A DNA stretch of 64,000 bases from assembly GCF_000756385.1 (NCBI RefSeq), contig NZ_JNFC01000045.1, positions 1-64,000 on the forward strand, given 5' to 3'. Within the stretch, counting starts at the first letter, position 1; every line of letters starts with the position of its first letter. This document shows, one piece after another, positions 1 through 64,000 of the stretch. Source of the DNA: Sphingopyxis sp. LC363. GTDB taxonomy: Bacteria; Pseudomonadota; Alphaproteobacteria; Sphingomonadales; Sphingomonadaceae. The notes under the pieces were generated by a model. It worked only from the letters and a program-made list of their open reading frames with translations. It made no database searches and had not been told where the DNA came from. Position numbers and translations under genes: made by a program.

Positions 1-178
1 CGCCGATAATGCCCCAGTCGCGGTCGCCCGCGCCCATCGCATCGTCGGTGTAGACGGCCTGATGCGCGCGGTGGAAGGCGCCGATGCCGATATGGACGAT
101 GCCCGCCGCCTGGGCGGCGCGGTCGTAGCCCGGCGCCTGCACCGACGCCGGGAGCGGTGTTTGTGCCGAAAGCCTCAC
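1..178 (-). CDS. uxuB: Fructuronate reductase (mannitol dehydrogenase family), N-terminal part
   Basis: The reverse strand reads from a GTG at 178 out of the window. It gives an N-terminus with GIVHIGIGAFHRAHQ followed by YTDDAM and DWGIIG, the Rossmann nucleotide-binding start of the mannitol dehydrogenase/UxuB family. These enzymes reduce D-fructuronate to D-mannonate with NADH, the step after UxaC. The GTG overlaps the uxaC stop codon as GTGA, so the two are translationally coupled. Only 59 residues are inside the window. Another polyol or tagaturonate dehydrogenase of the same family is possible, but the uxaC neighbour favours fructuronate. Confidence 0.85.
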   Translation of the reverse strand, partial: MRLSAQTPLPASVQAPGYDRAAQAAGIVHIGIGAFHRAHQAVYTDDAMGAGDRDWGIIG

Positions 179-1587
179 AGCTTGTACGCCGCCTTGGCGA
201 GATTGTAGCTGAGGTCGGTCGCGAGTTCGGCCGCCTCCCATTCCTCCATCCGGTGCTCGGCGACCAATTGCGCGAGGAAGCCGCAATCGATGCGCCGCGC
301 GACGTCGTGGCGCGCGGGGATCGACAGGAAGGCGCGCGTGTCGTCATTGAAACCCACCGTATTGTAGAAGCCTGCGGTCTCGGTGGTCTGGCTGCGGAAG
401 CGCCGCATCCCCTCGGGACTGTCGTGGAACCACCAGGCCGGGCCGAGCTTCAGCGCCGGATAATGGCCCGCGAGCGGCGCCAACTCTCGCGCGTAGCTCG
501 TCTCGTCGAGCGTGAAGAGGATTAGAGTCAGCGCAGCTTCGTTGCCATATTTTCCGAGCAATGGGCGCAGCGCGTGGACATAGTCGGTCGCCATCGGGAT
601 ATCGGCGCCCTTGTCGCGGCCATAGTTGGCGAACAGCCAGGGATTGTGGTTGCGATAGCTGCCCGGGTGGATCTGCATGACGAACCCGTCGTCGAGGCTC
701 ATCCCAGCCATCACCGTCAGCATATGCGCGCGGAACAGTTCGGCATCGGTGGCGCTGACATCGTCGCCGGTGACGCGTACGAAGAGAACTTCGGCTTCAG
801 CGTCCGAGAGGTCGGCGGTCGCGGCGGTCGGGTGGCCGTGGTCGGTCGAGGTCGCGCCCATTTCAGCGAAGAAAGCGCGGCGGTTGCGGTGCGCGGCGAG
901 ATAGCCAGCGTAGCTGAACGCGTCTTCGCCCGACAGGTCGGAGAAGCGCGCCAGATTGTCGCGAAAGCCTTCGAATTCGGGATCGACCACCGGATCGGGG
1001 CGATAGGCGGTAACCACCCGCCCCGCCCACTCGCCGTTTGCGTTCGCGGCGCGGATCGCGGCGTGGTGTTCGAGCGTGTCGAGGGGGCTTTCGGTCGTCG
1101 CGATCACCTCGATCCCGAAGCGGTCGAAGAGCGCGCGCGGGCGGAAGGCATCGGTCGCAAGCTTCTCGGTGATCAGGTCGTAATAGAGGTCCGACGTCTC
1201 CGCGCCGAATTGCACGTCGAACCCGAAAGCCTCGGCGAACACCCAATCCATCCACATCCGCGACGGGGTGCCGCGAAAAAGGTGATAATTTTGCGCAAAG
1301 AGCCGCCAGCTCTCGCGCGGGTCGGCGTCGCGGTTCCGGATACCCAGATCATCGAGCGAAATGCCCTGCGAATAGAGCATCCGGAATACATAATGGTCGG
1401 GATGGAGCAGGAACTCGGCGGCATTGCCGAAGGGCGCATTGCCCGCGAACCACGCTGGATCGGTGTGTCCGTGCGGACTGACGATCGGCAGATCGGCAAC
1501 CTCGGCATAGAGGCGCCGGCTAATATCGCGCTGCGCGGGGTTGGACGGAAACAAGCGATCGGGATGCAGCTGAAACGGACGCGTCAT
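175..1587 (-). CDS. uxaC: Glucuronate isomerase
   Basis: The 470-residue protein matches the usual length of uronate isomerase, which converts D-glucuronate to D-fructuronate (and D-galacturonate to D-tagaturonate). The metal-dependent amidohydrolase-like signature starts with SPHGHTDP, with His39 and His41 as the expected metal ligands. The family motifs SPLDTLEHH and QIHPGSYRNHN follow further in. I chose the ATG at 1587 over the earlier in-frame start because it forms an ATGA overlap with the transporter stop and gives the family N-terminus MTRPFQLHPDRLF. It lies second in a transporter-uxaC-uxuB operon. Confidence 0.96.
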   Translation of the reverse strand: MTRPFQLHPDRLFPSNPAQRDISRRLYAEVADLPIVSPHGHTDPAWFAGNAPFGNAAEFLLHPDHYVFRMLYSQGISLDDLGIRNRDADPRESWRLFAQNYHLFRGTPSRMWMDWVFAEAFGFDVQFGAETSDLYYDLITEKLATDAFRPRALFDRFGIEVIATTESPLDTLEHHAAIRAANANGEWAGRVVTAYRPDPVVDPEFEGFRDNLARFSDLSGEDAFSYAGYLAAHRNRRAFFAEMGATSTDHGHPTAATADLSDAEAEVLFVRVTGDDVSATDAELFRAHMLTVMAGMSLDDGFVMQIHPGSYRNHNPWLFANYGRDKGADIPMATDYVHALRPLLGKYGNEAALTLILFTLDETSYARELAPLAGHYPALKLGPAWWFHDSPEGMRRFRSQTTETAGFYNTVGFNDDTRAFLSIPARHDVARRIDCGFLAQLVAEHRMEEWEAAELATDLSYNLAKAAYKL

Positions 1588-2897
1588 ACGGGAGCGCCTT
1601 CGCTTTCGACAGTGACCGGCGCCAGGCGTGGGCTGAGAAGATGGAGCGCCAGCACGGCGAGGAAATAGACCGTCGTGCACACGGCAAAGATAATCGTGTA
1701 ATTGCCATTTGTCGCGTCAAGCACGAGCCCGGTCGATTTGGCCATGATCATCCCGCCGATACCGCCCATGAAGCCGCCAAGCCCGATCACCGACCCGACC
1801 GCGCGTTTGGGAAACATGTCGGGTGGGATCGACAGGATCGTCGACGAAAATGCCTGATGACCGGCGAGCGCGAGACCGATCAGGACGATGGCTAGCCACA
1901 TATTGTCGAGCCCCGTGACGAACAGCAGCGGCAGCACGAAACAACCGGCGATCACCATAGTCAGCTTGCGCGCAAAATTGGGGGTGCGCCCACGCTGGAT
2001 CAGCTTCGAGGAGAGCCAGCCGCCCGCGATACTGCCTACGTCCGAGAGCAGGTACATGATGATCATCGGGAGCAGCACGACCTTCAGGTCGACGTCATAG
2101 GTGCTGGCGAAATATTTGGGCAGCCAGAACAGCATCAGATACCAGACCGGATCGATGAGGAATTTCGCCATCGCAAAAGCCCATGCCTCACGCTTGGTGA
2201 CGATCCGGCCCCAGCCGATGCGCTCGACCTGCCCGGGCGGATCATGCTCGATCCACGAGAGTTCGGCATCGCTGACCTTCCCGCTCTCGCGCGGATTGCT
2301 GTAGAGCCACAGCCACAATAACAGCAGCAGAGCGCCGAATGCGCCGGTATAGATGAAGGTCTGACGCCAGTCGAAACCCGCCCAGACCATGAACAGCCAG
2401 ATCGTCGGCGCGGTCAGAATGACGCCGATCGTCGTCGCACTGTTAACCCAGCCGATCGCCAAAGCGCGTTCCTTTTGGGGAAACCATTCGCTCGACGCGC
2501 GCACGACGGCAGGGAAATGCCCCGCCTCCCCGACCCCGAGGACGACACGCGCTGCCATGAAGGATGCAATCGACCCCGCGAACCCATGGGCGACATGGCC
2601 GATCGTCCAGATGGTGATCGCGATGCTGTAGCCAATCTTGGGGCCGAAGCGGTCGATCAGCCAACCCATGAGGAGAAAGCCCAGCGCATAGGCGGCCTGG
2701 AAGGCGGTGACGATGTTGCCATAGTCATTCTCGCTCCACCGCATCTCGTCGCCGAGGGCGGGCGCGAGCAGTCCGAGCATGGTGCGGTCGATATAATTGA
2801 CCGTCGTCGCGGCGAACAGCAGCGCGACGATCAGCCAGCGATAGCGTCCTGCCTTGGGCACCGGCGGCGCCGTTCCGGCTGCGATGGCCTGCGTCAT
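1584..2897 (-). CDS. exuT: MFS hexuronate transporter (ExuT-like, anion:cation symporter family)
   Basis: This 437-residue protein has about 12 hydrophobic segments. Its N-terminus carries VNYIDRTMLGLLAP and NDYGNIVTAFQAAYA, typical of the anion:cation symporter branch that includes ExuT and GudP. It probably imports glucuronate or galacturonate with protons into the cytoplasm. The ATG at 2897 is preceded by a GGGAGA ribosome-binding site and is preferred to the longer in-frame start. It is the first gene of the operon with uxaC and uxuB. A 7-bp-stem hairpin (2925-2931 with 2946-2952) lies in its leader. Substrate is inferred from the neighbours; a hexarate or other sugar acid is possible. 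Confidence 0.88.
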   Translation of the reverse strand: MTQAIAAGTAPPVPKAGRYRWLIVALLFAATTVNYIDRTMLGLLAPALGDEMRWSENDYGNIVTAFQAAYALGFLLMGWLIDRFGPKIGYSIAITIWTIGHVAHGFAGSIASFMAARVVLGVGEAGHFPAVVRASSEWFPQKERALAIGWVNSATTIGVILTAPTIWLFMVWAGFDWRQTFIYTGAFGALLLLLWLWLYSNPRESGKVSDAELSWIEHDPPGQVERIGWGRIVTKREAWAFAMAKFLIDPVWYLMLFWLPKYFASTYDVDLKVVLLPMIIMYLLSDVGSIAGGWLSSKLIQRGRTPNFARKLTMVIAGCFVLPLLFVTGLDNMWLAIVLIGLALAGHQAFSSTILSIPPDMFPKRAVGSVIGLGGFMGGIGGMIMAKSTGLVLDATNGNYTIIFAVCTTVYFLAVLALHLLSPRLAPVTVESEGAPV

Positions 2898-3299
2898 ATG
2901 TCTCTCCCGTGGCACCAGAAAAATGCCGAGGCCCGTCCGAACGAACCTCGGCAAGGCTGGGGATGGTTAGAAGGCCGGTGCGGTCGCGCCGGTGGCGCGC
3001 GCAAGCAGGAGGGCTCCGCCTGTCAAAGGGCGCGCCGATGCGTTATCAGAAGGGAAGGCCTGCATCACATTCTCCGCCGCAGATCCGGACGCTTTCCGCG
3101 TCCCTTTGTGCGGCTTTCATAGATATTGGTCAGGCCGATTGCAACAGGTGGTTTGCCACAGATTTTCTGAAAATGCTCAGATCGCGACAGAGATTGGCGC
3201 AGCCCGAGTCGCACAGGAAGGGAGAGCGCTTTTTAAATTGGCCATACCAAACAGATTGGCGTCAGCCCGCCGAGATCGTCCGGCGGCGGTATGGCCCGG
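2898..3299 (-). promoter_or_regulatory. Control region of the exuT-uxaC-uxuB operon with GntR-type palindromes
   Basis: No gene is visible in these 402 bases. Three inverted motifs stand out. At 3125-3140 there is ATTGGTCAGGCCGATT. At 3148-3159 there is GTGG-N4-CCAC. At 3238-3250 there is TTGGCCATACCAA. They resemble the TGGT...ACCA operators of FadR-subfamily GntR proteins, including the UxuR/ExuR operators of E. coli. The first recurs in front of the oxidoreductase operon near 10240. Promoter boxes cannot be assigned with confidence. Confidence 0.55.
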
Positions 3300-4034
3300 T
3301 TAGGGGGCGTAGCGGCTCCGTTCGTCGGCGACCCGCTTTCGGGCTAGTTCGACCTCGTGCACCTCGGTTGCCTCCAGCAGCGCTTCGAGCACGCGTCCCA
3401 GATGTTTTTGCATCGCCATGCGCGCCGCCGCCGGATCGCGCGATTCCAGCGCGAGGAGTATATCTTCGTGTTCGGCAACGCTCGGGGTGACCCCCGCGAC
3501 ATGCGCCTTGCTGCTGAGCAGACGATAAAGCGACGAGCGGGCGCGCATGTCCCACAGCGATTCGACGACCGCGACAAAGGCGCTGTTCAGGCTCGCGCTC
3601 GCGATCAGTTCGTGGAACTGACGATCGGCCACCTCAGCGCGCGCGCTGTCGGCGCCGGCGTCGCCCATCGCTTTTACCAGCGCACGAAGCTCGGCAAGCT
3701 GGTCGTCGGTGATCCGTCCGGCCGCAAGCGCAGCAACCTCCCCCTCGATCTGACGGCGCGCTTCGAGGAGTTCAAAGGGACCGACGTCGGCCGAAGGGCC
3801 TTCAGCATCGGCATGCGACGTTGCCGTCACATAGACGCCCGACCCCTTGCGGACTTCGACCATCCCGTCGACCTCGAGGGCGATGATCGCCTCGCGAACC
3901 GTCGGCCGCGATACGTCGTAAGACTGGGCGAGTTGCCGCTCCGACGGCAAACGCGCCCCGATCGGATATTCCCCCGCCTCGATCTTGGCCGCGATATCGG
4001 TGGATACGCGTTCGTAGAGCCGTTTTGATTCCAT
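3300..4034 (-). CDS. GntR-family regulator, FadR subfamily (UxuR/ExuR-like)
   Basis: The 244-residue protein has an N-terminal winged helix-turn-helix, with LPSERQLAQSYDVSRPTVRE at about residues 29-48. A FCD-type all-helical effector domain follows from about residue 95. It starts 42 bases after the last oxidoreductase gene on the same strand, so it is probably the last gene of that operon. It lies directly upstream of the control region of the hexuronate operon. The position and the shared palindromes suggest it represses both units and responds to a uronate such as fructuronate. The effector is inference. Confidence 0.92.
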   Translation of the reverse strand: MESKRLYERVSTDIAAKIEAGEYPIGARLPSERQLAQSYDVSRPTVREAIIALEVDGMVEVRKGSGVYVTATSHADAEGPSADVGPFELLEARRQIEGEVAALAAGRITDDQLAELRALVKAMGDAGADSARAEVADRQFHELIASASLNSAFVAVVESLWDMRARSSLYRLLSSKAHVAGVTPSVAEHEDILLALESRDPAAARMAMQKHLGRVLEALLEATEVHEVELARKRVADERSRYAP

Positions 4035-4076
4035 GCCATTCCCCTTGAGGAAAGCGCTATCTTGTTGGCCTATACG

Positions 4077-5246
4077 TTACAAGGTCGCTTGTTGCCGGGC
4101 GGGCTTGGCATGCGCCTGCGCCGTCAATACCAGTTCGGCGGCAAGCAACGCCCCCTCCTGCTCCTGCGCCACCGATGTGCCTTCGACGATGTCGGTGACG
4201 AATTGCGGACCGAAGGGCAGAGGCACTTTGGAACAATCCAGGTAGCGAGTGCCCTTCCTATCGGCGATAAGCAGGTGATTTCCGCCCTGCCGCCCGGCGA
4301 TGTCGACATATTTCCTGAGCTCGATATAGCCCTCGGTCCCGAGAATGAAGAGACGGCCATCGCCCCAGGTCGGCAAACCGTCGGGCGTAAACCAGTCGAC
4401 GCGGACATAGCCGGTGCCGCCGTCGCCGCTCAGCATCATATCGCCGAAATCCTCGAACGCCGGATGTTCGGGATGCGCGAAATTGCCGGTCTGCGACGCG
4501 ACGACATGCGCACGCTTGCTGCCGGTCAGATAGACGAACTGATCGGCCTGGTGGCTGCCGATATCGGTCAGGATCCCGCCGTTGCGCGCCGTGTCCCAGA
4601 ACCAGTCGGGCCGCGATGCCGCGGCCAGCCGGTGCGGGGCAAGGTTGACGGTCTGGATGACGCGCCCGATCGCGCCGTCGTGGACAAGCTGCCCGGCCAT
4701 GACCGCCGCGGGCACTTCCAGCCGCTCGGAATACATGATCGCAAATTTGCGGCCGGTCTCCTTGATCGCGCGGCGAACTTCGGCGAGCTGCTTCAGCGAG
4801 GTAATCGCCGCCTTGTCGCTGAGATAATCCTTGCCCGCGCGCATGACGCGGATGCCCAGCGGCGCGCGCAGCCCGGGAACGGCCGCGCTGCAGACCAGCT
4901 TGATCGCGGGATTGCCTAGAATCTCGTCTTCCGACCGCGCCAGCGCAATATCGCCGTAGCGCGCGCGGAACATCGCAATCTGCTTGGGATCGGTGGCATG
5001 GAAGGCCGTGAGGACGCCGCCTCCGCGGATCATGGCGTCGGTGATGCCATAGATATGATTATGATCGAGCCCGATGACCGCGAACGGCACGCGATATTTC
5101 GCCTCGGGCGCCGGGCGTGCAGGCGCGCTCTCGGTCGGCGCATCGCCCCGCGCCGCGGACTGCGCCAGCGCGTCGGCCGTGAAGCCTGCGGCGAGCCCGG
5201 CAGCAAGGCCAAGCCCCAGAAGGTCGCGTCGGTTGGTATCGGTCAT
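4077..5246 (-). CDS. TAT-exported Gfo/Idh/MocA family oxidoreductase with atypical nucleotide motif
   Basis: The 389-residue protein starts with a twin-arginine signal (NRRDLLGLGLAAG, Arg6-Arg7), so a folded, cofactor-loaded enzyme is expected in the periplasm. The Rossmann segment reads VIGLDHNH (residues 57-64) where family members have GxGxxG. The usual EKP motif is replaced by SDKAA, keeping Lys144. NAD(P) binding may therefore be altered. It is the third Gfo/Idh/MocA gene of the operon, 14 bases after its upstream neighbour. Role: oxidation or isomerisation of a sugar or glycoside, exact reaction unknown. Confidence 0.85.
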   Translation of the reverse strand: MTDTNRRDLLGLGLAAGLAAGFTADALAQSAARGDAPTESAPARPAPEAKYRVPFAVIGLDHNHIYGITDAMIRGGGVLTAFHATDPKQIAMFRARYGDIALARSEDEILGNPAIKLVCSAAVPGLRAPLGIRVMRAGKDYLSDKAAITSLKQLAEVRRAIKETGRKFAIMYSERLEVPAAVMAGQLVHDGAIGRVIQTVNLAPHRLAAASRPDWFWDTARNGGILTDIGSHQADQFVYLTGSKRAHVVASQTGNFAHPEHPAFEDFGDMMLSGDGGTGYVRVDWFTPDGLPTWGDGRLFILGTEGYIELRKYVDIAGRQGGNHLLIADRKGTRYLDCSKVPLPFGPQFVTDIVEGTSVAQEQEGALLAAELVLTAQAHAKPARQQATL

Positions 5247-5260
5247 GGCGTGTTCCTTCT

Positions 5261-6526
5261 TCAGGTAGCGACCAGCGACGTCGGCCAGTTCAATATCTGG
5301 CTGCTGTCCATCGCCTGTTCGCCGAGCAGCGACGCGACGCTCGCGTAATAGGCCTGCGACAACAGGCCGGGCAGCGGTTTGCCCGTCCGCACCGCTTCGC
5401 CAAAACCCTCGAACTGCAGCATCGTCTCGTCATATTCTCCCCAGCCGAGCGAATCGCCGGGCGTGGTGACGGGAAGCTCGGCGAACCAGGTCGCGCCGCC
5501 GATCGGCACCGTACGCTTGTGCCCGCTCGCCACGTCGGCCTGCATCCTTAACAGAGCAAGCTCCTTCGGCGGCAGTTCCTGATAAATGCGGCCGAGTTCG
5601 GGTTCGATGGTCCCTTTGCTGCCTTGAATCTGTTCTTCGCAGCCGTAGCGCGCATTGTTGAGCAGCGAGGTGTAGATGAGTTTGCGCCCCCCCGCATATT
5701 CATAGATCAGTGCGACATGGTCATAGACCTCCCGCCCATCCTTCCAGAAACAGATACTGCCCGATCCCATGACGCGCGTCGGTACGGCATCGAAGAATAG
5801 ATTGCCGACCTGTATCTGGTGCGTCGCCAGTTCGGTCATAAGTCCGGCGGAGCTGTCGCGATAGAGGCGCCAATTGATCTGTCGATCAGTCGCCCCGGCG
5901 GGGACGGGCCGGCGCCAGCTGCTTTGACGGTGCCAGCTGGCCCGGATCTGTGTAATCGCCCCGATTTCGCCCTCCTTCGCACGGCGGACCGCATTTAGAT
6001 AGGTCGGTTTGAACATACGCTGATGACCGATCTGAAGCAGCTTGCCGCTGTCCTGCGACTTTTTCACCATTGCTCCACAATCGTCGATCGTGCGCGCCAT
6101 CGCCTTTTCGCACCACACATGGAGTCCGGCGTCGAAGGCATCAAAGCTGTGCTGCTTATGGCCGTCGAGCGGGGTCGCGATCACCACCGCGTCGAGACCG
6201 CCCGCATCGAGCATCGCGCGATGATCGGTGAAGGCGCGCGTCGACGCATCGACCAGCGCGCGACCCTTCGCCAGATGCAGCTCGAAATTGTCGCAGATCG
6301 CGGCCACGGTGCAGTTGCGGGTCTTGGCGATATTCTGGATCAGGGCCCGGCCGCGATCGCCGGTGCCGATAACGCCCAGTCGCACGCGATCGCCCTTTGC
6401 CATCGGTGCGGCGAGGGCCGCCGCGCTTGCCCAAGGCGCCGCTGCGGCCATTCCGGCTCCAGCTGTCGCCATCAGCACGCGATCGATGAACGATCGCCGC
6501 GACAGGTCGAAATCTTTGTCAGTCAT
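5261..6526 (-). CDS. TAT-exported Gfo/Idh/MocA family oxidoreductase
   Basis: The 421-residue protein has a twin-arginine signal (SRRSFIDRVLMATAG, Arg10-Arg11) and a Rossmann motif VIGTGDRGR (about 52-60). EKA (Glu140-Lys141) stands in the EKP position, keeping the catalytic lysine. Family members oxidise or reduce sugars or glycosides using a tightly bound nicotinamide cofactor. TAT-exported members are often linked to 3-keto-glycoside chemistry. I chose the ATG at 6526, which gives the TAT signal, over a longer in-frame start. It sits 19 bases after apbE in the same operon. Confidence 0.9.
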   Translation of the reverse strand: MTDKDFDLSRRSFIDRVLMATAGAGMAAAAPWASAAALAAPMAKGDRVRLGVIGTGDRGRALIQNIAKTRNCTVAAICDNFELHLAKGRALVDASTRAFTDHRAMLDAGGLDAVVIATPLDGHKQHSFDAFDAGLHVWCEKAMARTIDDCGAMVKKSQDSGKLLQIGHQRMFKPTYLNAVRRAKEGEIGAITQIRASWHRQSSWRRPVPAGATDRQINWRLYRDSSAGLMTELATHQIQVGNLFFDAVPTRVMGSGSICFWKDGREVYDHVALIYEYAGGRKLIYTSLLNNARYGCEEQIQGSKGTIEPELGRIYQELPPKELALLRMQADVASGHKRTVPIGGATWFAELPVTTPGDSLGWGEYDETMLQFEGFGEAVRTGKPLPGLLSQAYYASVASLLGEQAMDSSQILNWPTSLVAT

Positions 6527-6545
6527 TAAAACGCATCCTGGCTTG

Positions 6546-7367
6546 TTAATCGGGGATCGCAGCCCCGCAGGGGAAATCGAACCGAAAACGGCGCGTCCGG
6601 TCGCCATTCAGCAAGCGCTCCGCCCGATCTTCATCAGCAACGAGCAAAGCGGTGCTCATCGCCTCGGCATGCGCGCCAAGCCGGTCGATGGCAACCGAGC
6701 AGCGCGGCACCGACACGATCGTCGCATCGGCCGGGCGTATCATAGCGGCGCGTTCGGGCGCCGCCGTCCCCGCACCGACGGTCGACGAGATCGACACCGA
6801 TTCGTCGGTGAGCTCGATTTCGACCAGAATCTCATCGGGGCGCAGCGGGCTGGGAATCGCAAACGGCCAACCGCCGCCAAGCGGGTGTTCGCCGACGACC
6901 GCAATCGAACTTTCTCCGGCCGACAGGCAGGCCGATACGACGCCCTTCTCGCGCAACACCGCGCAGGCGCGATCGAGCGCAAAGCCCTTGCCGAGCCCGC
7001 CGAAATCGAGCGCGACAGGCTGCGATACCTCGACCCGCGCGGCGCCGCGATCGAATGCGATGGCGCTCCATCCCGCCGACGCGAACCGGCGATCGGCCGC
7101 GGGATCGAACAGCCCGAGCGTCGAGGCGTGCAATTCCTCAATCTTGACCAGCGCGTCGAACAGCAGCGCATCGTCGATGGCTGCCCCTTTCCCCGCCATC
7201 AGGCGCTCGTTGAGCGCGGTCGTTGCCGAGGGGCGATGGATCGTGAGCGCATCATCGACCGCCTCGATTGCATGCTGCGCCGCGGTCAACGCGTCGTCCT
7301 CGCCCGCACCGAACCGGTGCAGCTCGACGCGCGTTCCCATCGACGCAAAGCGCACAACGTCGGCCAT
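6546..7367 (-). CDS. apbE: FAD:protein FMN transferase (ApbE family)
   Basis: The 273-residue protein shows ApbE-family segments: MGTRVELHRF at the start, an LDFGGLGKGFALD motif (about residues 117-129) and the SAGESSIAVVG segment. ApbE enzymes attach FMN from FAD to a threonine of a target protein, usually in the cell envelope. It is shorter than many homologues (about 330) and shows no obvious signal peptide. It lies between two Gfo/Idh/MocA genes with gaps of 14 and 19 bases, so it is in the same operon. No clear flavinylation substrate motif was found in the neighbours, so its target is unknown. Confidence 0.88.
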   Translation of the reverse strand: MADVVRFASMGTRVELHRFGAGEDDALTAAQHAIEAVDDALTIHRPSATTALNERLMAGKGAAIDDALLFDALVKIEELHASTLGLFDPAADRRFASAGWSAIAFDRGAARVEVSQPVALDFGGLGKGFALDRACAVLREKGVVSACLSAGESSIAVVGEHPLGGGWPFAIPSPLRPDEILVEIELTDESVSISSTVGAGTAAPERAAMIRPADATIVSVPRCSVAIDRLGAHAEAMSTALLVADEDRAERLLNGDRTRRFRFDFPCGAAIPD

Positions 7368-7381
7368 GATCGCGCCTGGGG

Positions 7382-8695
7382 TCAGCCCTTGACCTCCCAG
7401 CCCGGCTCATAGTCGACCGACCACAGCTTCATGCCGTCGGCGCTGGTCGGCTTGCCCGTCAACGGGTCGATCGTCAGCGCGCCGCTCGTGCGATAGGCGA
7501 TATTGCCGAGGTGGCAGAGCGCGGTGCTGATATGTCCTTCGGCAATCGGCGATGCGAGCGCGCTGGCGCGGCCGCGGATGACGTCGACCAGATTGCCGGC
7601 ATGAAGGACGTCGAGCGCGCCCTCGCCGACCGTTCCGGTGGTTTCCGAACTGGCCGGGGCCTTCACTTCCCGCGTCAACTTGCCTTCCAGATCGTACAGC
7701 TCGAACCCGTTGCGATCGACGACGGCCGACCCCTTGGTGCCGAGCAGCAACACGCCGCGGCCACGCCCATAAGTCTTGATGCCATTGCAGCTTTGCCCGT
7801 TCCAGCGGATCGCGCGGCCGTGGTCGTAGATCAGGTCGAGCGCGAGCGAATCATACATTTCCCAATCGTCGCCACGGTGAAAATGCCGTCCGCCGTGCGT
7901 CGACACGCGGGTCGGATAGGTCAGGCCCATCGCCCAGCGCGCAACGTCGAGTTCGTGCATCGCATTGTTGCAAATCTCGCCGGTCCCGTATTTCCAGAAC
8001 CAGTGCCAGTTATAATGCACCAGGTTCGACCGGTACGGTCCGCGCGGGCGCGGCCCCTGCCACAAATCCCAGTTCAGATTGGCGGGCGGCGCGATTTCCT
8101 GCCCCTTGCCGATCGACCCGCGATTATTCGCATACCAGGTCTGTGCCTCATAGACGTCGCCGAGTTCGCCGGCCCGGACCATGTCGACAAGCTGCCGCGT
8201 CTCCACGCTCGAGCGTTGCTGGTTGCCAACCTGCAACTGACGCCCGGTGCGGCGCTGTGCGGCGATCAGCGCTTCGCCCTCGGCGGGGGCGATACCGATC
8301 GGCTTTTCCAGATAGACGTGGCGCCCCGCATTCATCGAATCGATCGCGAGCTTTGCGTGCCAATGATCGGGCGTCGCGATGCTAACGATGTCGACGTCCT
8401 TGCCGTCGAGCAGCCGGCGATAGTCCTCAACGATCTTCGGGGCCGGATGGCCTTTGGCGGCAAATTCGCTTGCGCGCTTCGCGAGGATAGCCGAATCCAC
8501 ATCGACGAAATGGGTGACGGCCACGTTCGGCAGCTTCGAGAAGGCGCTCATATGCGCCTGCCCGCGCCCATTCACGCCAACCACCGCCACACGCAGGCGA
8601 TCGTTCGCACCCTGGATCTGCGCATAGCTGCGCGCGCTCATCGTGGCGCCCAGCGTAGCTGCGGCACCCTTCAACATCGTACGGCGGTCAAGCAT
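7382..8695 (-). CDS. TAT-exported Gfo/Idh/MocA family oxidoreductase
   Basis: This 437-residue protein has a twin-arginine signal (DRRTMLKGAAATLGA, Arg4-Arg5), a GVNGRG dinucleotide-binding motif at residues 40-45 and a canonical EKP at 130-132 (YLEKPIGIAP). The C-terminal alpha/beta domain contains a WYANNRGSIGKG segment and an HELDVARWAMG helix seen in the large Gfo/Idh/MocA group. The ATG at 8695 gives the TAT signal and is preferred to a longer in-frame start. It follows the DUF1080 gene after 11 bases. It is the most canonical of the three and the best candidate for an active dehydrogenase. Confidence 0.92.
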   Translation of the reverse strand: MLDRRTMLKGAAATLGATMSARSYAQIQGANDRLRVAVVGVNGRGQAHMSAFSKLPNVAVTHFVDVDSAILAKRASEFAAKGHPAPKIVEDYRRLLDGKDVDIVSIATPDHWHAKLAIDSMNAGRHVYLEKPIGIAPAEGEALIAAQRRTGRQLQVGNQQRSSVETRQLVDMVRAGELGDVYEAQTWYANNRGSIGKGQEIAPPANLNWDLWQGPRPRGPYRSNLVHYNWHWFWKYGTGEICNNAMHELDVARWAMGLTYPTRVSTHGGRHFHRGDDWEMYDSLALDLIYDHGRAIRWNGQSCNGIKTYGRGRGVLLLGTKGSAVVDRNGFELYDLEGKLTREVKAPASSETTGTVGEGALDVLHAGNLVDVIRGRASALASPIAEGHISTALCHLGNIAYRTSGALTIDPLTGKPTSADGMKLWSVDYEPGWEVKG

Positions 8696-8706
8696 GTCCT
8701 GTCCCC

Positions 8707-10110
8707 TTAAAATTCGCGCAGCTTGATCGACCGGAAGTCGACCCTGTCGCCATGATCCTGAAGCAGGATCGGTCCCTGCTCCCACTCGCCAAAGTTCGGC
8801 CATTTCGCATATTTGCTGCGCGCGACAAGCGCGCGAAAGGCGGGCGATCCCCGTTCATATTCGACGACCTTGAACCCGTTCAGCCAATGCTCGACATGCT
8901 TGCCGCGCACGACGATGACCGCTCGGTTCCATTCGCCCGGCGCGTTGACGCGCTTACCCGGACTATCAGGATCGGAAAGGTTGCGCGCGGTGATCAGATC
9001 GTAAAGCGAGCCGATCGTCCGATTACCGTCGCGGCCCATCTTCGCGTCGGGATGGCGCTCATCGTCGAGCAATTGGAATTCGAGGCCGATCGCCGATCCA
9101 TCCCCCTTGAGCAGGTTCGGATCGACGAAATATTTGATCCCGCTATTGGCGCCCGGCGTCAGCCGGAAATCGACCGACAGCTCGAAATTCCTGTAATCGC
9201 GGGTCGTGATGATGTCGCCGCCATTGGTCGCTTCGGCGCCGCCCGATTTCTCGACCGACAGGATGCCGTCGGCGATCGACCAGCCTTTCTTCGGGAAGGC
9301 AGGCCCCTTGGCGCTCCGCCAGCCCTGCGTCGTCTTGCCGTCCCAGAGCAGCTTCCAGCCGGCGCGGCGCTCGGCGTCGGTCAGGCGATTGGCCAGCCAC
9401 CCCTGCTGCTCGACCGTCGTCGCGGGCGAGGCGAAACGGGCGGGCGCGTCGGTGATGATCCGCACGTTACGGAAACGCGCCTCGGGCTTTTTAGCCGCGA
9501 CCGCATCGGGAACGGAGTGCACCTGGAAAGCGATGAAACCGCGCGCGTCCATATCGTCGACGACGTCGGCGGCGGGCACGCCATTGATCCAGGTGCGCAG
9601 CCGCGTACCGATCGCTTCGACACGATAGCGATTCCAGTCGCCCGAACGGAAGGCCTGCCGCGCCGCGTCATTGCGACCGAGCGTGTAGAGCCATTGGCGA
9701 CGCTGCTCGTCATAGATGCCGGCGCTCCAGCGCCGCGACGAGGGATCGATCTCCATCTGATAGCCGTGAACGACGCCATTGCGATAATCGGGCCGGCTCT
9801 GGCCTCGGATCATCACGCCCGAATTCAGCGTCGGGTCGGTTTTGGCATCGAATTCGAGGATGAAGTCGCCGTAAAGCGCGTCGGACACCAGCCAGCTGTT
9901 CGCCGAGTTCGGCACCGCGCTGCCGACGACCTCGCCATCGACAACGCGATAAGGCGCCTGCCCCCCGGCACTGTGCCAACCAGCTAGTCCGGCGCGCGGC
10001 GTTACGTCCTCCCAAGGAGCCTGCTGCTGATCCTGAGCAGCCGAAACGGGCGCGAGCGCTATCATCGGCGCGGGGGCCAAAGCCAGAAACGCGATCTTTC
10101 GAAACATCAT
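8707..10110 (-). CDS. Secreted tandem DUF1080 (3-keto-disaccharide hydrolase/lyase-like) protein
   Basis: The 467-residue protein has a Sec signal (FLALAPAPMIALAPVSAAQ) and two concanavalin-like DUF1080 domains, about residues 40-215 and 235-465. Shared landmarks are NSGVMIRGQ in the first and NSGIKYFVD in the second. Characterised members act on 3-keto-glycosides made by Gfo/Idh/MocA enzymes, cleaving or hydrating them. A GAGAGGAG ribosome-binding site precedes two adjacent ATG codons; 10107 has the better spacing and 10110 is also possible. It is the first gene of the operon, downstream of GntR-like palindromes near 10240. Confidence 0.85.
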   Translation of the reverse strand: MMFRKIAFLALAPAPMIALAPVSAAQDQQQAPWEDVTPRAGLAGWHSAGGQAPYRVVDGEVVGSAVPNSANSWLVSDALYGDFILEFDAKTDPTLNSGVMIRGQSRPDYRNGVVHGYQMEIDPSSRRWSAGIYDEQRRQWLYTLGRNDAARQAFRSGDWNRYRVEAIGTRLRTWINGVPAADVVDDMDARGFIAFQVHSVPDAVAAKKPEARFRNVRIITDAPARFASPATTVEQQGWLANRLTDAERRAGWKLLWDGKTTQGWRSAKGPAFPKKGWSIADGILSVEKSGGAEATNGGDIITTRDYRNFELSVDFRLTPGANSGIKYFVDPNLLKGDGSAIGLEFQLLDDERHPDAKMGRDGNRTIGSLYDLITARNLSDPDSPGKRVNAPGEWNRAVIVVRGKHVEHWLNGFKVVEYERGSPAFRALVARSKYAKWPNFGEWEQGPILLQDHGDRVDFRSIKLREF

Positions 10111-10326
10111 GGCTCCTCTCAACTTTTTATTGCGTGGGCTTCCCGAACGCGCTTCATTTCCTCACGCGCCATGCTCTCGCGTTATATTGCCGCCAGCGTA
10201 ACCACGCGCGCACGACTTATGCCAGCTGAGCATTAGTATGTGGTCAGGCCACTTGCAATAGATATGTCAGACCGATTACCGTCAGGGAGGGCGTCACGCT
10301 CGCCATGTGTTTACGCCCACGGAAAA
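10111..10326 (-). promoter_or_regulatory. Promoter/operator region of the DUF1080-oxidoreductase operon
   Basis: No gene is visible. GTGGTCAGGCCAC at 10240-10252 is a palindrome with arms GTGG/CCAC, followed by TTGCAATA. The second motif TATGTCAGACCGATTA lies at 10263-10278. The first shares TGGTCAGGCC and a following TTGCAA with the site at 3125-3146, in front of the hexuronate operon. These are plausible sites for the GntR regulator encoded at the end of this operon. Confidence 0.5.
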
Positions 10327-10346
10327 AAGGCCGTCAGTCGGCCTTA
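10327..10346 (-). terminator. Rho-independent terminator reading on the minus strand
   Basis: AAGGCCG and CGGCCTT form a 7-bp stem with a 5-base loop. On the minus strand the stem is followed by six T residues (10321-10326). It lies just after the stop of the short remnant ORF at 10344, which it would terminate. Confidence 0.6.
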
Positions 10347-10539
10347 GATGGGACCCGCTCGTCGGCTATCTTTCGGATGCTGTAACGTGAACCGTCGAGG
10401 AGCAGTTCGCAACGCGCTCCGGAATACTGGATTGCTCGAAGCCCCTCGCTTCGTCTCCGGGTGCAGCACCTCGTACGCTTTCTTGCGCCGCGCCGTGAAC
10501 GGCGCCCTTTTCGATGGCGTCAGGTTCGGCGCGCGACAT
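10344..10539 (-). pseudogene. Short frameshifted gene remnant containing a RAPFTARRKKAYEVLHPETKRG segment
   Basis: On the minus strand one frame begins ATG at 10539 (MSRAEPDAIEK). After an AAAAGGG run the next frame continues with RAPFTARRKKAYEVLHPETK and ends at 10344, followed at once by a terminator. The HPET segment recalls plasmid or phage ParB-like and related proteins, but I cannot name the family. A single-base indel in the A/G run would join the two frames. No good ribosome-binding site is seen. Treat as a tentative remnant; it may be chance. Confidence 0.3.
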
Positions 10540-10635
10540 GATGACAGGGGAACAGGCGCGAATCTGCTTTTCGATGGACGGCTCGCCCTTTCGGTAACCC
10601 TGTTATCCTCGCCCCGGCTTGACGTAAAGCCCCGC

Positions 10636-10663
10636 TTGACATTGCGGCGTAAAGCGTTACCTT
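10636..10663 (+). promoter_or_regulatory. higBA promoter with overlapping palindrome
   Basis: TTGACA at 10636-10641 and TACCTT at 10658-10663 are 16 bases apart. GTAAAGCGTTAC (10649-10660) is an imperfect palindrome lying across the spacer and -10 box, a plausible HigA operator. The ATG of higB is only seven bases after the -10, and no Shine-Dalgarno is present, so the transcript may be leaderless. Confidence 0.5.
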
Positions 10664-10670
10664 CCATAAC

Positions 10671-10958
10671 ATGGAAATCGAGAGCATCAATCACAAGGCG
10701 CTCAGACGGTTTGTCGAGACCGGCAAGCCGAAGGGGCTTCCCGGTGATCTGGTCGACCGGCTGTTCAAGATGATCAACTTCATCATCGACGCCGAGACGC
10801 TGGACGAGCTCTCGACCCCGCCGAACTATGGCCTTCATCCGCCGACCGGTGACCGCGCCGGAACGTGGGCGATGACCGTGACCCGCAACTGGCGCATGAC
10901 CTTCTCGCTCAATGAGCAGGACGCCATCGCCGATCTGGATCTGGAGGATTATCACTGA
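10671..10958 (+). CDS. higB: HigB-type toxin (RelE/ParE-fold mRNA interferase)
   Basis: The 95-residue protein has the HigB/GraT layout: a basic N-terminal helix (HKALRRFVETGKPKGLPGDL), NYGLHPPTGDRAGTWAMTVT, and the closing NWRMTFSL strand with DLDLEDYH. HigB toxins cleave mRNA at the ribosome. The gene precedes its antitoxin and the two overlap as TGATG. The toxin-first order is typical of higBA. No ribosome-binding site precedes the ATG. Confidence 0.92.
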   Translation: MEIESINHKALRRFVETGKPKGLPGDLVDRLFKMINFIIDAETLDELSTPPNYGLHPPTGDRAGTWAMTVTRNWRMTFSLNEQDAIADLDLEDYH

Positions 10959-11257
10959 TGGCTATCAAGATTCATCCGTCGTTCGCGATCCATGCCGGGA
11001 AGTGGCTCAAGACCGAAATCGTCGAGGCCCACGGGGTTTCGATCAACGAGCTGGCAGAGGCCTTCGGGGTCAGCCGCCAGTCGATCAGCGCCGTCCTCAA
11101 CGGGCGGACCTCCCTGTCGGCCGATATGGCGATCCGCTTCGAGCATGCCTTCGGGGTGAAGGCGGAGACGCTGGTGCGGATGCAGGCCCGCTATGAACTC
11201 GGCAAGGCCCGTGAACATGAGGCCGACCTCTTGGTGCCGAGCCTAATTGCCGCATAG
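10958..11257 (+). CDS. higA: HigA-type antitoxin (XRE helix-turn-helix)
   Basis: The 99-residue protein carries an XRE helix-turn-helix (INELAEAFGVSRQSISAVLN, about residues 29-48) and the HigA-type tail MAIRFEHAFGVKAETLVRMQ. It neutralises HigB and should repress the pair by binding the palindrome at 10649-10660. Its start overlaps the toxin stop (TGATG), giving translational coupling. The pair lies at the edge of IS debris, consistent with an acquired module. Confidence 0.93.
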   Translation: MAIKIHPSFAIHAGKWLKTEIVEAHGVSINELAEAFGVSRQSISAVLNGRTSLSADMAIRFEHAFGVKAETLVRMQARYELGKAREHEADLLVPSLIAA

Positions 11258-11504
11258 GCCCCCGTCCCGCAATGGGGTCGGCGGCGCCCTATCTGCGCAT
11301 TTGCATAAAATATTGTCCACGATGGACAGTATGCCTTCCGAAACTAACTAAGTGCGCGTGTCCGGTGGCGTTGTGGGCAATCAGCTGTCGCGCCCCAATG
11401 GGAACAACGGCAGCAATTACGTCATCGTGTTCAAAAGGGGCTCTGACTCACTTTTGGTGCAGGCGGGATGATAATGGCGAGATTTTCCGCAGGAGGATAT
11501 CGTC
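11258..11504. other. Intergenic stretch with a TGTCCA-N3-TGGACA palindrome
   Basis: No convincing gene is present. The only clear structure is the perfect palindrome TGTCCA-CGA-TGGACA at 11314-11328, just downstream of higA. Nothing else is supported. Confidence 0.3.
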
Positions 11505-11666
11505 ATGGGAGACAGCGCGCTTCGCGATCCCCCTTGCGAGATGTGGCGTGACCACGGTACTTGCATGCCTCCCAAGAGCTCCGGCTTCCCGGTCCTTGGA
11601 AGGGGTTACGCTCAATATTCTTCAATGGGGCCGTTAATCGGACGAGCGTCATCGGGTCAGCACTAA
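11505..11666 (+). CDS. Possible 53-residue small protein with a strong ribosome-binding site
   Basis: An ATG at 11505 follows a perfect AGGAGG (11491-11496) at 8-base spacing and opens a frame of 53 codons to a TAA. The product starts MGDSALRDPPCEMW and has two cysteines but no membrane segment or recognised domain. Only the strength of the ribosome-binding site supports it. It may be a remnant in an acquired region. Confidence 0.25.
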   Translation: MGDSALRDPPCEMWRDHGTCMPPKSSGFPVLGRGYAQYSSMGPLIGRASSGQH

Positions 11667-11701
11667 CAGCAGCTTCGGCCCGGCCAAATCGAAGCATTAG
11701 C

Positions 11702-12031
11702 CTAAACAGCCTGCTCTATTTTGTCTGGGCGGGCGCGGCGCCACCTTAAGCCCACCATCAAGACAAAAGGCCAGAATATGGTGTTGATGATGTCGAACGC
11801 GGTATCGGGCCGCCAGACACCGTGGGCGATCCGGTCCGCTCCTTCTTTTGCAAGCGCCGCAGCCAGTACGATCAGAAAGGGCGTCCACGTGGCAAGTGAT
11901 CGGCGCGTCAGAATTCGGGCGACAAACAAGATGAACATACCGCCGTGAACATGCGCCAAGCTGTCGGAAGCGCCGGTTATCATGCCGATTTCGCCGCTCA
12001 GCGGCCGATAAAAATCGATTAGGCTCTCCAT
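11702..12031 (-). CDS. Small integral membrane protein, unknown function
   Basis: This 109-residue protein has an ATG at 12031 with a GGAG at 5-base spacing. It has three hydrophobic segments: around HGGMFILFVARIL, WTPFLIVLAAALAKEGADR and INTIFWPFVLMVGLRW. The tail is basic. The charged and polar pattern (LAHVHGG, KEGADRIAHG) looks like a VanZ-type or similar small membrane protein, but I do not recognise the family with confidence. Two ACGTTAAG direct repeats one helical turn apart lie 14-31 bases upstream of the start and may regulate it. Confidence 0.7.
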   Translation of the reverse strand: MESLIDFYRPLSGEIGMITGASDSLAHVHGGMFILFVARILTRRSLATWTPFLIVLAAALAKEGADRIAHGVWRPDTAFDIINTIFWPFVLMVGLRWRRARPDKIEQAV

Positions 12032-12044
12032 TAGCGCTCCGTCG

Positions 12045-12062
12045 CTTAACGTACCTTAACGT
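12045..12062 (-). promoter_or_regulatory. Direct repeats ACGTTAAG, 10-bp period
   Basis: Two copies of ACGTTAAG (12055-12062 and 12045-12052 on the minus strand) are one helical turn apart, just upstream of the small membrane protein gene. This spacing is typical of tandem binding of a regulator such as a response regulator. The regulator is unknown. Confidence 0.35.
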
Positions 12063-12149
12063 CACGTGGCCAATGTCGCGCGAACCCCGAGACCGCCAAG
12101 TGACTGTTGGTATTCCAGCATATGTTCATGGATTGCTCCCGTAACGGGA

Positions 12150-12488
12150 TGAATCGCCCCGGGACTGCCGGAGGCCATTTGGTTTAAGTTACGCAGCCAT
12201 GGAGACGTCGTCCAGCATGGCGTAGTATCGTTCTTCTGCTTCAGCGGGCGGGATATTGCCGATGGGTTCCAGCAGCCGCCTGTTGTTGAACCAGTCGACC
12301 CATTCGAGCGTGGCATATTCGACAGCTTCAAAGGATCGCCACGGACCTCGCCGGTGGATCACCTCGGCCTTGTAAAGGCCATTGATCGTCTCCGCCAAGG
12401 CGTTGTCATAACTGTCGCCAACACTCCCGACCGACGGCTCGATCCCGGCCTCGGCGAGGCGCTCGGTATATTTGATCGATACAAACTA
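12150..12488 (-). pseudogene. IS3-family transposase OrfB, C-terminal fragment, with one IS end
   Basis: The minus strand encodes SIKYTERLAEAG, then GDSYDNALAETINGLYK, HRRGPWRSFEAVE and WVDWFNNRRLLEPIG, the C-terminal third of an IS3-family integrase-type transposase. It ends at 12189. The GC-rich TGAATCGCCCCGGGACTGCC beginning at 12150 looks like the IS end. The fragment is cut near 12488, where an unrelated IS30-like sequence joins it, so it is not functional. Confidence 0.8.
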
Positions 12489-12495
12489 GGCGGAT

Positions 12496-13167
<672 letters not shown>

Positions 13168-13240
13168 GCGCATAATCACTCCGGAAAATAAATAACCGAT
13201 CTCCGGCGCGGCCTTCACCAGATGGCTACTTGACAGTCAG

Positions 13241-14248
13241 CTACCGCCAGCTTGCAGTGGATGTTTCAGGCCGCTGCGCTGACCAGCGCGAATAATAGGG
13301 TTTGAGCTCATCAGGGAGTTTCGCCGAGAATTCGTCGTTGAGTGGATAATGGGGCATGGCAAGCGCCACCGCATTCAAGATCAGCAGCGCCTGTTTTGCA
13401 TCCTTGCCTCGTTTCAAAGGATTGCGTTTAGGTTGCTCGGACATCCAAAATTTCTGAAGCGCGAACCAGCGTGGATCGGGTGCGACTATGCGCGCCGGTG
13501 AACCATCACGGCAGATTACGACTTGGTCGACCGGTTGTCCGACCAGCAACCACTCCTGCTCAGGCAGCGGTACTGGTCGCGGCCGATCCGTTCGCGCCAT
13601 GGTTTGGGCACGCGAAGGCGCAACAAGAATTTCGACCTCATAAGCCTTTGCATTGCGGGCCTGGAAAGTTCGCTCGGTATTCACGGTGAAGGTTGGATCG
13701 ACCGCCTTCAGCATGTCCCACAACAGTTGCACGTCGTCCTGTTGTTCGGTTTCAGCCCAAGCCAGATCGAAGCCTGCTGTCTCGTCGGGAATTTCAGGCA
13801 TGAAGCCCCCTGCCTCGAGGGCATATGCCGCAACGGCATTAGTGCCGACGACGAGAAGCGTGCCATCCAAAAGCCCTCGCCGGTCAGCTTCGCGCAGGAT
13901 CGGCCCCGCCTCGCTTGCGATCATCGGGACACGCAGCGCGCGGGCAAGCCTCGATGATTCATCGAGCGCGATGCGACTGGCTTCAATGCGCTCTTTCAGC
14001 TGCTGCTTCTCCGCCCGAAAAGCCTCAAAACGATTTTTAAGCTCATCAGACCAAGGGCCCAAGCTCTTACCGTTACCGCTTCGATCACGGATTTCGTACA
14101 GATAGGCTTTTCCCGAAACCTCTTTGCGCCGCAGATCATAGGGTAGCGCTGCTCTGGCACGAGCGGCCTCGATCCACACCTCATAGCGCTGGCGCAGATT
14201 AACCAGCGCGCGCGCCTGTTCATCAGTGAAGGAACGAAGCATTGCCAT
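13241..14248 (-). CDS. GSU2403-type nucleotidyltransferase-fold protein
   Basis: This 335-residue protein resembles the GSU2403 nucleotidyltransferase family (NTP_transf_8). The features I used are a long charged N-terminal helical region, then LLDGTLLVVGTNAVAAYALE, the FDLAWAETEQQDD acidic pair in the expected catalytic position, and DPRWFALQKFWMSE. The family is uncharacterised; some members are associated with defence or toxin-antitoxin loci. Starts at 14248 or 14242 are possible. The 10-bp inverted repeat at 14248-14286 touches the start codon, hinting at autoregulation. Flanking IS debris suggests acquisition. Confidence 0.7.
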   Translation of the reverse strand: MAMLRSFTDEQARALVNLRQRYEVWIEAARARAALPYDLRRKEVSGKAYLYEIRDRSGNGKSLGPWSDELKNRFEAFRAEKQQLKERIEASRIALDESSRLARALRVPMIASEAGPILREADRRGLLDGTLLVVGTNAVAAYALEAGGFMPEIPDETAGFDLAWAETEQQDDVQLLWDMLKAVDPTFTVNTERTFQARNAKAYEVEILVAPSRAQTMARTDRPRPVPLPEQEWLLVGQPVDQVVICRDGSPARIVAPDPRWFALQKFWMSEQPKRNPLKRGKDAKQALLILNAVALAMPHYPLNDEFSAKLPDELKPYYSRWSAQRPETSTASWR

Positions 14249-14286
14249 TATCCCACAATTTACTGAATTCCAAATATGTGGGATAA
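14248..14286. repeat. Perfect 10-bp inverted repeat at the start of the GSU2403-type gene
   Basis: TTATCCCACA (14248-14257) and TGTGGGATAA (14277-14286) are perfect inverted arms separated by 19 bases. The left arm covers the presumed start codon. The spacing and position suggest an operator for an autoregulator. Confidence 0.6.
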
Positions 14287-14600
14287 ACCGGCGAAGTGCA
14301 AGGAATCGCAAACTCAGAATCATACATTCACGGCCCGATGTCTCAGCTAACGCTAATTTGTTGCGCGAACAGCGAACACGTCGGGATCGACCGCCCGCCG
14401 GATACGGAATCGGGAGGAAGCAGTCGGGTGAGCAGAGGCCAGGATCGAAGTCAGGAAACCGGCGTATGCAGGCCTTGAGCATCCGGCATCAAGATTGTCG
14501 TGCGGCGTTCTCTCATCGCATGTGTCAGTTGCTGCGCAGGGTAAGAGGCGGTCGCGCTGGCTGGAGGTGAGTTCGGGAGAATCTGGCATTCGGACATTCT

Positions 14601-14651
14601 TTGCATTTTCCGCAAAGCAGTCACTGGCGAGCATTTTTGCGGAAAATGCAA
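14601..14651. repeat. Perfect 16-bp inverted repeat
   Basis: TTGCATTTTCCGCAAA (14601-14616) and TTTGCGGAAAATGCAA (14636-14651) are perfect inverted arms separated by 19 bases. Each arm is itself partly palindromic (TTGC...GCAA). It is AT-rich compared with its surroundings. No gene is evident in 14287-14720 around it, so this is the main content of that stretch. It could be a pair of operators or a strong hairpin. Confidence 0.6.
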
Positions 14652-14720
14652 TTTGCCCCTCTTATTCAACTCAGCCTTTGCCCCTTGCAAACCAGCGCGC
14701 TATTTCAAGCCTGCCTTCAA

Positions 14721-14858
14721 TTACCAGTTCCAGCCGTACCCCATCGGTCCGCGATCATACCCGCGATTAGTGCAGCGACGAAATAGACCATGACCTCCTT
14801 TGAACAGGCTCTCTGGCTCCGGATCATTGTCGCGGGGATCAGGCCACACTCTCGGCAT
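14721..14858 (-). CDS. Possible 45-residue small protein overlapping the acyltransferase 3' end
   Basis: An ATG at 14858 follows GAAGG at 5-base spacing and gives a 45-residue product beginning MPRVWPDPRDNDPE and ending GYDRGPMGYGWNW. It overlaps the last 20 bases of the acyltransferase gene in another frame. The aromatic- and glycine-rich tail is unusual. No family is recognised, and it may not be translated. Confidence 0.3.
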   Translation of the reverse strand: MPRVWPDPRDNDPEPESLFKGGHGLFRRCTNRGYDRGPMGYGWNW

Positions 14859-15834
14859 GTCGCCTTCTATTGCCCATTTGATTCTGGATTGCACGTCGGA
14901 CGGACGGAAACGCCATGACCGCGAGCACCACACAGGCGATGCCGGTAAGCGATCCAAGCCGGAAATCGGATGCCAACCACAAAATGGGATCGTGCACCGC
15001 ATAAAGAGGAAACGACACCGCGCCAGCGATCGTCGCCAAGCCTGCCCAGCGCGAATAGGCGGGAAACCGCAATCCACCGGCGATAATCATCGGGCAGATG
15101 ATTACGACAAAGCAGAGACCAGCAAGCCGCGAATTGCCGCCCATCATGGCCGTGGCCCCGAAAAAGAGCGGCATCGCGAGAAATGCGAAGCTAGTTGACA
15201 CTTTGATATTGGGCGCATCTCTCCAGCTGCGCCAAAGAATAATTCCGATCGTATAGGACAGGAGCACTCTGGGAAAACCTCCGACGAAGGTATCGGGCCG
15301 AGATCCGACGTCGAGGCCGTGCGTCGCGGCTCCCGCCAGCAGGAATGGTACCATTGCAGCCGCAACCACGATGAGGCTGCGCGTGCTCATCCGGCGAAGG
15401 ACGAGCACATGGAGAAGGTTGACAACCAGTTCGAAGAAAATTGACCAAGCCGGGCCGTTCAGAGGGAAAATTCGCTCACCGAGGAAGTACGGTATGAAGA
15501 CTAGGTTGATCATCGCGCGCGTCGCATCGCTTGCGGAATAGGCCATCCACACAGAAACCGAGCCGATCAGCGCGCCTACCGTCATTGTCGGCCATAGGCG
15601 GCGAAGGCGAACGGCGAGAAACGAGAAGGTCGATGAAGGGCCCGTCCAACCACTTTCGTAAGTTCGCGCCATGACATAGCCGCTGAGCATGAAAAAGAAG
15701 TCTACGGCCAAATATCCGGCGCCTCGGGGGATGCCGTCGTGTGATGCCATATAGGTGTGGTGGGCGAGCACCATGAGCGCTGCGACCCCGCGCAATCCAT
15801 CCAATCCGGTGAGACGCCCCTTCATGCGTGGCAT
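14839..15834 (-). CDS. Acyltransferase 3 family membrane protein (OafA/YrhL-like)
   Basis: The 331-residue protein has about ten hydrophobic segments and the family N-terminus MKGRLTGLDGLRGVAALMVL with AHHTY (catalytic-type His) and AVDFFFMLSGYVMARTYE. Members acylate surface sugars or small glycosides from the cytoplasmic side of the inner membrane. Starts at 15834 (MPRMKG) or 15825 (MKGRL) are possible; longer in-frame starts give unrelated sequence. It may modify the polysaccharide made by the locus further on, but it is isolated from it. Confidence 0.9.
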   Translation of the reverse strand: MPRMKGRLTGLDGLRGVAALMVLAHHTYMASHDGIPRGAGYLAVDFFFMLSGYVMARTYESGWTGPSSTFSFLAVRLRRLWPTMTVGALIGSVSVWMAYSASDATRAMINLVFIPYFLGERIFPLNGPAWSIFFELVVNLLHVLVLRRMSTRSLIVVAAAMVPFLLAGAATHGLDVGSRPDTFVGGFPRVLLSYTIGIILWRSWRDAPNIKVSTSFAFLAMPLFFGATAMMGGNSRLAGLCFVVIICPMIIAGGLRFPAYSRWAGLATIAGAVSFPLYAVHDPILWLASDFRLGSLTGIACVVLAVMAFPSVRRAIQNQMGNRRRHAESVA

Positions 15835-15889
15835 CCTACGGGCCGATAAGAAAAATTTCGTTAAGTGATTGTTTCGCTGATCATGGGTT

Positions 15890-16192
15890 TCAACAGGCAT
15901 CCCAGTCCATAAGGCGGTTGATCTCGGCTTCGTCCAGCTTCTGCCCGCGAGGCGCGCGGGCCCTGCGAACGAGCGCGAACCAGAAGCGCCAGTAACGGCG
16001 TTCGAGTTCGTCGGGCCACGCTTTTGCGCCATCGCGATCGTTGATCTTCTCCGCCAGGCGGAAGAAGCGGGGATACACGCTGCGTACGGCGCTATGGGGG
16101 GGGGCAGAATTGTCGCCAATGATCGTGGCAGAGCCACACTGTCTCGGATCGCCCAGCAAACAAAGTTGGGATCGTCGCGGAAGCTGCGGCAT
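15890..16192 (-). CDS. Hypothetical protein with a nine-C tract in its coding region, possibly frameshifted
   Basis: The open frame has 100 codons. The second half looks like real protein (RFFRLAEKINDRDGAKAWP, ELERRYWRFWFALVRRAR, LDEAEINRLMDWDAC). The first 30 residues do not, and another frame upstream (DDPNFVCWAIRDS, LPRSLATILPPP) reads better. The frames meet at a run of nine C residues on this strand (16096-16104). The gene may be a decayed fragment or may switch frame at the tract. No domain is recognised and no good ribosome-binding site is seen. Confidence 0.4.
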   Translation of the reverse strand: MPQLPRRSQLCLLGDPRQCGSATIIGDNSAPPHSAVRSVYPRFFRLAEKINDRDGAKAWPDELERRYWRFWFALVRRARAPRGQKLDEAEINRLMDWDAC

Positions 16193-16387
16193 CGCCAGCT
16201 ACAAGAGATACGATGCGAACATGACTAGCTTGGCTCACCAAATTTCAATGATTTTCCGCTATTCTCTAACGCGAAAGCGCGTGTAGGAAATTCGCCTTCC
16301 GGTGATCGGTATCGCACGCAACCCGACGCATCGACCGAACGGCTTGCTACGCATTGCAAAGGCTAGTGGACGACAAGGGGAAGAGAT

Positions 16388-17413
16388 TTGACGACGCTTA
16401 TTACCGGCGCGGCCGGGTTCATCGGAATGCACGTCGGGGCAGCCCTGCTCGGTCGCGGCGAGTGCGTCGTCGGCATCGACAATTTTACACCCTATTACTC
16501 GCTCGATCTCAAACATGCGCGCGTCGCGCATCTCTACGCACGCTATGGCGAATTGTTCACCTTTATAGATGTCGATTTTGGCGATGCCGACGCGCTCGCC
16601 GCTGCGCTTTCCAGCCACGGGATCGACCGGATCGTCCATCTCGGCGCACAGCCCGGCGTCCGCTATTCGCTAGAAAATCCCGCTGCTTATATTCATTCGA
16701 ACGTCGCGGGGCACGTCAACATTCTCGAGCTGGCGCGCCACCGCTCGGTCGCGCATCTGGTTTATGCGTCGTCGTCGTCGGTCTATGGCATGCGCGCCAG
16801 TACGCCCTTTCGCGTGGCCGACCGCGCCGATACGCCGATTTCGCTATATGCGGCGACGAAACGGGCGGACGAATTGCTTAGCGAAACCTATGCACATCTC
16901 TTCAGGATACCCCAAACCGGCCTTCGCTTTTTCACAGTTTATGGCCCGTGGGGGCGGCCCGACATGGCGGTCTGGAAATTCACCGAGGCGGTTCTCCAGG
17001 GCCGGCCGATCGACGTCTATAATCACGGCGACATGCTCCGTGATTTCACCTTCATCGACGATATCGTCAACGGCGTCGTCCTGGCGCTCGATTACCCGCC
17101 CGAAGACGACCACCGCGAGAAGCCGGGTGGTTTCACGACGCCGCACCGGCTTTACAACATCGGGAATAACCGCCCCGAACAACTTACCGAACTTATCCGT
17201 GCGATCGAAATGGCGTGCGGTCGCAAGGCGGAAATCAGCCTGCTGCCGATGCAAGACGGCGACGTCTATCAGACGGCCGCGGATATCGCCGATATCAGCC
17301 GCGATCTAGGCTTTGCACCGACTACCCCGATCACTACCGGAATACCTGCTTTTGTCGCTTGGTATCGGGAGGAATGGATGAAGCGGCAGGAAACGGTTCC
17401 GAGCAAGGCGTGA
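16388..17413 (+). CDS. UDP-glucuronate 4-epimerase (NAD-dependent SDR epimerase)
   Basis: The 341-residue protein starts at a TTG with AGGGGA upstream. It has the GAAGFIG nucleotide motif (residues 7-13), DNFTPYYSLDLK, LGAQPGVRYSLENP, SSSSVYG and YAATK (the Tyr-x3-Lys catalytic pair), and TVYGPWGRPDMA. This pattern is that of LspL/Cap1J-type enzymes, which convert UDP-glucuronate to UDP-galacturonate for capsules or EPS. It stands alone, upstream of the convergent bufferin operon. Confidence 0.9.
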   Translation: MTTLITGAAGFIGMHVGAALLGRGECVVGIDNFTPYYSLDLKHARVAHLYARYGELFTFIDVDFGDADALAAALSSHGIDRIVHLGAQPGVRYSLENPAAYIHSNVAGHVNILELARHRSVAHLVYASSSSVYGMRASTPFRVADRADTPISLYAATKRADELLSETYAHLFRIPQTGLRFFTVYGPWGRPDMAVWKFTEAVLQGRPIDVYNHGDMLRDFTFIDDIVNGVVLALDYPPEDDHREKPGGFTTPHRLYNIGNNRPEQLTELIRAIEMACGRKAEISLLPMQDGDVYQTAADIADISRDLGFAPTTPITTGIPAFVAWYREEWMKRQETVPSKA

Positions 17414-17419
17414 CGCGTC

Positions 17420-18067
17420 CTACCAGCGCAAGAAACGCGGAAGGACCAGCCGCCCCGCAATCGCCGAAAGCAGAACCGCTGCGCCGTGCCAGAGCGCGAT
17501 GTGGACAACGTCATCGGTCGCGCAATGAAGCGCGACGATGGTCGCGCCCGCAGCCCCCGCGGCGATACCGATGACCCAGCCCGCGCGCGTCGGCGACGTC
17601 GGCGCGCCGGCCTTGAGCCAGAAGAAGAGCGCCGCGCCAACTCCCAAGCCCGATGCGACGCCTTGCAAGAGGCAGCGCAGGCCAAAGCCGTGGCGCGCGG
17701 ATTCCATCGCCGCATGGCCGTCGGTGATGCACGCGACGAGGGCCGCTAGCGGCAGCGACAGCGAGGCACCGACCGCCCAACGCCAGCCGCCATAATCGCG
17801 CCCGACACCCGGCAACCCCATGCGCAGAGCGCTCCATGTCGCGGCAAGTCCCGTCGCCGCGGTCAACCAGAAGGCGAGCATCGAAAGCGGCGGCATTCCG
17901 CTCACCGCCAGGTCCTCGCGCAAGCCGAAGATCCACAGCAACGCCGCGGCGCCCGCGACCCATCCGGCCGCGACCCATATGGACCCGCGCGCAACGCGCC
18001 GCGGCCGCACGGGCGTCAAGTCCCCGGCGAGGTCGTCGATCAGATCATCGATCGATGCGTCCTTCAT
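17420..18067 (-). CDS. nrsF: NrsF-type anti-sigma factor (DUF1109 membrane protein)
   Basis: This 215-residue protein has a short cytoplasmic N-terminus (MKDASIDDLIDDLAGDL) and six hydrophobic segments, the DUF1109/NrsF layout. NrsF holds the ECF sigma factor SigF at the membrane and releases it on redox or metal stress. Two conserved-type cysteines are visible (ACITDGHAA and LRCLLQG). The ATG at 18067 is one base after the sigF stop and is preferred to an upstream TTG. It is the last gene of the bufferin operon. Confidence 0.9.
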   Translation of the reverse strand: MKDASIDDLIDDLAGDLTPVRPRRVARGSIWVAAGWVAGAAALLWIFGLREDLAVSGMPPLSMLAFWLTAATGLAATWSALRMGLPGVGRDYGGWRWAVGASLSLPLAALVACITDGHAAMESARHGFGLRCLLQGVASGLGVGAALFFWLKAGAPTSPTRAGWVIGIAAGAAGATIVALHCATDDVVHIALWHGAAVLLSAIAGRLVLPRFLRW

Positions 18068-18068
18068 T

Positions 18069-18590
18069 TCATTCGCTTTCAATCAGTTCGGCAAGCTTCT
18101 TGAGCCCGCGGTGGATATTCACTTTGACGAGCGACTCGCTCTGCCCGCAAATCTGCGATGCCTCGGCTATCGATGCGCCTTCGATCTTGACCAGCGTGAT
18201 CGCCTGCGCCTGCCTTGGCGGCAACAGCGTCAGCAGATGATCGATGCTCAGCCGCGCATGGACCGCTTCATCCTCGGCGCCGACCGCTGCATCATTGTCG
18301 CCGAGTTCGGCCTCGTCACGCTGGCGACGCAGCATGTCGATCCAGCGATAACGCGCTATCGCCGCGAGCCATGGCAGAAACGCCCGCCCGCTGTCCCATG
18401 TCGCAAGCTTGCGGTGCATCGACACCAGCGTTTCCTGCACAAGATCGTCGATATGGTGCGGCGCGATCCGCCGGGCGAAATAACGTTCGAGCCATTTGCG
18501 GCAATCGACAAGCAACGCGCGATAGGCGCTGCGATCCCCCCGCTGCGATGCGGCCATCAAGCGCGCCAGCGAAGGTTCGTCGATGCTCAT
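18069..18590 (-). CDS. sigF: ECF sigma factor SigF
   Basis: The 173-residue protein has sigma region 2 (DDLVQETLVSMHRKLATWD, about residues 49-67, and FLPWLAAIARYRWIDMLRR) and region 4 (LPPRQAQAITLVKIEG, SESLVKVNIHRGLKKL). The sequence and the NrsF partner place it with SigF-type ECF factors, known in Caulobacter to respond to metal or oxidative stress. It overlaps the doxX stop by four bases (ATGA). It should recognise the GTAAC-N16/17-CGAA promoter in front of bufA, closing a positive loop. Confidence 0.95.
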   Translation of the reverse strand: MSIDEPSLARLMAASQRGDRSAYRALLVDCRKWLERYFARRIAPHHIDDLVQETLVSMHRKLATWDSGRAFLPWLAAIARYRWIDMLRRQRDEAELGDNDAAVGAEDEAVHARLSIDHLLTLLPPRQAQAITLVKIEGASIAEASQICGQSESLVKVNIHRGLKKLAELIESE

Positions 18591-19045
18591 TTCGCGCGCA
18601 CCCTAGCAATCAGCGCGTCGAGCGAGAACAGTCCGCCGCCGCGAACGATCAGGATCGCCGCCATCGCCGCCCACAGCGAATGGACCGGCCACCAAGCGTC
18701 GGGAAAGACGAAGATCTGGATGACGAGCGTCATCACGAGCAGGGCGCCCGCCGACAATCGCGTTGCGAGCCCGAAAAGCAGCAACGCCGGGAAAAAATGC
18801 TCGGAAAATGTCGTTAGCGGCACTGCTATCGCGGGATCGAGCGGCAGCCCCGAAAATTCGCTGCGGAACAGATCATATTGCGAGGGATCGATCTTGAGGA
18901 AGCTGCCCTCGAGCACCTTCGTCTGCCCCGATCGCCAAAAGACGCCCGCGAGCGAGACGCGCAGCAGCAACAGCGCGGCCCCTTCGGCGAGCCGCGACCC
19001 CGCAATGGCTACGCTCTTGTCATAAAATCCCGTTATCGCATTCAT
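18587..19045 (-). CDS. DoxX-family membrane protein
   Basis: The 152-residue protein has four hydrophobic segments and the DoxX signature RVSLAGVFWRSGQTKVLEG near residue 30, then PALLLFGLATRLSAG and FPDAWWPVHSLWA. DoxX proteins commonly follow bufABC genes and may supply a quinone-linked redox step, but the role is not established. It lies three bases after bufC and overlaps sigF. Confidence 0.9.
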   Translation of the reverse strand: MNAITGFYDKSVAIAGSRLAEGAALLLLRVSLAGVFWRSGQTKVLEGSFLKIDPSQYDLFRSEFSGLPLDPAIAVPLTTFSEHFFPALLLFGLATRLSAGALLVMTLVIQIFVFPDAWWPVHSLWAAMAAILIVRGGGLFSLDALIARVRAK

Positions 19046-19048
19046 CGC

Positions 19049-19747
19049 TCAAACCCTCTCGAAAGCCCCGGCCTCGATGAGCGCCGCGATTGCGGCGCCG
19101 CCGTCCGGATGCTGTTCGGCAAGATGCGCGATGAGGTTACCGATGTGCGCGATTTCTTGAGCCATGCCGATCGCGGCTGCCGCAGCCTGTTCGATCGCGA
19201 ACAGGCGGACTTCGGCGTCGGGGCGCGTAACGAGCAGCGCCCGCGTATCGGACGCAAAGGCCGGATCGGTCAACGGCGCGGCGTCGCTGGAAAGCACCAC
19301 GACACGCGTTGCCGGGTGAAGCCGGACCGGAAGGCTGAGCAGGCCGGCTTCGCCGAGGGCGAGCAGATCGGCGAGGGCCAGCGCGAGTGCATCGGCTGCG
19401 TGATAGCTTTCGAGCCAGGCCCATTCGACGCGCGCGAGGTCGGCGGCGCGCGGATCAGCGAGCCGTTCGGCAAAGGTCTCGCCAATGTCGTTCAACGGCC
19501 GGCGTCCCGCCCCGCCTTCTTCGACAAAGCGGCGCGACAGACGGTTGAATTCCTCGTCGCCCAGATAAGCACGCGTGCGCGGGAACGTTTCTTCGAGCGC
19601 GACGAGGCGCGCGTGCGATATGGTGTTGGCGTGAACGCGAAGCCCGCGCAGCACGGTGGCCTCGCCTCCCGCAAACAGGTTGGGCGGCAGATGGGCGGGG
19701 CCGCGCAGCAAGGTCGCAGCTATCGCCGCCTGCCCGGGCTCAAGCAT
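19049..19747 (-). CDS. bufC: Bufferin maturation partner BufC (DUF2063)
   Basis: The 232-residue protein begins with an N-terminal DUF2063 domain: LLRGPAHLPPNLFAGG, then GLRVHANTISHARLVALEETFPRTRAYLGD and FVEEGG. The C-terminal half is winged-helix-like. DUF2063 proteins bind the DUF692 enzyme and recruit the precursor peptide, so this is the partner of BufB. It overlaps the end of bufB by eight bases and shares its operon. Confidence 0.92.
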   Translation of the reverse strand: MLEPGQAAIAATLLRGPAHLPPNLFAGGEATVLRGLRVHANTISHARLVALEETFPRTRAYLGDEEFNRLSRRFVEEGGAGRRPLNDIGETFAERLADPRAADLARVEWAWLESYHAADALALALADLLALGEAGLLSLPVRLHPATRVVVLSSDAAPLTDPAFASDTRALLVTRPDAEVRLFAIEQAAAAAIGMAQEIAHIGNLIAHLAEQHPDGGAAIAALIEAGAFERV

Positions 19748-20603
19748 GAGCGGGCGTCCACAGCAGTGCGTCGGCCTTCGCCACCTCGGCGATCAAGGTC
19801 GCGTAATCGGGAATGTCGCTGTCCCATTCGACCAGCACGGGCCTTGGGCCGGATCGGTCGAGGAATCGGGCCAGCAGGTCCCAGCAGCTCGCACGCACCG
19901 GCGACCCATGATCGTCGATCGCGATCGTACCGCCCATATCGTCGTCCTTGACCGCGTGACCCGCGACGTGGATTTCGCCGACATGGCGTGGATCGAAGCA
20001 GTCGAGCCAGGCCACCGTATCGAGCCCGAGGTTGAAGGCCGAAACCTCGACATTGTTGATATCGAGCAGCAGACCGCAGCCGCTGCGCCGGCAAAGTTCG
20101 TGAAGGAAATCGACCTCGCTCCAATCGTCACCAGCATAAGCGAGGTAGCGCGACGGATTTTCGATCAGGATCCGCCGGCGCAGCCGGTCCTGCACACGGC
20201 CGACTTCGGCGGTGAAATGGTCGAGCGCCGCGTGGCTATAGGGGATCGGCAGGAGGTCCGGAAATTTGTCGTCGGGCCCGTTGCTCCAGCTGAGATGATC
20301 GGAAACCATCGCAGGATCATAACGAAGGCAAAGCGCCGCGAGCGCTTCGAGTTCGCCCTCGTCCACGCCCGCCGCCGAGCCCAGCGACAGCCCGACCGAA
20401 TGAAAGCTGATCGGCAGATGCTCGGCGATCGCGGTCAGCCAGCGGTGCGGCGGCCCGCCCGCGCCGAAGTAATTCTGGGGGTGGACTTCGGCCCAGGCGG
20501 GCGCCCTTCCCTGCTCCGTCGCTGCCAGCACATCGGCATAATGCTGCGGCTTGAGGCCGATGCCGGCGCGTACCGGCAGCGTCGAAAGCAGGGAAGCGAT
20601 CAC
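19740..20603 (-). CDS. bufB: Bufferin-modifying enzyme BufB (DUF692, multinuclear iron oxygenase)
   Basis: The 287-residue protein is a DUF692 TIM-barrel enzyme. Metal-ligand segments are visible in order: AEVHPQNYFG, FHSVGLSLGS, DHLSW, ILIENPSRYL, LLLDINNVEVSAFN and GEIHVAGH. Such enzymes oxidise cysteines of the precursor to thiooxazole-type heterocycles. Its substrate is the product of the gene six bases upstream. It overlaps bufC. Confidence 0.95.
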   Translation of the reverse strand: MIASLLSTLPVRAGIGLKPQHYADVLAATEQGRAPAWAEVHPQNYFGAGGPPHRWLTAIAEHLPISFHSVGLSLGSAAGVDEGELEALAALCLRYDPAMVSDHLSWSNGPDDKFPDLLPIPYSHAALDHFTAEVGRVQDRLRRRILIENPSRYLAYAGDDWSEVDFLHELCRRSGCGLLLDINNVEVSAFNLGLDTVAWLDCFDPRHVGEIHVAGHAVKDDDMGGTIAIDDHGSPVRASCWDLLARFLDRSGPRPVLVEWDSDIPDYATLIAEVAKADALLWTPAHA

Positions 20604-20609
20604 GGTCGG

Positions 20610-20906
20610 TTAGCCCTTCTTGGCAACCGGCTTGGCGTTGCCCTTGTGCGCGGCCAAGGTGCCGCCCATCTTCACGCAGCTGCCAGCGGGCACATGCTTC
20701 CAGGCATTGCCCTGATAGTCGACGGTCGAGGTGCCAGCGCAGCTCGTGCCCGGTCCGGCGGCGCAGTCGTTCTTGCCCTTCAGCGCGACGCCATAGCATT
20801 TTTCCTTGGCGCCCTCGGCGGCGACGGCGGTGCCGCCGATCGCGGTGCCCGCGGCCATGGCGAGGACGGCCGAAGCGGCGAGCGACAGTTTCAGTGCATT
20901 GGTCAT
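20610..20906 (-). CDS. bufA1: Bufferin precursor BufA1 (DUF2282, copper-buffering RiPP)
   Basis: The 98-residue precursor has a Sec signal of about 30 residues ending AVAA, and a mature part with four cysteines at 37, 48, 56 and 77 (EKCYG, NDCAAG, TSCAG, GSCVK). This is the DUF2282 bufferin pattern, in which central cysteines are cyclised to bind copper in the periplasm. A strong AAGGGAG precedes the ATG. It is the first gene of bufA-bufB-bufC-doxX-sigF-nrsF. Confidence 0.95.
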
Positions 20907-20958
20907 GATGATCTCCCTTTTGAGAAATGAATGATGCGGAGGATGGCATCGTCATGGG

Positions 20959-20984
20959 TTCGCGGGAGAAGGTGCGAAAGTTAC
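20959..20984 (-). promoter_or_regulatory. SigF-type promoter of the bufferin operon
   Basis: On the minus strand GTAACT (20984-20979) and CGAA (20962-20959) are separated by 16 bases. This matches the SigF consensus reported for Caulobacter (GTAACC-N16-CGAA). It lies about 55 bases upstream of the bufA1 start codon. With sigF in the same operon it predicts autoinduction. Confidence 0.75.
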
Positions 20985-21073
20985 GCCGAGGCGGGAGACA
21001 ATGATTTGGCAGGGTAACTCCGATAGAATAGGCCCGGATCGAACGAGGACGCGCGAATGGAGACAAGCAAGGC

Positions 21074-22090
21074 ATGAATATTCTGCTCACCGGCGGCGCC
21101 GGCTATATCGGAAGCCATGTCGCGGCGCCGCTGGTGTCGGCGGGGCACGGCGTCGTCTGCTTCGACAATCTGTCGAACAGCGACCCAGCGGTGATGGATC
21201 GGCTCGAGGCGATCACCGGCCATTCCGTTCCGCTCGTCACCGGCGACATCCGCGACGGCGATGCGCTGCGCGAAGTGCTGCGGGACCATAAGATCGACGC
21301 CGTGATCCACTTCGCGGGGCTGAAGGCGGTCGGCGAGTCGGTTGCCGAGCCCATGAAATATTACGACAATAATGTTCGCGGCACTTTGTCGCTGCTCGAA
21401 GCGATGGCCGATTGCGGGGCCAAGACGCTCGTCTTCTCGTCAAGCGCGACCGTTTATGGCCAGCCGCAATATCTGCCGCTCGACGAGAATCATCCGACGT
21501 CGGCGACCAATCCCTATGGCCGCACCAAGCTGATGATCGAGGAGATGCTTGCCGACGTCGCCGCCGCCGACCCCGAATGGCGCATCGCGATCCTGCGCTA
21601 TTTCAACCCCGTCGGCGCGCACGACAGCGGACTGATCGGCGAGAATCCCAACGGCATTCCGAACAATCTGATGCCCTTCGTCAGCCGTGTCGCTGCCGGG
21701 CGGCTCGCCGAGCTGTCGGTATTCGGCAACGATTACGACACGCCCGACGGCACCGGGGTGCGCGACTATATCCACGTCGTCGATCTCGCCGAGGGCCATG
21801 TCGCGGCGCTCGGCGCAATCGCGAAGAGCGAAGAAGCGCTGTCGATCTGGAACCTCGGGACCGGTCAGGGCTATTCGGTGCTCGACATGGTCGAAGCGTT
21901 CGAACGCGTGAACGGCGTCCGCATCCCCTATCGCATCGCGCCGCGCCGCGACGGCGATGTCGCGAGCTGTTTCGCCAGCCCCGACCGCGCCGCGCGCGAA
22001 CTGGGCTGGAAGGCCGAGCGCGGTCTCGACGCGATGTGCGCGTCGAGCTGGAACTTCGAGCGCACGCTCGCGGGGCGCAATTCGGACTAG
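21074..22090 (+). CDS. galE: UDP-glucose 4-epimerase
   Basis: The 338-residue protein is a canonical GalE: GGAGYIGSH (residues 7-15), CFDNLSNS, IHFAGLKAVGES, SSSATVYG and NPYGRTK (Tyr-x3-Lys), then RYFNPVGAH and GVRDYIHVVDLAEGH. It interconverts UDP-glucose and UDP-galactose for surface sugars. Its TAG stop lies inside the CTAG duplicated by the IS insertion at 22091-23146, so the gene is intact in spite of the insertion. Confidence 0.96.
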   Translation: MNILLTGGAGYIGSHVAAPLVSAGHGVVCFDNLSNSDPAVMDRLEAITGHSVPLVTGDIRDGDALREVLRDHKIDAVIHFAGLKAVGESVAEPMKYYDNNVRGTLSLLEAMADCGAKTLVFSSSATVYGQPQYLPLDENHPTSATNPYGRTKLMIEEMLADVAAADPEWRIAILRYFNPVGAHDSGLIGENPNGIPNNLMPFVSRVAAGRLAELSVFGNDYDTPDGTGVRDYIHVVDLAEGHVAALGAIAKSEEALSIWNLGTGQGYSVLDMVEAFERVNGVRIPYRIAPRRDGDVASCFASPDRAARELGWKAERGLDAMCASSWNFERTLAGRNSD

Positions 22091-22437
22091 GCCGTAGACT
22101 CATAAACCCGCAACCGCAGCCGCATTGAGGCGAGTTGGACCATGGCGAGGAAGTTTTCGGCTAGCTTGTCGTAGCGGGTGGCGATGCGTCGAAAGTGCTT
22201 CAGCTTGGAGAAGAAGCGTTCGATGAGGTTCCGCTCGCGATAGAGCCAAGTGCTGAAGTACGGTTTTGACCGGCGGTTGGACTTGGGTGGGATATTGGCG
22301 AACGCGCCCCTTTCGCGGAGAGACGCCCGGATGCGGTCGGCATCATATGCCTTATCGGCCAGCACTATCGTTCCGGCACCAATATGGTCGAGCAGGCCAT
22401 CGGCAGCTTGGCCGTCATGGCATTGACCAGCGGTCAA
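22087..22437 (-). CDS. IS5-family transposase, second reading frame (C-terminal half)
   Basis: This frame holds the second catalytic Asp (VLADKAYDAD) and the catalytic Glu (RNLIERFFSKLKHF with RIATRYDK), the C-terminal half of the DDE transposase. It is joined to the first frame by a -1 frameshift at the A5-G5 run at 22530-22540; before the listed start the frame is open up to that run (TTKIHAVVDGQG, SLTAGQCHDG). Its stop TAG is not in the element but in the CTAG target duplication. Confidence 0.88.
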   Translation of the reverse strand: MTAGQCHDGQAADGLLDHIGAGTIVLADKAYDADRIRASLRERGAFANIPPKSNRRSKPYFSTWLYRERNLIERFFSKLKHFRRIATRYDKLAENFLAMVQLASMRLRLRVYESTA

Positions 22438-22439
22438 GC

Positions 22440-22853
22440 TCAGTCGGATCGGGAGGCCTTGCCCATCGACGACAGCGTGGATTTTGGTTGTAAGCCCGCC
22501 TCGGGAACGACCGAGACAGTGATCTCGATCCCCCTTTTTGCCGTCGCGGCCTGTTGATGGGCGCGAACGGAAGTGCTGTCGATCATCTGGATATCGCCAT
22601 CATGCGCGGCGGTGATGGTATCCATCATCCGATCCCAGATGCCCGCCTTCCGCCATCGCACGAAGCGGTTGTAGCAGGTGGTGCGCGGGCCATAGCGTTC
22701 CGGCAGGTCGCGCCACGGTGCCCCGGAGCGCAGCACCCAGAAGATACCATTCAGCACGCGGCGGTCATCGACACGCGGAATGCCCCTGGGCTTGTTGGGC
22801 AGGAGCGGCTCGATCACGCGCCACTCGAAGTCGGTCAGGTCATATCGGCTCAT
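22440..22853 (-). CDS. IS5-family transposase, first reading frame (N-terminal half)
   Basis: The 137-codon frame contains the N-terminal DUF4096-type domain (YDLTDFEWRVIEPLLP, VLNGIFWVLRSGAPWRDLP) and the first catalytic Asp (IQMIDSTSVRAHQQA). After AATAKRG the frame changes to unrelated sequence. A -1 shift on AAAAAGGGGG at 22530-22540 restores the family sequence (KGDRDHCLG...). This is the usual programmed frameshift of IS427-type elements, so the element may be active. Confidence 0.88.
   Translation of the reverse strand: MSRYDLTDFEWRVIEPLLPNKPRGIPRVDDRRVLNGIFWVLRSGAPWRDLPERYGPRTTCYNRFVRWRKAGIWDRMMDTITAAHDGDIQMIDSTSVRAHQQAATAKRGIEITVSVVPEAGLQPKSTLSSMGKASRSD
22530..22540 (-). promoter_or_regulatory. 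Programmed -1 frameshift site of the transposase
   Basis: On the minus strand the run is G-C-A5-G5. A -1 slip on the A run moves the ribosome from the first to the second transposase frame and restores the conserved order of DDE motifs. Confidence 0.65.
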
Positions 22854-22902
22854 GCCAATACTGAATCAGACATCGACCGGCAGTGAAAGCGATTTGCGCA
22901 CC

Positions 22903-23091
22903 TCAGTCAGAATGGTGCTTGGCGCGATACCGCTCAAGCCAGTGAATCCGGCTTTCAAACGACTTACGGAGCTGGCTTGTCGGCGCGATCTTTAGCCGCG
23001 TCCGGCAACGGTCGATCTCCGCATCCAGTTCAACCAGGCTCAGCTTAGCCAAACCCTCCTCATGATCAATGACGCCGCTACGCTTGCCCAT
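22903..23091 (-). CDS. Small ORF carried inside the IS element
   Basis: An ATG at 23091 gives 62 residues (an upstream TTG would give 74). The product is charged and helical: KLSLVELDAEIDRCRTRLKI then QLRKSFESRIHWLERYRAKH. It lies between the transposase start and the right terminal repeat, so it moves with the element. It resembles no family I can name. A coiled-coil or regulatory role is possible. Confidence 0.45.
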   Translation of the reverse strand: MGKRSGVIDHEEGLAKLSLVELDAEIDRCRTRLKIAPTSQLRKSFESRIHWLERYRAKHHSD

Positions 23092-23146
23092 GCGCCCAGA
23101 GTTAACGGGATGCCCGCGCCCGCTCAACCTTTTATGAGTTCACGAC

Positions 23147-23719
23147 CTAGCCGAACCAGCCCGCGGTCTGCGCCAGTATCCACAGGCCGATCACGAGGAA
23201 CAGGCCCGCCGCAACGAGGCGCACCTTCGCCAGATCCACCCGCTTCAGCAGTTCGTGCCCGAGGAAGATCGCCGGCACATTGGCGATCATCATGCCGAGC
23301 GTCGTCCCTGCGGTGACCGCGACGACGTCATGATATTGGGCGCCCAGCGCGATCGTCGCCACCTGCGTCTTGTCGCCCATTTCGACGAGAAAAAAAGCGA
23401 CGAGCGTCGTGAGGAACGCCCCGAAGCGCGGCTTCGGAGCCTCATCATCGTCGAACGTGTCGGGGATCAGCGTCCACGCCGCCATCGCGATGAACGAAGC
23501 GCCGATAACATAACGAAAGACCGGGCTGTCGAGTAAGGCGGCCGCCGATGCGCCGAGCAGCGCCGCGAGCGCATGGTTTGCGAGAGTCGCGACCAATATG
23601 CCCAATATGATCGGCAGGGGCTGCCTGAAACGCGTCGCGAGCAGGATCGCGAGCAGCTGCGTCTTGTCGCCGATTTCGGCGAGCGCGACGATTGCCGTCG
23701 ATGTGAACAGGGCTTCCAT
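23147..23719 (-). CDS. TMEM165/GDT1-family manganese exporter
   Basis: The 190-residue protein has six hydrophobic segments and two copies of the family motif, ALAEIGDKTQ near residue 12 and LVEMGDKTQ in the second half. GDT1/UPF0016 proteins exchange Mn2+ or Ca2+ for H+. I chose the ATG at 23719, directly before the first motif, over a longer in-frame start, because the upstream part is a riboswitch. The stop TAG lies in the CTAG target duplication of the IS. Confidence 0.93.
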   Translation of the reverse strand: MEALFTSTAIVALAEIGDKTQLLAILLATRFRQPLPIILGILVATLANHALAALLGASAAALLDSPVFRYVIGASFIAMAAWTLIPDTFDDDEAPKPRFGAFLTTLVAFFLVEMGDKTQVATIALGAQYHDVVAVTAGTTLGMMIANVPAIFLGHELLKRVDLAKVRLVAAGLFLVIGLWILAQTAGWFG

Positions 23720-23794
23720 GAGTACTCCGGGGCCGGGCGGCTTGCGATTCCAACGGACATCAAACCCGCCGCCCAGCCCGGACGGAGGTCGATG

Positions 23795-23905
23795 CCATTG
23801 GTCTCGCCCAAGCGGTATCCCGCTTCCACCGCACCATGACCTCTCGGCCAAGTATGTTGACGCGGCGGCCCGTCCCGAAGGACGGCTGGCTACTCCCCAG
23901 ATGAC
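23795..23905 (-). ncRNA. yybP-ykoY manganese riboswitch
   Basis: On the minus strand the conserved elements appear in order: GGGGAGTAGCC (23898-23888), then CGTCAACATACTTGGCCGAG, and GCGAGACC (23807-23800). These are the core of the yybP-ykoY class that senses Mn2+. It lies 80 bases upstream of a GDT1-type exporter, a known target, and directly after the lipoprotein gene stop. It should turn the exporter on when Mn2+ is high. Confidence 0.85.
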
Positions 23906-24105
23906 GGGGGCGCGTTAGCGGGCTTTGCGGGCGCTGACAAGCCCGAAGCCGCGGCCGCCTTTTCGGATTCGGCGATGTCGGCGTCCATCGCCTTGGCGCG
24001 CGCTTCGATCTCCTTTGCCGCCTTGTCGTAGCGCGTGTCGAAGTCGGGCTCGTCTTTGCAGGCGGCGAGAAGCAGCAACGGCACGAGCAGAAAGGCGGCG
24101 CGCAT
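23890..24105 (-). CDS. Small lipoprotein
   Basis: The 71-residue protein has a short signal with lipobox LLLAAC and Cys16, then a charged helix (DTRYDKAAKEIEARAKAMDA) and a Pro/Ala-rich tail. It starts at the ATG overlapping the tamB stop (TGATG), so it is coupled to tamB. It may be an envelope partner of TamAB; no family is recognised. Confidence 0.75.
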   Translation of the reverse strand: MRAAFLLVPLLLLAACKDEPDFDTRYDKAAKEIEARAKAMDADIAESEKAAAASGLSAPAKPANAPPSSGE

Positions 24106-27100
24106 CAATAATCCTTGCGATAACGGATGGAGAGGTTCGACTGTCCCGAACCGCCCGCCTGGCTGAGCAGCGACAGCGCGCGCGTCAGGCTGATTTCTAG
24201 CTGCGTCGCCGTATAGCCGCGCGCGTCGGTGATCACCTCCAGATAGATGTCCTTGGTGATATATTGACCCGCGGCAAGCGCGGCGCCGCGCCCGAGCGTA
24301 TCGTCGGGCCCGAGCACGCGTAGCCGGTCGATCCCCGTCGCCGACTGGAGCGCGCCGAGCGGGCTCAATCCGCCGCCGCCGCTGCTGAGCGTGTTGAGCG
24401 ACGCCGCGAGCTGCACCGCCTGCAACGGCGAGAGCGTCGTAATCGAATCGCCGAACAGGATGCGCGAGACGATCTCATCCTGCGGCAGGCCGGGAACGCT
24501 CGAAAAGGCGACCTGCGGATTGCTCGCGCGCCCGGTCACGCTGACGGTCACCGTCACCGTTTCGATCTCGTCGCTCGCAATCAGGCGGATCGCGGGGTCG
24601 AACGCGTCGCCGGTCGGGAAGGTCACCCTCCCCTCCTGAAGTTCGAACGAGCGGCCCGCAAAGCCGAGCGTGCCGCGCACCAGTTCGATCTCGCCCGTCA
24701 CCTGCGGCGCCTGCGTCGTGCCGCGTAGCACGATGTCGGCGCTCCATTCGGATTCGAGCCCCATGCCCGAAACATAGATTTCGTCGGGTGCTTTCAGCGC
24801 GATGTCGAGGCGGATGAGGTCGAACAGGCTGCCGCCCACCGCCGCAAGCCCGTCGCCGCTGATCCGCTGGCGCCCGGCGGGCGGCTTGCGCCGCACACCG
24901 GTCAGCACGGGCACCTGTGCCGCGCCTTCGCGCACGATGCGATAGCGCGTTTCGGGTAACCGCAGGCTCCCCGACAGCAACGCAGTCTGCCCCGCCACCT
25001 TTTCGAGCGTCAGATTGCCGGTCGCGCGCGCCGCGATATTTTCGCTGCGGGCAAGGCGGGCGTTGTCGAGCGTCGCCTGAATGTTCATCGGATAGCCGTC
25101 GGCCGACGCGAGGCTGATAAAGCCCTTCCCCTGCAGGGTGCCGTCGCCCGCCTTTGCGGTGAGCTGCTCAATCTCCAGCCGGTTGCCCGTGAAACGGCCG
25201 TTCACGACGATATTAGTTAGCTTGGTGCCATAAGTCTGGTTCTCGTAGGTCATGTCCTTGCCGCGCACCACGCCATTGAGGCAGGGATCGGCGACGCTGC
25301 AGCTGAAATCGGCGGCGACCGCGATCGGCCCCGCGACATGCTGGTCGGCAGGACCGACGAAGGAATAGAGCGTGTCGGCCGGACCGTTGTAGCGAATGCC
25401 GCCGCCGAGCGGCGCGGCCATCAGCCGTTCGGTCCAGCTGCCCGCGCCGGGGCCAAGCGGCCGCAGCGACGCCTGCACCCGGCCCACCACGCTGCCGCGC
25501 TTGCGCATCACCGCGCGTGCCTCGCCGCCGTCGGCGAGCAGCTTGCCGGCGAAATTGACGTCGACCGGCTGGCTTACCGACGCGGCGGTCGTGCGCGTGA
25601 AGCCGGTGATCGTCAGCCGCGCGTCGGCGCGCGGGAAGCTTTCGGAATTCGCCTGCTCGAAATCGAGGCTGCCCGCCGCGCGCCCGCCCAGCCCCATATC
25701 GGGATAGACGGCGTTGAGGATCGCCATATTGACGCGCTCAAGCCGGCTCTGAAGCATGATGCCGTCGCCGAACCGTCCCGCGATGCGCGCACTGCTGCCG
25801 CGACCGAGATTGACCGTCGTCGGCAGCAATTCATATCCGTCGGCGCCGGGAATGATGCGCGCGGGCGAGGTGGTGCGGAAATTGATGCCCGTCGCGCGGC
25901 CCTGCACCGATGCGCGCCAGAGTTCGGGCGTCAGGTCGGCATTCGCGGCGATGCGGAAGGGGACGCCGCTGGTGCCTTCGACGAGCGCCTGAGCCTTGCC
26001 GCTGCCATTCCGATAGTCGATCTTCACCCGTCCGACGGCGATGTCATAGTCGCGGATTTGGGTATCGGCGATCTGGATGTCGGCGACGATATGCGGCTGG
26101 TCATAGAGTGTGACGTCGGCATCGACGATCGCCGAACCGACTGCGAGATTGGCGGCCCCGGGAAGCACGACATCGTTCGCGCGGACGTTGATCGCCGCCG
26201 CTTGATACTCGCCCGCGGCGCTCAGCCGGACGAGGCCGCCCAGACCCTGTCCCGACGCGTTGAGCTGCCCGGTGAACGGCCCGGCCTCGCTCTGTACGAG
26301 CCGGCCGTTGAACCCGATGCCCGCGAGGTCGCCGCGCTCGACGTCAATCGTCAGCGGACCCGCCGCCATCAGCAGCACGACGTCGGCCGACAGCGGCCCA
26401 TAGTCGGTCTCACCCGTCGCCGCGAGGCGATAGCCGTTCGGCGCTCCGTTGATCTTTGCCACGAGATTGGCAAGCCCGATGCCGAGGCCTGGGCGGTCGG
26501 CGGTGACCACCGCGCGCGGATCGCTGATCGTTCCGGCCAGCTGGACGCCGATTGGGCCATAGTCGGTCGAACTCGCGCGCGCGGTCAGCCGGATCTGACC
26601 GTTCGGCGCATAGCTCCCCTGCCCGCCGGTGATGCGCAGGCGCGGCGCGGTCAGCCGGAGGCCCGAGAAACGGACGACGCCATCGGTGCCATAGCGCACC
26701 GCGCTCGACGCGGTCGCATTGCCGCCGAGGAAATCGCGGACCCCCGAGTTGAACAGCCGCGTCGAACGCGCCCGGACATTGCCGACAATCTCGAACCCGC
26801 CGCGCGGCGCGGTCTTGAGGTCGGCGTCGCTGTCGATGTCGAAGATGCCGACGCTTTCGATGCGATAATCGTTGATCCGCCCGTCAATCGCGCCGGTGTA
26901 GAAACCCTTGTTCAAGTCGGCGATGATGATCGCCTTCGCGTCGATGCGCGGCGAGCGCAGGCGCAGATTGTCGCTGAGGATGCGGCCGTCCGCATAGGCG
27001 AGATCGCCGTCGAGCCGCACTTGCACCAGCGTGCCACCCGCGACGGTGTCGAGCCCGCGAATGCGCGCGGCACGGCCCGCGACCGGAATCACGATCTGGT

Positions 27101-28337
27101 CGGCATCGACGCGTGCCTTGCCCGCGAGGCTCAGCCGCTCGACGATAATGTCGTTGACCGCGAGGCTGCTCGCATTCGCCTGATAATCGACCGTCGGCAG
27201 CGCGAATTCGCCATCGAGCGTTGCTGTGGCGCGTAGGCCGCTCGCCCGCACCGCCGGCGCGATCGCGCCCGGGCGCAGAATATTGGCCGCCAGCTGCAAT
27301 CCCTCGAAGCGGTTGGTACCGAGGTCGAGCCCGCCGCTGATCCCGAGCTGCGCCGCGTCCGACGAAAGCCGGCCGTCGATCGCGGCCTTGCGCTCCTGCA
27401 GCCGTGCCGTAAGATCGATCGCGGTTTCAGTGCCCAGCAATTCGGCCGCCGGCCCGGTCAGCAGCCGCGACGCCTGTGCCGTGCCTTTGGCAGCAAAGGT
27501 GCCGTCGCGCCCCGTCAGCGCGACACGCGCGAGCGGCGCGGTGCCGAGATTCGCGGTCAGATTGCCGTTCCACGCCTTCCAGTCGCCGCGCCCGGCAAGC
27601 TTCGCGGTCAGCGTTTCCTCGAACCCGCCTATCGCGGCGAGCACCCCGCCCTGGGGCGCGGCCACATCGAGAGTCGCCGCAAGCCGGTTCTGCTCGGGCA
27701 CCGCATCGAGGACGAGCTTTAGCGCATCGCCCTGCCCGCCGCCGCCGCTGATCGTCTCGGCATTGGCGCTGACCTGCGCCCGCCGATCGGCGATCGCGAC
27801 CTTGCCGTTGAGCGCCGCCACCTGCCGCTCGCCGGCCACCGCCGGCTCGAAGACGAAGCGGTCGACGCGGAGCTGCCCGACATCGATGTCGAGGTCGGGC
27901 AGCAAAGGCTCGCCGGTGTCGGGCACCGGCTTGAAGGCGGGGATTTTCTCCATCACCAGCGTCTTTGCCGTGGCCGATCTGACATCGATATGGTTCGCGA
28001 GATAGCGGATCGGCCGCCAGTCGACACGAAGTTCGGGCGAGCGCAGGAAAACGCCCTGCGGATCGGAGAGCGAGAAGTCGCGAACGATCATCTGGCCGTA
28101 GAGCGAGCCGTCGAGCCGGCCGATGCCAATCTTCATCCCGTTTTCGAATTCATATTTTTCGATCTGGGTGACGACGAAGCGCCGCCCGGCGTCGCTGTTG
28201 AGCCCCATAAGGAACAACGCGAAGAGGAGAACAAGCCCGAGCAGGCCGAGGCCGACCCAGCGCAGGATCGCCAGCGGCCATGACCGCGGCTTCGCTGCGG
28301 CTGATTCTGCAGGGGCGAGAGGCGCCTCCTCGGTCAT
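24105..28337 (-). CDS. tamB: TamB-type translocation and assembly module protein (AsmA-like)
   Basis: The 1410-residue protein has one N-terminal membrane helix (WVGLGLLGLVLLFALFLMGL) followed by a very long beta-rich periplasmic region, and ends with the conserved DUF490 domain (roughly residues 1060-1410, with RGTLGFAGRSFELQEGRVTF and ISLTRALSLLSQAGGSG). TamB spans the periplasm and moves lipids or assists outer-membrane protein assembly. It overlaps tamA as TGATG. Confidence 0.95.
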   Translation of the reverse strand: MTEEAPLAPAESAAAKPRSWPLAILRWVGLGLLGLVLLFALFLMGLNSDAGRRFVVTQIEKYEFENGMKIGIGRLDGSLYGQMIVRDFSLSDPQGVFLRSPELRVDWRPIRYLANHIDVRSATAKTLVMEKIPAFKPVPDTGEPLLPDLDIDVGQLRVDRFVFEPAVAGERQVAALNGKVAIADRRAQVSANAETISGGGGQGDALKLVLDAVPEQNRLAATLDVAAPQGGVLAAIGGFEETLTAKLAGRGDWKAWNGNLTANLGTAPLARVALTGRDGTFAAKGTAQASRLLTGPAAELLGTETAIDLTARLQERKAAIDGRLSSDAAQLGISGGLDLGTNRFEGLQLAANILRPGAIAPAVRASGLRATATLDGEFALPTVDYQANASSLAVNDIIVERLSLAGKARVDADQIVIPVAGRAARIRGLDTVAGGTLVQVRLDGDLAYADGRILSDNLRLRSPRIDAKAIIIADLNKGFYTGAIDGRINDYRIESVGIFDIDSDADLKTAPRGGFEIVGNVRARSTRLFNSGVRDFLGGNATASSAVRYGTDGVVRFSGLRLTAPRLRITGGQGSYAPNGQIRLTARASSTDYGPIGVQLAGTISDPRAVVTADRPGLGIGLANLVAKINGAPNGYRLAATGETDYGPLSADVVLLMAAGPLTIDVERGDLAGIGFNGRLVQSEAGPFTGQLNASGQGLGGLVRLSAAGEYQAAAINVRANDVVLPGAANLAVGSAIVDADVTLYDQPHIVADIQIADTQIRDYDIAVGRVKIDYRNGSGKAQALVEGTSGVPFRIAANADLTPELWRASVQGRATGINFRTTSPARIIPGADGYELLPTTVNLGRGSSARIAGRFGDGIMLQSRLERVNMAILNAVYPDMGLGGRAAGSLDFEQANSESFPRADARLTITGFTRTTAASVSQPVDVNFAGKLLADGGEARAVMRKRGSVVGRVQASLRPLGPGAGSWTERLMAAPLGGGIRYNGPADTLYSFVGPADQHVAGPIAVAADFSCSVADPCLNGVVRGKDMTYENQTYGTKLTNIVVNGRFTGNRLEIEQLTAKAGDGTLQGKGFISLASADGYPMNIQATLDNARLARSENIAARATGNLTLEKVAGQTALLSGSLRLPETRYRIVREGAAQVPVLTGVRRKPPAGRQRISGDGLAAVGGSLFDLIRLDIALKAPDEIYVSGMGLESEWSADIVLRGTTQAPQVTGEIELVRGTLGFAGRSFELQEGRVTFPTGDAFDPAIRLIASDEIETVTVTVSVTGRASNPQVAFSSVPGLPQDEIVSRILFGDSITTLSPLQAVQLAASLNTLSSGGGGLSPLGALQSATGIDRLRVLGPDDTLGRGAALAAGQYITKDIYLEVITDARGYTATQLEISLTRALSLLSQAGGSGQSNLSIRYRKDY

Positions 28338-30628
28338 CAGAAGGCTTGCCCGATCGAGACATAGACGCTGACGCGCGCCTCGCCCGGCTTGCGCCCGATC
28401 GGCGTCGCGATATCGAAGCGCATCGGGCCGAAATTGGTGTAATAACGCGCGCCGATCCCGGCGCCGAAGCGCAGGTTCTGGAAGGTCGGCGCCGACGAGC
28501 GATAGACCTGTCCGCCATCGACGAAGCCGACGACGCCGAAATTGCCGAAGCGATAGCGCGCCTCCAACGCCACTTCGTTCACGCTGCGACCGCCGATCGG
28601 GTCGTTGTTGGGGTCTTTCGGCCCGAGCTCCTGAAAGCCGAAGCCGCGCACCGACCCGCCGCCGCCGGCATAGAAACGCCGCGAAGGCGCGAGCCGTTCG
28701 CGCGCGGCGCCGACGATCGATCCGACGCGCACACGGCCTGCAAGCACGATGCTGTCGGTCACGGGGTAATAGCCGCTGATGTCGGTACGCAGCCGCGCAT
28801 AGGGCGAGAAGCGCCCGGCGAGCGAGCCCTCGGGCTGGATCAGGCTGGTGATGCGAAAGCCCTTCGTCGGATCGAGCAGGCTGTCGGTCCGATCCATCCC
28901 GACCTGTCCGGTCAGCCCCAAGATCGTATAGAAATCGTAGCTCCGATCGCCCGTCGCGAAATCATAATCATCCTCGCGCGTTGCGATGAGTTCGACGCCA
29001 TAGGCATAAGTAAATTTTTTCTGCCAGATCGGTGTCGAATCATAGCTGACGCGCGCGCCGACGCGGCCCGTGATCGCGTTGAACGCGTCATAGGTGCTGC
29101 GCGTGACCTCGGTAACGAGCTCAAGGGTGCGGTCGCGGCGCCCGGCGTTCGACCGGCGCAGCGTCGCGCCGATCCCCTGCTCCTGCGTTCCCAGCACGCC
29201 CCGGAACGTGAGCGCACCCTCGGGCGGCAGCAGGTTACGGTGCGTCCAGCTGCCCTCCAGCCGGATCCCCTCGCCTGTGCCATAGCCTGCGCTGGCGGCG
29301 ATGGTTCGTGGCGGCCCCGCTTGCTGGGTCACCAGCATCGTCACATATTCGGTATCGTCGCCCGCGCTCTCGCCGGTCGGCTGCGGCTCGGCGGCGACGG
29401 TCGCGAACAGGCCGGTCGCGACGAGCGCCTGGCGCAGATCGTCGACCATCCGGCTGTCGTAAAGGTCGCCGCGCTTGAAACGCGCGAGCACCTCGACATG
29501 CTCGGCATCGAAGGCGAGATCGCCCGTCGTCTCGATCCCGCCGAAGCGCGATCGTTTGCCGATATCGACGGGCAGCGTGTAAACGCCGTCGCCTGTCGCG
29601 CCGTCGAGCAATATATCGCGCTGCCCGACCTTGGCGAAAGGATAGCCTTCCTCGGGCAGCTTGAGCGCGATCGCCGCCTCGGCGCCCTGGATGCGCTGCG
29701 CGACGATCGGCTCGCCGACGCTCAGCGGGAAATTATCGGCGATCAGGTTTGGCGGAATGGTCGGGTCCGCGTTGATGATGATGTCCGCCAATGTATAGCG
29801 TTTGCCCGGCTTCACATCGATGACTGCGGTGATCGGCCGGCGCTGGCGTTCCTGTCCCTCTTCGCGCGCACCCCGGTCGATCCGCGTGTCGACGACCGCG
29901 TCGTAATAGCCCTCGGACGCGAGTATCCGTTGCATCAGTTCGCCGTCGGCCGAGAGGCGCGCGCGGATCATCGCCGCATTGTCGGCCTTGCCGTCGCCGC
30001 CGTAGAGCGCCGACAGATCGCCGAACACATCGGCCAGATCGACGTCGGTGCTGTCATCGGCGTCGCTCAGCCCGTTGACCTGTACCGTATAGGAAAGCTC
30101 GACATTGTCGCTGTCAGCTTCGGCCTCGGCGAACTCGACGGGTTCGACGTCGAAATTTTCAAGCGGCGGCAGCGGCGCGGCGAGCTCGCTGTCGCTAATC
30201 GGCGCATCACCGATCACTTCGGCCGCATCGCCATCGGCCAGCGCGGGAACGGGCACGCCGTCCACCTGCGGCGGCTGGGTTTCCGCGGTCGCGTCCGCGG
30301 CATCGTCGGAGCCGTCCGCCGCCCCCTTGTTGGCCGCTTCGGTCACCAGGCGCCGCTCGAATTCGGCGATCGATTCGATCGGCCGATCGAGTTCGGCATC
30401 GTCTTCGGCGCTGATGGGCGGGATCGATTTTTCGAACTCCTCATCCTCGATGATCGGTTCGACGGCGGGCAGTTGCGCTTCGGGCGGCGGCGGCGACGGG
30501 GCAGCGATCTCGGCCGAATCGGCGTCGAGCGTCGGCACCACCTTCGGCGGCGCGACATCCTGCGCCTGCGCGGCGCCCGCCCAGGCGAGACCGATGAGTG
30601 AGGTGGCGCCGATCAGCAGCGGGCGCAT
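28337..30628 (-). CDS. tamA: TamA-type outer-membrane protein (POTRA plus BamA-like barrel)
   Basis: The 763-residue protein has a signal peptide (LLIGATSLIGLAWAGAAQAQ), an acidic low-complexity segment of about 170 residues, POTRA domains (about 190-440) and a 16-strand BamA-like barrel. The barrel contains YAGGGGSVRGFGFQELGP, the conserved VRGF motif of loop L6, and ends VSIGQAF with terminal Phe. The ATG at 30628 gives the signal peptide. It forms an operon with tamB and the lipoprotein gene. The long acidic extension is unusual for TamA. Confidence 0.93.
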   Translation of the reverse strand: MRPLLIGATSLIGLAWAGAAQAQDVAPPKVVPTLDADSAEIAAPSPPPPEAQLPAVEPIIEDEEFEKSIPPISAEDDAELDRPIESIAEFERRLVTEAANKGAADGSDDAADATAETQPPQVDGVPVPALADGDAAEVIGDAPISDSELAAPLPPLENFDVEPVEFAEAEADSDNVELSYTVQVNGLSDADDSTDVDLADVFGDLSALYGGDGKADNAAMIRARLSADGELMQRILASEGYYDAVVDTRIDRGAREEGQERQRRPITAVIDVKPGKRYTLADIIINADPTIPPNLIADNFPLSVGEPIVAQRIQGAEAAIALKLPEEGYPFAKVGQRDILLDGATGDGVYTLPVDIGKRSRFGGIETTGDLAFDAEHVEVLARFKRGDLYDSRMVDDLRQALVATGLFATVAAEPQPTGESAGDDTEYVTMLVTQQAGPPRTIAASAGYGTGEGIRLEGSWTHRNLLPPEGALTFRGVLGTQEQGIGATLRRSNAGRRDRTLELVTEVTRSTYDAFNAITGRVGARVSYDSTPIWQKKFTYAYGVELIATREDDYDFATGDRSYDFYTILGLTGQVGMDRTDSLLDPTKGFRITSLIQPEGSLAGRFSPYARLRTDISGYYPVTDSIVLAGRVRVGSIVGAARERLAPSRRFYAGGGGSVRGFGFQELGPKDPNNDPIGGRSVNEVALEARYRFGNFGVVGFVDGGQVYRSSAPTFQNLRFGAGIGARYYTNFGPMRFDIATPIGRKPGEARVSVYVSIGQAF

Positions 30629-30811
30629 GCGTGGGTGCGGCCGCCAACATGATCTGCGAAAAATTTCAGATTGTCTCATCTGCTGGCCACCGGTGCATGC
30701 TTGTGGCTCGCGAGATATGGCTGTGCAACCCGTTTCTCCCCTAATTGCAAGCTAACTCGCCGAGATCGGGACAGTTCCCGGCGATGCGGCGAATTGCGTC
30801 AGGGGAAACAA

Positions 30812-32005
30812 TCAGGAATCGGCGCCGAACAGGTCGCGGCTGTAAACCTTGTCCGCGACGTCGGCGAGATCGTCGGTCACACGGTTTGCGATGATCACGT
30901 CGGCCTCGGCCTTGAAGGCGGCGAGATCGCGGATCACGCGCGAATTGAACAGCAGATCCTCCTCGATCAGCGGTTCATAGACGATCACCTCGATCCCTTT
31001 CGCCTTGACGCGCTTCATCACGCCCAGAATGCTGCTGGCGCGAAAATTATCCGACCCCGCCTTCATCGCGAGCCGATGGATGCCGACGATGCGAGGCGCT
31101 CGCTTGATCACCTCGGCCGCGACGAAATCCTTGCGCGTCGTGTTCGACGACACGATCGCCTGGATCAGGTTCTGCGGCACATCCTTGTAATTGGCGAGCA
31201 TCTGCTTCGTATCCTTGGGCAGGCAATAGCCGCCATAGCCGAAGGAAGGATTGTTATAGAAACTGCCGATCCGGGGGTCGAGACACACGCCCTCGATCAC
31301 CTGGCGCGAGTCCACACCGTGCGCCGCGGCATAGGTGTCGAGTTCGTTGAAGAAGGCGACGCGCATCGCAAGATATGTGTTGGCGAACAGCTTGATCGCC
31401 TCGGCCTCTGTATTGCCCGTCTGCAGGATCGCGGCATCGGGCTTCAGCGATCCTTCGAGCAGCAGCCGCGCGAAATCGGCCGCGCGCGGGTGCGTGTTGC
31501 CGACGATGATCCGCGAGGGATAGAGATTGTCGTAAAGCGCGCGCCCTTCGCGCAGGAATTCGGGCGAAAAGACGATCGCATCACTGCCGAGTTCGGCGCG
31601 CATCCGTTCGGTGAAACCCACGGGCACAGTCGATTTGACGATGATCAGCGCGTCGGGCGCCTTGACCAGCGCGTCGGCGATCACCTTCTCGACCGTGCTT
31701 GTGTTGAAATAATTGGTGTCGGGATCATAATCGGTCGGCGTCGCGACCACGACGAAATTCGCATCGGTATAAGCCGCGTCGCGGTCGGTCGTCGCGACGA
31801 GGTTCAGCGGCCGGTTCGCCAGATAATCCTCGATCTCCGCGTCGGCGATCGGCGACTGCTTCGCATTGAGTTGTTCGACCTTGCGCACGTCGATGTCTAG
31901 CGCAACGACTTCGTTATGCTGCGCCAGCAAGATCGCGTTGGAAATGCCGACATAGCCTGTGCCGACCACTGCGATCTTGACGGGCGAAACAGATGCAGGG
32001 GCCAA
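30812..32005 (-). CDS. ugd: UDP-glucose 6-dehydrogenase
   Basis: The 397-residue protein has GTGYVG near the start, [35 protein letters not shown], the catalytic-Cys motif [14 protein letters not shown], and a UDP-binding C-terminus. This is the Ugd/Wzc-substrate type that makes UDP-glucuronate. The start is a TTG at 32005 preceded by AGAGGA at 8 bases; there is no ATG near. It would feed UDP-glucuronate to the epimerase at 16388 and to the polysaccharide. Confidence 0.93.
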
Positions 32006-32075
32006 TGATTTAATCCTCTGGGTGATGCGGCGCCGTCCCTAGCAACTTCGATGAACGGGCTCAACCGCGACCGCC

Positions 32076-33539
32076 TCAGGTGCCGCAAAAGGTCTTGTAG
32101 GGCCCCGCATCGGCTGGCGCCGGGAGCGTAAAGCGCTCGAGTCCCGGACGAACTTCATAAGGATGGCGGACGACGCCGAGCAGTTGAAGCCACGGCGCGA
32201 GATCGCCAGCCTCGGCCGCCTCTAGCGTCTCCTCGACCAAGTGGTTGCGCGGGATGTAGAGCGGGTTCACCGCATCCATCGCCGCGGCCAGCACGATCGG
32301 TCCACTGCTGTCGAGTGCGATCCTGTCCCACCATGCGGCGATCCACGGCGCCATCGCATCGGCGCTGGGAAGCAGGCTTTCGAGCATCGCGCCGTCGCCG
32401 CGCAGCAGCATGGCGAGCGCGCGGAAGAAGGCGGTGAAATCGACGCTGTGCGTTTCGAGTTCGTCGAACAGGCCGTCGATCAACTCGCTATCGTCGGCGC
32501 CATCGCCGCTCAGCCCCAGCTTCTGCCTGACTTTCGCATGCCAGCTGGCACGAAACCGGCCCGGTATCGCATCGACGATCGCCTTCGCCGCCTCGACATC
32601 CTCGGGCGACACGCGGTGGATCGCCGGCAGCAGCGCCTCGGCAAAGCGCGCCATGTTCCAGTGCATGATCTGCGGCTGGTGGCCATAGGCATAGCGGCCA
32701 TGGGCATCGATCGAGCTGAACACCGTGTTCACCGCAAAGCGGTCCATGAAGGCGCAGGGACCATAGTCGATCGTTTCGCCGCTGATCGCGACATTGTCGG
32801 TGTTCATCACGCCGTGGATGAAGCCGATACCGAGCCAATGCGCCACCAACTCGCATTGTAGTCCGATAACCCGATCGAGCAGCGCGAGCGAAGGGTTCGC
32901 GGCATCGACAAGGTCGGGAAAGTGACGGCGGATGCTGTAAGCCGACAACTGCGCGACGTGATCGGCGCCGAAATGCGCAGCAAAGAACTGGAAGGTTCCG
33001 ACGCGGATATGGCTGCTCGCGACACGCGTAAGCACGGCGCCAGGGTGCACGCGCTCACGCTGGACGCGATCTCCGGTAGCCACCGCCGCGAGCGCACGCG
33101 TCGTCGGCACACCCATAGCGGCCATCGCCTCAGAAACCAGAAACTCGCGCAAGACGGGCCCCATTGCCGCCTTGCCGTCCCCGTTGCGCGAAAATGCGGT
33201 CGGCCCCGAACCCTTGAGCTGGATATCGAAGCGCGCGCCGCCGGGCGCGACGATTTCGCCGAGCAGCAGCGCCCGCCCGTCACCGAGCTGCGGCGAAAAA
33301 TGGCCGAATTGATGCCCGGCATAGGCGAATGCGAGCGGGCTCGCGCCTTCGGGCAGCGAATCACCCGAGAGAGATCGCGCAAGTTCTTCATCGCCGGCGC
33401 TCGACGCGTCCACGCCGAGATTTACAGCCAATGCATGATTAAAAATAAGGAGGTTTGGTGACGACGGTTTCGCAGCCTCGGCCGGCGCGTAAAAGCCCTC
33501 CATGCTATTGTAGAAACTATTTTGGAACGCAAAATCCAT
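32076..33539 (-). CDS. selO: Protein adenylyltransferase SelO (YdiU)
   Basis: The 487-residue protein has the SelO pseudokinase fold: FAYAGHQFGHFSPQLGDGRA, DIQLKGSGPTAFSRNGDGKA, and the active-site segments FIHGVMNTDNVAI and IDYGPCAFMD. A C-terminal TFCGT contributes the conserved redox cysteine. SelO transfers AMP from ATP to Ser, Thr or Tyr of target proteins and is tied to redox stress. Its N-terminus is slightly short compared with E. coli but complete. It is not part of the polysaccharide operons. Confidence 0.94.
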   Translation of the reverse strand: MDFAFQNSFYNSMEGFYAPAEAAKPSSPNLLIFNHALAVNLGVDASSAGDEELARSLSGDSLPEGASPLAFAYAGHQFGHFSPQLGDGRALLLGEIVAPGGARFDIQLKGSGPTAFSRNGDGKAAMGPVLREFLVSEAMAAMGVPTTRALAAVATGDRVQRERVHPGAVLTRVASSHIRVGTFQFFAAHFGADHVAQLSAYSIRRHFPDLVDAANPSLALLDRVIGLQCELVAHWLGIGFIHGVMNTDNVAISGETIDYGPCAFMDRFAVNTVFSSIDAHGRYAYGHQPQIMHWNMARFAEALLPAIHRVSPEDVEAAKAIVDAIPGRFRASWHAKVRQKLGLSGDGADDSELIDGLFDELETHSVDFTAFFRALAMLLRGDGAMLESLLPSADAMAPWIAAWWDRIALDSSGPIVLAAAMDAVNPLYIPRNHLVEETLEAAEAGDLAPWLQLLGVVRHPYEVRPGLERFTLPAPADAGPYKTFCGT

Positions 33540-33760
33540 GACGTTCCATGTCGAGCGTTGACCTCAAAAATGCAAGCGCAACGCTGCAGCCACCAAATGG
33601 AGCGCGCGTCATATTCACCCAAAGCGCGCGCAAAATGGGCTAGGCGGCAAAATGCCATCGGCACATCTTTGACCGGACGCGCCACCCCGGATTGACCAGC
33701 GCAACCGAAGCAGAATCGAAAACCACCCAAGACGACCTTTGCGCCAACCGCCTTCTGCTA

Positions 33761-34411
33761 TTATTTTTCCATGACGCGAGCCGGATTTCCGATCACGGTG
33801 ACGCCCGCCGGTACATCTTTCGTAACGACAGCCCCCATTCCGACGGTCGCTCCCGAACCGATCACGAGCGGCTTGCCGGGCGTCCCTTGGCGGAGAATGG
33901 CCCCGGTCCCGATATAGGCGCGATCCTCGATATGAACATTGCCATTGCATTTGACGCCGGGAGCAAACGTTACGAAATCGCCGATGACGCAGTCATGCGC
34001 GACATAGCTGTAGATATTCGCATGAAAAGCGCGGCCGATCCGGACATCGGATGTCAGGATGACGAAGGGTTGCAGAATAGCCCCTTCGCCGATCGTGATA
34101 TTGTCGCCCGTCACCACATTGGCGGCCCGAATGTCGCAACCCGCGATCCCCGCCTCGGCGCAGCGAGCCATCAACTTTTCGCGTACCGCCGCATCTGCGA
34201 TCGCGATCGCGACGGCAGCTCCGTCATCTGCCTGCTCGACAAACGCCTGCCATGTCAGGACATCGTAGCCGTTGACCCGTGCGTCAGAATTTGCCGCATT
34301 ATCGTCGATGAAAACCAGCCGCTTATTGCTTTGCGCATATTGCTCGCGCGCCACCGACATCACTTCGCGTCCGAAGCCACTGGCTCCATAAATTCCGATC
34401 AGCCGACTCAT
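33761..34411 (-). CDS. PglD/NeuD-type sugar O- or N-acetyltransferase
   Basis: The 216-residue protein has an N-terminal nucleotide-sugar-binding Rossmann-like domain (IYGASGFGREVMSVA) and a left-handed beta-helix of hexapeptide repeats (VAHDCVIGDFVTFAPGVKCN then GKPLVIGSGATVGMGAVV). VAHDCVIGD carries the histidine expected at the PglD active site. It would acetylate UDP-4-amino-4,6-dideoxy-GlcNAc or a similar amino sugar. GGAG precedes adjacent ATGs; 34411 has the best spacing. Partners would be the dehydratase at 56152 and the aminotransferase at 48609. Confidence 0.85.
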   Translation of the reverse strand: MSRLIGIYGASGFGREVMSVAREQYAQSNKRLVFIDDNAANSDARVNGYDVLTWQAFVEQADDGAAVAIAIADAAVREKLMARCAEAGIAGCDIRAANVVTGDNITIGEGAILQPFVILTSDVRIGRAFHANIYSYVAHDCVIGDFVTFAPGVKCNGNVHIEDRAYIGTGAILRQGTPGKPLVIGSGATVGMGAVVTKDVPAGVTVIGNPARVMEK

Positions 34412-34704
34412 CATTTGCTCCATTCATGACATCGAAACGATCATCGCAACGAATGCTTCGATGGGACAGCTCCGTGAATCCAGATGCGGCGGCGTGAATG
34501 CACGATCCCTTCGCCCGTCGCAACCGCGCTGTTCGAAAGATACGGCGAAACGGCGCGGAAATCCGGCGCCAAAGAAAAAATGTCCAAAGGCTTCGCTAGA
34601 AAAGTGAATCCAACGCGATGTATAATGATACAGACGAGCCGGCCGTCATGTTCAGTTTTCGCTGGCCAGCATGGATGGCCGCGTTAAAGGCCTCTGGCGT
34701 ATCT

Positions 34705-35298
34705 ATGCCTTGGATTCCAATTCTCATGACAGTCATCCTCCTGACCCCCAGACGTTTTGCGGACGAGCGCGGCTGGTTCATGGAAACCTATCACGAGCGC
34801 CGCTATCTCGACCTTGGCGTCGAAGCGACCTTCGTTCAGGACAATCACAGCTATTCGGCGCCGCCGGGGACGATCCGCGGCATCCATTTTCAGCGCGCTC
34901 CGCACGCGCAGGCGAAGCTGGTCCGCTGCCTTCGCGGTCGCATCTACGACGTGGCCGTCGATCTTCGTCCCGATTCCCCGACTTTCGGCCAGCATGTCGG
35001 CGCCGAGCTTTCCGCCGACAACGGCCATCAACTCTTTGTCCCGGGGGGTTTCGGCCACGCCTTCATGACGCTCGAAAGCGATTGCGAGGTGGCATACAAG
35101 GTCGACGACTTCTATGCGCCGGAAACCGAAGGTGGCATACGCTGGGACGATCCGGCGCTCGGCATCGACTGGCCACTCGCCGCAGCCGGAGCGACCGACG
35201 CCGTCCTGTCCGCGAAGGATGCGATCCTGCCGCTGCTCGCCGACGCCGACCTTGATTTTGCCTATGACGGCTCACCCCTGTTGCCGCTTCACCCCTGA
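34705..35298 (+). CDS. rmlC: dTDP-4-dehydrorhamnose 3,5-epimerase
   Basis: The protein has the RmlC cupin sequence: [40 protein letters not shown] (catalytic-type His), [18 protein letters not shown], and [12 protein letters not shown]. It isomerises dTDP-4-keto-6-deoxyglucose for L-rhamnose synthesis. The start is uncertain. The ATG at 34705 gives the family length of about 197; 34726 is also possible and longer frames add unusual sequence. It leads the rmlC-rmlB-rmlD-rmlA operon, 16 bases before rmlB. Confidence 0.92.
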
Positions 35299-35314
35299 CG
35301 AACGGTTCCCCCTA

Positions 35315-36388
35315 ATGACCTCCCCCCACACCATCTTGATCACCGGCGGCGCCGGCTTCATCGGATCGGCGCTCGCGCGTCACCTCGTCGCCGAAAGCGA
35401 TTATCGCGTCGTCGTGCTCGATGCCCTAACCTATGCGGGTAACAAGGCATCGCTGCCCATAGCCGAAAGGAACGACCGCTTCGAGTTCGTCCACGGCAAT
35501 ATCTGTGATCGCGCGCTGGTCGTCGATCTCTTGGCCGAGGTCCGGCCCGATATTATCACGCACCTCGCAGCCGAAAGCCATGTCGACCGGTCGATCGATG
35601 GCCCCGGTGCCTTCATCGAAACCAACATCGTCGGTACCTTTTCGATGCTCTCGGCAGCGACCGACTATTGGCGCGGCCTTCCCGAGACCCGGAAGGATCG
35701 CTTCCGCTTCCACCATATCTCGACCGACGAGGTGTTCGGCGCCCTTGGACCCGAAGGCTTCTTCACCGAAGAGACCGCCTATGACCCGCGTTCGCCCTAT
35801 TCGGCGTCGAAAGCGGGGTCGGACCATCTGGTGAGCGCCTGGCACCACACCTATGGGCTGCCGACGCTGGTCACCAATTGCTCGAACAATTACGGCCCCT
35901 ACCATTTCCCCGAAAAGCTGATCCCGCTGATGATCATCAAATGCCTCTCGGGCGAGGCGCTGCCGGTCTATGGCCGCGGCGACAATGTCCGCGACTGGCT
36001 GTTCGTCGACGATCATGTCCGCGCGCTCCGCGCGGTGTTCGAGCGCGGCAAGGTCGGCGAAAGCTATATGATCGGCGGCAACAGCGAACGCACCAACTTG
36101 CAGGTGGTCGAGGTCATTTGCGACACGCTCGACCAGCTCCGCCCGCGCGCCGACGGACGCAGCTATCGCGAGCAGATCAATTTCGTCGCCGACCGGCCGG
36201 GGCATGACTTCCGCTACGCCATCGACGCTGGCAAGCTGAAACGCGAACTCGGCTGGCAGCCGACCGAAAGCTTTGAAACCGGCATCGCGGCAACGATCCG
36301 CTGGTATCTCGACAATGAAGGCTGGTGGCGGGACATCCTCTCGGGCAGCTATCGCGGGGAAAGGCTGGGCGCGGCGGTTTCGGCATGA
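35315..36388 (+). CDS. rmlB: dTDP-glucose 4,6-dehydratase
   Basis: The 357-residue protein shows [49 protein letters not shown] (active-site Asp-Glu), [12 protein letters not shown] (Tyr-x3-Lys) and [15 protein letters not shown], a textbook RmlB. It converts dTDP-glucose to dTDP-4-keto-6-deoxyglucose. The ATG at 35315 gives the Rossmann start; longer in-frame extensions are not coding. It overlaps rmlD as ATGA. Confidence 0.96.
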
Positions 36389-37278
36389 CCGCGGCGCATC
36401 CCCCCCTTGTCACCGGCGGCAGCGGACAGGTCGGCGGCGCCGTCGCCGCGCTGGCCCGCCGTAACGGGGTGGCCGTCGTCGCGCCCGGCCGAGCCGAATG
36501 CGACCTGATCGATCCCGCTGCGCTCCGGGCGTTCGTCGACCGGGGTTCCTGGCGCGCGATCATCAACTGCGCCGCTTATACCGCGGTCGACCGCGCCGAA
36601 AGCGAAGCCGCCCTCGTTCACGCCATCAACGCCGAAGCCCCCGGCATCCTCGCCGAGCTGGCCGCAACGCGTGATATCCCCATCGTTCATGTGTCGACCG
36701 ACTATGTCTTCGACGGCACGAAGGACGCACCCTATCTGGAATCCGATCCGATCGCGCCGCTCGGCGTCTATGGGTCGACCAAGGCAGCGGGCGAAGCGGC
36801 GGTACGGCAGGCCGCACCCCGCGGCCACGCCATCGTCCGCACGGCGTGGGTCCTCAGCGCGGGCGGTGCCAATTTCCTGAACACCATGCTGCGGCTCGGC
36901 GAAGAGCGCGACCTCGTGCGCGTCGTCGCCGATCAGCACGGCTCGCCGACCAACGCCGCCGACCTCGCCGAAGTGTTGCTCGCCATCGTCGACAGCAATA
37001 CGGCGACCGGCGAGACCTGGCATGCCGTCAACGGCGGCGATGCGAGCTGGTACGATCTCGCCCGGCATATTTTCGACCGTAGCGCGGCGGCAGGCCGCAA
37101 GACGCCGCGGCTCGAACCGATCACGACGCAGGACTATCCGACGCCCGCACGGCGCCCGGCCAACGCGCGGCTGGCGACCGAAAAGCTGCGCGCCGACCTC
37201 CGTCTCACCCTTCGCCCATGGCGCGACGCCGTCGATGCGATATTGGACGAACGACTGAATTCAGGAGAGCATCGATAA
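36385..37278 (+). CDS. rmlD: dTDP-4-dehydrorhamnose reductase
   Basis: The 297-residue SDR has [46 protein letters not shown] (Tyr-x3-Lys), [15 protein letters not shown] and RRPANARL at the expected C-terminal place. It makes dTDP-L-rhamnose. It overlaps rmlB by four bases and rmlA as TAATG. Confidence 0.95.
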
Positions 37279-38147
37279 TGCGCGGAATCATTCTGGCCGG
37301 GGGCTCGGGCACCCGTCTCCATCCGGCGACGCTGGCGATCAACAAGCAGTTGCTGCCGGTCTATGACAAGCCGATGATCTATTACCCGCTGTCGGCGCTG
37401 CTGCTCGCCGGGATTCGCGAGATACTGATCATCTCCTCGCCCGAATATATCGACAATTATCGCCGGCTTTTCGCCGACGGCAGCCAGTTGGGGCTGCGCA
37501 TCGAATATGCCGTCCAGCCGAAGCCCGAGGGGCTGGCGCAGGCCTTCCATATTGGTGCCGACTTCATCGAGGATCAGTCGGCGGCGCTCGTGCTCGGCGA
37601 CAATATCTTCTACGGCGCGGGTTTCCAGACTCTGCTCGGCAATGCGCGGAGCCGCCAGACGGGCGCCACCGTTTTCGCCTATGAGGTCGCCGATGCGCGC
37701 GCCTATGGCGTCGTCGAGCTCGACGATGCGGGCCGCGCGCTCAGCATCGAGGAGAAGCCCGCGCAGCCCAAATCGAACTTCGCGGTCACCGGTCTTTATT
37801 TCTACGACAACCGCGTCGTCGAACTCGCGCGCCAGATCAAACCGTCGGCGCGCGGCGAACTGGAGATCACCGACCTCAATCGCCTCTACATGGAACTGGG
37901 CGAGCTTTATGTCGAACAGATGGGCCGCGGTTACGCTTGGCTCGACACGGGCACCCACGACAGCCTCGTCGAGGCGTCCGAATTCGTCCGCGTGATCCAG
38001 AACCGCACCGGCCATATGATCGGCTGCCTCGAGGAAATCGCGTTCCGCCAAGGCTTCATCGATACCGACCAATTGCGTAAATCTGGCCAGCTGATGGAAA
38101 AGACGGCATATGGCCGTAACATCCTCGCGCTGGCCGACCAGAACTGA
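37278..38147 (+). CDS. rmlA: Glucose-1-phosphate thymidylyltransferase
   Basis: The 289-residue protein has the nucleotidyltransferase signature [66 protein letters not shown] and [18 protein letters not shown]. It activates glucose-1-phosphate to dTDP-glucose, the first step of the rhamnose pathway. The ATG overlaps the rmlD stop. Confidence 0.96.
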
Positions 38148-38180
38148 ACCACGCCGATACCTCGCAGGGAGTGACAATCA

Positions 38181-39209
38181 TTGTCCGACGATAGCAGCCC
38201 GATTCTGATTACCGGTGGCACCGGTTCGTTCGGCAAGACGATCTTGCGGGAACTGCTCGCGGTGAGCGACCGCGAAATTCGCGTGCTCAGCCGCGACGAG
38301 GAAAAACAGGATGCGCTGCGTAACGACCTGCGCGATCCGCGCGTGCGTTTCTTCATCGGCGACATCCGCGACCGCGGCAGCGTCGATCGCGCGGTCAAAG
38401 GGGTCGGCGCGATCTTCCACGCCGCGGCGTTGAAGCAAGTGCCCTCGTGTGAATTCTTCCCGCTCGAAGCCGTGCGCACCAACGTGCTGGGGTCCGAAAA
38501 TGTGATCCGTTCGGCGGTCGAGCACAGGGTCGGCAGCCTCGTCTGCCTGTCGACCGACAAGGCGGTCCATCCGATCAATGCGATGGGCATTTCCAAGGCG
38601 ATGATGGAAAAGCTTGCTCATGCGGCGGCGCGCGAAGTCGGCCCGGAGGCAAAGACCACGATCAGCTGCGTCCGCTACGGCAATGTGATGTACTCGCGCG
38701 GATCGGTCATCCCGCTGTTCATCAAGCAGATCAAAGAAGGCCGCCCGATTACGGTGACCGAGCCCGAAATGACGCGCTTCCTTATGCCTCTGCGCGATAG
38801 CGTCGCCCTTGTACGCTTTGCCTTCGCGCATGCGCGCCAGGGTGACCTGTTCGTCCGCAAGGCGCCTGCTGCGACGATCGCCGACCTCGTGACCGCGCTG
38901 AAGGAGCTGTTCGACGCTCCCGATTATCCGGTCGAAGTGATCGGCTGGCGCCACGCCGAAAAGCTCGCCGAAACGCTGGCGAGCGCGCAGGAATTGTCGA
39001 CCGCCGAGGACCTCGGCGATTATTGGCGGATCCAGCTCGACGGCCGCGACCTCAATTATTCGGCCTATTTCAGCGAAGGCGACGATATCAGCCCCGTGCA
39101 GGAGGACTTCCACTCGCACAACGCCGAGCGGCTCGATGTCGCGGGCGTCAAGGAACTACTGCTCACGCTCGGCGAGGTGCAGGCCGAACTGGCGTCGTGG
39201 CACGCATGA
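38181..39209 (+). CDS. wbjB: UDP-GlcNAc 4,6-dehydratase/5-epimerase (WbjB/FnlA-like)
   Basis: The 342-residue SDR has ITGGTGSFGKTILRELL, SRDEEKQDALRNDL, AAALKQVPSCEFFPLEAVRT and NAMGISKAMMEK, with Met in place of the usual catalytic Tyr, as in this family. It starts the UDP-L-FucNAc pathway. The start is a TTG at 38181 with AGGGAG upstream. It overlaps wbjC as ATGA, and wbjC and wbjD follow in order. Confidence 0.92.
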   Translation: MSDDSSPILITGGTGSFGKTILRELLAVSDREIRVLSRDEEKQDALRNDLRDPRVRFFIGDIRDRGSVDRAVKGVGAIFHAAALKQVPSCEFFPLEAVRTNVLGSENVIRSAVEHRVGSLVCLSTDKAVHPINAMGISKAMMEKLAHAAAREVGPEAKTTISCVRYGNVMYSRGSVIPLFIKQIKEGRPITVTEPEMTRFLMPLRDSVALVRFAFAHARQGDLFVRKAPAATIADLVTALKELFDAPDYPVEVIGWRHAEKLAETLASAQELSTAEDLGDYWRIQLDGRDLNYSAYFSEGDDISPVQEDFHSHNAERLDVAGVKELLLTLGEVQAELASWHA

Positions 39210-40345
39210 CGGGCCGCAAGGTCGTCGTCACCGGCGCAGCCGGACTGCTGGGATGGCATGCGGCCGCACGCCTGCACGCCGCCAATTGCGCGGCGCGCTA
39301 TCGCGGCGAGGCCGAGCCGTTCGAGCTCGTCCAGCTGGGGCGCGAGACCTTTGGCGACGATATGGCGCGCGACGCCGCCATCGCCGATGTCGAAGTCATC
39401 CTCCACTTCGCGGGGGTCAACCGCGGCGACGAAGTCGAAACCGGCAACCCGGCGATCGCGACGGCGCTCACCGACAGCATTGCGCGCACCGGCGCGCGGC
39501 CGCATATCGTCTATGCCAACAGCACTCACGCCGGGTTAGACACGCCCTATGGCCGGTCGAAGAAACGCGCGGCGGAGATATTGGAAGCCGCAAGCGCCGG
39601 GTTCACCAACCTGATCCTGCCGCACATCTTCGGCGAATGCGCCCGCCCCTATTACAACAATGTCACCGCGACGCTGATCGACCAGATCTGGGCGGGGCAG
39701 GAACCGACAATCAATCCCGAGGGCAAGGTCGCCCTGTTCCATGCAGGCGAGGCCGCGAACCTCGCCACCGCAAAGGGCCTCGCGGGGGAGTCGGGCACGA
39801 TCGCCCCTGCCGGGCGCGAGATGTCGATCGTCGCGCTCTATGACCGGCTCGCGGCCTTTCACCGCTCCTATCAGGCGAACATCTTTCCCGACCTCGGCGA
39901 TCCCTTCGACCTTGCGCTGTTCAACAGCTACCGGACCGGTGGTTATCCGGCGCACTATCCGATGCGTATGAAGCTCAACAGCGACGCGCGCGGCGGCCTG
40001 TTTGAATCGGCGAAGTCGCTTGCCGGTTCGCAGACCTTCCTTTCGACCACGCGGCCGGGGATGCGCCGCGGCGATCATTTCCACACCAACCTCGTCGAAC
40101 GATTCCTCGTCGTGTCGGGCAAGGCGACGATCCGCATCCGCAAGGTGCTGACCGACGAAGTCCACAGCTTCGAAGTGTCGGGCGACGAACCGGTCGCGAT
40201 CGACATGCCGCCGCTGCACACCCACCATATCGTCAATGACACCGACAGCGACGTCGTGACCTTTTTCTGGTCGCACCGGCTGTTCGACCCCGCCAACCCG
40301 GACACTTATGCCGACGCGGTGCTTTTGGAGACCGAAAAACAGTGA
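39206..40345 (+). CDS. wbjC: UDP-L-FucNAc pathway reductase with C-terminal cupin (WbjC/CapF-like)
   Basis: The 379-residue protein has an N-terminal SDR domain (VVVTGAAGLLGWHAAARL, ILHFAGVNRGDE, YANSTHAG, YGRSKKRAAEIL) and a C-terminal cupin (RRGDHFHTNLVERFLVVSGK, PLHTHHI). CapF/WbjC uses the cupin to epimerise and the SDR to reduce the WbjB product to UDP-L-pneumosamine-type sugar. It overlaps wbjB and wbjD. Confidence 0.92.
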   Translation: MTGRKVVVTGAAGLLGWHAAARLHAANCAARYRGEAEPFELVQLGRETFGDDMARDAAIADVEVILHFAGVNRGDEVETGNPAIATALTDSIARTGARPHIVYANSTHAGLDTPYGRSKKRAAEILEAASAGFTNLILPHIFGECARPYYNNVTATLIDQIWAGQEPTINPEGKVALFHAGEAANLATAKGLAGESGTIAPAGREMSIVALYDRLAAFHRSYQANIFPDLGDPFDLALFNSYRTGGYPAHYPMRMKLNSDARGGLFESAKSLAGSQTFLSTTRPGMRRGDHFHTNLVERFLVVSGKATIRIRKVLTDEVHSFEVSGDEPVAIDMPPLHTHHIVNDTDSDVVTFFWSHRLFDPANPDTYADAVLLETEKQ

Positions 40346-41496
40346 GCAAGCTCAAGGTCACGACCGTTCTGGGTACCCGGCCCGAGATCATCCGCCTGTC
40401 GCGCGTGATGGCGCGGCTCGACACGCTGACCGATCACCGGATCGTCCACACGGGGCAGAACTGGGATTATGAACTCAACGAGGTCTTCTTCAGCGACCTT
40501 GGCGTGCGCAAGCCCGACAATTTTCTCGGTGTCGATACATCGAGCCTCGGCGCCGTGCTCGGCGGCATTTTGATCGAGACCGAAAAGGAGCTGAAGGCGA
40601 ACCGCCCCGACGCGCTTCTCGTCCTCGGCGATACGAACAGCGCGATCGCAGCGATCATGGCGCGCCGGATGAAGATCCCCGTCTATCATATGGAAGCGAG
40701 CAACCGCAGCTTCGATCGCAACGTCCCCGAGGAAACGAACCGCCGTCTCGTCGACCATATCAGCGACTTCAACCTCGTCTACACCGAACATGCCCGCCGC
40801 CACCTCCTGAGCGAGGGGATGCAGCATCGCCGCGTCTATCTGACCGGATCGCCGATGAAGGAGGTCCTCGACCATTACCGCCCGCAGATCGAGGCGTCGG
40901 ACATCCTGTCGCGCCTTGGCCTGACGCGCCGCGGCTATTTCATCGTCTCGATGCACCGCGAGGAGAATGTCGACAGCAAGGAGCGGCTGGCGGCGCTCGT
41001 CGGCACGCTGAACGCGCTTGCCGAAACCTATGACCAGCCCGTGATCGTCTCGACCCACCCGCGCACGCGCAACCGGCTGGAGGCGCTCGAGGGCATCACC
41101 CTCGACCCGCGCGTCCAATATATGAAGCCTTTCGGCTTCCACGATTACAATAACCTGCAAATGCACGCGCATTGCGCGATTTCGGACAGCGGTACGATCG
41201 CTGAGGAAAGCTCGATCCTCGACTTCTCCGCGATCACCCCGCGCGACGCGATCGAGCGTCCCGAAGCGATGGACACCGGCAACATCATCGTCACCGGGCT
41301 CGACCAGCAGGCAATGCTCGAATCGATCGCCGCCGCGGTGAAGCTGCACGCCGAGCGCGTCGCTGCGGGAATTCCGCCCGTAGTCCCCGCCGACTATCAG
41401 ATCGCGAACACCAGCGAACGCGTCGCCAAGCTGATCCTCGGAACCGCACGGCTGTCGAACCAGTGGGACGGCATCCGGATGCACGACTATATCTGA
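40342..41496 (+). CDS. wbjD: UDP-N-acetylglucosamine 2-epimerase-type enzyme completing UDP-L-FucNAc (WbjD/FnlC-like)
   Basis: The 384-residue GT-B-fold epimerase has GTRPEIIRLSRVMA, HTGQNWDYELNEVFF, LVLGDTNSAIAAIMA, YHMEASNRSFDRNVPEETNR and SDSGTIAEESSI. The WbjD group differs from WecB by this HMEA.NR motif. It epimerises C2 to give UDP-L-FucNAc. A GTG start overlaps the wbjC stop as GTGA. Confidence 0.93.
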   Translation: MSKLKVTTVLGTRPEIIRLSRVMARLDTLTDHRIVHTGQNWDYELNEVFFSDLGVRKPDNFLGVDTSSLGAVLGGILIETEKELKANRPDALLVLGDTNSAIAAIMARRMKIPVYHMEASNRSFDRNVPEETNRRLVDHISDFNLVYTEHARRHLLSEGMQHRRVYLTGSPMKEVLDHYRPQIEASDILSRLGLTRRGYFIVSMHREENVDSKERLAALVGTLNALAETYDQPVIVSTHPRTRNRLEALEGITLDPRVQYMKPFGFHDYNNLQMHAHCAISDSGTIAEESSILDFSAITPRDAIERPEAMDTGNIIVTGLDQQAMLESIAAAVKLHAERVAAGIPPVVPADYQIANTSERVAKLILGTARLSNQWDGIRMHDYI

Positions 41497-41509
41497 TCGG
41501 TTCGCCGCC

Positions 41510-42349
41510 GTGTCCGAAGCCAGCGTCTCGGTCGTCATCGTCAACTGGCGCGCGCCCGCCGAAACGCTGGCTGCGGTCGACAGCCTGCAGACGCAAACGC
41601 TCGCGCCGCGGCGCATCTATGTCGTCGACAATGGTAGCGGCGACGATTCGATGGAGCGGATGCAGGCCGCGCTGTCGGGCGACCCGCGCGTCGTACTGCT
41701 GGCCAACGAGAAGAATCTGGGGTTCGGAGGCGGCTGCAATCGCGCCCTGCGCGAAGCGGTGGGCGATGGGTCCGACTTTATCTGGCTGCTCAACAACGAC
41801 GCCCGCCCCGACCCCGATTGCCTTGCCGCGCTCATCGCCCGGGCGGACGAGGATGGCGAGAAGTCGGGCATGATCGGATCATGGATGACCGACCCCGACC
41901 ATCCCGAACATGATCATTCTGGAAGTTGGATGCGCCCCTGGCTGATGAGCTGCGGCACTGTCTTCGGCCCCGCCGATCTCGCCGCGCATCGCTATAGCTG
42001 GGTGACCGCCGCTTCGGTGCTCATCCGCGCCGACGCACTGTGCCGTGCCGGGCTCTTCGACGAGGATTTTTTCATGTATTGGGAGGATGCCGACCTCGCT
42101 ATGCGTATCAGGGCCGCCGGTTTCGGCATCGCGATTGCACCCGAAGCCCGCGTGGTGCACCGCGCGGGGACCAGCTCGGCTGACATCCCCGTCCAGCGCT
42201 ACCTCTGGCATTATCGCTCGCAGGGACTGTGGCTCCGCAAGCATCATTCCCACCCGGCGATCGCGCTTATGCTGTTGCGGCTGAAATTTCTCGGCAAAGC
42301 GCTGATAGACAAAGATTTCGTCCGCTTCCGAGCATTGAAAGCCGCCTAG
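41510..42349 (+). CDS. Family 2 glycosyltransferase (rhamnosyltransferase-like)
   Basis: The 279-residue GT-A protein has SVVIVNWRAPAETLAAVDSL, VVDNGSGDDS, NNDARPDPD (metal-binding Asp pair) and FDEDFFMYWEDADLAMRIRA. This layout is typical of WbbL-like rhamnosyltransferases in O-antigen or EPS loci. It starts at a GTG at 41510, 13 bases after wbjD. Given the adjacent rml and wbj genes its donor may be dTDP-Rha or UDP-FucNAc. Its TAG stop shares a CTAG with the stop of the converging pseudogene. Confidence 0.88.
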   Translation: MSEASVSVVIVNWRAPAETLAAVDSLQTQTLAPRRIYVVDNGSGDDSMERMQAALSGDPRVVLLANEKNLGFGGGCNRALREAVGDGSDFIWLLNNDARPDPDCLAALIARADEDGEKSGMIGSWMTDPDHPEHDHSGSWMRPWLMSCGTVFGPADLAAHRYSWVTAASVLIRADALCRAGLFDEDFFMYWEDADLAMRIRAAGFGIAIAPEARVVHRAGTSSADIPVQRYLWHYRSQGLWLRKHHSHPAIALMLLRLKFLGKALIDKDFVRFRALKAA

Positions 42350-43583
42350 ACCAAACTATCGTGGGTGGGATCAAGACCATTATGTAGGTTGCAGCGCAAT
42401 TCGCTGTCGCTTTTGCTGGATTTTCGCGCGATCAGCAGCCTGCTCACCGCTTCGGTCGCGATCACGCCTACCATCATTGTGACGAAATCGACCCAGTACC
42501 AAGCATCCTCCAGCATGATGCGCAGAATACCGCACACGAACGCGGCGGATGCAGCGGCGCTGAAACGAAACCGGTCCATCGTCGAGCAAATTGATTTGGC
42601 ACCGAACCAAACGCCACCCCACCCCACAAACCCGTCAGGAGGACGGCGCGACCAACGAGGCCGGGCGAACCGAAATCGTTCGCCCACCGGACGCGAATAA
42701 TGTCGTTAGTGAAGATATCTGCCGCGGATCGCGCGAGCGAGGGTAGATGAGATCGGGGAAGCGAGTCGCAACCGATCCCGCACGAAAGGGCCAGCCCCTC
42801 CACGCCCGGGATGCGGTTGGCGAAAAGCCCGACGACCTAAAACAGCGTGTCGGAAAAATGCCCGTACTAAAGCGACACCCATATCGCAAATCCCCCGCGC
42901 CGGATGCCTCGGCGCGAAGCCACGAGCCGATGATAAACGCCAAGTCGCCAGCAAGCCCACGTGATGCGCATCGGATATTTCAGGAGATTCTGTTCGGTCA
43001 GATACATGAGCATCATGAGCTGGGCGAAAGAAGAGCATGCCCGCCTTGCTGGTCGTGATCGCCGACAGGATGATGAAGAAGGCAGCCAGGGTGCACAATA
43101 CCAAGATAACAATGAACCTCGTCCTGATGCCGCCATGCCACCTCATGACGAGCAGGATCAACGGCGGGATCAGGTTGGATTGGGTGCAATAGTTGAGCGT
43201 CCCGAAAATGAATCCCGCATCAGCCGCAGCTTCCTGTCCGAGCGCCGGCCCATATTGCGCTCGCACCGCGAGGTTAGCAACGATGAACCCGCCCAGCGCT
43301 GCAATGCCCAATAGGTTAACCTGATATAGTTGGGCGGGCTGGCGGTCGACCGATCGCGTGGTAGCGATATGAATAATGCAATAGGTTGCGAAGATCGCCG
43401 AGCATATCATTATCCCAGAACCCAAAGGGACGATGTTGACGTTCTGCCGGTCGAGATATTCGGGCGACTGCGAGCTGTTGCTCCCAGATAGTGTGGTAAG
43501 AAAAAATATCGAAACACATAACCCATCGCGAACAGGACGAGTGTCACGAACAGAAACAGGCACATCGACGAGCGATAGGTCAT
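42346..43583 (-). pseudogene. Frameshifted oligosaccharide polymerase-like gene, paralogue of 59973-61214
   Basis: Pieces in three frames align in order with the intact protein encoded at 59973-61214: MTYRSSMCLFLFVTLVLFAM, SPEYLDRQNVN, AQYGPALGQEAAADAGFIFG, LSAITTSKAGM, then MLMYLTEQ, EGLALSCGIGCDS, WANDFGSPG and AWYWVDFVTMMVGVIATE. The total length (1238 bp) is nearly that of the intact copy (1242 bp). At least three frame changes, near 43490, 43040 and 42680, break it. It was a multi-spanning Wzy-type protein. Confidence 0.85.
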
Positions 43584-43750
43584 GCGGCGGGTTAGTCGCC
43601 CCGGGGGCGGTCCTGTGCAAGCCGAAATGGAGCCGAACGCGATTCAGGACCGGTTGCCCCTGCAACAAATGTAACGAATTTCGCACGGCCGGGCAGAGTC
43701 ATGCCTGCACGATTCCAGCACGGAGTCAAATTCGGGGCAGAGTTTTCAGC

Positions 43751-44758
43751 CTATTTCTCGCAAAACAGGACAATTTCATCAGATGCCTTGGGTCGAACCA
43801 GGTGGATGGCGCTCGCGATGATCGCCCAGAATAATTGAGCGATCCGTCCCGTGGGGCCGACGGGTTTGCCCTGCCGGATTTGCACACTCTGTTGTAATAT
43901 CCCCCCACCCAACGGCGTGCCGAACAGCTTGACGGTCCGAAATCCGGCCCGCTCAGCATGGCGGATCAGCGAACCCGGAGTCTGAATCGTCAGGTGCCGT
44001 GGGGCTTCCAAGCCGCGCCAGTATGCGCCCATCAACCGGCATCCCAGCGACTTGCCATTGGGCGTGATCAGAACCATCCGTCCTCCGGGCGCAAGCTTGT
44101 CGTGGATGGCAGCAATCAACTCGCCTGGATCGGGAACATGCTCGATCACATGGCTGCCAACGACGGCATCGAGACTGCAATCGCCATAATTCTGGGCGAG
44201 GAAGTCCCCCTCCCCCACGCGAAGTCCAAATGCGCGGGCCTTGTCGACACAGACAGTGTCGAACTCAATGCCTTCGACATCCCAGCCGAGGTCGTGCATT
44301 TGCAGGAGAGTCTGCGCGTTTCCAAAGCCGATTTCGACCAGCTTGCCTTTGGCGACATAGGGCAGCCAAAAAACCCGCAACGACGCCATGTGACGCAGCA
44401 AGGGGATCACGCGAAAGAACCGCGCCAATATCGAAGTCGCGGTCGACGCATCGGGACGGCGGTAGCCCAGACTCCGATGTAAGAACCATTCGATCGCCCG
44501 TCGGAAGCCGCGCTTCGCGCCGCTTACGGCCAGCACCGGGTCGCTGTGGGTGCTATATGTCGCATAGAAGCTTGCGAGTTGTTGGCCGGTCAGGCGGGCG
44601 TCGAGATACGCCGCGGCACATGCGGCATTACCACACCGAAACAGGTCCCAGTCGCCGCCCACGCCATATACTCTGTCGCGGACACCCGACAGCCAGGGGT
44701 GCAATGGGGCGCCGCACGCGCCGCACTGATTTGGCCGGGAATAAACGAGATCAGTCAT
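43751..44758 (-). CDS. SAM-dependent methyltransferase with N-terminal zinc ribbon
   Basis: The 335-residue protein has a CxxC...C zinc-ribbon-like start (QCGACGAPLHPW, FRCGNAACAAAYLD), a class I SAM-binding core (LVEIGFGNAQTLLQM near residue 135, DAVVGSHVIEHVPDPGELI) and a hydrophobic C-terminal region. Such proteins methylate lipid-linked or nucleotide sugars in EPS loci. The ATG overlaps the flippase stop as ATGA. Confidence 0.85.
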   Translation of the reverse strand: MTDLVYSRPNQCGACGAPLHPWLSGVRDRVYGVGGDWDLFRCGNAACAAAYLDARLTGQQLASFYATYSTHSDPVLAVSGAKRGFRRAIEWFLHRSLGYRRPDASTATSILARFFRVIPLLRHMASLRVFWLPYVAKGKLVEIGFGNAQTLLQMHDLGWDVEGIEFDTVCVDKARAFGLRVGEGDFLAQNYGDCSLDAVVGSHVIEHVPDPGELIAAIHDKLAPGGRMVLITPNGKSLGCRLMGAYWRGLEAPRHLTIQTPGSLIRHAERAGFRTVKLFGTPLGGGILQQSVQIRQGKPVGPTGRIAQLFWAIIASAIHLVRPKASDEIVLFCEK

Positions 44759-46110
44759 TTTTGTGCACGCACCAGCACAACGAACAAATCGTTCCACCTT
44801 ATTGGAAAAACATCCTGATTAAGTCCGATATCATGGAACAGCGTCATTGCTAGCCGGAGTGCAGCAGAAAGTGTCAATGCCAACGCGATACCTTCTATCC
44901 CCATTAACGGCGCAAGGAGGAAGCTCGCCAAGGTTGCGACAATCGCCTCGATCATCGGACTCAACCACAGCGTCGCTTGCCGGCCGACGCTCATCACGAA
45001 TAGTGTGAAGCACATCGTCTGCAACCGCAATACAGTGGCCGGAAGCAACAGCAACAACATCGTTCGAACGGACCCAGCATATTGGGCGCCGACCCAGAGT
45101 TCGAAAATCCGTACGGGAACGAGCAGCACGAACAGGGCGACCGCCACGATGTAGAGGATGAAATAGCCATTGAACCGCCGGAAAACGGCGATCCGGGCCG
45201 GGGTATCGTCAAGCGGGATCGAAGCGACCCGCGACGCAATCGGCGCAGATATGGCAATCAATCCACCCGACAACAGACCGATAAGACTGAACACCATGCC
45301 GAATGCGACGACATCGCCGGGCAAGATCAACGCCACCACGGCGACGGTGATCGACGTCGCGAAATAGGCGGTCAGGTTCCACCACCCCACCGAGGCCGAC
45401 GACACGGCCAAAAAGCGAAAAATGGCATTCGGGGTCAGCGGATCGGGAACGCGCTTCGTTCCGGCTTGGCTGGTGACGAACCAACGCCCCACCGCGCCAT
45501 GATAGCGGAGCATCAACGATCCTGACAACGGCCAAGGGCTCACGGCAACCGCCGCGAATATCCACCATAGCTCATCGCCCGGCGAACTGACGAAGATCGC
45601 GACGAGGAGCGCCAGTAGGAGTGCCGGCGGAACAAGCTTGAGCAGGTTTTCGGGCACGAAGTCCTGGCTGGCGGTCGCAGGCCCGGTGACGAGAAGCGAG
45701 AAACCGATTCCCGAAACATTGATCAAGATGCAGTAGATGCCGAAGCGGAGCAGCCCTTGATCGAGATCTCCGACCAAAGAAAAGAACCGCAGAAACTCTG
45801 TGACCAACACGCCCCCGGCAAGGACCAGGCCCGTCACCAGCAGAACGATACGACGATAAGCGCGCGCGACATCGGCCCCTTCAGCCCTTTGCATGACGAC
45901 GATCAACGCGCTGCCGGCGCAATTTCGCAAGGACTGCGAGAGCAGCAGCGCAAGCGGCAGAAACGCCATTGCCGTCGCATATATCTGATAGTCCGCGGCG
46001 TTGATTGATCGGGAGAGGACCGCGGGCATGGCCAATGTAATGGCGAACACCCCGCCGCTCGCGAAAAGGCTGGACAGCGAATTGGCTCGAAGGCTGCGCT
46101 GGCGGATCAT
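44755..46110 (-). CDS. Wzx-like polysaccharide flippase (MATE/MVF-type membrane protein)
   Basis: The 451-residue protein has about 12-14 hydrophobic segments, beginning LSSLFASGGVFAITLAMPAV, and the general layout of the polysaccharide transporter family. It would flip the undecaprenyl-linked repeat across the inner membrane. It overlaps the glycosyltransferase upstream and the methyltransferase downstream, four bases each. Sequence is divergent from classical Wzx, as is usual. Confidence 0.82.
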   Translation of the reverse strand: MIRQRSLRANSLSSLFASGGVFAITLAMPAVLSRSINAADYQIYATAMAFLPLALLLSQSLRNCAGSALIVVMQRAEGADVARAYRRIVLLVTGLVLAGGVLVTEFLRFFSLVGDLDQGLLRFGIYCILINVSGIGFSLLVTGPATASQDFVPENLLKLVPPALLLALLVAIFVSSPGDELWWIFAAVAVSPWPLSGSLMLRYHGAVGRWFVTSQAGTKRVPDPLTPNAIFRFLAVSSASVGWWNLTAYFATSITVAVVALILPGDVVAFGMVFSLIGLLSGGLIAISAPIASRVASIPLDDTPARIAVFRRFNGYFILYIVAVALFVLLVPVRIFELWVGAQYAGSVRTMLLLLLPATVLRLQTMCFTLFVMSVGRQATLWLSPMIEAIVATLASFLLAPLMGIEGIALALTLSAALRLAMTLFHDIGLNQDVFPIRWNDLFVVLVRAQK

Positions 46111-47156
46111 CGGCAGCCAAGCGCGTCCAAAATCGCGTTCGCACGCCGGTCGACGCCGAACTGCGCCATATGCTGCTCGAATTGGAACCAGTCTCCGATC
46201 GTATACGGCGCCATTGTGTCGAATTCGGCGATCCCGTCGAGCGGCAGGACCAGGCCATATCCGGCAACGCTGTCGCGCAAGCCTCCCACATTGCTGTGGA
46301 CGACCTGGCAGCCCATCGCGAGCGCCTCGAGCGCCCCGATGCCGAACCCCTCATATTCGGACAATTGCACATAATAGCGCGATGTCCGAAGCAGCCGGAT
46401 CTTCTCTTCCTCCGAAACATAGCCGACGAAATCGACAGCATCCTCGCAGGAAAGGCGCGCCGCATGATCGCGGGCGATATGCGCGCAGGTCGTGCGGCCG
46501 ATCACCACGAGGCGGGCATCCGGATGCCGTTCGCGCACCCGCGCCAACAGGTCGATGGCGCGCAATAGCCCCTTGCGCCGGATATTTTCCGCGGTGTCCA
46601 TCCCGCAGATGGTAACCAGCGAACCGGGCAATCGCTGGGCGGAAAAGTTCGCGGGATCGATACGGCCGACCGCATCGGCGCCATGAAAGCTCAACCGGAT
46701 TGCCGACCGGCGGAACCAGCCGATCTTGCACATCTCGCGGTAGTCGGTCGACGATGTCGCGAGGATGCGATTGGCGAACAGCAAGGTGAAATAGAACAAT
46801 ATGATGCGCACGAGGAACATCGACAGGCTGGGTGCCATCGAGCGGAGGACCTGTTCTGCGCCCCCGGTCGAGACAACGGGCTTCCCGCGCAAACGCGCGA
46901 GAAGCGCAGCCGCCGCCGAATAGGAATAGAAATAGCAGACCAAGCCATCAAAAGACATGCACCACACATCGCCGAGACGATTGGTGACGCGCACCTCCGC
47001 CACCGAAGGCTGCCGCAACAGACCCTCGACCTCGGCGGCATAGAAGCCCTGCTTCAGCATGGCTGGATCGGGAACGGCGGCATAGAGGAGGAGACGCACA
47101 CCGCCGTCCGCATCTGGCGCCCCCGTTGTTCGCCCTTGAATATCTTGGTTGGTCAT
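46107..47156 (-). CDS. Family 4-type glycosyltransferase
   Basis: The 349-residue protein has a GT-B fold: a weakly conserved N-terminal half with a hydrophobic stretch (FLVRIILFYFTLLFANRI), and the C-terminal donor domain (VTICGMDTAENIRRKGLLRA, DARLVVIGRTTC, YYVQLSEYEGFGIGALEALA with the E-x7-E motif, GCQVVHSNVGGLRDSV). The ATG at 47156 is preferred to a longer in-frame start. It is first in a three-gene operon with the flippase and methyltransferase. Confidence 0.88.
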   Translation of the reverse strand: MTNQDIQGRTTGAPDADGGVRLLLYAAVPDPAMLKQGFYAAEVEGLLRQPSVAEVRVTNRLGDVWCMSFDGLVCYFYSYSAAAALLARLRGKPVVSTGGAEQVLRSMAPSLSMFLVRIILFYFTLLFANRILATSSTDYREMCKIGWFRRSAIRLSFHGADAVGRIDPANFSAQRLPGSLVTICGMDTAENIRRKGLLRAIDLLARVRERHPDARLVVIGRTTCAHIARDHAARLSCEDAVDFVGYVSEEEKIRLLRTSRYYVQLSEYEGFGIGALEALAMGCQVVHSNVGGLRDSVAGYGLVLPLDGIAEFDTMAPYTIGDWFQFEQHMAQFGVDRRANAILDALGCR

Positions 47157-47233
47157 CGGCGGGAATTCTGGGCCATTGTTGCGTGTCGCTCGCGAGTGGC
47201 GCCCATAGCCATTCGGGAAGAGCGCGCCAAGCA

Positions 47234-48553
47234 ATGATTGACACGCCACCGGCTGCGAGCGGCTATCGGTTGCCAGCGCCCGACCGAAAAGCTAGGCACG
47301 CGGCAGATATCCCGTTGCAAAGCTCCCCTCTCGTGCGCGTCCTTTTCCTTACCCAGTGGTTCGAACCCGAACCTGCCTTCAAAGGGGCGTCATTCGCCGC
47401 CGCCCTTATTGGCGAAGGCATGGAGGTCGAGGTCGCGACGGCATTTCCCAATTATCCGGGCGGAAAGCTGTACCCGGGGTACCGGATCAAGCCCTACCAG
47501 CGCGACCGGCAATGGCCCTTCCAGGTTCATCGCCTGCCCATCTGGCCGTCGCACGATCGTTCGGCGATCGGACGTATTCTGAACTATGCCAGTTTCTTCC
47601 TGTCGAGCCTGATCTTCGGCCTTTTCACGGCTCGACGCTTCGATGTGATCTATGTCTATCATCCGCCGGTGACCCCGGCGCTCGCGGCAGCGATTTTCGG
47701 CGCGGTCTACCGGCGCCCGTTTATCGTCGAAATACAGGATTTGTGGCCCGACAGCGTGCTGGCCTCTGGCATGGGCGGTAAGGCGATCCCATCGATCCTC
47801 GGGAAGATTTGCGATTTCGTCTATCGGCGAGCGGCGCTCGTGATCGCCCAATCGGACGGAATGAAGGCGCGGCTGGCCGAGCGCGGGGTTCCGCCTGAAA
47901 AGCTCCACCGCCTATACAATTGGTCGACCCATGTCCCCGCGACGCCCTCCGAGCCGCCGGTTGCGATCGACGGATGGGACGATGACACCATCAACTTCGT
48001 CTACGGCGGAAATCTGGGACAGGCGCAAAGCCTCGGTTATGTCGTCGACGCCTTTATTCGCGCGCGCACGGCGAACGGCAAAGTCAGGCTGCACCTGTTC
48101 GGACACGGGATCGAACGCGACCGCCTGGCACAGCAGATTGCCGCCGACGGCTCGGGCGATATTTTCCTGCACGGTCCCGTCAGCCGGGCGAAGATGGATC
48201 GTATATTCGATCGCGCCGACGCGCTGGTTCTGCATCTGAATGGCGAAAGCCTCTACGACGTCACAATTCCATCGAAACTGCAGCACTATCTTTCGGTCGG
48301 CAAACCGATCCTGGCCGGGCTTTCGGGTGAAGCCGCGGGGATGTTGCAGGAATCGGGCGCAGCTATCGTCTGCCCGCCCGAAGACGTGGGCTCCATGGCG
48401 GCGGCGATCGGGAAAATCGCGGCGCTATCCGATGAAAGCCGCGCCGAGATGAGCCGGAAGGGGCGCGTATTTTACGACCGGAATCTCGCGATGGAACGCG
48501 CCGTAGACGAGACCGCCCGATGGCTGCGCGCGGTAGCGGCTTCCAATCGCTGA
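47234..48553 (+). CDS. Family 4 glycosyltransferase (WbuB-like, possibly L-FucNAc transferase)
   Basis: The 439-residue protein has VRVLFLTQWFEPEPAFKGAS, FPNYPGGKLYPGYR, VYHPPVTPALAAAIFG, EIQDLWPDSV, INFVYGGNLGQAQ and YLSVGKPILAGLSGEAA. These match the WbuB group of GT4 enzymes, which transfer L-FucNAc, a sugar made by wbjBCD here. Donor is inferred. The start is uncertain: ATG 47234 or GTG 47333, just before RVLFLTQW. It is divergent from the operon at 43751-47156. Confidence 0.88.
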   Translation: MIDTPPAASGYRLPAPDRKARHAADIPLQSSPLVRVLFLTQWFEPEPAFKGASFAAALIGEGMEVEVATAFPNYPGGKLYPGYRIKPYQRDRQWPFQVHRLPIWPSHDRSAIGRILNYASFFLSSLIFGLFTARRFDVIYVYHPPVTPALAAAIFGAVYRRPFIVEIQDLWPDSVLASGMGGKAIPSILGKICDFVYRRAALVIAQSDGMKARLAERGVPPEKLHRLYNWSTHVPATPSEPPVAIDGWDDDTINFVYGGNLGQAQSLGYVVDAFIRARTANGKVRLHLFGHGIERDRLAQQIAADGSGDIFLHGPVSRAKMDRIFDRADALVLHLNGESLYDVTIPSKLQHYLSVGKPILAGLSGEAAGMLQESGAAIVCPPEDVGSMAAAIGKIAALSDESRAEMSRKGRVFYDRNLAMERAVDETARWLRAVAASNR

Positions 48554-48608
48554 ACACACGGCGATCAGGTCATTGGCAGCAAGTCATCTTTGCCATAAGA
48601 GACGCGCC

Positions 48609-49787
48609 ATGCTTAACGCCCCCATATCCCCATGGCCAAGCTTTTCCGACGAAGAAGCCGATCGGGTTCGCGACCTCCTCCTCTCCAATCGCGTCAATTA
48701 CTGGACCGGCGACGAAGGGCGGAATTTTGAGACCGAATTCGCGCGCTGGTGCGGCAGCCCCAAGGCGATCGCGCTCGCCAACGGGACGCTGGCGCTCGAT
48801 CTAGCACTGAAAGCGCTGGATATCGGACCGGGCGACGAGGTGATCGTCACCCCCCGCACCTTCATCGCATCTGTATCGACCGTGGTGAATGCCGGCGCGA
48901 CGCCCGTATTCGCCGATGTCGACCTCAACAGCGGTAACATCCATCCCGCCAGCATCGCGGCAGTTCTGACTGATCGCACGCGTGCGATTGTTCCCGTCCA
49001 CCTCGGTGGCTGGCCATGTGACATGGACGGCATCATGGACCTGGCGGCCGATCGCGGCATCCACGTCATCGAAGATTGCGCACAGGCGCATGGCGCCAAG
49101 GTCCGCGGGCGAAGCGTCGGAAGCATCGGCGATGTCGGCGCATGGTCCTTCTGTCAGGACAAGATAATGACCACCGGCGGCGAAGGCGGCATGGTCACGA
49201 CGGCCGACGAACGTTTGTGGGATATCATGTGGTCGTTCAAGGACCACGGCAAAAGCTGGGATGCCGTCTATAACCGCCAGCATCCCCCCGGATTTCGCTG
49301 GGTTCACGAAAGCTTTGGCACCAACTGGCGAATGCTCGAAGTCCAAGCGGCCGTCGGCCGTATCCAACTCACGCGGATGGAGGAATGGACGGCCCGCCGA
49401 ACCGCAATTGCCCGCGCGATCGCTTCCGCTCTGGCGCCCTTTGGCGACGCCGTTCGCGTGCCTGAACCTTCGGAAGCGATGACCCATGCCTATTACCGGC
49501 AATATGCCTATGTCCGGCCCGACGGTCTGAAGGCCGGCTGGTCGCGCGATCGCATTGTTGCCACTTGCGTCGAGCGCGGCGCTGTTGTAATGCACGGAAG
49601 CTGCTCCGAGGTCTATCTGGAGCGAGCTTTCGACGATGCGCCGTTCCGGCCCGCACAACGCTTTCCGGTCGCGCGCGAACTTGGCGAAACGAGCCTGATG
49701 TTTCTCTGCCACCCGACGATCACCGATGAAGAGCTGGCGCGAATTCTGGCTGTGGTTACCTCGGTGTTCGAGGAAGCGAGCCGGTAA
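48609..49787 (+). CDS. DegT/DnrJ/EryC1 PLP-dependent sugar aminotransferase (PglE-like)
   Basis: The 392-residue protein has SNRVNYWTGDEGRNFETEFA, ALANGTLALDLALKAL, DVDLNSGNIHPASI, HVIEDCAQAHGA and WSFCQDKIMTTGGEGGMV (Lys as PLP ligand). This family adds an amino group to keto-deoxy sugars. With the 4,6-dehydratase at 56152 and the acetyltransferase at 33761 it would make a 4-amino-4,6-dideoxy sugar such as bacillosamine. It follows the glycosyltransferase gene by 55 bases. Confidence 0.92.
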   Translation: MLNAPISPWPSFSDEEADRVRDLLLSNRVNYWTGDEGRNFETEFARWCGSPKAIALANGTLALDLALKALDIGPGDEVIVTPRTFIASVSTVVNAGATPVFADVDLNSGNIHPASIAAVLTDRTRAIVPVHLGGWPCDMDGIMDLAADRGIHVIEDCAQAHGAKVRGRSVGSIGDVGAWSFCQDKIMTTGGEGGMVTTADERLWDIMWSFKDHGKSWDAVYNRQHPPGFRWVHESFGTNWRMLEVQAAVGRIQLTRMEEWTARRTAIARAIASALAPFGDAVRVPEPSEAMTHAYYRQYAYVRPDGLKAGWSRDRIVATCVERGAVVMHGSCSEVYLERAFDDAPFRPAQRFPVARELGETSLMFLCHPTITDEELARILAVVTSVFEEASR

Positions 49788-49793
49788 GCGCCG

Positions 49794-49809
49794 GGACGGT
49801 CAACCGTCC
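49794..49809. terminator. Hairpin between convergent genes
   Basis: GGACGG and CCGTCC form a 6-bp stem with a TCAA loop in the 12-base gap between two converging genes, and it covers the stop of the phosphoglycosyl transferase gene. There is no strong T-run, so its role as a two-way terminator is likely but unproven. Confidence 0.45.
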
Positions 49810-50420
49810 GGAGCGCGTCGTGGATCGGCCGGGATCCCGGTGAAGACCGGCATTGTCGCATCGCCAGCAGCGCTGATGCCTTCGCGCCCGATCACCCGCC
49901 TGACCGTCAGTAGCAGGATTTTGAAATCGATCCACAGATTGTGATGATCAACGTACCATACGTCGAGCGCAAATTTTTCGTCCCAGCTCAGAGCGTTACG
50001 CCCGTTAACCTGCGCCCAGCCCGTCACCCCGGGGCGCACATGGTGCCGCCGCCACTGTTCTTTTGAATAGAGCGGCAGATATTGCATCAGAAGCGGCCGG
50101 GGGCCGATGAGGCTCATGTCGCCGCGTAATACGTTCCAAAGTTCGGGAAGCTCGTCGAGGCTCGTCGTGCGCAGCCAGCGCCCGAACGGCGTCAGCCGAT
50201 CGGCGTCGGACATCAATTGGCCGTCGGCGTCGCGCCGATCGGTCATTGTCCGGAACTTGATCATACGGAAGGGCTTGCCCATCTTGCCCGGCCTTTCCTG
50301 CCGGAACAGGACGGGCGCCCCCAGCCGAGTCCGGACCAGCAGCGCGACCAGGAGCAGAATGGGCGACAAGCAGATCAGCGCCAAGACGCTCGCGGAGATG
50401 TCGATAAGGCGCTTGATCAC
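49800..50420 (-). CDS. PglC-like phosphoglycosyl transferase (initiating sugar transferase)
   Basis: The 206-residue protein is a minimal monotopic PGT: one re-entrant hydrophobic helix (LIDISASVLALICLSPILLL), FRMIKFRTMTD, the catalytic Asp-Glu in SLDELPELWNVLRGDMS, LIGPRPLL and the C-terminal HHVRPGVTGWAQVNGRNALS. Size and sequence match Campylobacter PglC, which puts diNAcBac-1-phosphate on undecaprenyl phosphate. It starts the repeat unit. It is the last gene of the six-gene minus-strand operon. Confidence 0.93.
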   Translation of the reverse strand: MIKRLIDISASVLALICLSPILLLVALLVRTRLGAPVLFRQERPGKMGKPFRMIKFRTMTDRRDADGQLMSDADRLTPFGRWLRTTSLDELPELWNVLRGDMSLIGPRPLLMQYLPLYSKEQWRRHHVRPGVTGWAQVNGRNALSWDEKFALDVWYVDHHNLWIDFKILLLTVRRVIGREGISAAGDATMPVFTGIPADPRRAPDG

Positions 50421-50421
50421 G

Positions 50422-51690
50422 TCAATTCGCCGCCCCCGCTTTTCCCAACGAAAGGCCGCTTACGATCAGGCTCGCGGGGTTGGTACCAATGCCGCCGACG
50501 ATCCGCATGTCGAGACGAAAGAGGTCGCATCCTTCGGGCAACGACATCACCATGTCGCGATTGGTCGGCGTCCTTACGTCCAAGAGGTTGACCGAAACCG
50601 CCTTTGCACCTTCATCCTGTCCGGACAGGCAGGTTGCCACCCACGTCGCCGAGCTCTGAAGATTGGGGGTCCGCTCGCGAACCCGCCAGCGAAACTGGGT
50701 CGATGCATTCGGAGCGAACAGTTTCGTGGCCGTTACACCGACGGTGCCGGATGCGCCGTAAAACTCCATCCCCGCCCCGCCCGCGCCCACGCTCACCAAC
50801 GTCGCGCCATAGGCCTCATTGCCAAGTTGCCAGATGAAGGGAGGATATCCTTCGACCGTCTTCCCGTTGACGATGCCGCTGACTTCCGCGAGCACGGCGT
50901 TATTACCGCGCGGCAGCAACGGATAAAGCTGGAGCGCAACGTCGTCGGCCCCTTGCGAAACCAGCTTCGACACCAGCTGAGCATAAATGGCGTCAAGCTG
51001 CCGCAGATCGGGAGCCTTCGCTTTTCGTTCGACTAGAAGCCGACCGACGGGTTCGGACTGCGGCAAGCGATTGACCGCGACGGCGAGCAGTTCGGGGAAC
51101 CAGGGGTTGCTCTGACGGACATAAGGCTGAAGATACTTCCGGCCCTCCGGTGCGACCATGATCGCAGCCAGGCGCGGCAGGATTTCCTGTGCCGAGTCAG
51201 GCCTCGACCGGATGATCAAATCATAATGGCGCAGACCCCCTTCGATCTTTTCGCGGCGCAATGCATCTTCAGCAAGCCAGAGCTGCACAGAGGCCTCGCG
51301 GCGCGTAATCCCCTCGGCACGCAACATGGCCTGGCGTGCGCGCGGCAGATCGGCCTTCGCTTCATATCCCTTGCCGACCATCCAGAGCGAGCGCGCCGAC
51401 AGCGGCGCATAGCGAAGGCCGGTGCGCCCCGTCGCGAACAGCACTTTGGCGTCAACCTTGCCCCGATTGTCGTAGAGTCTTTGAGTCAGCTGGTTTTGGC
51501 CACTTCTCCATGAGAAGAACCCGCCACCAAGCGGACGGAAGGTATCGATAACTATTCCCGTCGAGGCGGCGGCTTGGGAAAACGCCAGAATTGCGGTGAG
51601 CAAACCGGCAAACAGCGCGATGATGACGCTTGGCGTCAGGCTCTTCGCCATCTCGTCGCGTGTCGAGCGCCGTCGTTCCGCCGAGCGCAT
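50422..51690 (-). CDS. Uncharacterised EPS-locus membrane-anchored protein with TPR-like region
   Basis: The 422-residue protein has one N-terminal membrane helix (LTPSVIIALFAGLLTAILAF), a helical repeat-like region (about residues 90-280, with GKGYEAKADLPRARQAMLRA and ASVQLWLAEDALRREKIEGG) and a beta-rich C-terminal third. Most of it should be periplasmic. It sits between the tyrosine kinase (TGATG overlap) and the PglC-like enzyme (one-base gap). I do not recognise a characterised family; a role in EPS export or chain control is inferred from position. Confidence 0.75.
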   Translation of the reverse strand: MRSAERRRSTRDEMAKSLTPSVIIALFAGLLTAILAFSQAAASTGIVIDTFRPLGGGFFSWRSGQNQLTQRLYDNRGKVDAKVLFATGRTGLRYAPLSARSLWMVGKGYEAKADLPRARQAMLRAEGITRREASVQLWLAEDALRREKIEGGLRHYDLIIRSRPDSAQEILPRLAAIMVAPEGRKYLQPYVRQSNPWFPELLAVAVNRLPQSEPVGRLLVERKAKAPDLRQLDAIYAQLVSKLVSQGADDVALQLYPLLPRGNNAVLAEVSGIVNGKTVEGYPPFIWQLGNEAYGATLVSVGAGGAGMEFYGASGTVGVTATKLFAPNASTQFRWRVRERTPNLQSSATWVATCLSGQDEGAKAVSVNLLDVRTPTNRDMVMSLPEGCDLFRLDMRIVGGIGTNPASLIVSGLSLGKAGAAN

Positions 51691-53909
51691 CAGTTACGCA
51701 CTCCGCCGACGCTGTCATCCTCCGCGCCGTCCCGGCCATAACCATAACCATAACCATAGCCATAGCCATAGCCCGACTGCTTTGCCCGATATTTGGTCAG
51801 TAAGGCGCCGAGAAGGTGCGCGCGCGAATCGCGAAGCCGCTGGATTGCCGACTGCGACGCCCGAACGGCGGTGCGGTCCGCCTCGATGACATAGACGACG
51901 CCTTCGACCACATTCGCGATCAGCGGGGCGTCGGACAGGCCCAGCATCGGCGGACTGTCGAGGATGACATGGTCATACCGGCTTGCCAGCTTCTGAACGA
52001 ACAGCGCCAGGCGCTCGCCGCTGAGCAGTTCCGATGCACTCGGCGGCGTCGGCCCCGCAGCGATGAAATGGACGTTCGATTTACCCGTGTCCTGAATCAG
52101 CTGTTCCCAACTGTCGTCGCCGGCGAGGAAGTTGGAAACGCCGCGTAGGTTCTGCAGTCCCAGCCGCGAAGCGAGAATGGGTCGCCGCATATCGACGTCA
52201 ACGAGCACGACCGAGCCCGAGGTCCGGCCAAGCACCAGTGCCAGGGAGTAAGCCGAGGTCGACTTGCCCTCCGCAGGCGACGTACTGGTAAGCGCCATCG
52301 TCTTCGGGACGCCATGATCGGTCGAGAAGCTCAGGTTCGTTCGAACGGTCATATAGGCTTCGGAGAGGATCGATTTCGGATCGTCCAGCTTCTCGAGCGC
52401 ATCGTCGTCCACCACCGGGATGGCCCCAAGCAGCGGCACATCCAGCTTGGTCGAGACCTGACCGGGTTCACGCAGGCTTTCGTCGAGATTTTCGAGCACG
52501 ATGACCGCGATGGCTGCGAGCACGAGGCCGGCAAGAAGCGCCATGATCACATTGATCAGCAACTTCGGCGACGACGGCTTTTCGGGCATGGGAGCAGAAT
52601 CGACGACCGAGATATTGTTGGTTCCGACACCCGCAACCCCGATTTCCTTGTAGCGCTGCAGCAAAGAATCATAGAGTTGGCGGTTCGTATCCACTTCGCG
52701 CTGGTAGATATTATACTGGATGTTCGAACGGCTTTCGGTGTCGAACTTGTCGAGCAAGCCGTTGACGCGCTGCCGCAGGTCCTGCTCACGCTGTGATGCG
52801 GCGTCGAATTCCGACAGATAGGCATCGCGGACGCGGCGTTCCTCAGCGGAAATTGCGCGATCAAGCGCAGCCACTTGCTCGCGCCCCGCCTTGGCTTCGG
52901 GATATTCGGGTTCGAAATGGACCAGCAGGTCCTGATATTTAGCCTGCGCCTCTGCGCGCTTTTGGCGCAACAGGTTCAGCGATTGATTCTGAAGCGCCAG
53001 TTCGGTGCTGCCGGGCGATCGCGCCGCGCGCAGCTTCGCTTCGGCGGCCGTCCGTTCGGCCGTCGCTTCAATGAGCACGCGGTTCAGCTGTTCGAGGTTG
53101 CTCGATGCCAGCGTCTGCGTGGTCTGCGTCCGTCCCTCGCCGCTCTTCGATTCTGAAAGTCTCACGATCCCCTGCCGGGCGGCATAATTTACGAGGTCGC
53201 GTTCGGATTGCTCGAGCCGCTCGCGCAGTCCCTGCAAGCGCGTTTCCAGATAAATGCGCGCATCCGAAGTAGAGGCAAATCGGCGATCCATGCTCTGCTG
53301 TGCAAACTCGCCTACCCACGTTCGGGCCACCGATTGCGAGATATTGGGCGATGCACTAGTATAGCTGATGTCAATCAGCGCCGAGCCGCGCAACGGCGAA
53401 ATCGCGACATTCTTCAACAAGAGATCGACGGCTTGCCGCTGCCGGCCGCGCATCCGTTCCACCGAGACGGGGGCGCTGCCTTCAGACGAAAGAAAGCCCT
53501 CACCTTCCGGTGTTACGCCGTGCGCGGCGAAGAAATCCTTGTTCGACGACAGGCGGAGGCGCCGCTCGACGCGCTCTGCCAAAGAGCGCGCGTTAAGCAG
53601 CGAATATTGCGTCAGATAGAATTCCTGGTTTGGTGTGCTATCCTCGCGCTTCAATCCCTCGACATTCGTAACATTTGCCTGTTCGCGAGCGATCTCGATC
53701 CGCGAAGTCGCCGTATATTGCGGCGTCATCAGCAACGTCAGAATGACGCCGACGACAAGCGTCACCGCGAGGATCGCACTCGCAAGCCAAGCGTGCCGTT
53801 TAAGCGCGTTCCAATATTCGAGGATCGTGGGCGCAGACCAGAATTGGTGCGTGCCTGCCGCGGTTCCGTCCTGGCTGAACATCTTTGTCGGAGATTGCAT
53901 GGTGGACAT
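51690..53909 (-). CDS. Wzc-type chain-length determinant and bacterial tyrosine kinase
   Basis: The 739-residue protein has a Wzz domain between two membrane helices (about residues 41-62 and 448-470), coiled coils (about 200-390) and a cytoplasmic BY-kinase domain: Walker A STSPAEGKSTS (about 546), Walker A' VVLVDVDMRRP (about 568) and Walker B HVILDSPPMLG (about 648). The C-terminal tail contains six Gly-Tyr repeats, the autophosphorylation cluster. It controls polymer length and export with Wza. Starts at 53909 or 53900 are possible; neither has a clear ribosome-binding site. Confidence 0.95.
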   Translation of the reverse strand: MSTMQSPTKMFSQDGTAAGTHQFWSAPTILEYWNALKRHAWLASAILAVTLVVGVILTLLMTPQYTATSRIEIAREQANVTNVEGLKREDSTPNQEFYLTQYSLLNARSLAERVERRLRLSSNKDFFAAHGVTPEGEGFLSSEGSAPVSVERMRGRQRQAVDLLLKNVAISPLRGSALIDISYTSASPNISQSVARTWVGEFAQQSMDRRFASTSDARIYLETRLQGLRERLEQSERDLVNYAARQGIVRLSESKSGEGRTQTTQTLASSNLEQLNRVLIEATAERTAAEAKLRAARSPGSTELALQNQSLNLLRQKRAEAQAKYQDLLVHFEPEYPEAKAGREQVAALDRAISAEERRVRDAYLSEFDAASQREQDLRQRVNGLLDKFDTESRSNIQYNIYQREVDTNRQLYDSLLQRYKEIGVAGVGTNNISVVDSAPMPEKPSSPKLLINVIMALLAGLVLAAIAVIVLENLDESLREPGQVSTKLDVPLLGAIPVVDDDALEKLDDPKSILSEAYMTVRTNLSFSTDHGVPKTMALTSTSPAEGKSTSAYSLALVLGRTSGSVVLVDVDMRRPILASRLGLQNLRGVSNFLAGDDSWEQLIQDTGKSNVHFIAAGPTPPSASELLSGERLALFVQKLASRYDHVILDSPPMLGLSDAPLIANVVEGVVYVIEADRTAVRASQSAIQRLRDSRAHLLGALLTKYRAKQSGYGYGYGYGYGYGRDGAEDDSVGGVRN
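51736..51771. repeat. Six tandem hexanucleotides coding (Gly-Tyr)6 in the kinase tail
   Basis: Six consecutive 6-bp units occur, three CCATAA then three CCATAG on the plus strand. They encode alternating Gly and Tyr at the C-terminus of the Wzc-like kinase. Gain or loss of a unit would keep the frame and change the number of tyrosines. Confidence 0.9.
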
Positions 53910-53938
53910 AAATTTAAGAACTCACCCGAACAGGAAGG

Positions 53939-54697
53939 TCAGCGATTGTCGAGGACCGCAACCAGCGGCGAAACGAGAAGCGGAGCGACCGAAATGAATT
54001 GCTGGAACATTCGGCGTCCGGGCGATTCACCAACCACCACTATGTCATTGGGATAGAGTATGGGATCCGCATATGCGCCCCGGCGAATAGCTGCGAGGTC
54101 ATAGAGCGCGATCATCTGCCGGCCTCGCACATTGCGATGGATCACCACCTCGCGCAGCTTGGCAAATTCCGTCGCCCCCTTCGCCGCGGCGACCCCGCGC
54201 ATCAGCGTCATGCCGCCAACAACCGGGTAATTGCCCGATTGCTGGACTTCGCCGTCGATCGTCACATAGCGGCTGACGGTTTCCTCGAGGTTCACGGCGA
54301 CCCGTGGGCTGCGCATATGGCCCGCGCGAAGTTGCTGTGTCACACGGTCCGTTGCCTCGCCGATCGTCAGGTTGTTAAGATTGACGACGCCTGCAACGGG
54401 AAGTGAGATGTTCGCAGCGCCATCAGCGGTGACGCGGCGATCGGACAATTGCTCGATACCCATCACGTCGATGATCAGCTTGTCATAGGGTCCGATCCGA
54501 TATTCATAACCCTGCGCCGCACCAACCTCACCGTTCGGACCCGGCAATTCACCGGTGTCAACCAGAGTCACCGTCGGCCCGCCAAGCCCGCCCTTTGTAA
54601 GGCTGTTGCCGGCGCAACCCGATGTTGCCATCAGGGTGACGGCCATTGCACCGACAAAGCCCGTACGGGCGCGTTGCTTGAAACTCGCTTGCAGCAT
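53939..54697 (-). CDS. Wza-like polysaccharide export lipoprotein
   Basis: The 252-residue protein has a lipoprotein signal with lipobox ATSGC (Cys28), a Poly_export domain (YRIGPYDKLIIDVMGIEQLS, ISLPVAGVVNLNNLTIGEAT) and a SLBB-type region (YVTIDGEVQQSGNYPVVGGM). It is shorter than E. coli Wza (379) but normal for alphaproteobacterial export proteins. AAGAGG precedes the ATG at 54697. It forms the outer-membrane exit together with the Wzc-like protein 29 bases downstream. Confidence 0.93.
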   Translation of the reverse strand: MLQASFKQRARTGFVGAMAVTLMATSGCAGNSLTKGGLGGPTVTLVDTGELPGPNGEVGAAQGYEYRIGPYDKLIIDVMGIEQLSDRRVTADGAANISLPVAGVVNLNNLTIGEATDRVTQQLRAGHMRSPRVAVNLEETVSRYVTIDGEVQQSGNYPVVGGMTLMRGVAAAKGATEFAKLREVVIHRNVRGRQMIALYDLAAIRRGAYADPILYPNDIVVVGESPGRRMFQQFISVAPLLVSPLVAVLDNR

Positions 54698-54705
54698 AAA
54701 CCTCT

Positions 54706-56139
54706 TCACTTTCGAGCGGCCTTGTAGGCAGCTGAACACCAAGCCGCCGTCACTGCAACTAGCAGCATAAGCGAGGGAACGCGGAGCGGATAGTCAGCCG
54801 CGCTATAGAGTGCAAGCATGGCGATGATCGATAACCCCGCGCGGCCCAAGACCTGAGCCTGAAAGCCCCGCTCGCCCATCTTCAGGCTTCGCGAGCGGAA
54901 AAGCGATATCAACGACCTAAATCCGAGGAAGCCTGCCCACAATATCAATACGACGCCTGCCAAGCCTGTAGTTAGCAACAATTCGGCGAAATCATTGTGC
55001 GCATGGTTGAAATAGGAAGGATTGATAAACTTGTTCGGCTCGAAAATCTGATAAACTTCCACGAAGGTGCCGGCTCCGCTCCCGAATGGAAAAAACCGTT
55101 CGATCGCCTGGACAATGACCGGTAGCGCGCTGAATCGCAGCTCATCCGCGGGATCCGTCTCAACAAGACGCTGAAGCGCCGGCGTGCGCAAAGCGACGAT
55201 GATCGAAAAGACGACAAGGACACCTGCAAGACAAAAACTAATCAACCGCTTACGATTGTCCGTTTTGCGCTCTGCCGAGCGGATGCGCGCCACCGGCGAT
55301 TGAAAGACCCACCAAGCCGATGCGATGCCCGCAACCCCGAGCACCAATCCAGCACGCGATCCGGTCATAAGAATGAGCGGTACAAGCAACACTCCACCCG
55401 CAATCGCAATTGCCCGATGAAAAAACAACTGTTCGGGCTTACCTTTGAACAGCGACAGATTGGCCGCAATCATCGGGAACATCACTGCAAGGAAGGCCGC
55501 CTGATGATTCCGATTCGCGAACAAGCCCACGCTGACCCCGTTATTAGTAATGCGGTAGAAATAGAGCATCCCCTGCGCCGGTCCTAGCGCCTGCAGCATT
55601 CCGATTACGCCACTCACAAAACCAAGCGCTATCAACGCGAGCATCAATTTCCGCTGCGAATTCGCGTCGAGCGTAAGCGCAAGGACGAGTGCCGCCAATG
55701 GCGCCGCGAGCGAAAAGAGCGCGTTCCAAGTGCGCGCTTGGGCGACAGATAACGGCTGCCAGGGCAACGCCATTCCGGCGTCGTGATAGATCGATACGAG
55801 GATATCCCTGCCCGGAAGTGCGGTCCAGACGGCAGGTGGAAGCGGCACAAGGTGCAACGCCGTCAGCCCAACGACACTCAGCGCCAGGGTCAGAACCGCG
55901 CGACCATTAAGCCATGCCTCGCGCCAAGCTGTGGCTAAGGCAAGCGCCAAAACAATCATGCTGATCGGGCGCCAGACAAGCAAAGACAACAAATCGTCTC
56001 GCGCGCCCCCAGCGGTCAGGAATCCTGTCACCAGAAGCACCATCAAAATGATGAGCGCAGCTTTTGAACGAGCCCCTTTCGACGCCCCCCCGGCCCTGTC
56101 GCCCTGCCTTGATTCAATTGCGTTGGACGAGCTAATCAT
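54706..56139 (-). CDS. O-antigen ligase/polymerase family membrane protein (Wzy-like)
   Basis: The 477-residue protein has about 12 hydrophobic segments and the Wzy_C/O-antigen ligase landmarks GLFANRNHQAAFLAVMFPM, MTGSRAGLVLGVAG and SYFNHAHNDFAELLLTTG in the large periplasmic loop. It joins repeat units or ligates chains at the periplasmic face. It lies eight bases before the Wza-like gene and 12 after the dehydratase gene. Confidence 0.92.
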   Translation of the reverse strand: MISSSNAIESRQGDRAGGASKGARSKAALIILMVLLVTGFLTAGGARDDLLSLLVWRPISMIVLALALATAWREAWLNGRAVLTLALSVVGLTALHLVPLPPAVWTALPGRDILVSIYHDAGMALPWQPLSVAQARTWNALFSLAAPLAALVLALTLDANSQRKLMLALIALGFVSGVIGMLQALGPAQGMLYFYRITNNGVSVGLFANRNHQAAFLAVMFPMIAANLSLFKGKPEQLFFHRAIAIAGGVLLVPLILMTGSRAGLVLGVAGIASAWWVFQSPVARIRSAERKTDNRKRLISFCLAGVLVVFSIIVALRTPALQRLVETDPADELRFSALPVIVQAIERFFPFGSGAGTFVEVYQIFEPNKFINPSYFNHAHNDFAELLLTTGLAGVVLILWAGFLGFRSLISLFRSRSLKMGERGFQAQVLGRAGLSIIAMLALYSAADYPLRVPSLMLLVAVTAAWCSAAYKAARK

Positions 56140-56151
56140 CGGATTGCGATC

Positions 56152-58146
56152 CTATTTTTCTTTCCGTTGCATTTGCGAGACATGATCCTCATCGACATCC
56201 GTCGGCGAATAGCCAGGAACCACCGCGCGAACGACCGACATTGCGCTGTCGGCGTCGCCTAAATCGAGGGCCCTTTCCATCTCGTTCAACCAGCCCAACA
56301 GTTCGGACCAGCCAAGTCGTTCCTCTTTCGCTCTCATGATGCGGCTGTGACTAGTCGGCTCGGGATTGTCGCCGATTAGGAGTTCCTCATACATTTTCTC
56401 ACCCGGGCGCAAACCAATTTCTTCGATGAGAATATCCCCGTCGAGATTGTTATCATCGCGCACTGTACAGCCCGACAGCTGAATCATTGAGCGCGCGAGG
56501 TCGATGATTCGGACGGGCTGCCCCATATCGAGCACAAAGACCTCGCCGCCGTTCGCCATCGCCCCTGCCTGCATGACGAGCTGCGCCGCTTCTGGGATAG
56601 TCATGAAATACCGCGTCACATCGCGGTGCGTCAGCGTGACCGGACCGCCGGCGTTGATCTGCGCTTGAAAACGAGGAACGACTGAGCCGCTTGAGCTCAG
56701 TACATTCCCAAAGCGGACGATCGAGAACAACGTTGGGTCCTTTCCCTCGTCGGCTTTGGCCTGCAGGATCAACTCGCAAACACGTTTTGAGGCGCCCATG
56801 ATGTTTGTCGGGCGGACGGCCTTGTCTGTACTGACCAAAATGAACCGCTCGGCCCCGACGCGGCTCGCTTCAACACTGCAGTGATAGGTTCCAAAGATAT
56901 TGTTCCGCAGGCCTGAAATGGGATTCCTCTCGACCAACGGCACATGTTTATACGCCGCCGCGTGAAAAACTGTCTGCGGGCGGTGACGCTGCATGACGCG
57001 CCGGACCGCCGCGGCATCGGCGACATCGATCAATTCCGGAACGATAAGAACATCTTCGCGATCGTTCGCGCCCTCCTCAAGTTCCGACATGATGCTGTAG
57101 AGGGCGAATTCCGATTGCTCGGCCACGACTAAGCAACTCGGTCCGCGCGCAGCGATCTGCCGGCACAGCTCCGAACCAATCGAGCCGCCGCCGCCCGAAA
57201 CCATAACCACCTTGCCCGTGATGGCCTGCCCCAACAGCTGCTCATCGGGCGGAACCGGGTCGCGACCAAGCAAATCTTCGACCCGGATGTCCTTGAGATC
57301 CTTGATCGAGACCTCTCCATCGATAATGTTGCCGATGCTAGGCAGCGATCGGACACGCACGGGGAATTTGTTAAGCCGCTCGACGATCTGGGCCCGCCGA
57401 CTGCGCACGACGCTGGGCAGCGCAAGAAGGATTTCGTCGATGGCGAGTTCCCCGATCAGCGGCCCTATATCATGCGCCGCACAAATCCGGACGCCGTCGA
57501 TTCGGTCACCAACAACGCTTTCGTCATCGTCAAAATAGCACGCAAGAACGAGATGACCTTCGTGGCGGAGAGCTAGCCCTAGCTGTTGTCCAGCACGTCC
57601 GGCGCCATAGATCGCCACTCGATGCTGACGCCCTCTATGTACGAGGTGGAGCACATCGACCAGCGCGTAACGGATCAGCACCCGCGCCGTCGCCAGCCCG
57701 ATCAGCATGACCATCGGCTGGAGAACGCCGATCGTCCGCGGAATACCCTCGATACCCAGGAACATAAAAATTGTGAGCATCGGCAGTGACATCAATATGC
57801 ACGCTATGGCAATATTCGCGATAGTTCGCCCGCCGGCAGATCGGATGATGGACCGATAGGTTCCGCACCACCAGGCCGAGATGAACCATGATGGAAGAGC
57901 AACGGCGATTACGGTCAGCACCGAGATGCTCGTCAAATCCCATTCTCCGATGCGTATCGAAAAGGCGAGCCAGACCGACAGGACGCACAAGCCGGCATCC
58001 ATGGCAAATGCAATCAACCGCCGAAAGGGGCGCGGCAAATCCGCTAGTCGCCGCAAAGCAATCACGAAGAATGACAGCATCGGAGAGGGAACGTCGGACC
58101 AGCTATTCATCGCATCAGAAACCAACAGGGCTGCCCGGGCCAGCAT
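56152..58146 (-). CDS. Membrane-bound nucleotide-sugar 4,6-dehydratase (PglF/WbpM/FlaA1 family)
   Basis: The 664-residue protein has four N-terminal membrane helices, a CoA-binding-like Rossmann domain (VAIYGAGRAGQQLGLALRHE) and a C-terminal SDR domain: VVMVSGGGGSIGSELCRQIA, HAAAYKHVPLVERNPISGLR, STDKAVRPTNIMGASKRVCE with Met in place of catalytic Tyr, as in WbpM. It makes the UDP-4-keto-6-deoxy-HexNAc used for QuiNAc or bacillosamine. It is the first gene of the operon ending at 49800. Confidence 0.94.
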   Translation of the reverse strand: MLARAALLVSDAMNSWSDVPSPMLSFFVIALRRLADLPRPFRRLIAFAMDAGLCVLSVWLAFSIRIGEWDLTSISVLTVIAVALPSWFISAWWCGTYRSIIRSAGGRTIANIAIACILMSLPMLTIFMFLGIEGIPRTIGVLQPMVMLIGLATARVLIRYALVDVLHLVHRGRQHRVAIYGAGRAGQQLGLALRHEGHLVLACYFDDDESVVGDRIDGVRICAAHDIGPLIGELAIDEILLALPSVVRSRRAQIVERLNKFPVRVRSLPSIGNIIDGEVSIKDLKDIRVEDLLGRDPVPPDEQLLGQAITGKVVMVSGGGGSIGSELCRQIAARGPSCLVVAEQSEFALYSIMSELEEGANDREDVLIVPELIDVADAAAVRRVMQRHRPQTVFHAAAYKHVPLVERNPISGLRNNIFGTYHCSVEASRVGAERFILVSTDKAVRPTNIMGASKRVCELILQAKADEGKDPTLFSIVRFGNVLSSSGSVVPRFQAQINAGGPVTLTHRDVTRYFMTIPEAAQLVMQAGAMANGGEVFVLDMGQPVRIIDLARSMIQLSGCTVRDDNNLDGDILIEEIGLRPGEKMYEELLIGDNPEPTSHSRIMRAKEERLGWSELLGWLNEMERALDLGDADSAMSVVRAVVPGYSPTDVDEDHVSQMQRKEK

Positions 58147-58529
58147 GCCGATACCCGGTAGAATGTCTGCCGACTTAATCCTTTGTTATGTAAAACGATA
58201 AGCGAACCGTGGCTTTCAAGCGGCGCTTAAAGCGCAGGCTTCTAGTGACCGACTTCTCAACAAGCAATCCAAAATCCATCACCACCGAGCATGACTGCTG
58301 ATGGCTCCGAGCGAGCCGGCCGACCGGAGATGACGTGCGACGCGCCGGAACGCGAACTCGCGAAAGAGCCGTCGACGATGCCTGCGATCAGTGGGGCAAG
58401 GGTGTAGCGCGCCGTCTCGATGCCGCTGCCGGATGCTGCAGAAAGTCGCGGTGGCCGACCCGCGCTGCCGGTCGGCCACGGCTAAGCGAGAATAATGCAC
58501 TAGTCCGCGGGGCCTCGCGTGCCCTAGAC
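58147..58529. other. Intergenic region between divergent polysaccharide genes, with a 9-bp inverted repeat
   Basis: No gene is supported in these 383 bases, which must hold promoters for the operon starting at 58146 and the beta-helix gene at 58558. GTGGCCGAC (58451-58459) and GTCGGCCAC (58471-58479) are perfect inverted arms with an 11-base loop. This could be a terminator-like or regulatory hairpin in the leader of the beta-helix gene. Confidence 0.4.
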
Positions 58530-58554
58530 GTCTCCGTCTTAAGCGAACGGAGAC
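58530..58554 (+). promoter_or_regulatory. Leader hairpin covering the ribosome-binding site
   Basis: GTCTCCGT (58530-58537) and ACGGAGAC (58547-58554) form a perfect 8-bp stem with a 9-base loop. The right arm contains the GGAG ribosome-binding site four bases before the next ATG (58558). The site is hidden when the hairpin is formed, so translation could depend on temperature or a binding factor. Confidence 0.6.
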
Positions 58555-58557
58555 ACG

Positions 58558-59994
58558 ATGGACTATCGCGAGAAATCGATCGGGCGGCGCAGCTTGTTGG
58601 CTGCGTCAGGCGCGTGGGCGATGGGGGGCTCGGCCGGGGACCTCGGCGTTGTCCCGCTGGGAACGTCTGCCAGGGAAATCTGGATCACGGACGCGCCTTT
58701 CAATGCGGACGCGACGGGCAAGGCCGACGCAGCACCTGCTATCCAGGCAGCCCTCGACGCGGCAAAGGCCGCGGGCGGTGCGACCGTGCGCCTCCCCGCG
58801 GGCACCTTCCGCACCCTATCAACCATCAACGTTCCGGCCGGCATCCAGCTGATCGGCTCCGGCAATTTCTATGTCTACGATAATGGCAATGTCTTTCGCG
58901 GCTCATGGCTTCGCTATCGCGGCCCGGCCTCATCCCCGGCGCTCCGGTACCGCAACACCCAGAAGAATCGGACGGCCAGCCTCGGCATCGATTGCGGCCA
59001 GGACGCCGACTCCGTCGGGATATGGCTCGGCTCTGATAATGCGCCGGCATGCAAGGATCTCGTCTTCGAAGGGATAACGATATTTGGCGCGGGCATTGCA
59101 GTAAGATGGGGCGACGCGAACGCGAAGGCTGCTCTAGAGCAGGTCGACAGCATCACGTTCCGCGATGGCGCATGCCACAGTTGCCGCAAGGGCTTCGTAA
59201 TCAATGCGACTAACGCCGCCGATTATTCAAAGGTGGAGCGCTGGGGCTTCGATGCGATGGAGGAGGTCACCTTCGATTTCCAGACCTTCGGCTTCATGTT
59301 GGTCGAAAACTGCGCCGCGGGCACCGAAAAGGCCGGGCATGTCATGTTCAAGATCGCAAGCTCGTCGCCTGACGTCCTGCGCATCATCGGCTGCCAGTCA
59401 GAAGGTGTAGCCGGTTCGAAGTTCCTGACCTATTCGGCCACCAACGATCAGGGCGCGATCGTGCTGCAAGCGAATGTCGTCAATCAGCCGATAGAGGTGA
59501 CCGGCATAACCAAGATCACCAGCCGCGACAATTACGTCAACTCGACGATCACGCTTTCGGGCTTTGTGCGCTGGCGCTCATACTTCGATCATTGGGATCC
59601 CTCCCCCGAAAAGAAGTTCGTCACCACGCATGCGGCATCGAGCTTCCGCGCCGACGTCTTCAACAGTGCGGGGCAATGGTTCGGCTATTTCCTGCCTAAG
59701 GGTTGGGTCATCGAGGATGGTCAGCCCCACGCGGGGGGTGTCATGGGGGCGGTCGTGGTCCGCGAGGGCGTGAAGTGCGCCAGCTTCAATGCTGGAGCAT
59801 TTCACGCCACAGGGGAATATTTCCAGCCGAAGGTCGACAATGGTTTCGCGTATAGGGTCACGTCCGGGGGCTGGGCCGGCCCGGAGCCCGCTTGGCCAAA
59901 GAAGGTCGGTGCAATCGTCAGGACGGGGTCGGCGACGTTTCAGAACGTCGGCCCCTGCGCGCTGATCAAGGGTTATGGCGCCATCTCGACCTGA
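58558..59994 (+). CDS. TAT-exported pectate-lyase-superfamily beta-helix protein
   Basis: The 478-residue protein has a twin-arginine-like signal (GRRSLLAASGAWAMGGSAG, Arg10-Arg11) and an N-terminal pectate lyase superfamily segment (DAPFNADATGKADAAPAIQA then GGATVRLPAGTFRT) followed by a parallel beta-helix. Such proteins in EPS loci are lyases or epimerases acting on the polymer, or tailspike-like binders. The C-terminus has no known domain. Its 3' end overlaps the converging polymerase gene by 22 bases. Confidence 0.85.
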   Translation: MDYREKSIGRRSLLAASGAWAMGGSAGDLGVVPLGTSAREIWITDAPFNADATGKADAAPAIQAALDAAKAAGGATVRLPAGTFRTLSTINVPAGIQLIGSGNFYVYDNGNVFRGSWLRYRGPASSPALRYRNTQKNRTASLGIDCGQDADSVGIWLGSDNAPACKDLVFEGITIFGAGIAVRWGDANAKAALEQVDSITFRDGACHSCRKGFVINATNAADYSKVERWGFDAMEEVTFDFQTFGFMLVENCAAGTEKAGHVMFKIASSSPDVLRIIGCQSEGVAGSKFLTYSATNDQGAIVLQANVVNQPIEVTGITKITSRDNYVNSTITLSGFVRWRSYFDHWDPSPEKKFVTTHAASSFRADVFNSAGQWFGYFLPKGWVIEDGQPHAGGVMGAVVVREGVKCASFNAGAFHATGEYFQPKVDNGFAYRVTSGGWAGPEPAWPKKVGAIVRTGSATFQNVGPCALIKGYGAIST

Positions 59995-61214
59995 CGAGCG
60001 CCGATCGGCTGTACATGCACCGCGGCGATAGCGGCCGATTGCCTGAACAGCCGCGATGCGACCTCGACAACTGCGACGCCGGAGACCATCGTCACGACGT
60101 CGAGCCAGTACCATGCACCCTCCATCATGAAGCGGAGCATGCCGAACATCAAGGCGGCCATCGCGGCGGCGCTGAACTTCAAGCGATCGACCGCGCCAGC
60201 AACCCAGCGACCAAAAAACAGGCCGCCAAAGGCAGCTGCGAGCCCGTAGACCATGCCGAAAAGCAGGACGGCGCCTGCTATATAGCCAGGCGAGCGGAAG
60301 TCATTCTCATGTTGCACGCCGACAATATCATAGGTGAAGATGTCGATCGCGGTGGCGCGCAGGGTCGGAAATTCAAACGCCGGAATGGTGTTGCAGGAAT
60401 AGCCGCACGACAGCGCAAGGCCTTCTACGCCGGGGATGCGGTTAGCGATCAGTCCGACGACCTGCAACAGAGTCTCGAAGACATGGCCGTCACGAAGCGA
60501 CGTCCAGATCGCCGAATCGCCAATGCCCAGAGCTTGCGCGCGCAGCTGCGATGCGACGATGAAGGTCAAAATACCCGCCAAGGCGGCGAGAATGATCCGA
60601 ACTGGGTGCTTCCAGATCGCTTGCCCGGTAATGTACATCAGCATCACGACCAGGGCGAGGAAGTTGACCATGCCCGCCTTGCTGGTCGTGATCGCAGACA
60701 GGGTGAGGAAGAAACCAGCGAGCAGCGTGATCGCGCCCCAATATTGAAACTTGCGTCTCTGCGCCCACGAGATTTCCATGAGCAGCAGTGTGAGGCCCGG
60801 GATAACGTCGGACTGAACCCGGTAGTTGAGTGCGCCATATATGAAGCCGGCGTCGGTGGCCTCTTCGCCCAAGGTCGCACCGTAGGCAGCGCGCACCGCA
60901 AGGCTCAGGCCGACAAAGCCGACAAAGGCGATGATTCCCCAAGCCGGGATGTCTCGATAGTCGGGCGCCGGACGATCGGTCGCGCGCGTCGTCGGGAATG
61001 CGATGATCAGGAATAGCGCAAAGACCCCGGTGCAAATGAGCATCGCGGAGTTTAGCGGCGCCTGATTGACAAAGTGCCAGTCGAGATATTCGGGCGGTAG
61101 CTGCGTGTTCGACGAGATATAATAGGTCAGGAACGCGTATCTGAACGCGTAGCCCAAGGCGAACAGCGCCAAGACAACAAGCAAGAATAAACGGGCGGCG
61201 GGCCGGTAGGTCAT
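59973..61214 (-). CDS. Wzy-like oligosaccharide polymerase (intact copy)
   Basis: The 413-residue protein has about 10-12 hydrophobic segments (LFLLVVLALFALGYAFRYAF, WGIIAFVGFVGLSLAVRAAY, and so on) and conserved periplasmic-loop residues LSAITTSKAGM, IPGVEGLALSCGYSCNT and HENDFRSPGY. It looks like an EPS-locus polymerase or O-antigen polymerase-like protein; the family is poorly defined. The decayed paralogue is at 42346-43583. It is convergent with the beta-helix gene. Confidence 0.82.
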   Translation of the reverse strand: MTYRPAARLFLLVVLALFALGYAFRYAFLTYYISSNTQLPPEYLDWHFVNQAPLNSAMLICTGVFALFLIIAFPTTRATDRPAPDYRDIPAWGIIAFVGFVGLSLAVRAAYGATLGEEATDAGFIYGALNYRVQSDVIPGLTLLLMEISWAQRRKFQYWGAITLLAGFFLTLSAITTSKAGMVNFLALVVMLMYITGQAIWKHPVRIILAALAGILTFIVASQLRAQALGIGDSAIWTSLRDGHVFETLLQVVGLIANRIPGVEGLALSCGYSCNTIPAFEFPTLRATAIDIFTYDIVGVQHENDFRSPGYIAGAVLLFGMVYGLAAAFGGLFFGRWVAGAVDRLKFSAAAMAALMFGMLRFMMEGAWYWLDVVTMVSGVAVVEVASRLFRQSAAIAAVHVQPIGARQVEMAP

Positions 61215-61367
61215 CGTGGCCGATTAGTCGTTCGTGCGGCGAGAAGAAAGTCGAAACGTTGCGCCATACCGAGACTTCAGCTTTCCGGGCGGACGCGCAG
61301 ACCGCGCCCTTTCGCTATCTCGCCGCGTTCTCTGGTCCGAAGCGTATCACCGCGTAGCGGGGTGCCG

Positions 61368-62147
61368 TCAGACCGCTTCGGCAACTTCCATGGTCTGGAG
61401 ATAGCGTCTTTCGGCGCCCTCCAGCACGATCGCAGTCAGAACGCCTGATTTGTAAGCTCCGGTATCGATGCCGATCCGGTTTGCGCATTCGTCAATCTCA
61501 TCACGAATCGTGTGGCCGTGGACGATCATTTTGCCATGGTCACGCTCATCGCTCAGAAATTCATCTCGTATCCAACGCAGATCCGTCAAAGTCTGACGTT
61601 CCAGCGGCACGCCGGGCCGGATACCTGCATGCACAAAAACATAATCACCGATTGCGATAAAATCTTCGCCATTACTCAGAAATTCGACGTGCGACCGGGA
61701 AACCATCAAAGGTAGCTGCTCGGCAACCTCTTCAAAGCTGGCTTCGGTCAGGCTTGCATCACTGTTCCAATAGCTCTCGACCGTCGCCTCGCCGCCTATG
61801 CGCATGAAGTAACGCAGACGCCGGACATCGCCGGTCAGCGCGGCAAGAAAACATTCCTCATGATTGCCGATCAACAGGCGGGTATCGGGGAATTCACGTC
61901 GCAGGCCGATCGCCCGCTCGACCACCTCGGCCGACTGCGGGCCGCGATCGACAAGATCCCCGAGCAGGATCAGCGTGATCTTCGCGACCGGCCGCGCCGC
62001 GACATCGGCACGGATGCGCTCTATCAATTCGGCGAACAGATCGTCGCGCCCGTGAATATCGCCAATAGCATAAACGCGCTGGCCATCGGGAATCGCAAGG
62101 CTGCTGCGCATTTGCGCGACCGCCTTGCTCTTGCGTCTCCAAAACAT
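61368..62147 (-). CDS. Calcineurin-like metallophosphoesterase (PrpA/PrpB-type protein phosphatase)
   Basis: The 259-residue protein has the full set of phosphoesterase motifs: AIGDIHGRDD, LLGDLVDRGPQS, LLIGNHEECF, VFVHAGIRPG and MIVHGHTIRDE. This is the bacterial PPP-like Ser/Thr phosphatase pattern, with metal ligands Asp, His, Asn and His. Similar phosphatases sit at the edges of sphingomonad polysaccharide loci. The substrate is unknown; control of EPS synthesis is possible. An ATG at 62147 gives MFWRRKSKA. Confidence 0.92.
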   Translation of the reverse strand: MFWRRKSKAVAQMRSSLAIPDGQRVYAIGDIHGRDDLFAELIERIRADVAARPVAKITLILLGDLVDRGPQSAEVVERAIGLRREFPDTRLLIGNHEECFLAALTGDVRRLRYFMRIGGEATVESYWNSDASLTEASFEEVAEQLPLMVSRSHVEFLSNGEDFIAIGDYVFVHAGIRPGVPLERQTLTDLRWIRDEFLSDERDHGKMIVHGHTIRDEIDECANRIGIDTGAYKSGVLTAIVLEGAERRYLQTMEVAEAV

Positions 62148-62247
62148 GACTTGCTGAACCGATCTCGATCAAACCCGGCACGACCGCAAGGATATCTGCG
62201 GTTCGGACATGCCCCGTCCCCTAGCCCTGCAATCGTGCGGTGACAAT

Positions 62248-62275
62248 ATACGCGATACGATACGCGATACGCGCG
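62248..62275. repeat. Short repeat of TACGCGA units upstream of wecB
   Basis: TACGCGA occurs twice exactly, with a TACGA between them and a TACGCG at the end, within 28 bases. It lies 140 bases upstream of wecB in an otherwise gene-free stretch. It could be a regulator site or slippage product. Confidence 0.4.
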
Positions 62276-62414
62276 AAGCCGACCTGCGTTGCGGGCTTTT
62301 CACAGAAGTCTTTTCGTGAAATTCCCCCGACCGCACCTTAAGGGTGTCGCAAGCTTTGTCGCTTAATCGCGCGTTTACCAGCAGTCGGCATCACGATGCG
62401 GAGAGTTGTTTAAA

Positions 62415-63519
<1,105 letters not shown>

Positions 63520-63530
<11 letters not shown>

Positions 63531-64000
63531 CAGCGAACAGAAGGTCACCGTCCTCGGGCTCGGCTATATCGGCCTGCCCACCGCCGCGCTGATCGCGCGC
63601 TCGGGCAGCAAGGTGACGGGCATCGACGTCAGCCGGCACGTCGTCGACACGGTCAACAGCGGCAAGGTCCATATCGAGGAAGTCGATCTCGACGGGCTCG
63701 TCCAGGGCGTCGTGTCGCGCGGCACCCTCGTCGCTTCGACCGAGGTTGCCTCCGCCGACGTCTTCGTCATCGCGGTGCCGACGCCGCATGACGAGGAGCA
63801 TCGCCCCGACATCGGCCATGTCCTGTCGGCCGCGCGCGCGATCGCGCCGAAGCTTCAGGCGGGCAATCTCGTCATCCTCGAATCGACCTCGCCGGTCGGC
63901 ACGACCGAAAGGGTCGCCGCGCTGCTGGCAGAGCTCCGCCCCGACCTGAAAATCCCCGGCGCCTGCACCGGCGCCGCGGACATCTTCGTCGCTTACTGCC
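63520..64000 (+). CDS. wecC: UDP-N-acetyl-D-mannosamine dehydrogenase, N-terminal part
   Basis: The frame starts at a GTG at 63520 with GGAG upstream and runs out of the window after 160 residues. It shows VTVLGLGYIGLPTAALIA, DVFVIAVPTP and ILESTSPVGTTERV, the NAD domain of UDP-ManNAc dehydrogenase, which makes UDP-ManNAcA from the WecB product. It overlaps wecB. Confidence 0.92.

Follow-up and report, generated by a model that had tools for sequence, protein, structure and literature searches.

Gene content of the operon

The DNA analysed here (the window) is a stretch of 64,000 nucleotides from the genome of Sphingopyxis sp. LC363. The locus under study consists of six minus-strand genes and two sequences resembling SigF promoters, which we call P1 and P2:

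P1, 20959-20984, minus strand: putative SigF-type promoter for the operon as a whole, GTAACT-N16-CGAA, with the bufA1 ATG 52 nt downstream
bufA1, 20610-20906, minus strand: precursor of a Buf1 bufferin (98 aa); DUF2282 in Pfam, 86.1 bits (cut-off 22.4)
bufB, 19740-20603, minus strand: MNIO bufferin maturase; MbnB_TglH_ChrH, PF05114, 307.8 bits
bufC, 19049-19747, minus strand: DUF2063 partner protein; PF09836, 47.8 bits (cut-off 27.2); its 3' end holds P2
P2, 19115-19140, minus strand: putative intragenic SigF-type promoter, GTAACC-N16-CGAA, within the 3' part of bufC, with 69 nt separating it from the doxX ATG
doxX, 18587-19045, minus strand: DoxX-family membrane protein, 152 aa; PF07681, 56.8 bits
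sigF, 18069-18590, minus strand: ECF sigma factor, regions 2 and 4; PF04542 and PF08281, both above cut-off
nrsF, 17420-18067, minus strand: membrane anti-sigma factor; PF06532, 134.4 bits (cut-off 26.8); coordinates refer to the ATG start, an alternative in-frame TTG lies at 18082

The gene order given in a preliminary description of this DNA, bufA1-bufB-bufC-doxX-sigF-nrsF, was borne out: the intergenic gaps are close to zero (+6, -8, +3, -4 and +1 nt from bufA1 to nrsF) and the Pfam families fit, all six assignments scoring above their cut-offs. BufA1 has the four cysteines of the Buf1 pattern (Cys37, Cys48, Cys56 and Cys77), of which Cys48 and Cys56, the residues singled out earlier as candidates for modification, are indeed the central pair. 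Judged by eye, its N-terminus resembles a Sec signal peptide. BufB, the sole PF05114 match in the whole genome, scored 329 bits against the NCBIfam model MNIO_BufB (cut-off 310) and is related to PDB entry 3bww. BufC scored 26.2 bits against the NCBIfam HvfC model, below the cut-off of 142, and gave no sequence match in the PDB up to an E value of 1. A DUF2282 precursor with four cysteines, a BufB-type MNIO and a DUF2063 partner together support the assignment of the locus to the Buf1 clusters.

SigF scored 72.7 bits against the NCBIfam sigma70-ECF model (cut-off 42.9), and NrsF 49 bits against the equivalog model AntiSigF_NrsF, below its cut-off of 300. The two NrsF cysteines, Cys132 and Cys182 in ATG numbering (137 and 187 when counted from the TTG), are present in 164/165 and 152/165 aligned sequences, respectively.

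DoxX contains no cysteine. It passed the Pfam DoxX model, and against the curated NCBIfam model matur_HvfX_fam it reached 43.4 bits, below the cut-off of 80. The best structural matches of its AlphaFold2 model (mean pLDDT 94.6) were NACHO, with a Z of 11.4, and vitamin K gamma-carboxylase, with Z values reaching 9.2; the best Foldseek E value was 0.15. We take this fold comparison as a weak hint of quinone binding; the common helical-bundle arrangement alone may explain the matches.

Two SigF-type promoter sequences

The published SigF consensus is GTAACC-N16-CGAA (PMC3511200). P1, which the preliminary description had regarded as the only visible promoter and as a match to this consensus, has the exact 16-base spacer and agrees in 9 of 10 positions, the exception being the last base of GTAACT. 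The claim that it stands alone did not hold. P2, on the same strand and within bufC, matches the consensus in 10 of 10 positions, thus the better SigF site lies inside the operon and the single-promoter picture is wrong or incomplete. Transcription from P2 would start near position 19108. No sigma-70-type promoter was found between positions 17300 and 21200.

P1 and P2 are the only two matches to GTAAC-N17-CGAA in the window; shuffled versions of the window had 0.12 matches on average, and two or more in 1 of 100 shuffles. The bare motif is not enriched in the genome as a whole (13 matches vs. 19 for a reversed control), hence the motif alone is weak evidence, and we put the weight on position and conservation. 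Six of the 13 genomic sites (L004, L005, L006, L008, L013 and L014) lie within reading frames or before doubtful ones.

Conservation of the site in bufC

A P2-type site was defined by the five-plus-four-base core, GTAAC-N17-CGAA. In the family sample it occurs in bufC of all 18 single-operon (type I) loci, with the full GTAACC in 16 and GTAACT in 2 of them; 17 of these sites are at the aligned place, and the site of L138 is elsewhere in bufC. The core was absent from bufC of the three other layouts (0/22, 0/10 and 0/3, 0/35 in total); the bufC of L070, which overlaps L050 and was therefore kept out of the 35, lacks it too. There was no such site in 16,626 nt of bufB from the same single-operon loci. 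In a second sample, taken from named genomes, 4 of 80 loci were dropped as duplicates (2/43 of type I, 1/10 of type II, 1/25 of type IV), and the 41 non-duplicate single-operon loci comprised 39 with an exact site, 1 with one mismatch and 1 without P2 (L248). The internal site is also absent from L178, the sole single-operon locus found outside the family. When the synonymous codons of each bufC were shuffled, the mean chance of a site was 0.037 per locus.

The codons at the site were analysed in 57 aligned bufC genes (59 minus L138 and L248, which were also excluded from the backgrounds). The -35 codon is always xGT (background 289/2526), and it encodes G in 45, C in 5, R in 4 and S in 3 genes. 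The codon preceding the -10 ends in C in 56/57 genes over ten different residues (background 4198/10282), and the following Glu is encoded by GAA in 57/57 (background 504/847). Among 235 codon columns of the 17 family genes (without L138), just the -35 column and the column preceding the -10 combine an invariant third base with a residue identity below 0.6. When the rule was tightened to demand a third base shared by at least 98% of the genes and a most frequent residue below 70%, the -10 column alone stands out in the 57-gene set; the -35 column fails because Gly makes up 79% of its residues. All 16 representatives with less than 60% protein identity keep the codon pattern; they were drawn from the 57 genes, and so do not include the exceptions L138 and L248. 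Since the residues at the site vary while the wobble bases hold, the DNA sequence of P2 itself seems to be held by selection.

SigF-type sites before sigF at other loci

Among the scored family loci, a site with at most one mismatch was present upstream of sigF in 18/18 of layout I, 24/24 of layout II, 9/11 of layout III and 30/41 of layout IV, compared with 1, 0, 0 and 1 for a control motif at the same loci; a further 11 loci went unscored, 4 because no sigF was recognised and 7 because no start was. Seven loci without buf genes beside sigF have an exact site in front of sigF, and in the five of these that were aligned the sequence before sigF is similar to P1. Three single-operon loci (L101, L102 and L109) have an extra exact site shortly before nrsF. 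In the SigF tree the single-operon loci do not form one clade and at least four changes are forced; because the backbone of the tree is open, we leave the number of origins of this layout unstated.

Sites before gor and egtB

SigF-type sites also stand before gor (glutathione reductase) and egtB (ergothioneine synthesis), and among 40 Sphingopyxis genomes they are lost together with NrsF. The gor site is exact in 29/33 genomes with NrsF vs. 0/6 without (Fisher p 6e-5, kinship ignored), where the group without NrsF includes G947, whose only NrsF match is below the cut-off and carries stops, as well as G181 and G942, in which the region upstream of gor is not recognisably the same. For egtB the figures are 27/33 and 0/5 (Fisher p 9e-4, kinship again ignored), with G952 counted as site-less on the basis of a doubtful start: no start codon stands at the position assumed for egtB of G954, G952, G960 and G944, or for gor of G942. 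In egtB of G960 and G944 the -35 is lost in the sequence. Two genomes depart from the general pattern. In G944 both sites are lost, although NrsF is present and the SigF is 91% like that of the window; in G960 NrsF is missing, but an exact site precedes the secreted-peptide gene of a putative copper operon.

The site before this small secreted peptide gene was considered as a test of the regulon and rejected: eight copies of the gene share at least 98% protein identity and are probably mobile, several diverged copies have no site, and in G960 the site occurs without NrsF. In the genome of the window a SigF site precedes a cytochrome b561 gene, which adjoins the only PF00174 gene. Another SigF-type site of this genome belongs to a YHS-domain gene.

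Taken as a whole, the pattern suggests that in Sphingopyxis SigF probably drives gor and egtB as well, in which case the bufferin would be one branch of a combined copper and thiol response.

Interpretation

The core of the preliminary description, a SigF-controlled bufferin operon carrying its own SigF-NrsF pair, is well supported by the gene content, the NrsF cysteines and the conserved sites. We consider it very likely that the locus is a Buf1 bufferin operon with its own SigF-NrsF switch and two nested SigF promoters, whose regulon probably reaches gor and egtB. The genes, the conserved cysteines, the conservation of P1 and P2 and the loss of the gor and egtB sites alongside NrsF are direct observations, from which we infer the transcription and the chemistry of the following model. 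Periplasmic copper, or another thiol-reactive metal, would be sensed through the two conserved cysteines of NrsF, and SigF would be freed; metal release of SigF through NrsF was shown in Caulobacter for chromium and is presumed for the operon studied here. SigF acting at P1 would give a full-length message from bufA1 to nrsF, and at P2, inside bufC, a shorter doxX-sigF-nrsF message. Because of this second site doxX-sigF-nrsF could be transcribed apart from bufABC, and the switch and DoxX would be amplified apart from the bufferin and its maturation enzymes. By analogy with the family, BufA1 would be exported, BufBC would turn Cys48 and Cys56 into thiooxazoles, and copper would be bound. The self-amplification predicted earlier is consistent with the promoters.

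It is possible, if distinctly less likely, that DoxX or NrsF, and not SigF amplification, is what the inner promoter is chiefly for, the anti-sigma factor being topped up and the response damped. A P2 transcript would carry nrsF along with sigF, and the extra sites shortly before nrsF in three single-operon loci point the same way. However, with P2 placed ahead of doxX and sigF, these two would be produced too, and the seven loci that lack buf and doxX have their site before sigF. Damping of this kind would be compatible with the nested-promoter reading.

That the sites are real promoters for another sigma factor, e.g. EcfG, with SigF not the main user, appears improbable. The EcfG of S. granuli recognises GGAAC-N16-CGTT, the -10 box being loose, and its general stress response was reported to include egtB/egtD (PMC7083833); an unknown second factor contributes to sigF transcription in Caulobacter (PMC3511200). 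The boxes found here are, however, GTAACC rather than GGAAC, and CGAA; the gor and egtB sites decay where NrsF is missing, although EcfG would be expected to remain there; and the sites upstream of sigF far outnumber the control matches. Least probable of all is that the bufC site merely follows from a conserved protein motif (x-N-L-x...E), with P1 the single promoter. All 57 aligned proteins do have the Asn and the Glu, and to that extent the protein fixes the site sequence, but the GT before the Asn is constant under four different residues, the C before the Glu is kept in 56/57 genes under ten, the Glu is always GAA, and the pattern is intact in all 16 divergent representatives.

Returning to the nested promoters, we think it likely, with somewhat less assurance than for the overall model above, that a SigF promoter is dual-coded in bufC and kept by selection in sphingomonad single-operon loci, where it would split the operon into an effector unit and a self-amplifying doxX-sigF-nrsF unit, and that Sphingopyxis SigF has widened to a copper and thiol regulon with glutathione reductase and ergothioneine synthesis. 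Built-in SigF-NrsF pairs were already known from bufferin operons; the inner promoter would add a way to tune the switch apart from the product of the same operon. A promoter retained within coding sequence despite residue changes would make a clean case of dual coding, open to direct test. Going by the gor and egtB sites, bufferins may be part of a wider copper and thiol programme, which would offer a direct route to what SigF senses and why DoxX accompanies it.

Comparison with known systems

The basic idea of a SigF-NrsF-controlled bufferin operon is largely in print (PMC3511200, PMC8224329, PMC12452194). The MNIO survey of Antoine et al. (2025, PMC12452194) describes sigma factor and NrsF genes in Buf1 clusters; in the text available from that source we found no treatment of promoters, and the genes are given as absent from Buf2 clusters, a statement at odds with the mixed loci that we recognised by eye. 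Literature searches, whose coverage did not extend to the founding bufferin paper, returned no earlier report of a promoter inside bufC.

In Cupriavidus metallidurans the gigPABT / rpoQ-rsqA locus likewise has a bufferin-type cluster beside an ECF sigma/anti-sigma pair, and gig is induced by copper and gold (PMC10304878). Its arrangement is divergent, unlike that in the window, and the available part of PMC10304878 does not show dependence of gig on RpoQ.

The closest parallel is the SigF-NrsF regulon of Caulobacter crescentus (CC3252-CC3257, CC2905-2907 and CC2748). It shares with the window the DUF2282, DUF692, DUF2063, DoxX, SigF and NrsF families, the promoter consensus, and a spacing of 50 residues between the two NrsF cysteines; its Oxidored_molyb gene has a counterpart in the SigF site at the b561 gene beside the PF00174 gene. 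In Caulobacter the SigF consensus is backed by promoter fusions, the cluster is induced by copper, and a sigF mutant is sensitive to copper (PMC3511200, PMC8224329). Copper raises Caulobacter sigF by 4.4-4.7 log2 in minimal and 2.2-2.8 log2 in rich medium (PMC8224329), and sigF is only weakly auto-regulated under chromium and cadmium (PMC3511200). Neither gor nor egtB is among the eight SigF-dependent Caulobacter genes listed for chromium stress in the accessible text of PMC3511200. The layout differs as well: in Caulobacter sigF-nrsF is transcribed apart from the buf operon, each from a promoter of its own, whereas the window has one apparent six-gene operon, with a second site inside bufC.

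The operon and its two SigF-type sites

The six genes lie on the minus strand in the order given by the preliminary description, bufA1-bufB-bufC-doxX-sigF-nrsF, with gaps of +6, -8, +3, -4 and +1 nt. Each product matched its Pfam family above the cut-off in a profile search, and BufB also scored above the cut-off of the curated bufferin-maturase model. The features referred to below are:

17420-20906, minus strand, the bufA1-bufB-bufC-doxX-sigF-nrsF operon
20959-20984, minus strand, P1, SigF-type site 5' of bufA1
19115-19140, minus strand, P2, SigF-type site within bufC
start 21074, galE-like gene, divergent from the operon
end 17413, epimerase-family gene, convergent with the operon
22087-22853, minus strand, downstream of galE, two adjoining reading frames whose translations, judged by eye, resemble one frameshift-split transposase

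P1 is located as described and matches the SigF consensus (GTAACC-N16-CGAA) in 9 of 10 positions. The description was correct in this respect but incomplete, as P1 is not the only visible promoter: P2, on the same strand, matches in 10 of 10. No sigma-70-type promoter was found within 17300-21200. In the whole genome MNIO and DUF2282 each gave a single match, and NrsF gave one match above the cut-off and a second below it, with stop codons. The window belongs to a Sphingopyxis genome; among named organisms its SigF is nearest to those of Sphingopyxis italica and Sphingopyxis sp. JAI108 (99% identity).

Conservation of P2 within bufC

The motif GTAAC-N17-CGAA was present in bufC of all 18 single-operon loci of the Sphingomonadaceae sample (16 GTAACC, 2 GTAACT), at the aligned place in 17 of them; it occurred in none of the 35 bufC genes of the three other layouts, and in none of the 16,626 nt of bufB from single-operon loci. 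When synonymous codons were shuffled with the protein kept, the mean chance of a site in the last 300 nt of bufC was 0.037 per locus. In a second sample, drawn from named genomes and comprising 41 single-operon loci without duplicates, some of them close kin, 39 loci had an exact site, one a site with a mismatch and one no site.

The codon analysis covered 57 aligned bufC genes (59 less the exceptions L138 and L248). The -35 codon always had the form xGT, although the residue was G, C, R or S, the codon before the -10 Glu ended in C in 56/57 genes while encoding ten different residues, and the Glu codon itself was GAA in 57/57. The product of the four background rates for this pattern is 0.016 per locus, and the pattern was kept in 16/16 representatives of less than 60% identity, which were drawn from the 57 genes and hence exclude the two exceptions; if independent, this would correspond to ~1e-29, a figure that indicates only scale because independence is inexact. 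Among 235 codon columns of 17 family genes, only the -35 codon and the codon before the -10 Glu had the same third base throughout while the encoded residue varied. In the larger, Sphingopyxis-rich set a stricter rule left only the -10 codon column, the -35 column being dropped because 79% of its residues are Gly. L138 has lost the site at the aligned place and has an exact one further upstream within bufC; since the chance of such a site in the shuffle test was 0.05, this is only suggestive. Judged from these patterns, the predicted promoter P2 is conserved at the DNA level.

Layouts of NrsF loci

NrsF was found in 95/199 family genomes. Besides the window's own match, 104 of the 109 listed NrsF matches were fetched, giving 105 loci; of the five omitted, two did not reach the cut-off, two were short fragments and one was half of a split match.

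Table. Layouts of the 105 family loci, and SigF-type sites with at most one mismatch upstream of sigF in the scored loci (control motif in brackets)
Layout; family loci; site, family loci; site, named loci
Type I, single operon as in the window; 18/105; 18/18 (1/18); 40/41 (1/41)
Type II, bufCBA divergent from bufA-doxX-sigF-nrsF; 24/105; 24/24 (0/24); 9/9 (0/9)
Type III, doxX-bufA divergent from sigF-nrsF; 11/105; 9/11 (0/11); no entry
Type IV, fetched stretch without buf or doxX; 44/105; 30/41 (1/41); 23/24 (0/24)
bufABC 3' of nrsF, without doxX; 3/105
Partial loci; 4/105
Other layout; 1/105

Type IV loci (e.g. L080, L111) have nrsF without buf genes within the fetched stretch, together with sigF in 42/44; in the other two sigF was not recognised. 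Another 60 loci, all but one from outside the family, represent the higher-scoring matches of a wider search; 24 of them have bufB, 20 of which were Caulobacter-like (doxX-bufC-bufB, with bufA mostly present, divergent from sigF-nrsF) and one of which, L178, was a single operon. With 18 family loci against this one, the single-operon layout is mainly a sphingomonad feature in these samples. Outside the family the plain consensus fits less well, since a site with at most one mismatch was found upstream of sigF in 19/52 scored loci, against 4/52 for the control motif. Additional exact SigF-type sites were seen shortly 5' of nrsF in L101, L102 and L109, and shortly 5' of sigF in L120, L128 and L132.

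Seven loci, six labelled Sphingopyxis and one Sphingomonadaceae bacterium, lack buf and doxX beside sigF (L213, L214, L217-L220, L222) and have an exact SigF-type site starting 70 to 126 nt 5' of sigF. Five of them were aligned with P1 of three operon-bearing genomes and have stretches of the galE-side sequence in common with these, which fits a deletion that left P1 before sigF. In at least one case, strain LC81, a second locus with the single-operon layout is present elsewhere (L249).

Other candidate members of the SigF regulon

In the window's own genome exact-core SigF-type sites lie 29 nt upstream of gor, 31 nt upstream of egtB, 30 nt before a gene (L007) whose product matches YHS below the cut-off, 8 nt upstream of a cytochrome b561 gene that adjoins the genome's only Oxidored_molyb gene, and 66 nt before a gene (L003) that encodes a small secreted Cys/Met peptide and has, by eye, a TolC-like gene nearby. 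Among the loci of this peptide (L003 and L399-L406), eight copies in separate Sphingopyxis genomes have an identity of 98% or more, which suggests recent transfer. At L006 a GTAACA-N16-CGAA site was noticed where a reading frame ends, within its 3' part; the gene downstream resembles, by eye, the rpoH heat-shock sigma gene.

Forty Sphingopyxis genomes were split by the presence of NrsF. With NrsF, the gor site was exact in 29/33 and had one mismatch in two more, and the egtB site was exact in 27/33, again with two more at one mismatch; without NrsF, exact sites numbered 0/6 for gor (one at one mismatch) and 0/5 for egtB. The p-values overstate this association, because some of the genomes are close kin. 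Two NrsF-positive genomes have lost both sites: in G935 the sole NrsF locus has a SigF 64% like the window's, and in G944 SigF is 91% like it and bufA directly precedes doxX, without intervening bufB or bufC. It is likely, from the distribution of these predicted sites, that SigF reaches glutathione and ergothioneine genes. An account of the S. granuli EcfG regulon includes egtB/egtD (PMC7083833), and EcfG and SigF could both act on these genes.

Comparison with known systems

The window's NrsF has Cys132 and Cys182 (numbered from ATG) 50 residues apart, as are cysteines 131 and 181 of Caulobacter NrsF; they were kept in 164/165 and 152/165 aligned sequences, respectively, and its third cysteine in 2/165. 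The confident predicted model of DoxX had among its best fold matches vitamin K-dependent gamma-carboxylase, a quinone enzyme; because the E-values were weak, this is only a hint of a quinone link. The hint would agree with the idea put forward for the DoxX protein GigT of Cupriavidus, which is proposed to take electrons from copper(I) and feed them into the quinol pool (PMC10304878).

According to the Caulobacter work, SigF is inhibited by NrsF, alteration of two conserved NrsF cysteines raises SigF-dependent expression, and the regulon, read via GTAACC-N16-CGAA, includes two DUF2282-DUF692-DUF2063 operons, one of them with DoxX as a fourth gene, and an Oxidored_molyb gene (PMC3511200). The SigF set is reported to be induced by copper throughout, and the sigF mutant to be copper sensitive (PMC8224329). 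Sigma and NrsF genes are, as noted in the MNIO survey, present in Buf1 clusters (PMC12452194). Given these precedents, the bufferin operon with its own SigF-NrsF pair is a new example of a known system, and the general idea of such control is already known.

According to the same survey, Buf2 clusters lack NrsF genes (PMC12452194). In 21/24 type II loci (e.g. L072, L075, L089) a six-cysteine precursor, by eye Buf2-like, was found on the side of bufB-bufC, while the divergent side has doxX-sigF-nrsF and a Buf1 precursor with four cysteines; these mixed loci do not fit that statement. What this work adds to the known systems is the conserved predicted promoter within bufC and the likely extension of SigF control to gor and egtB.
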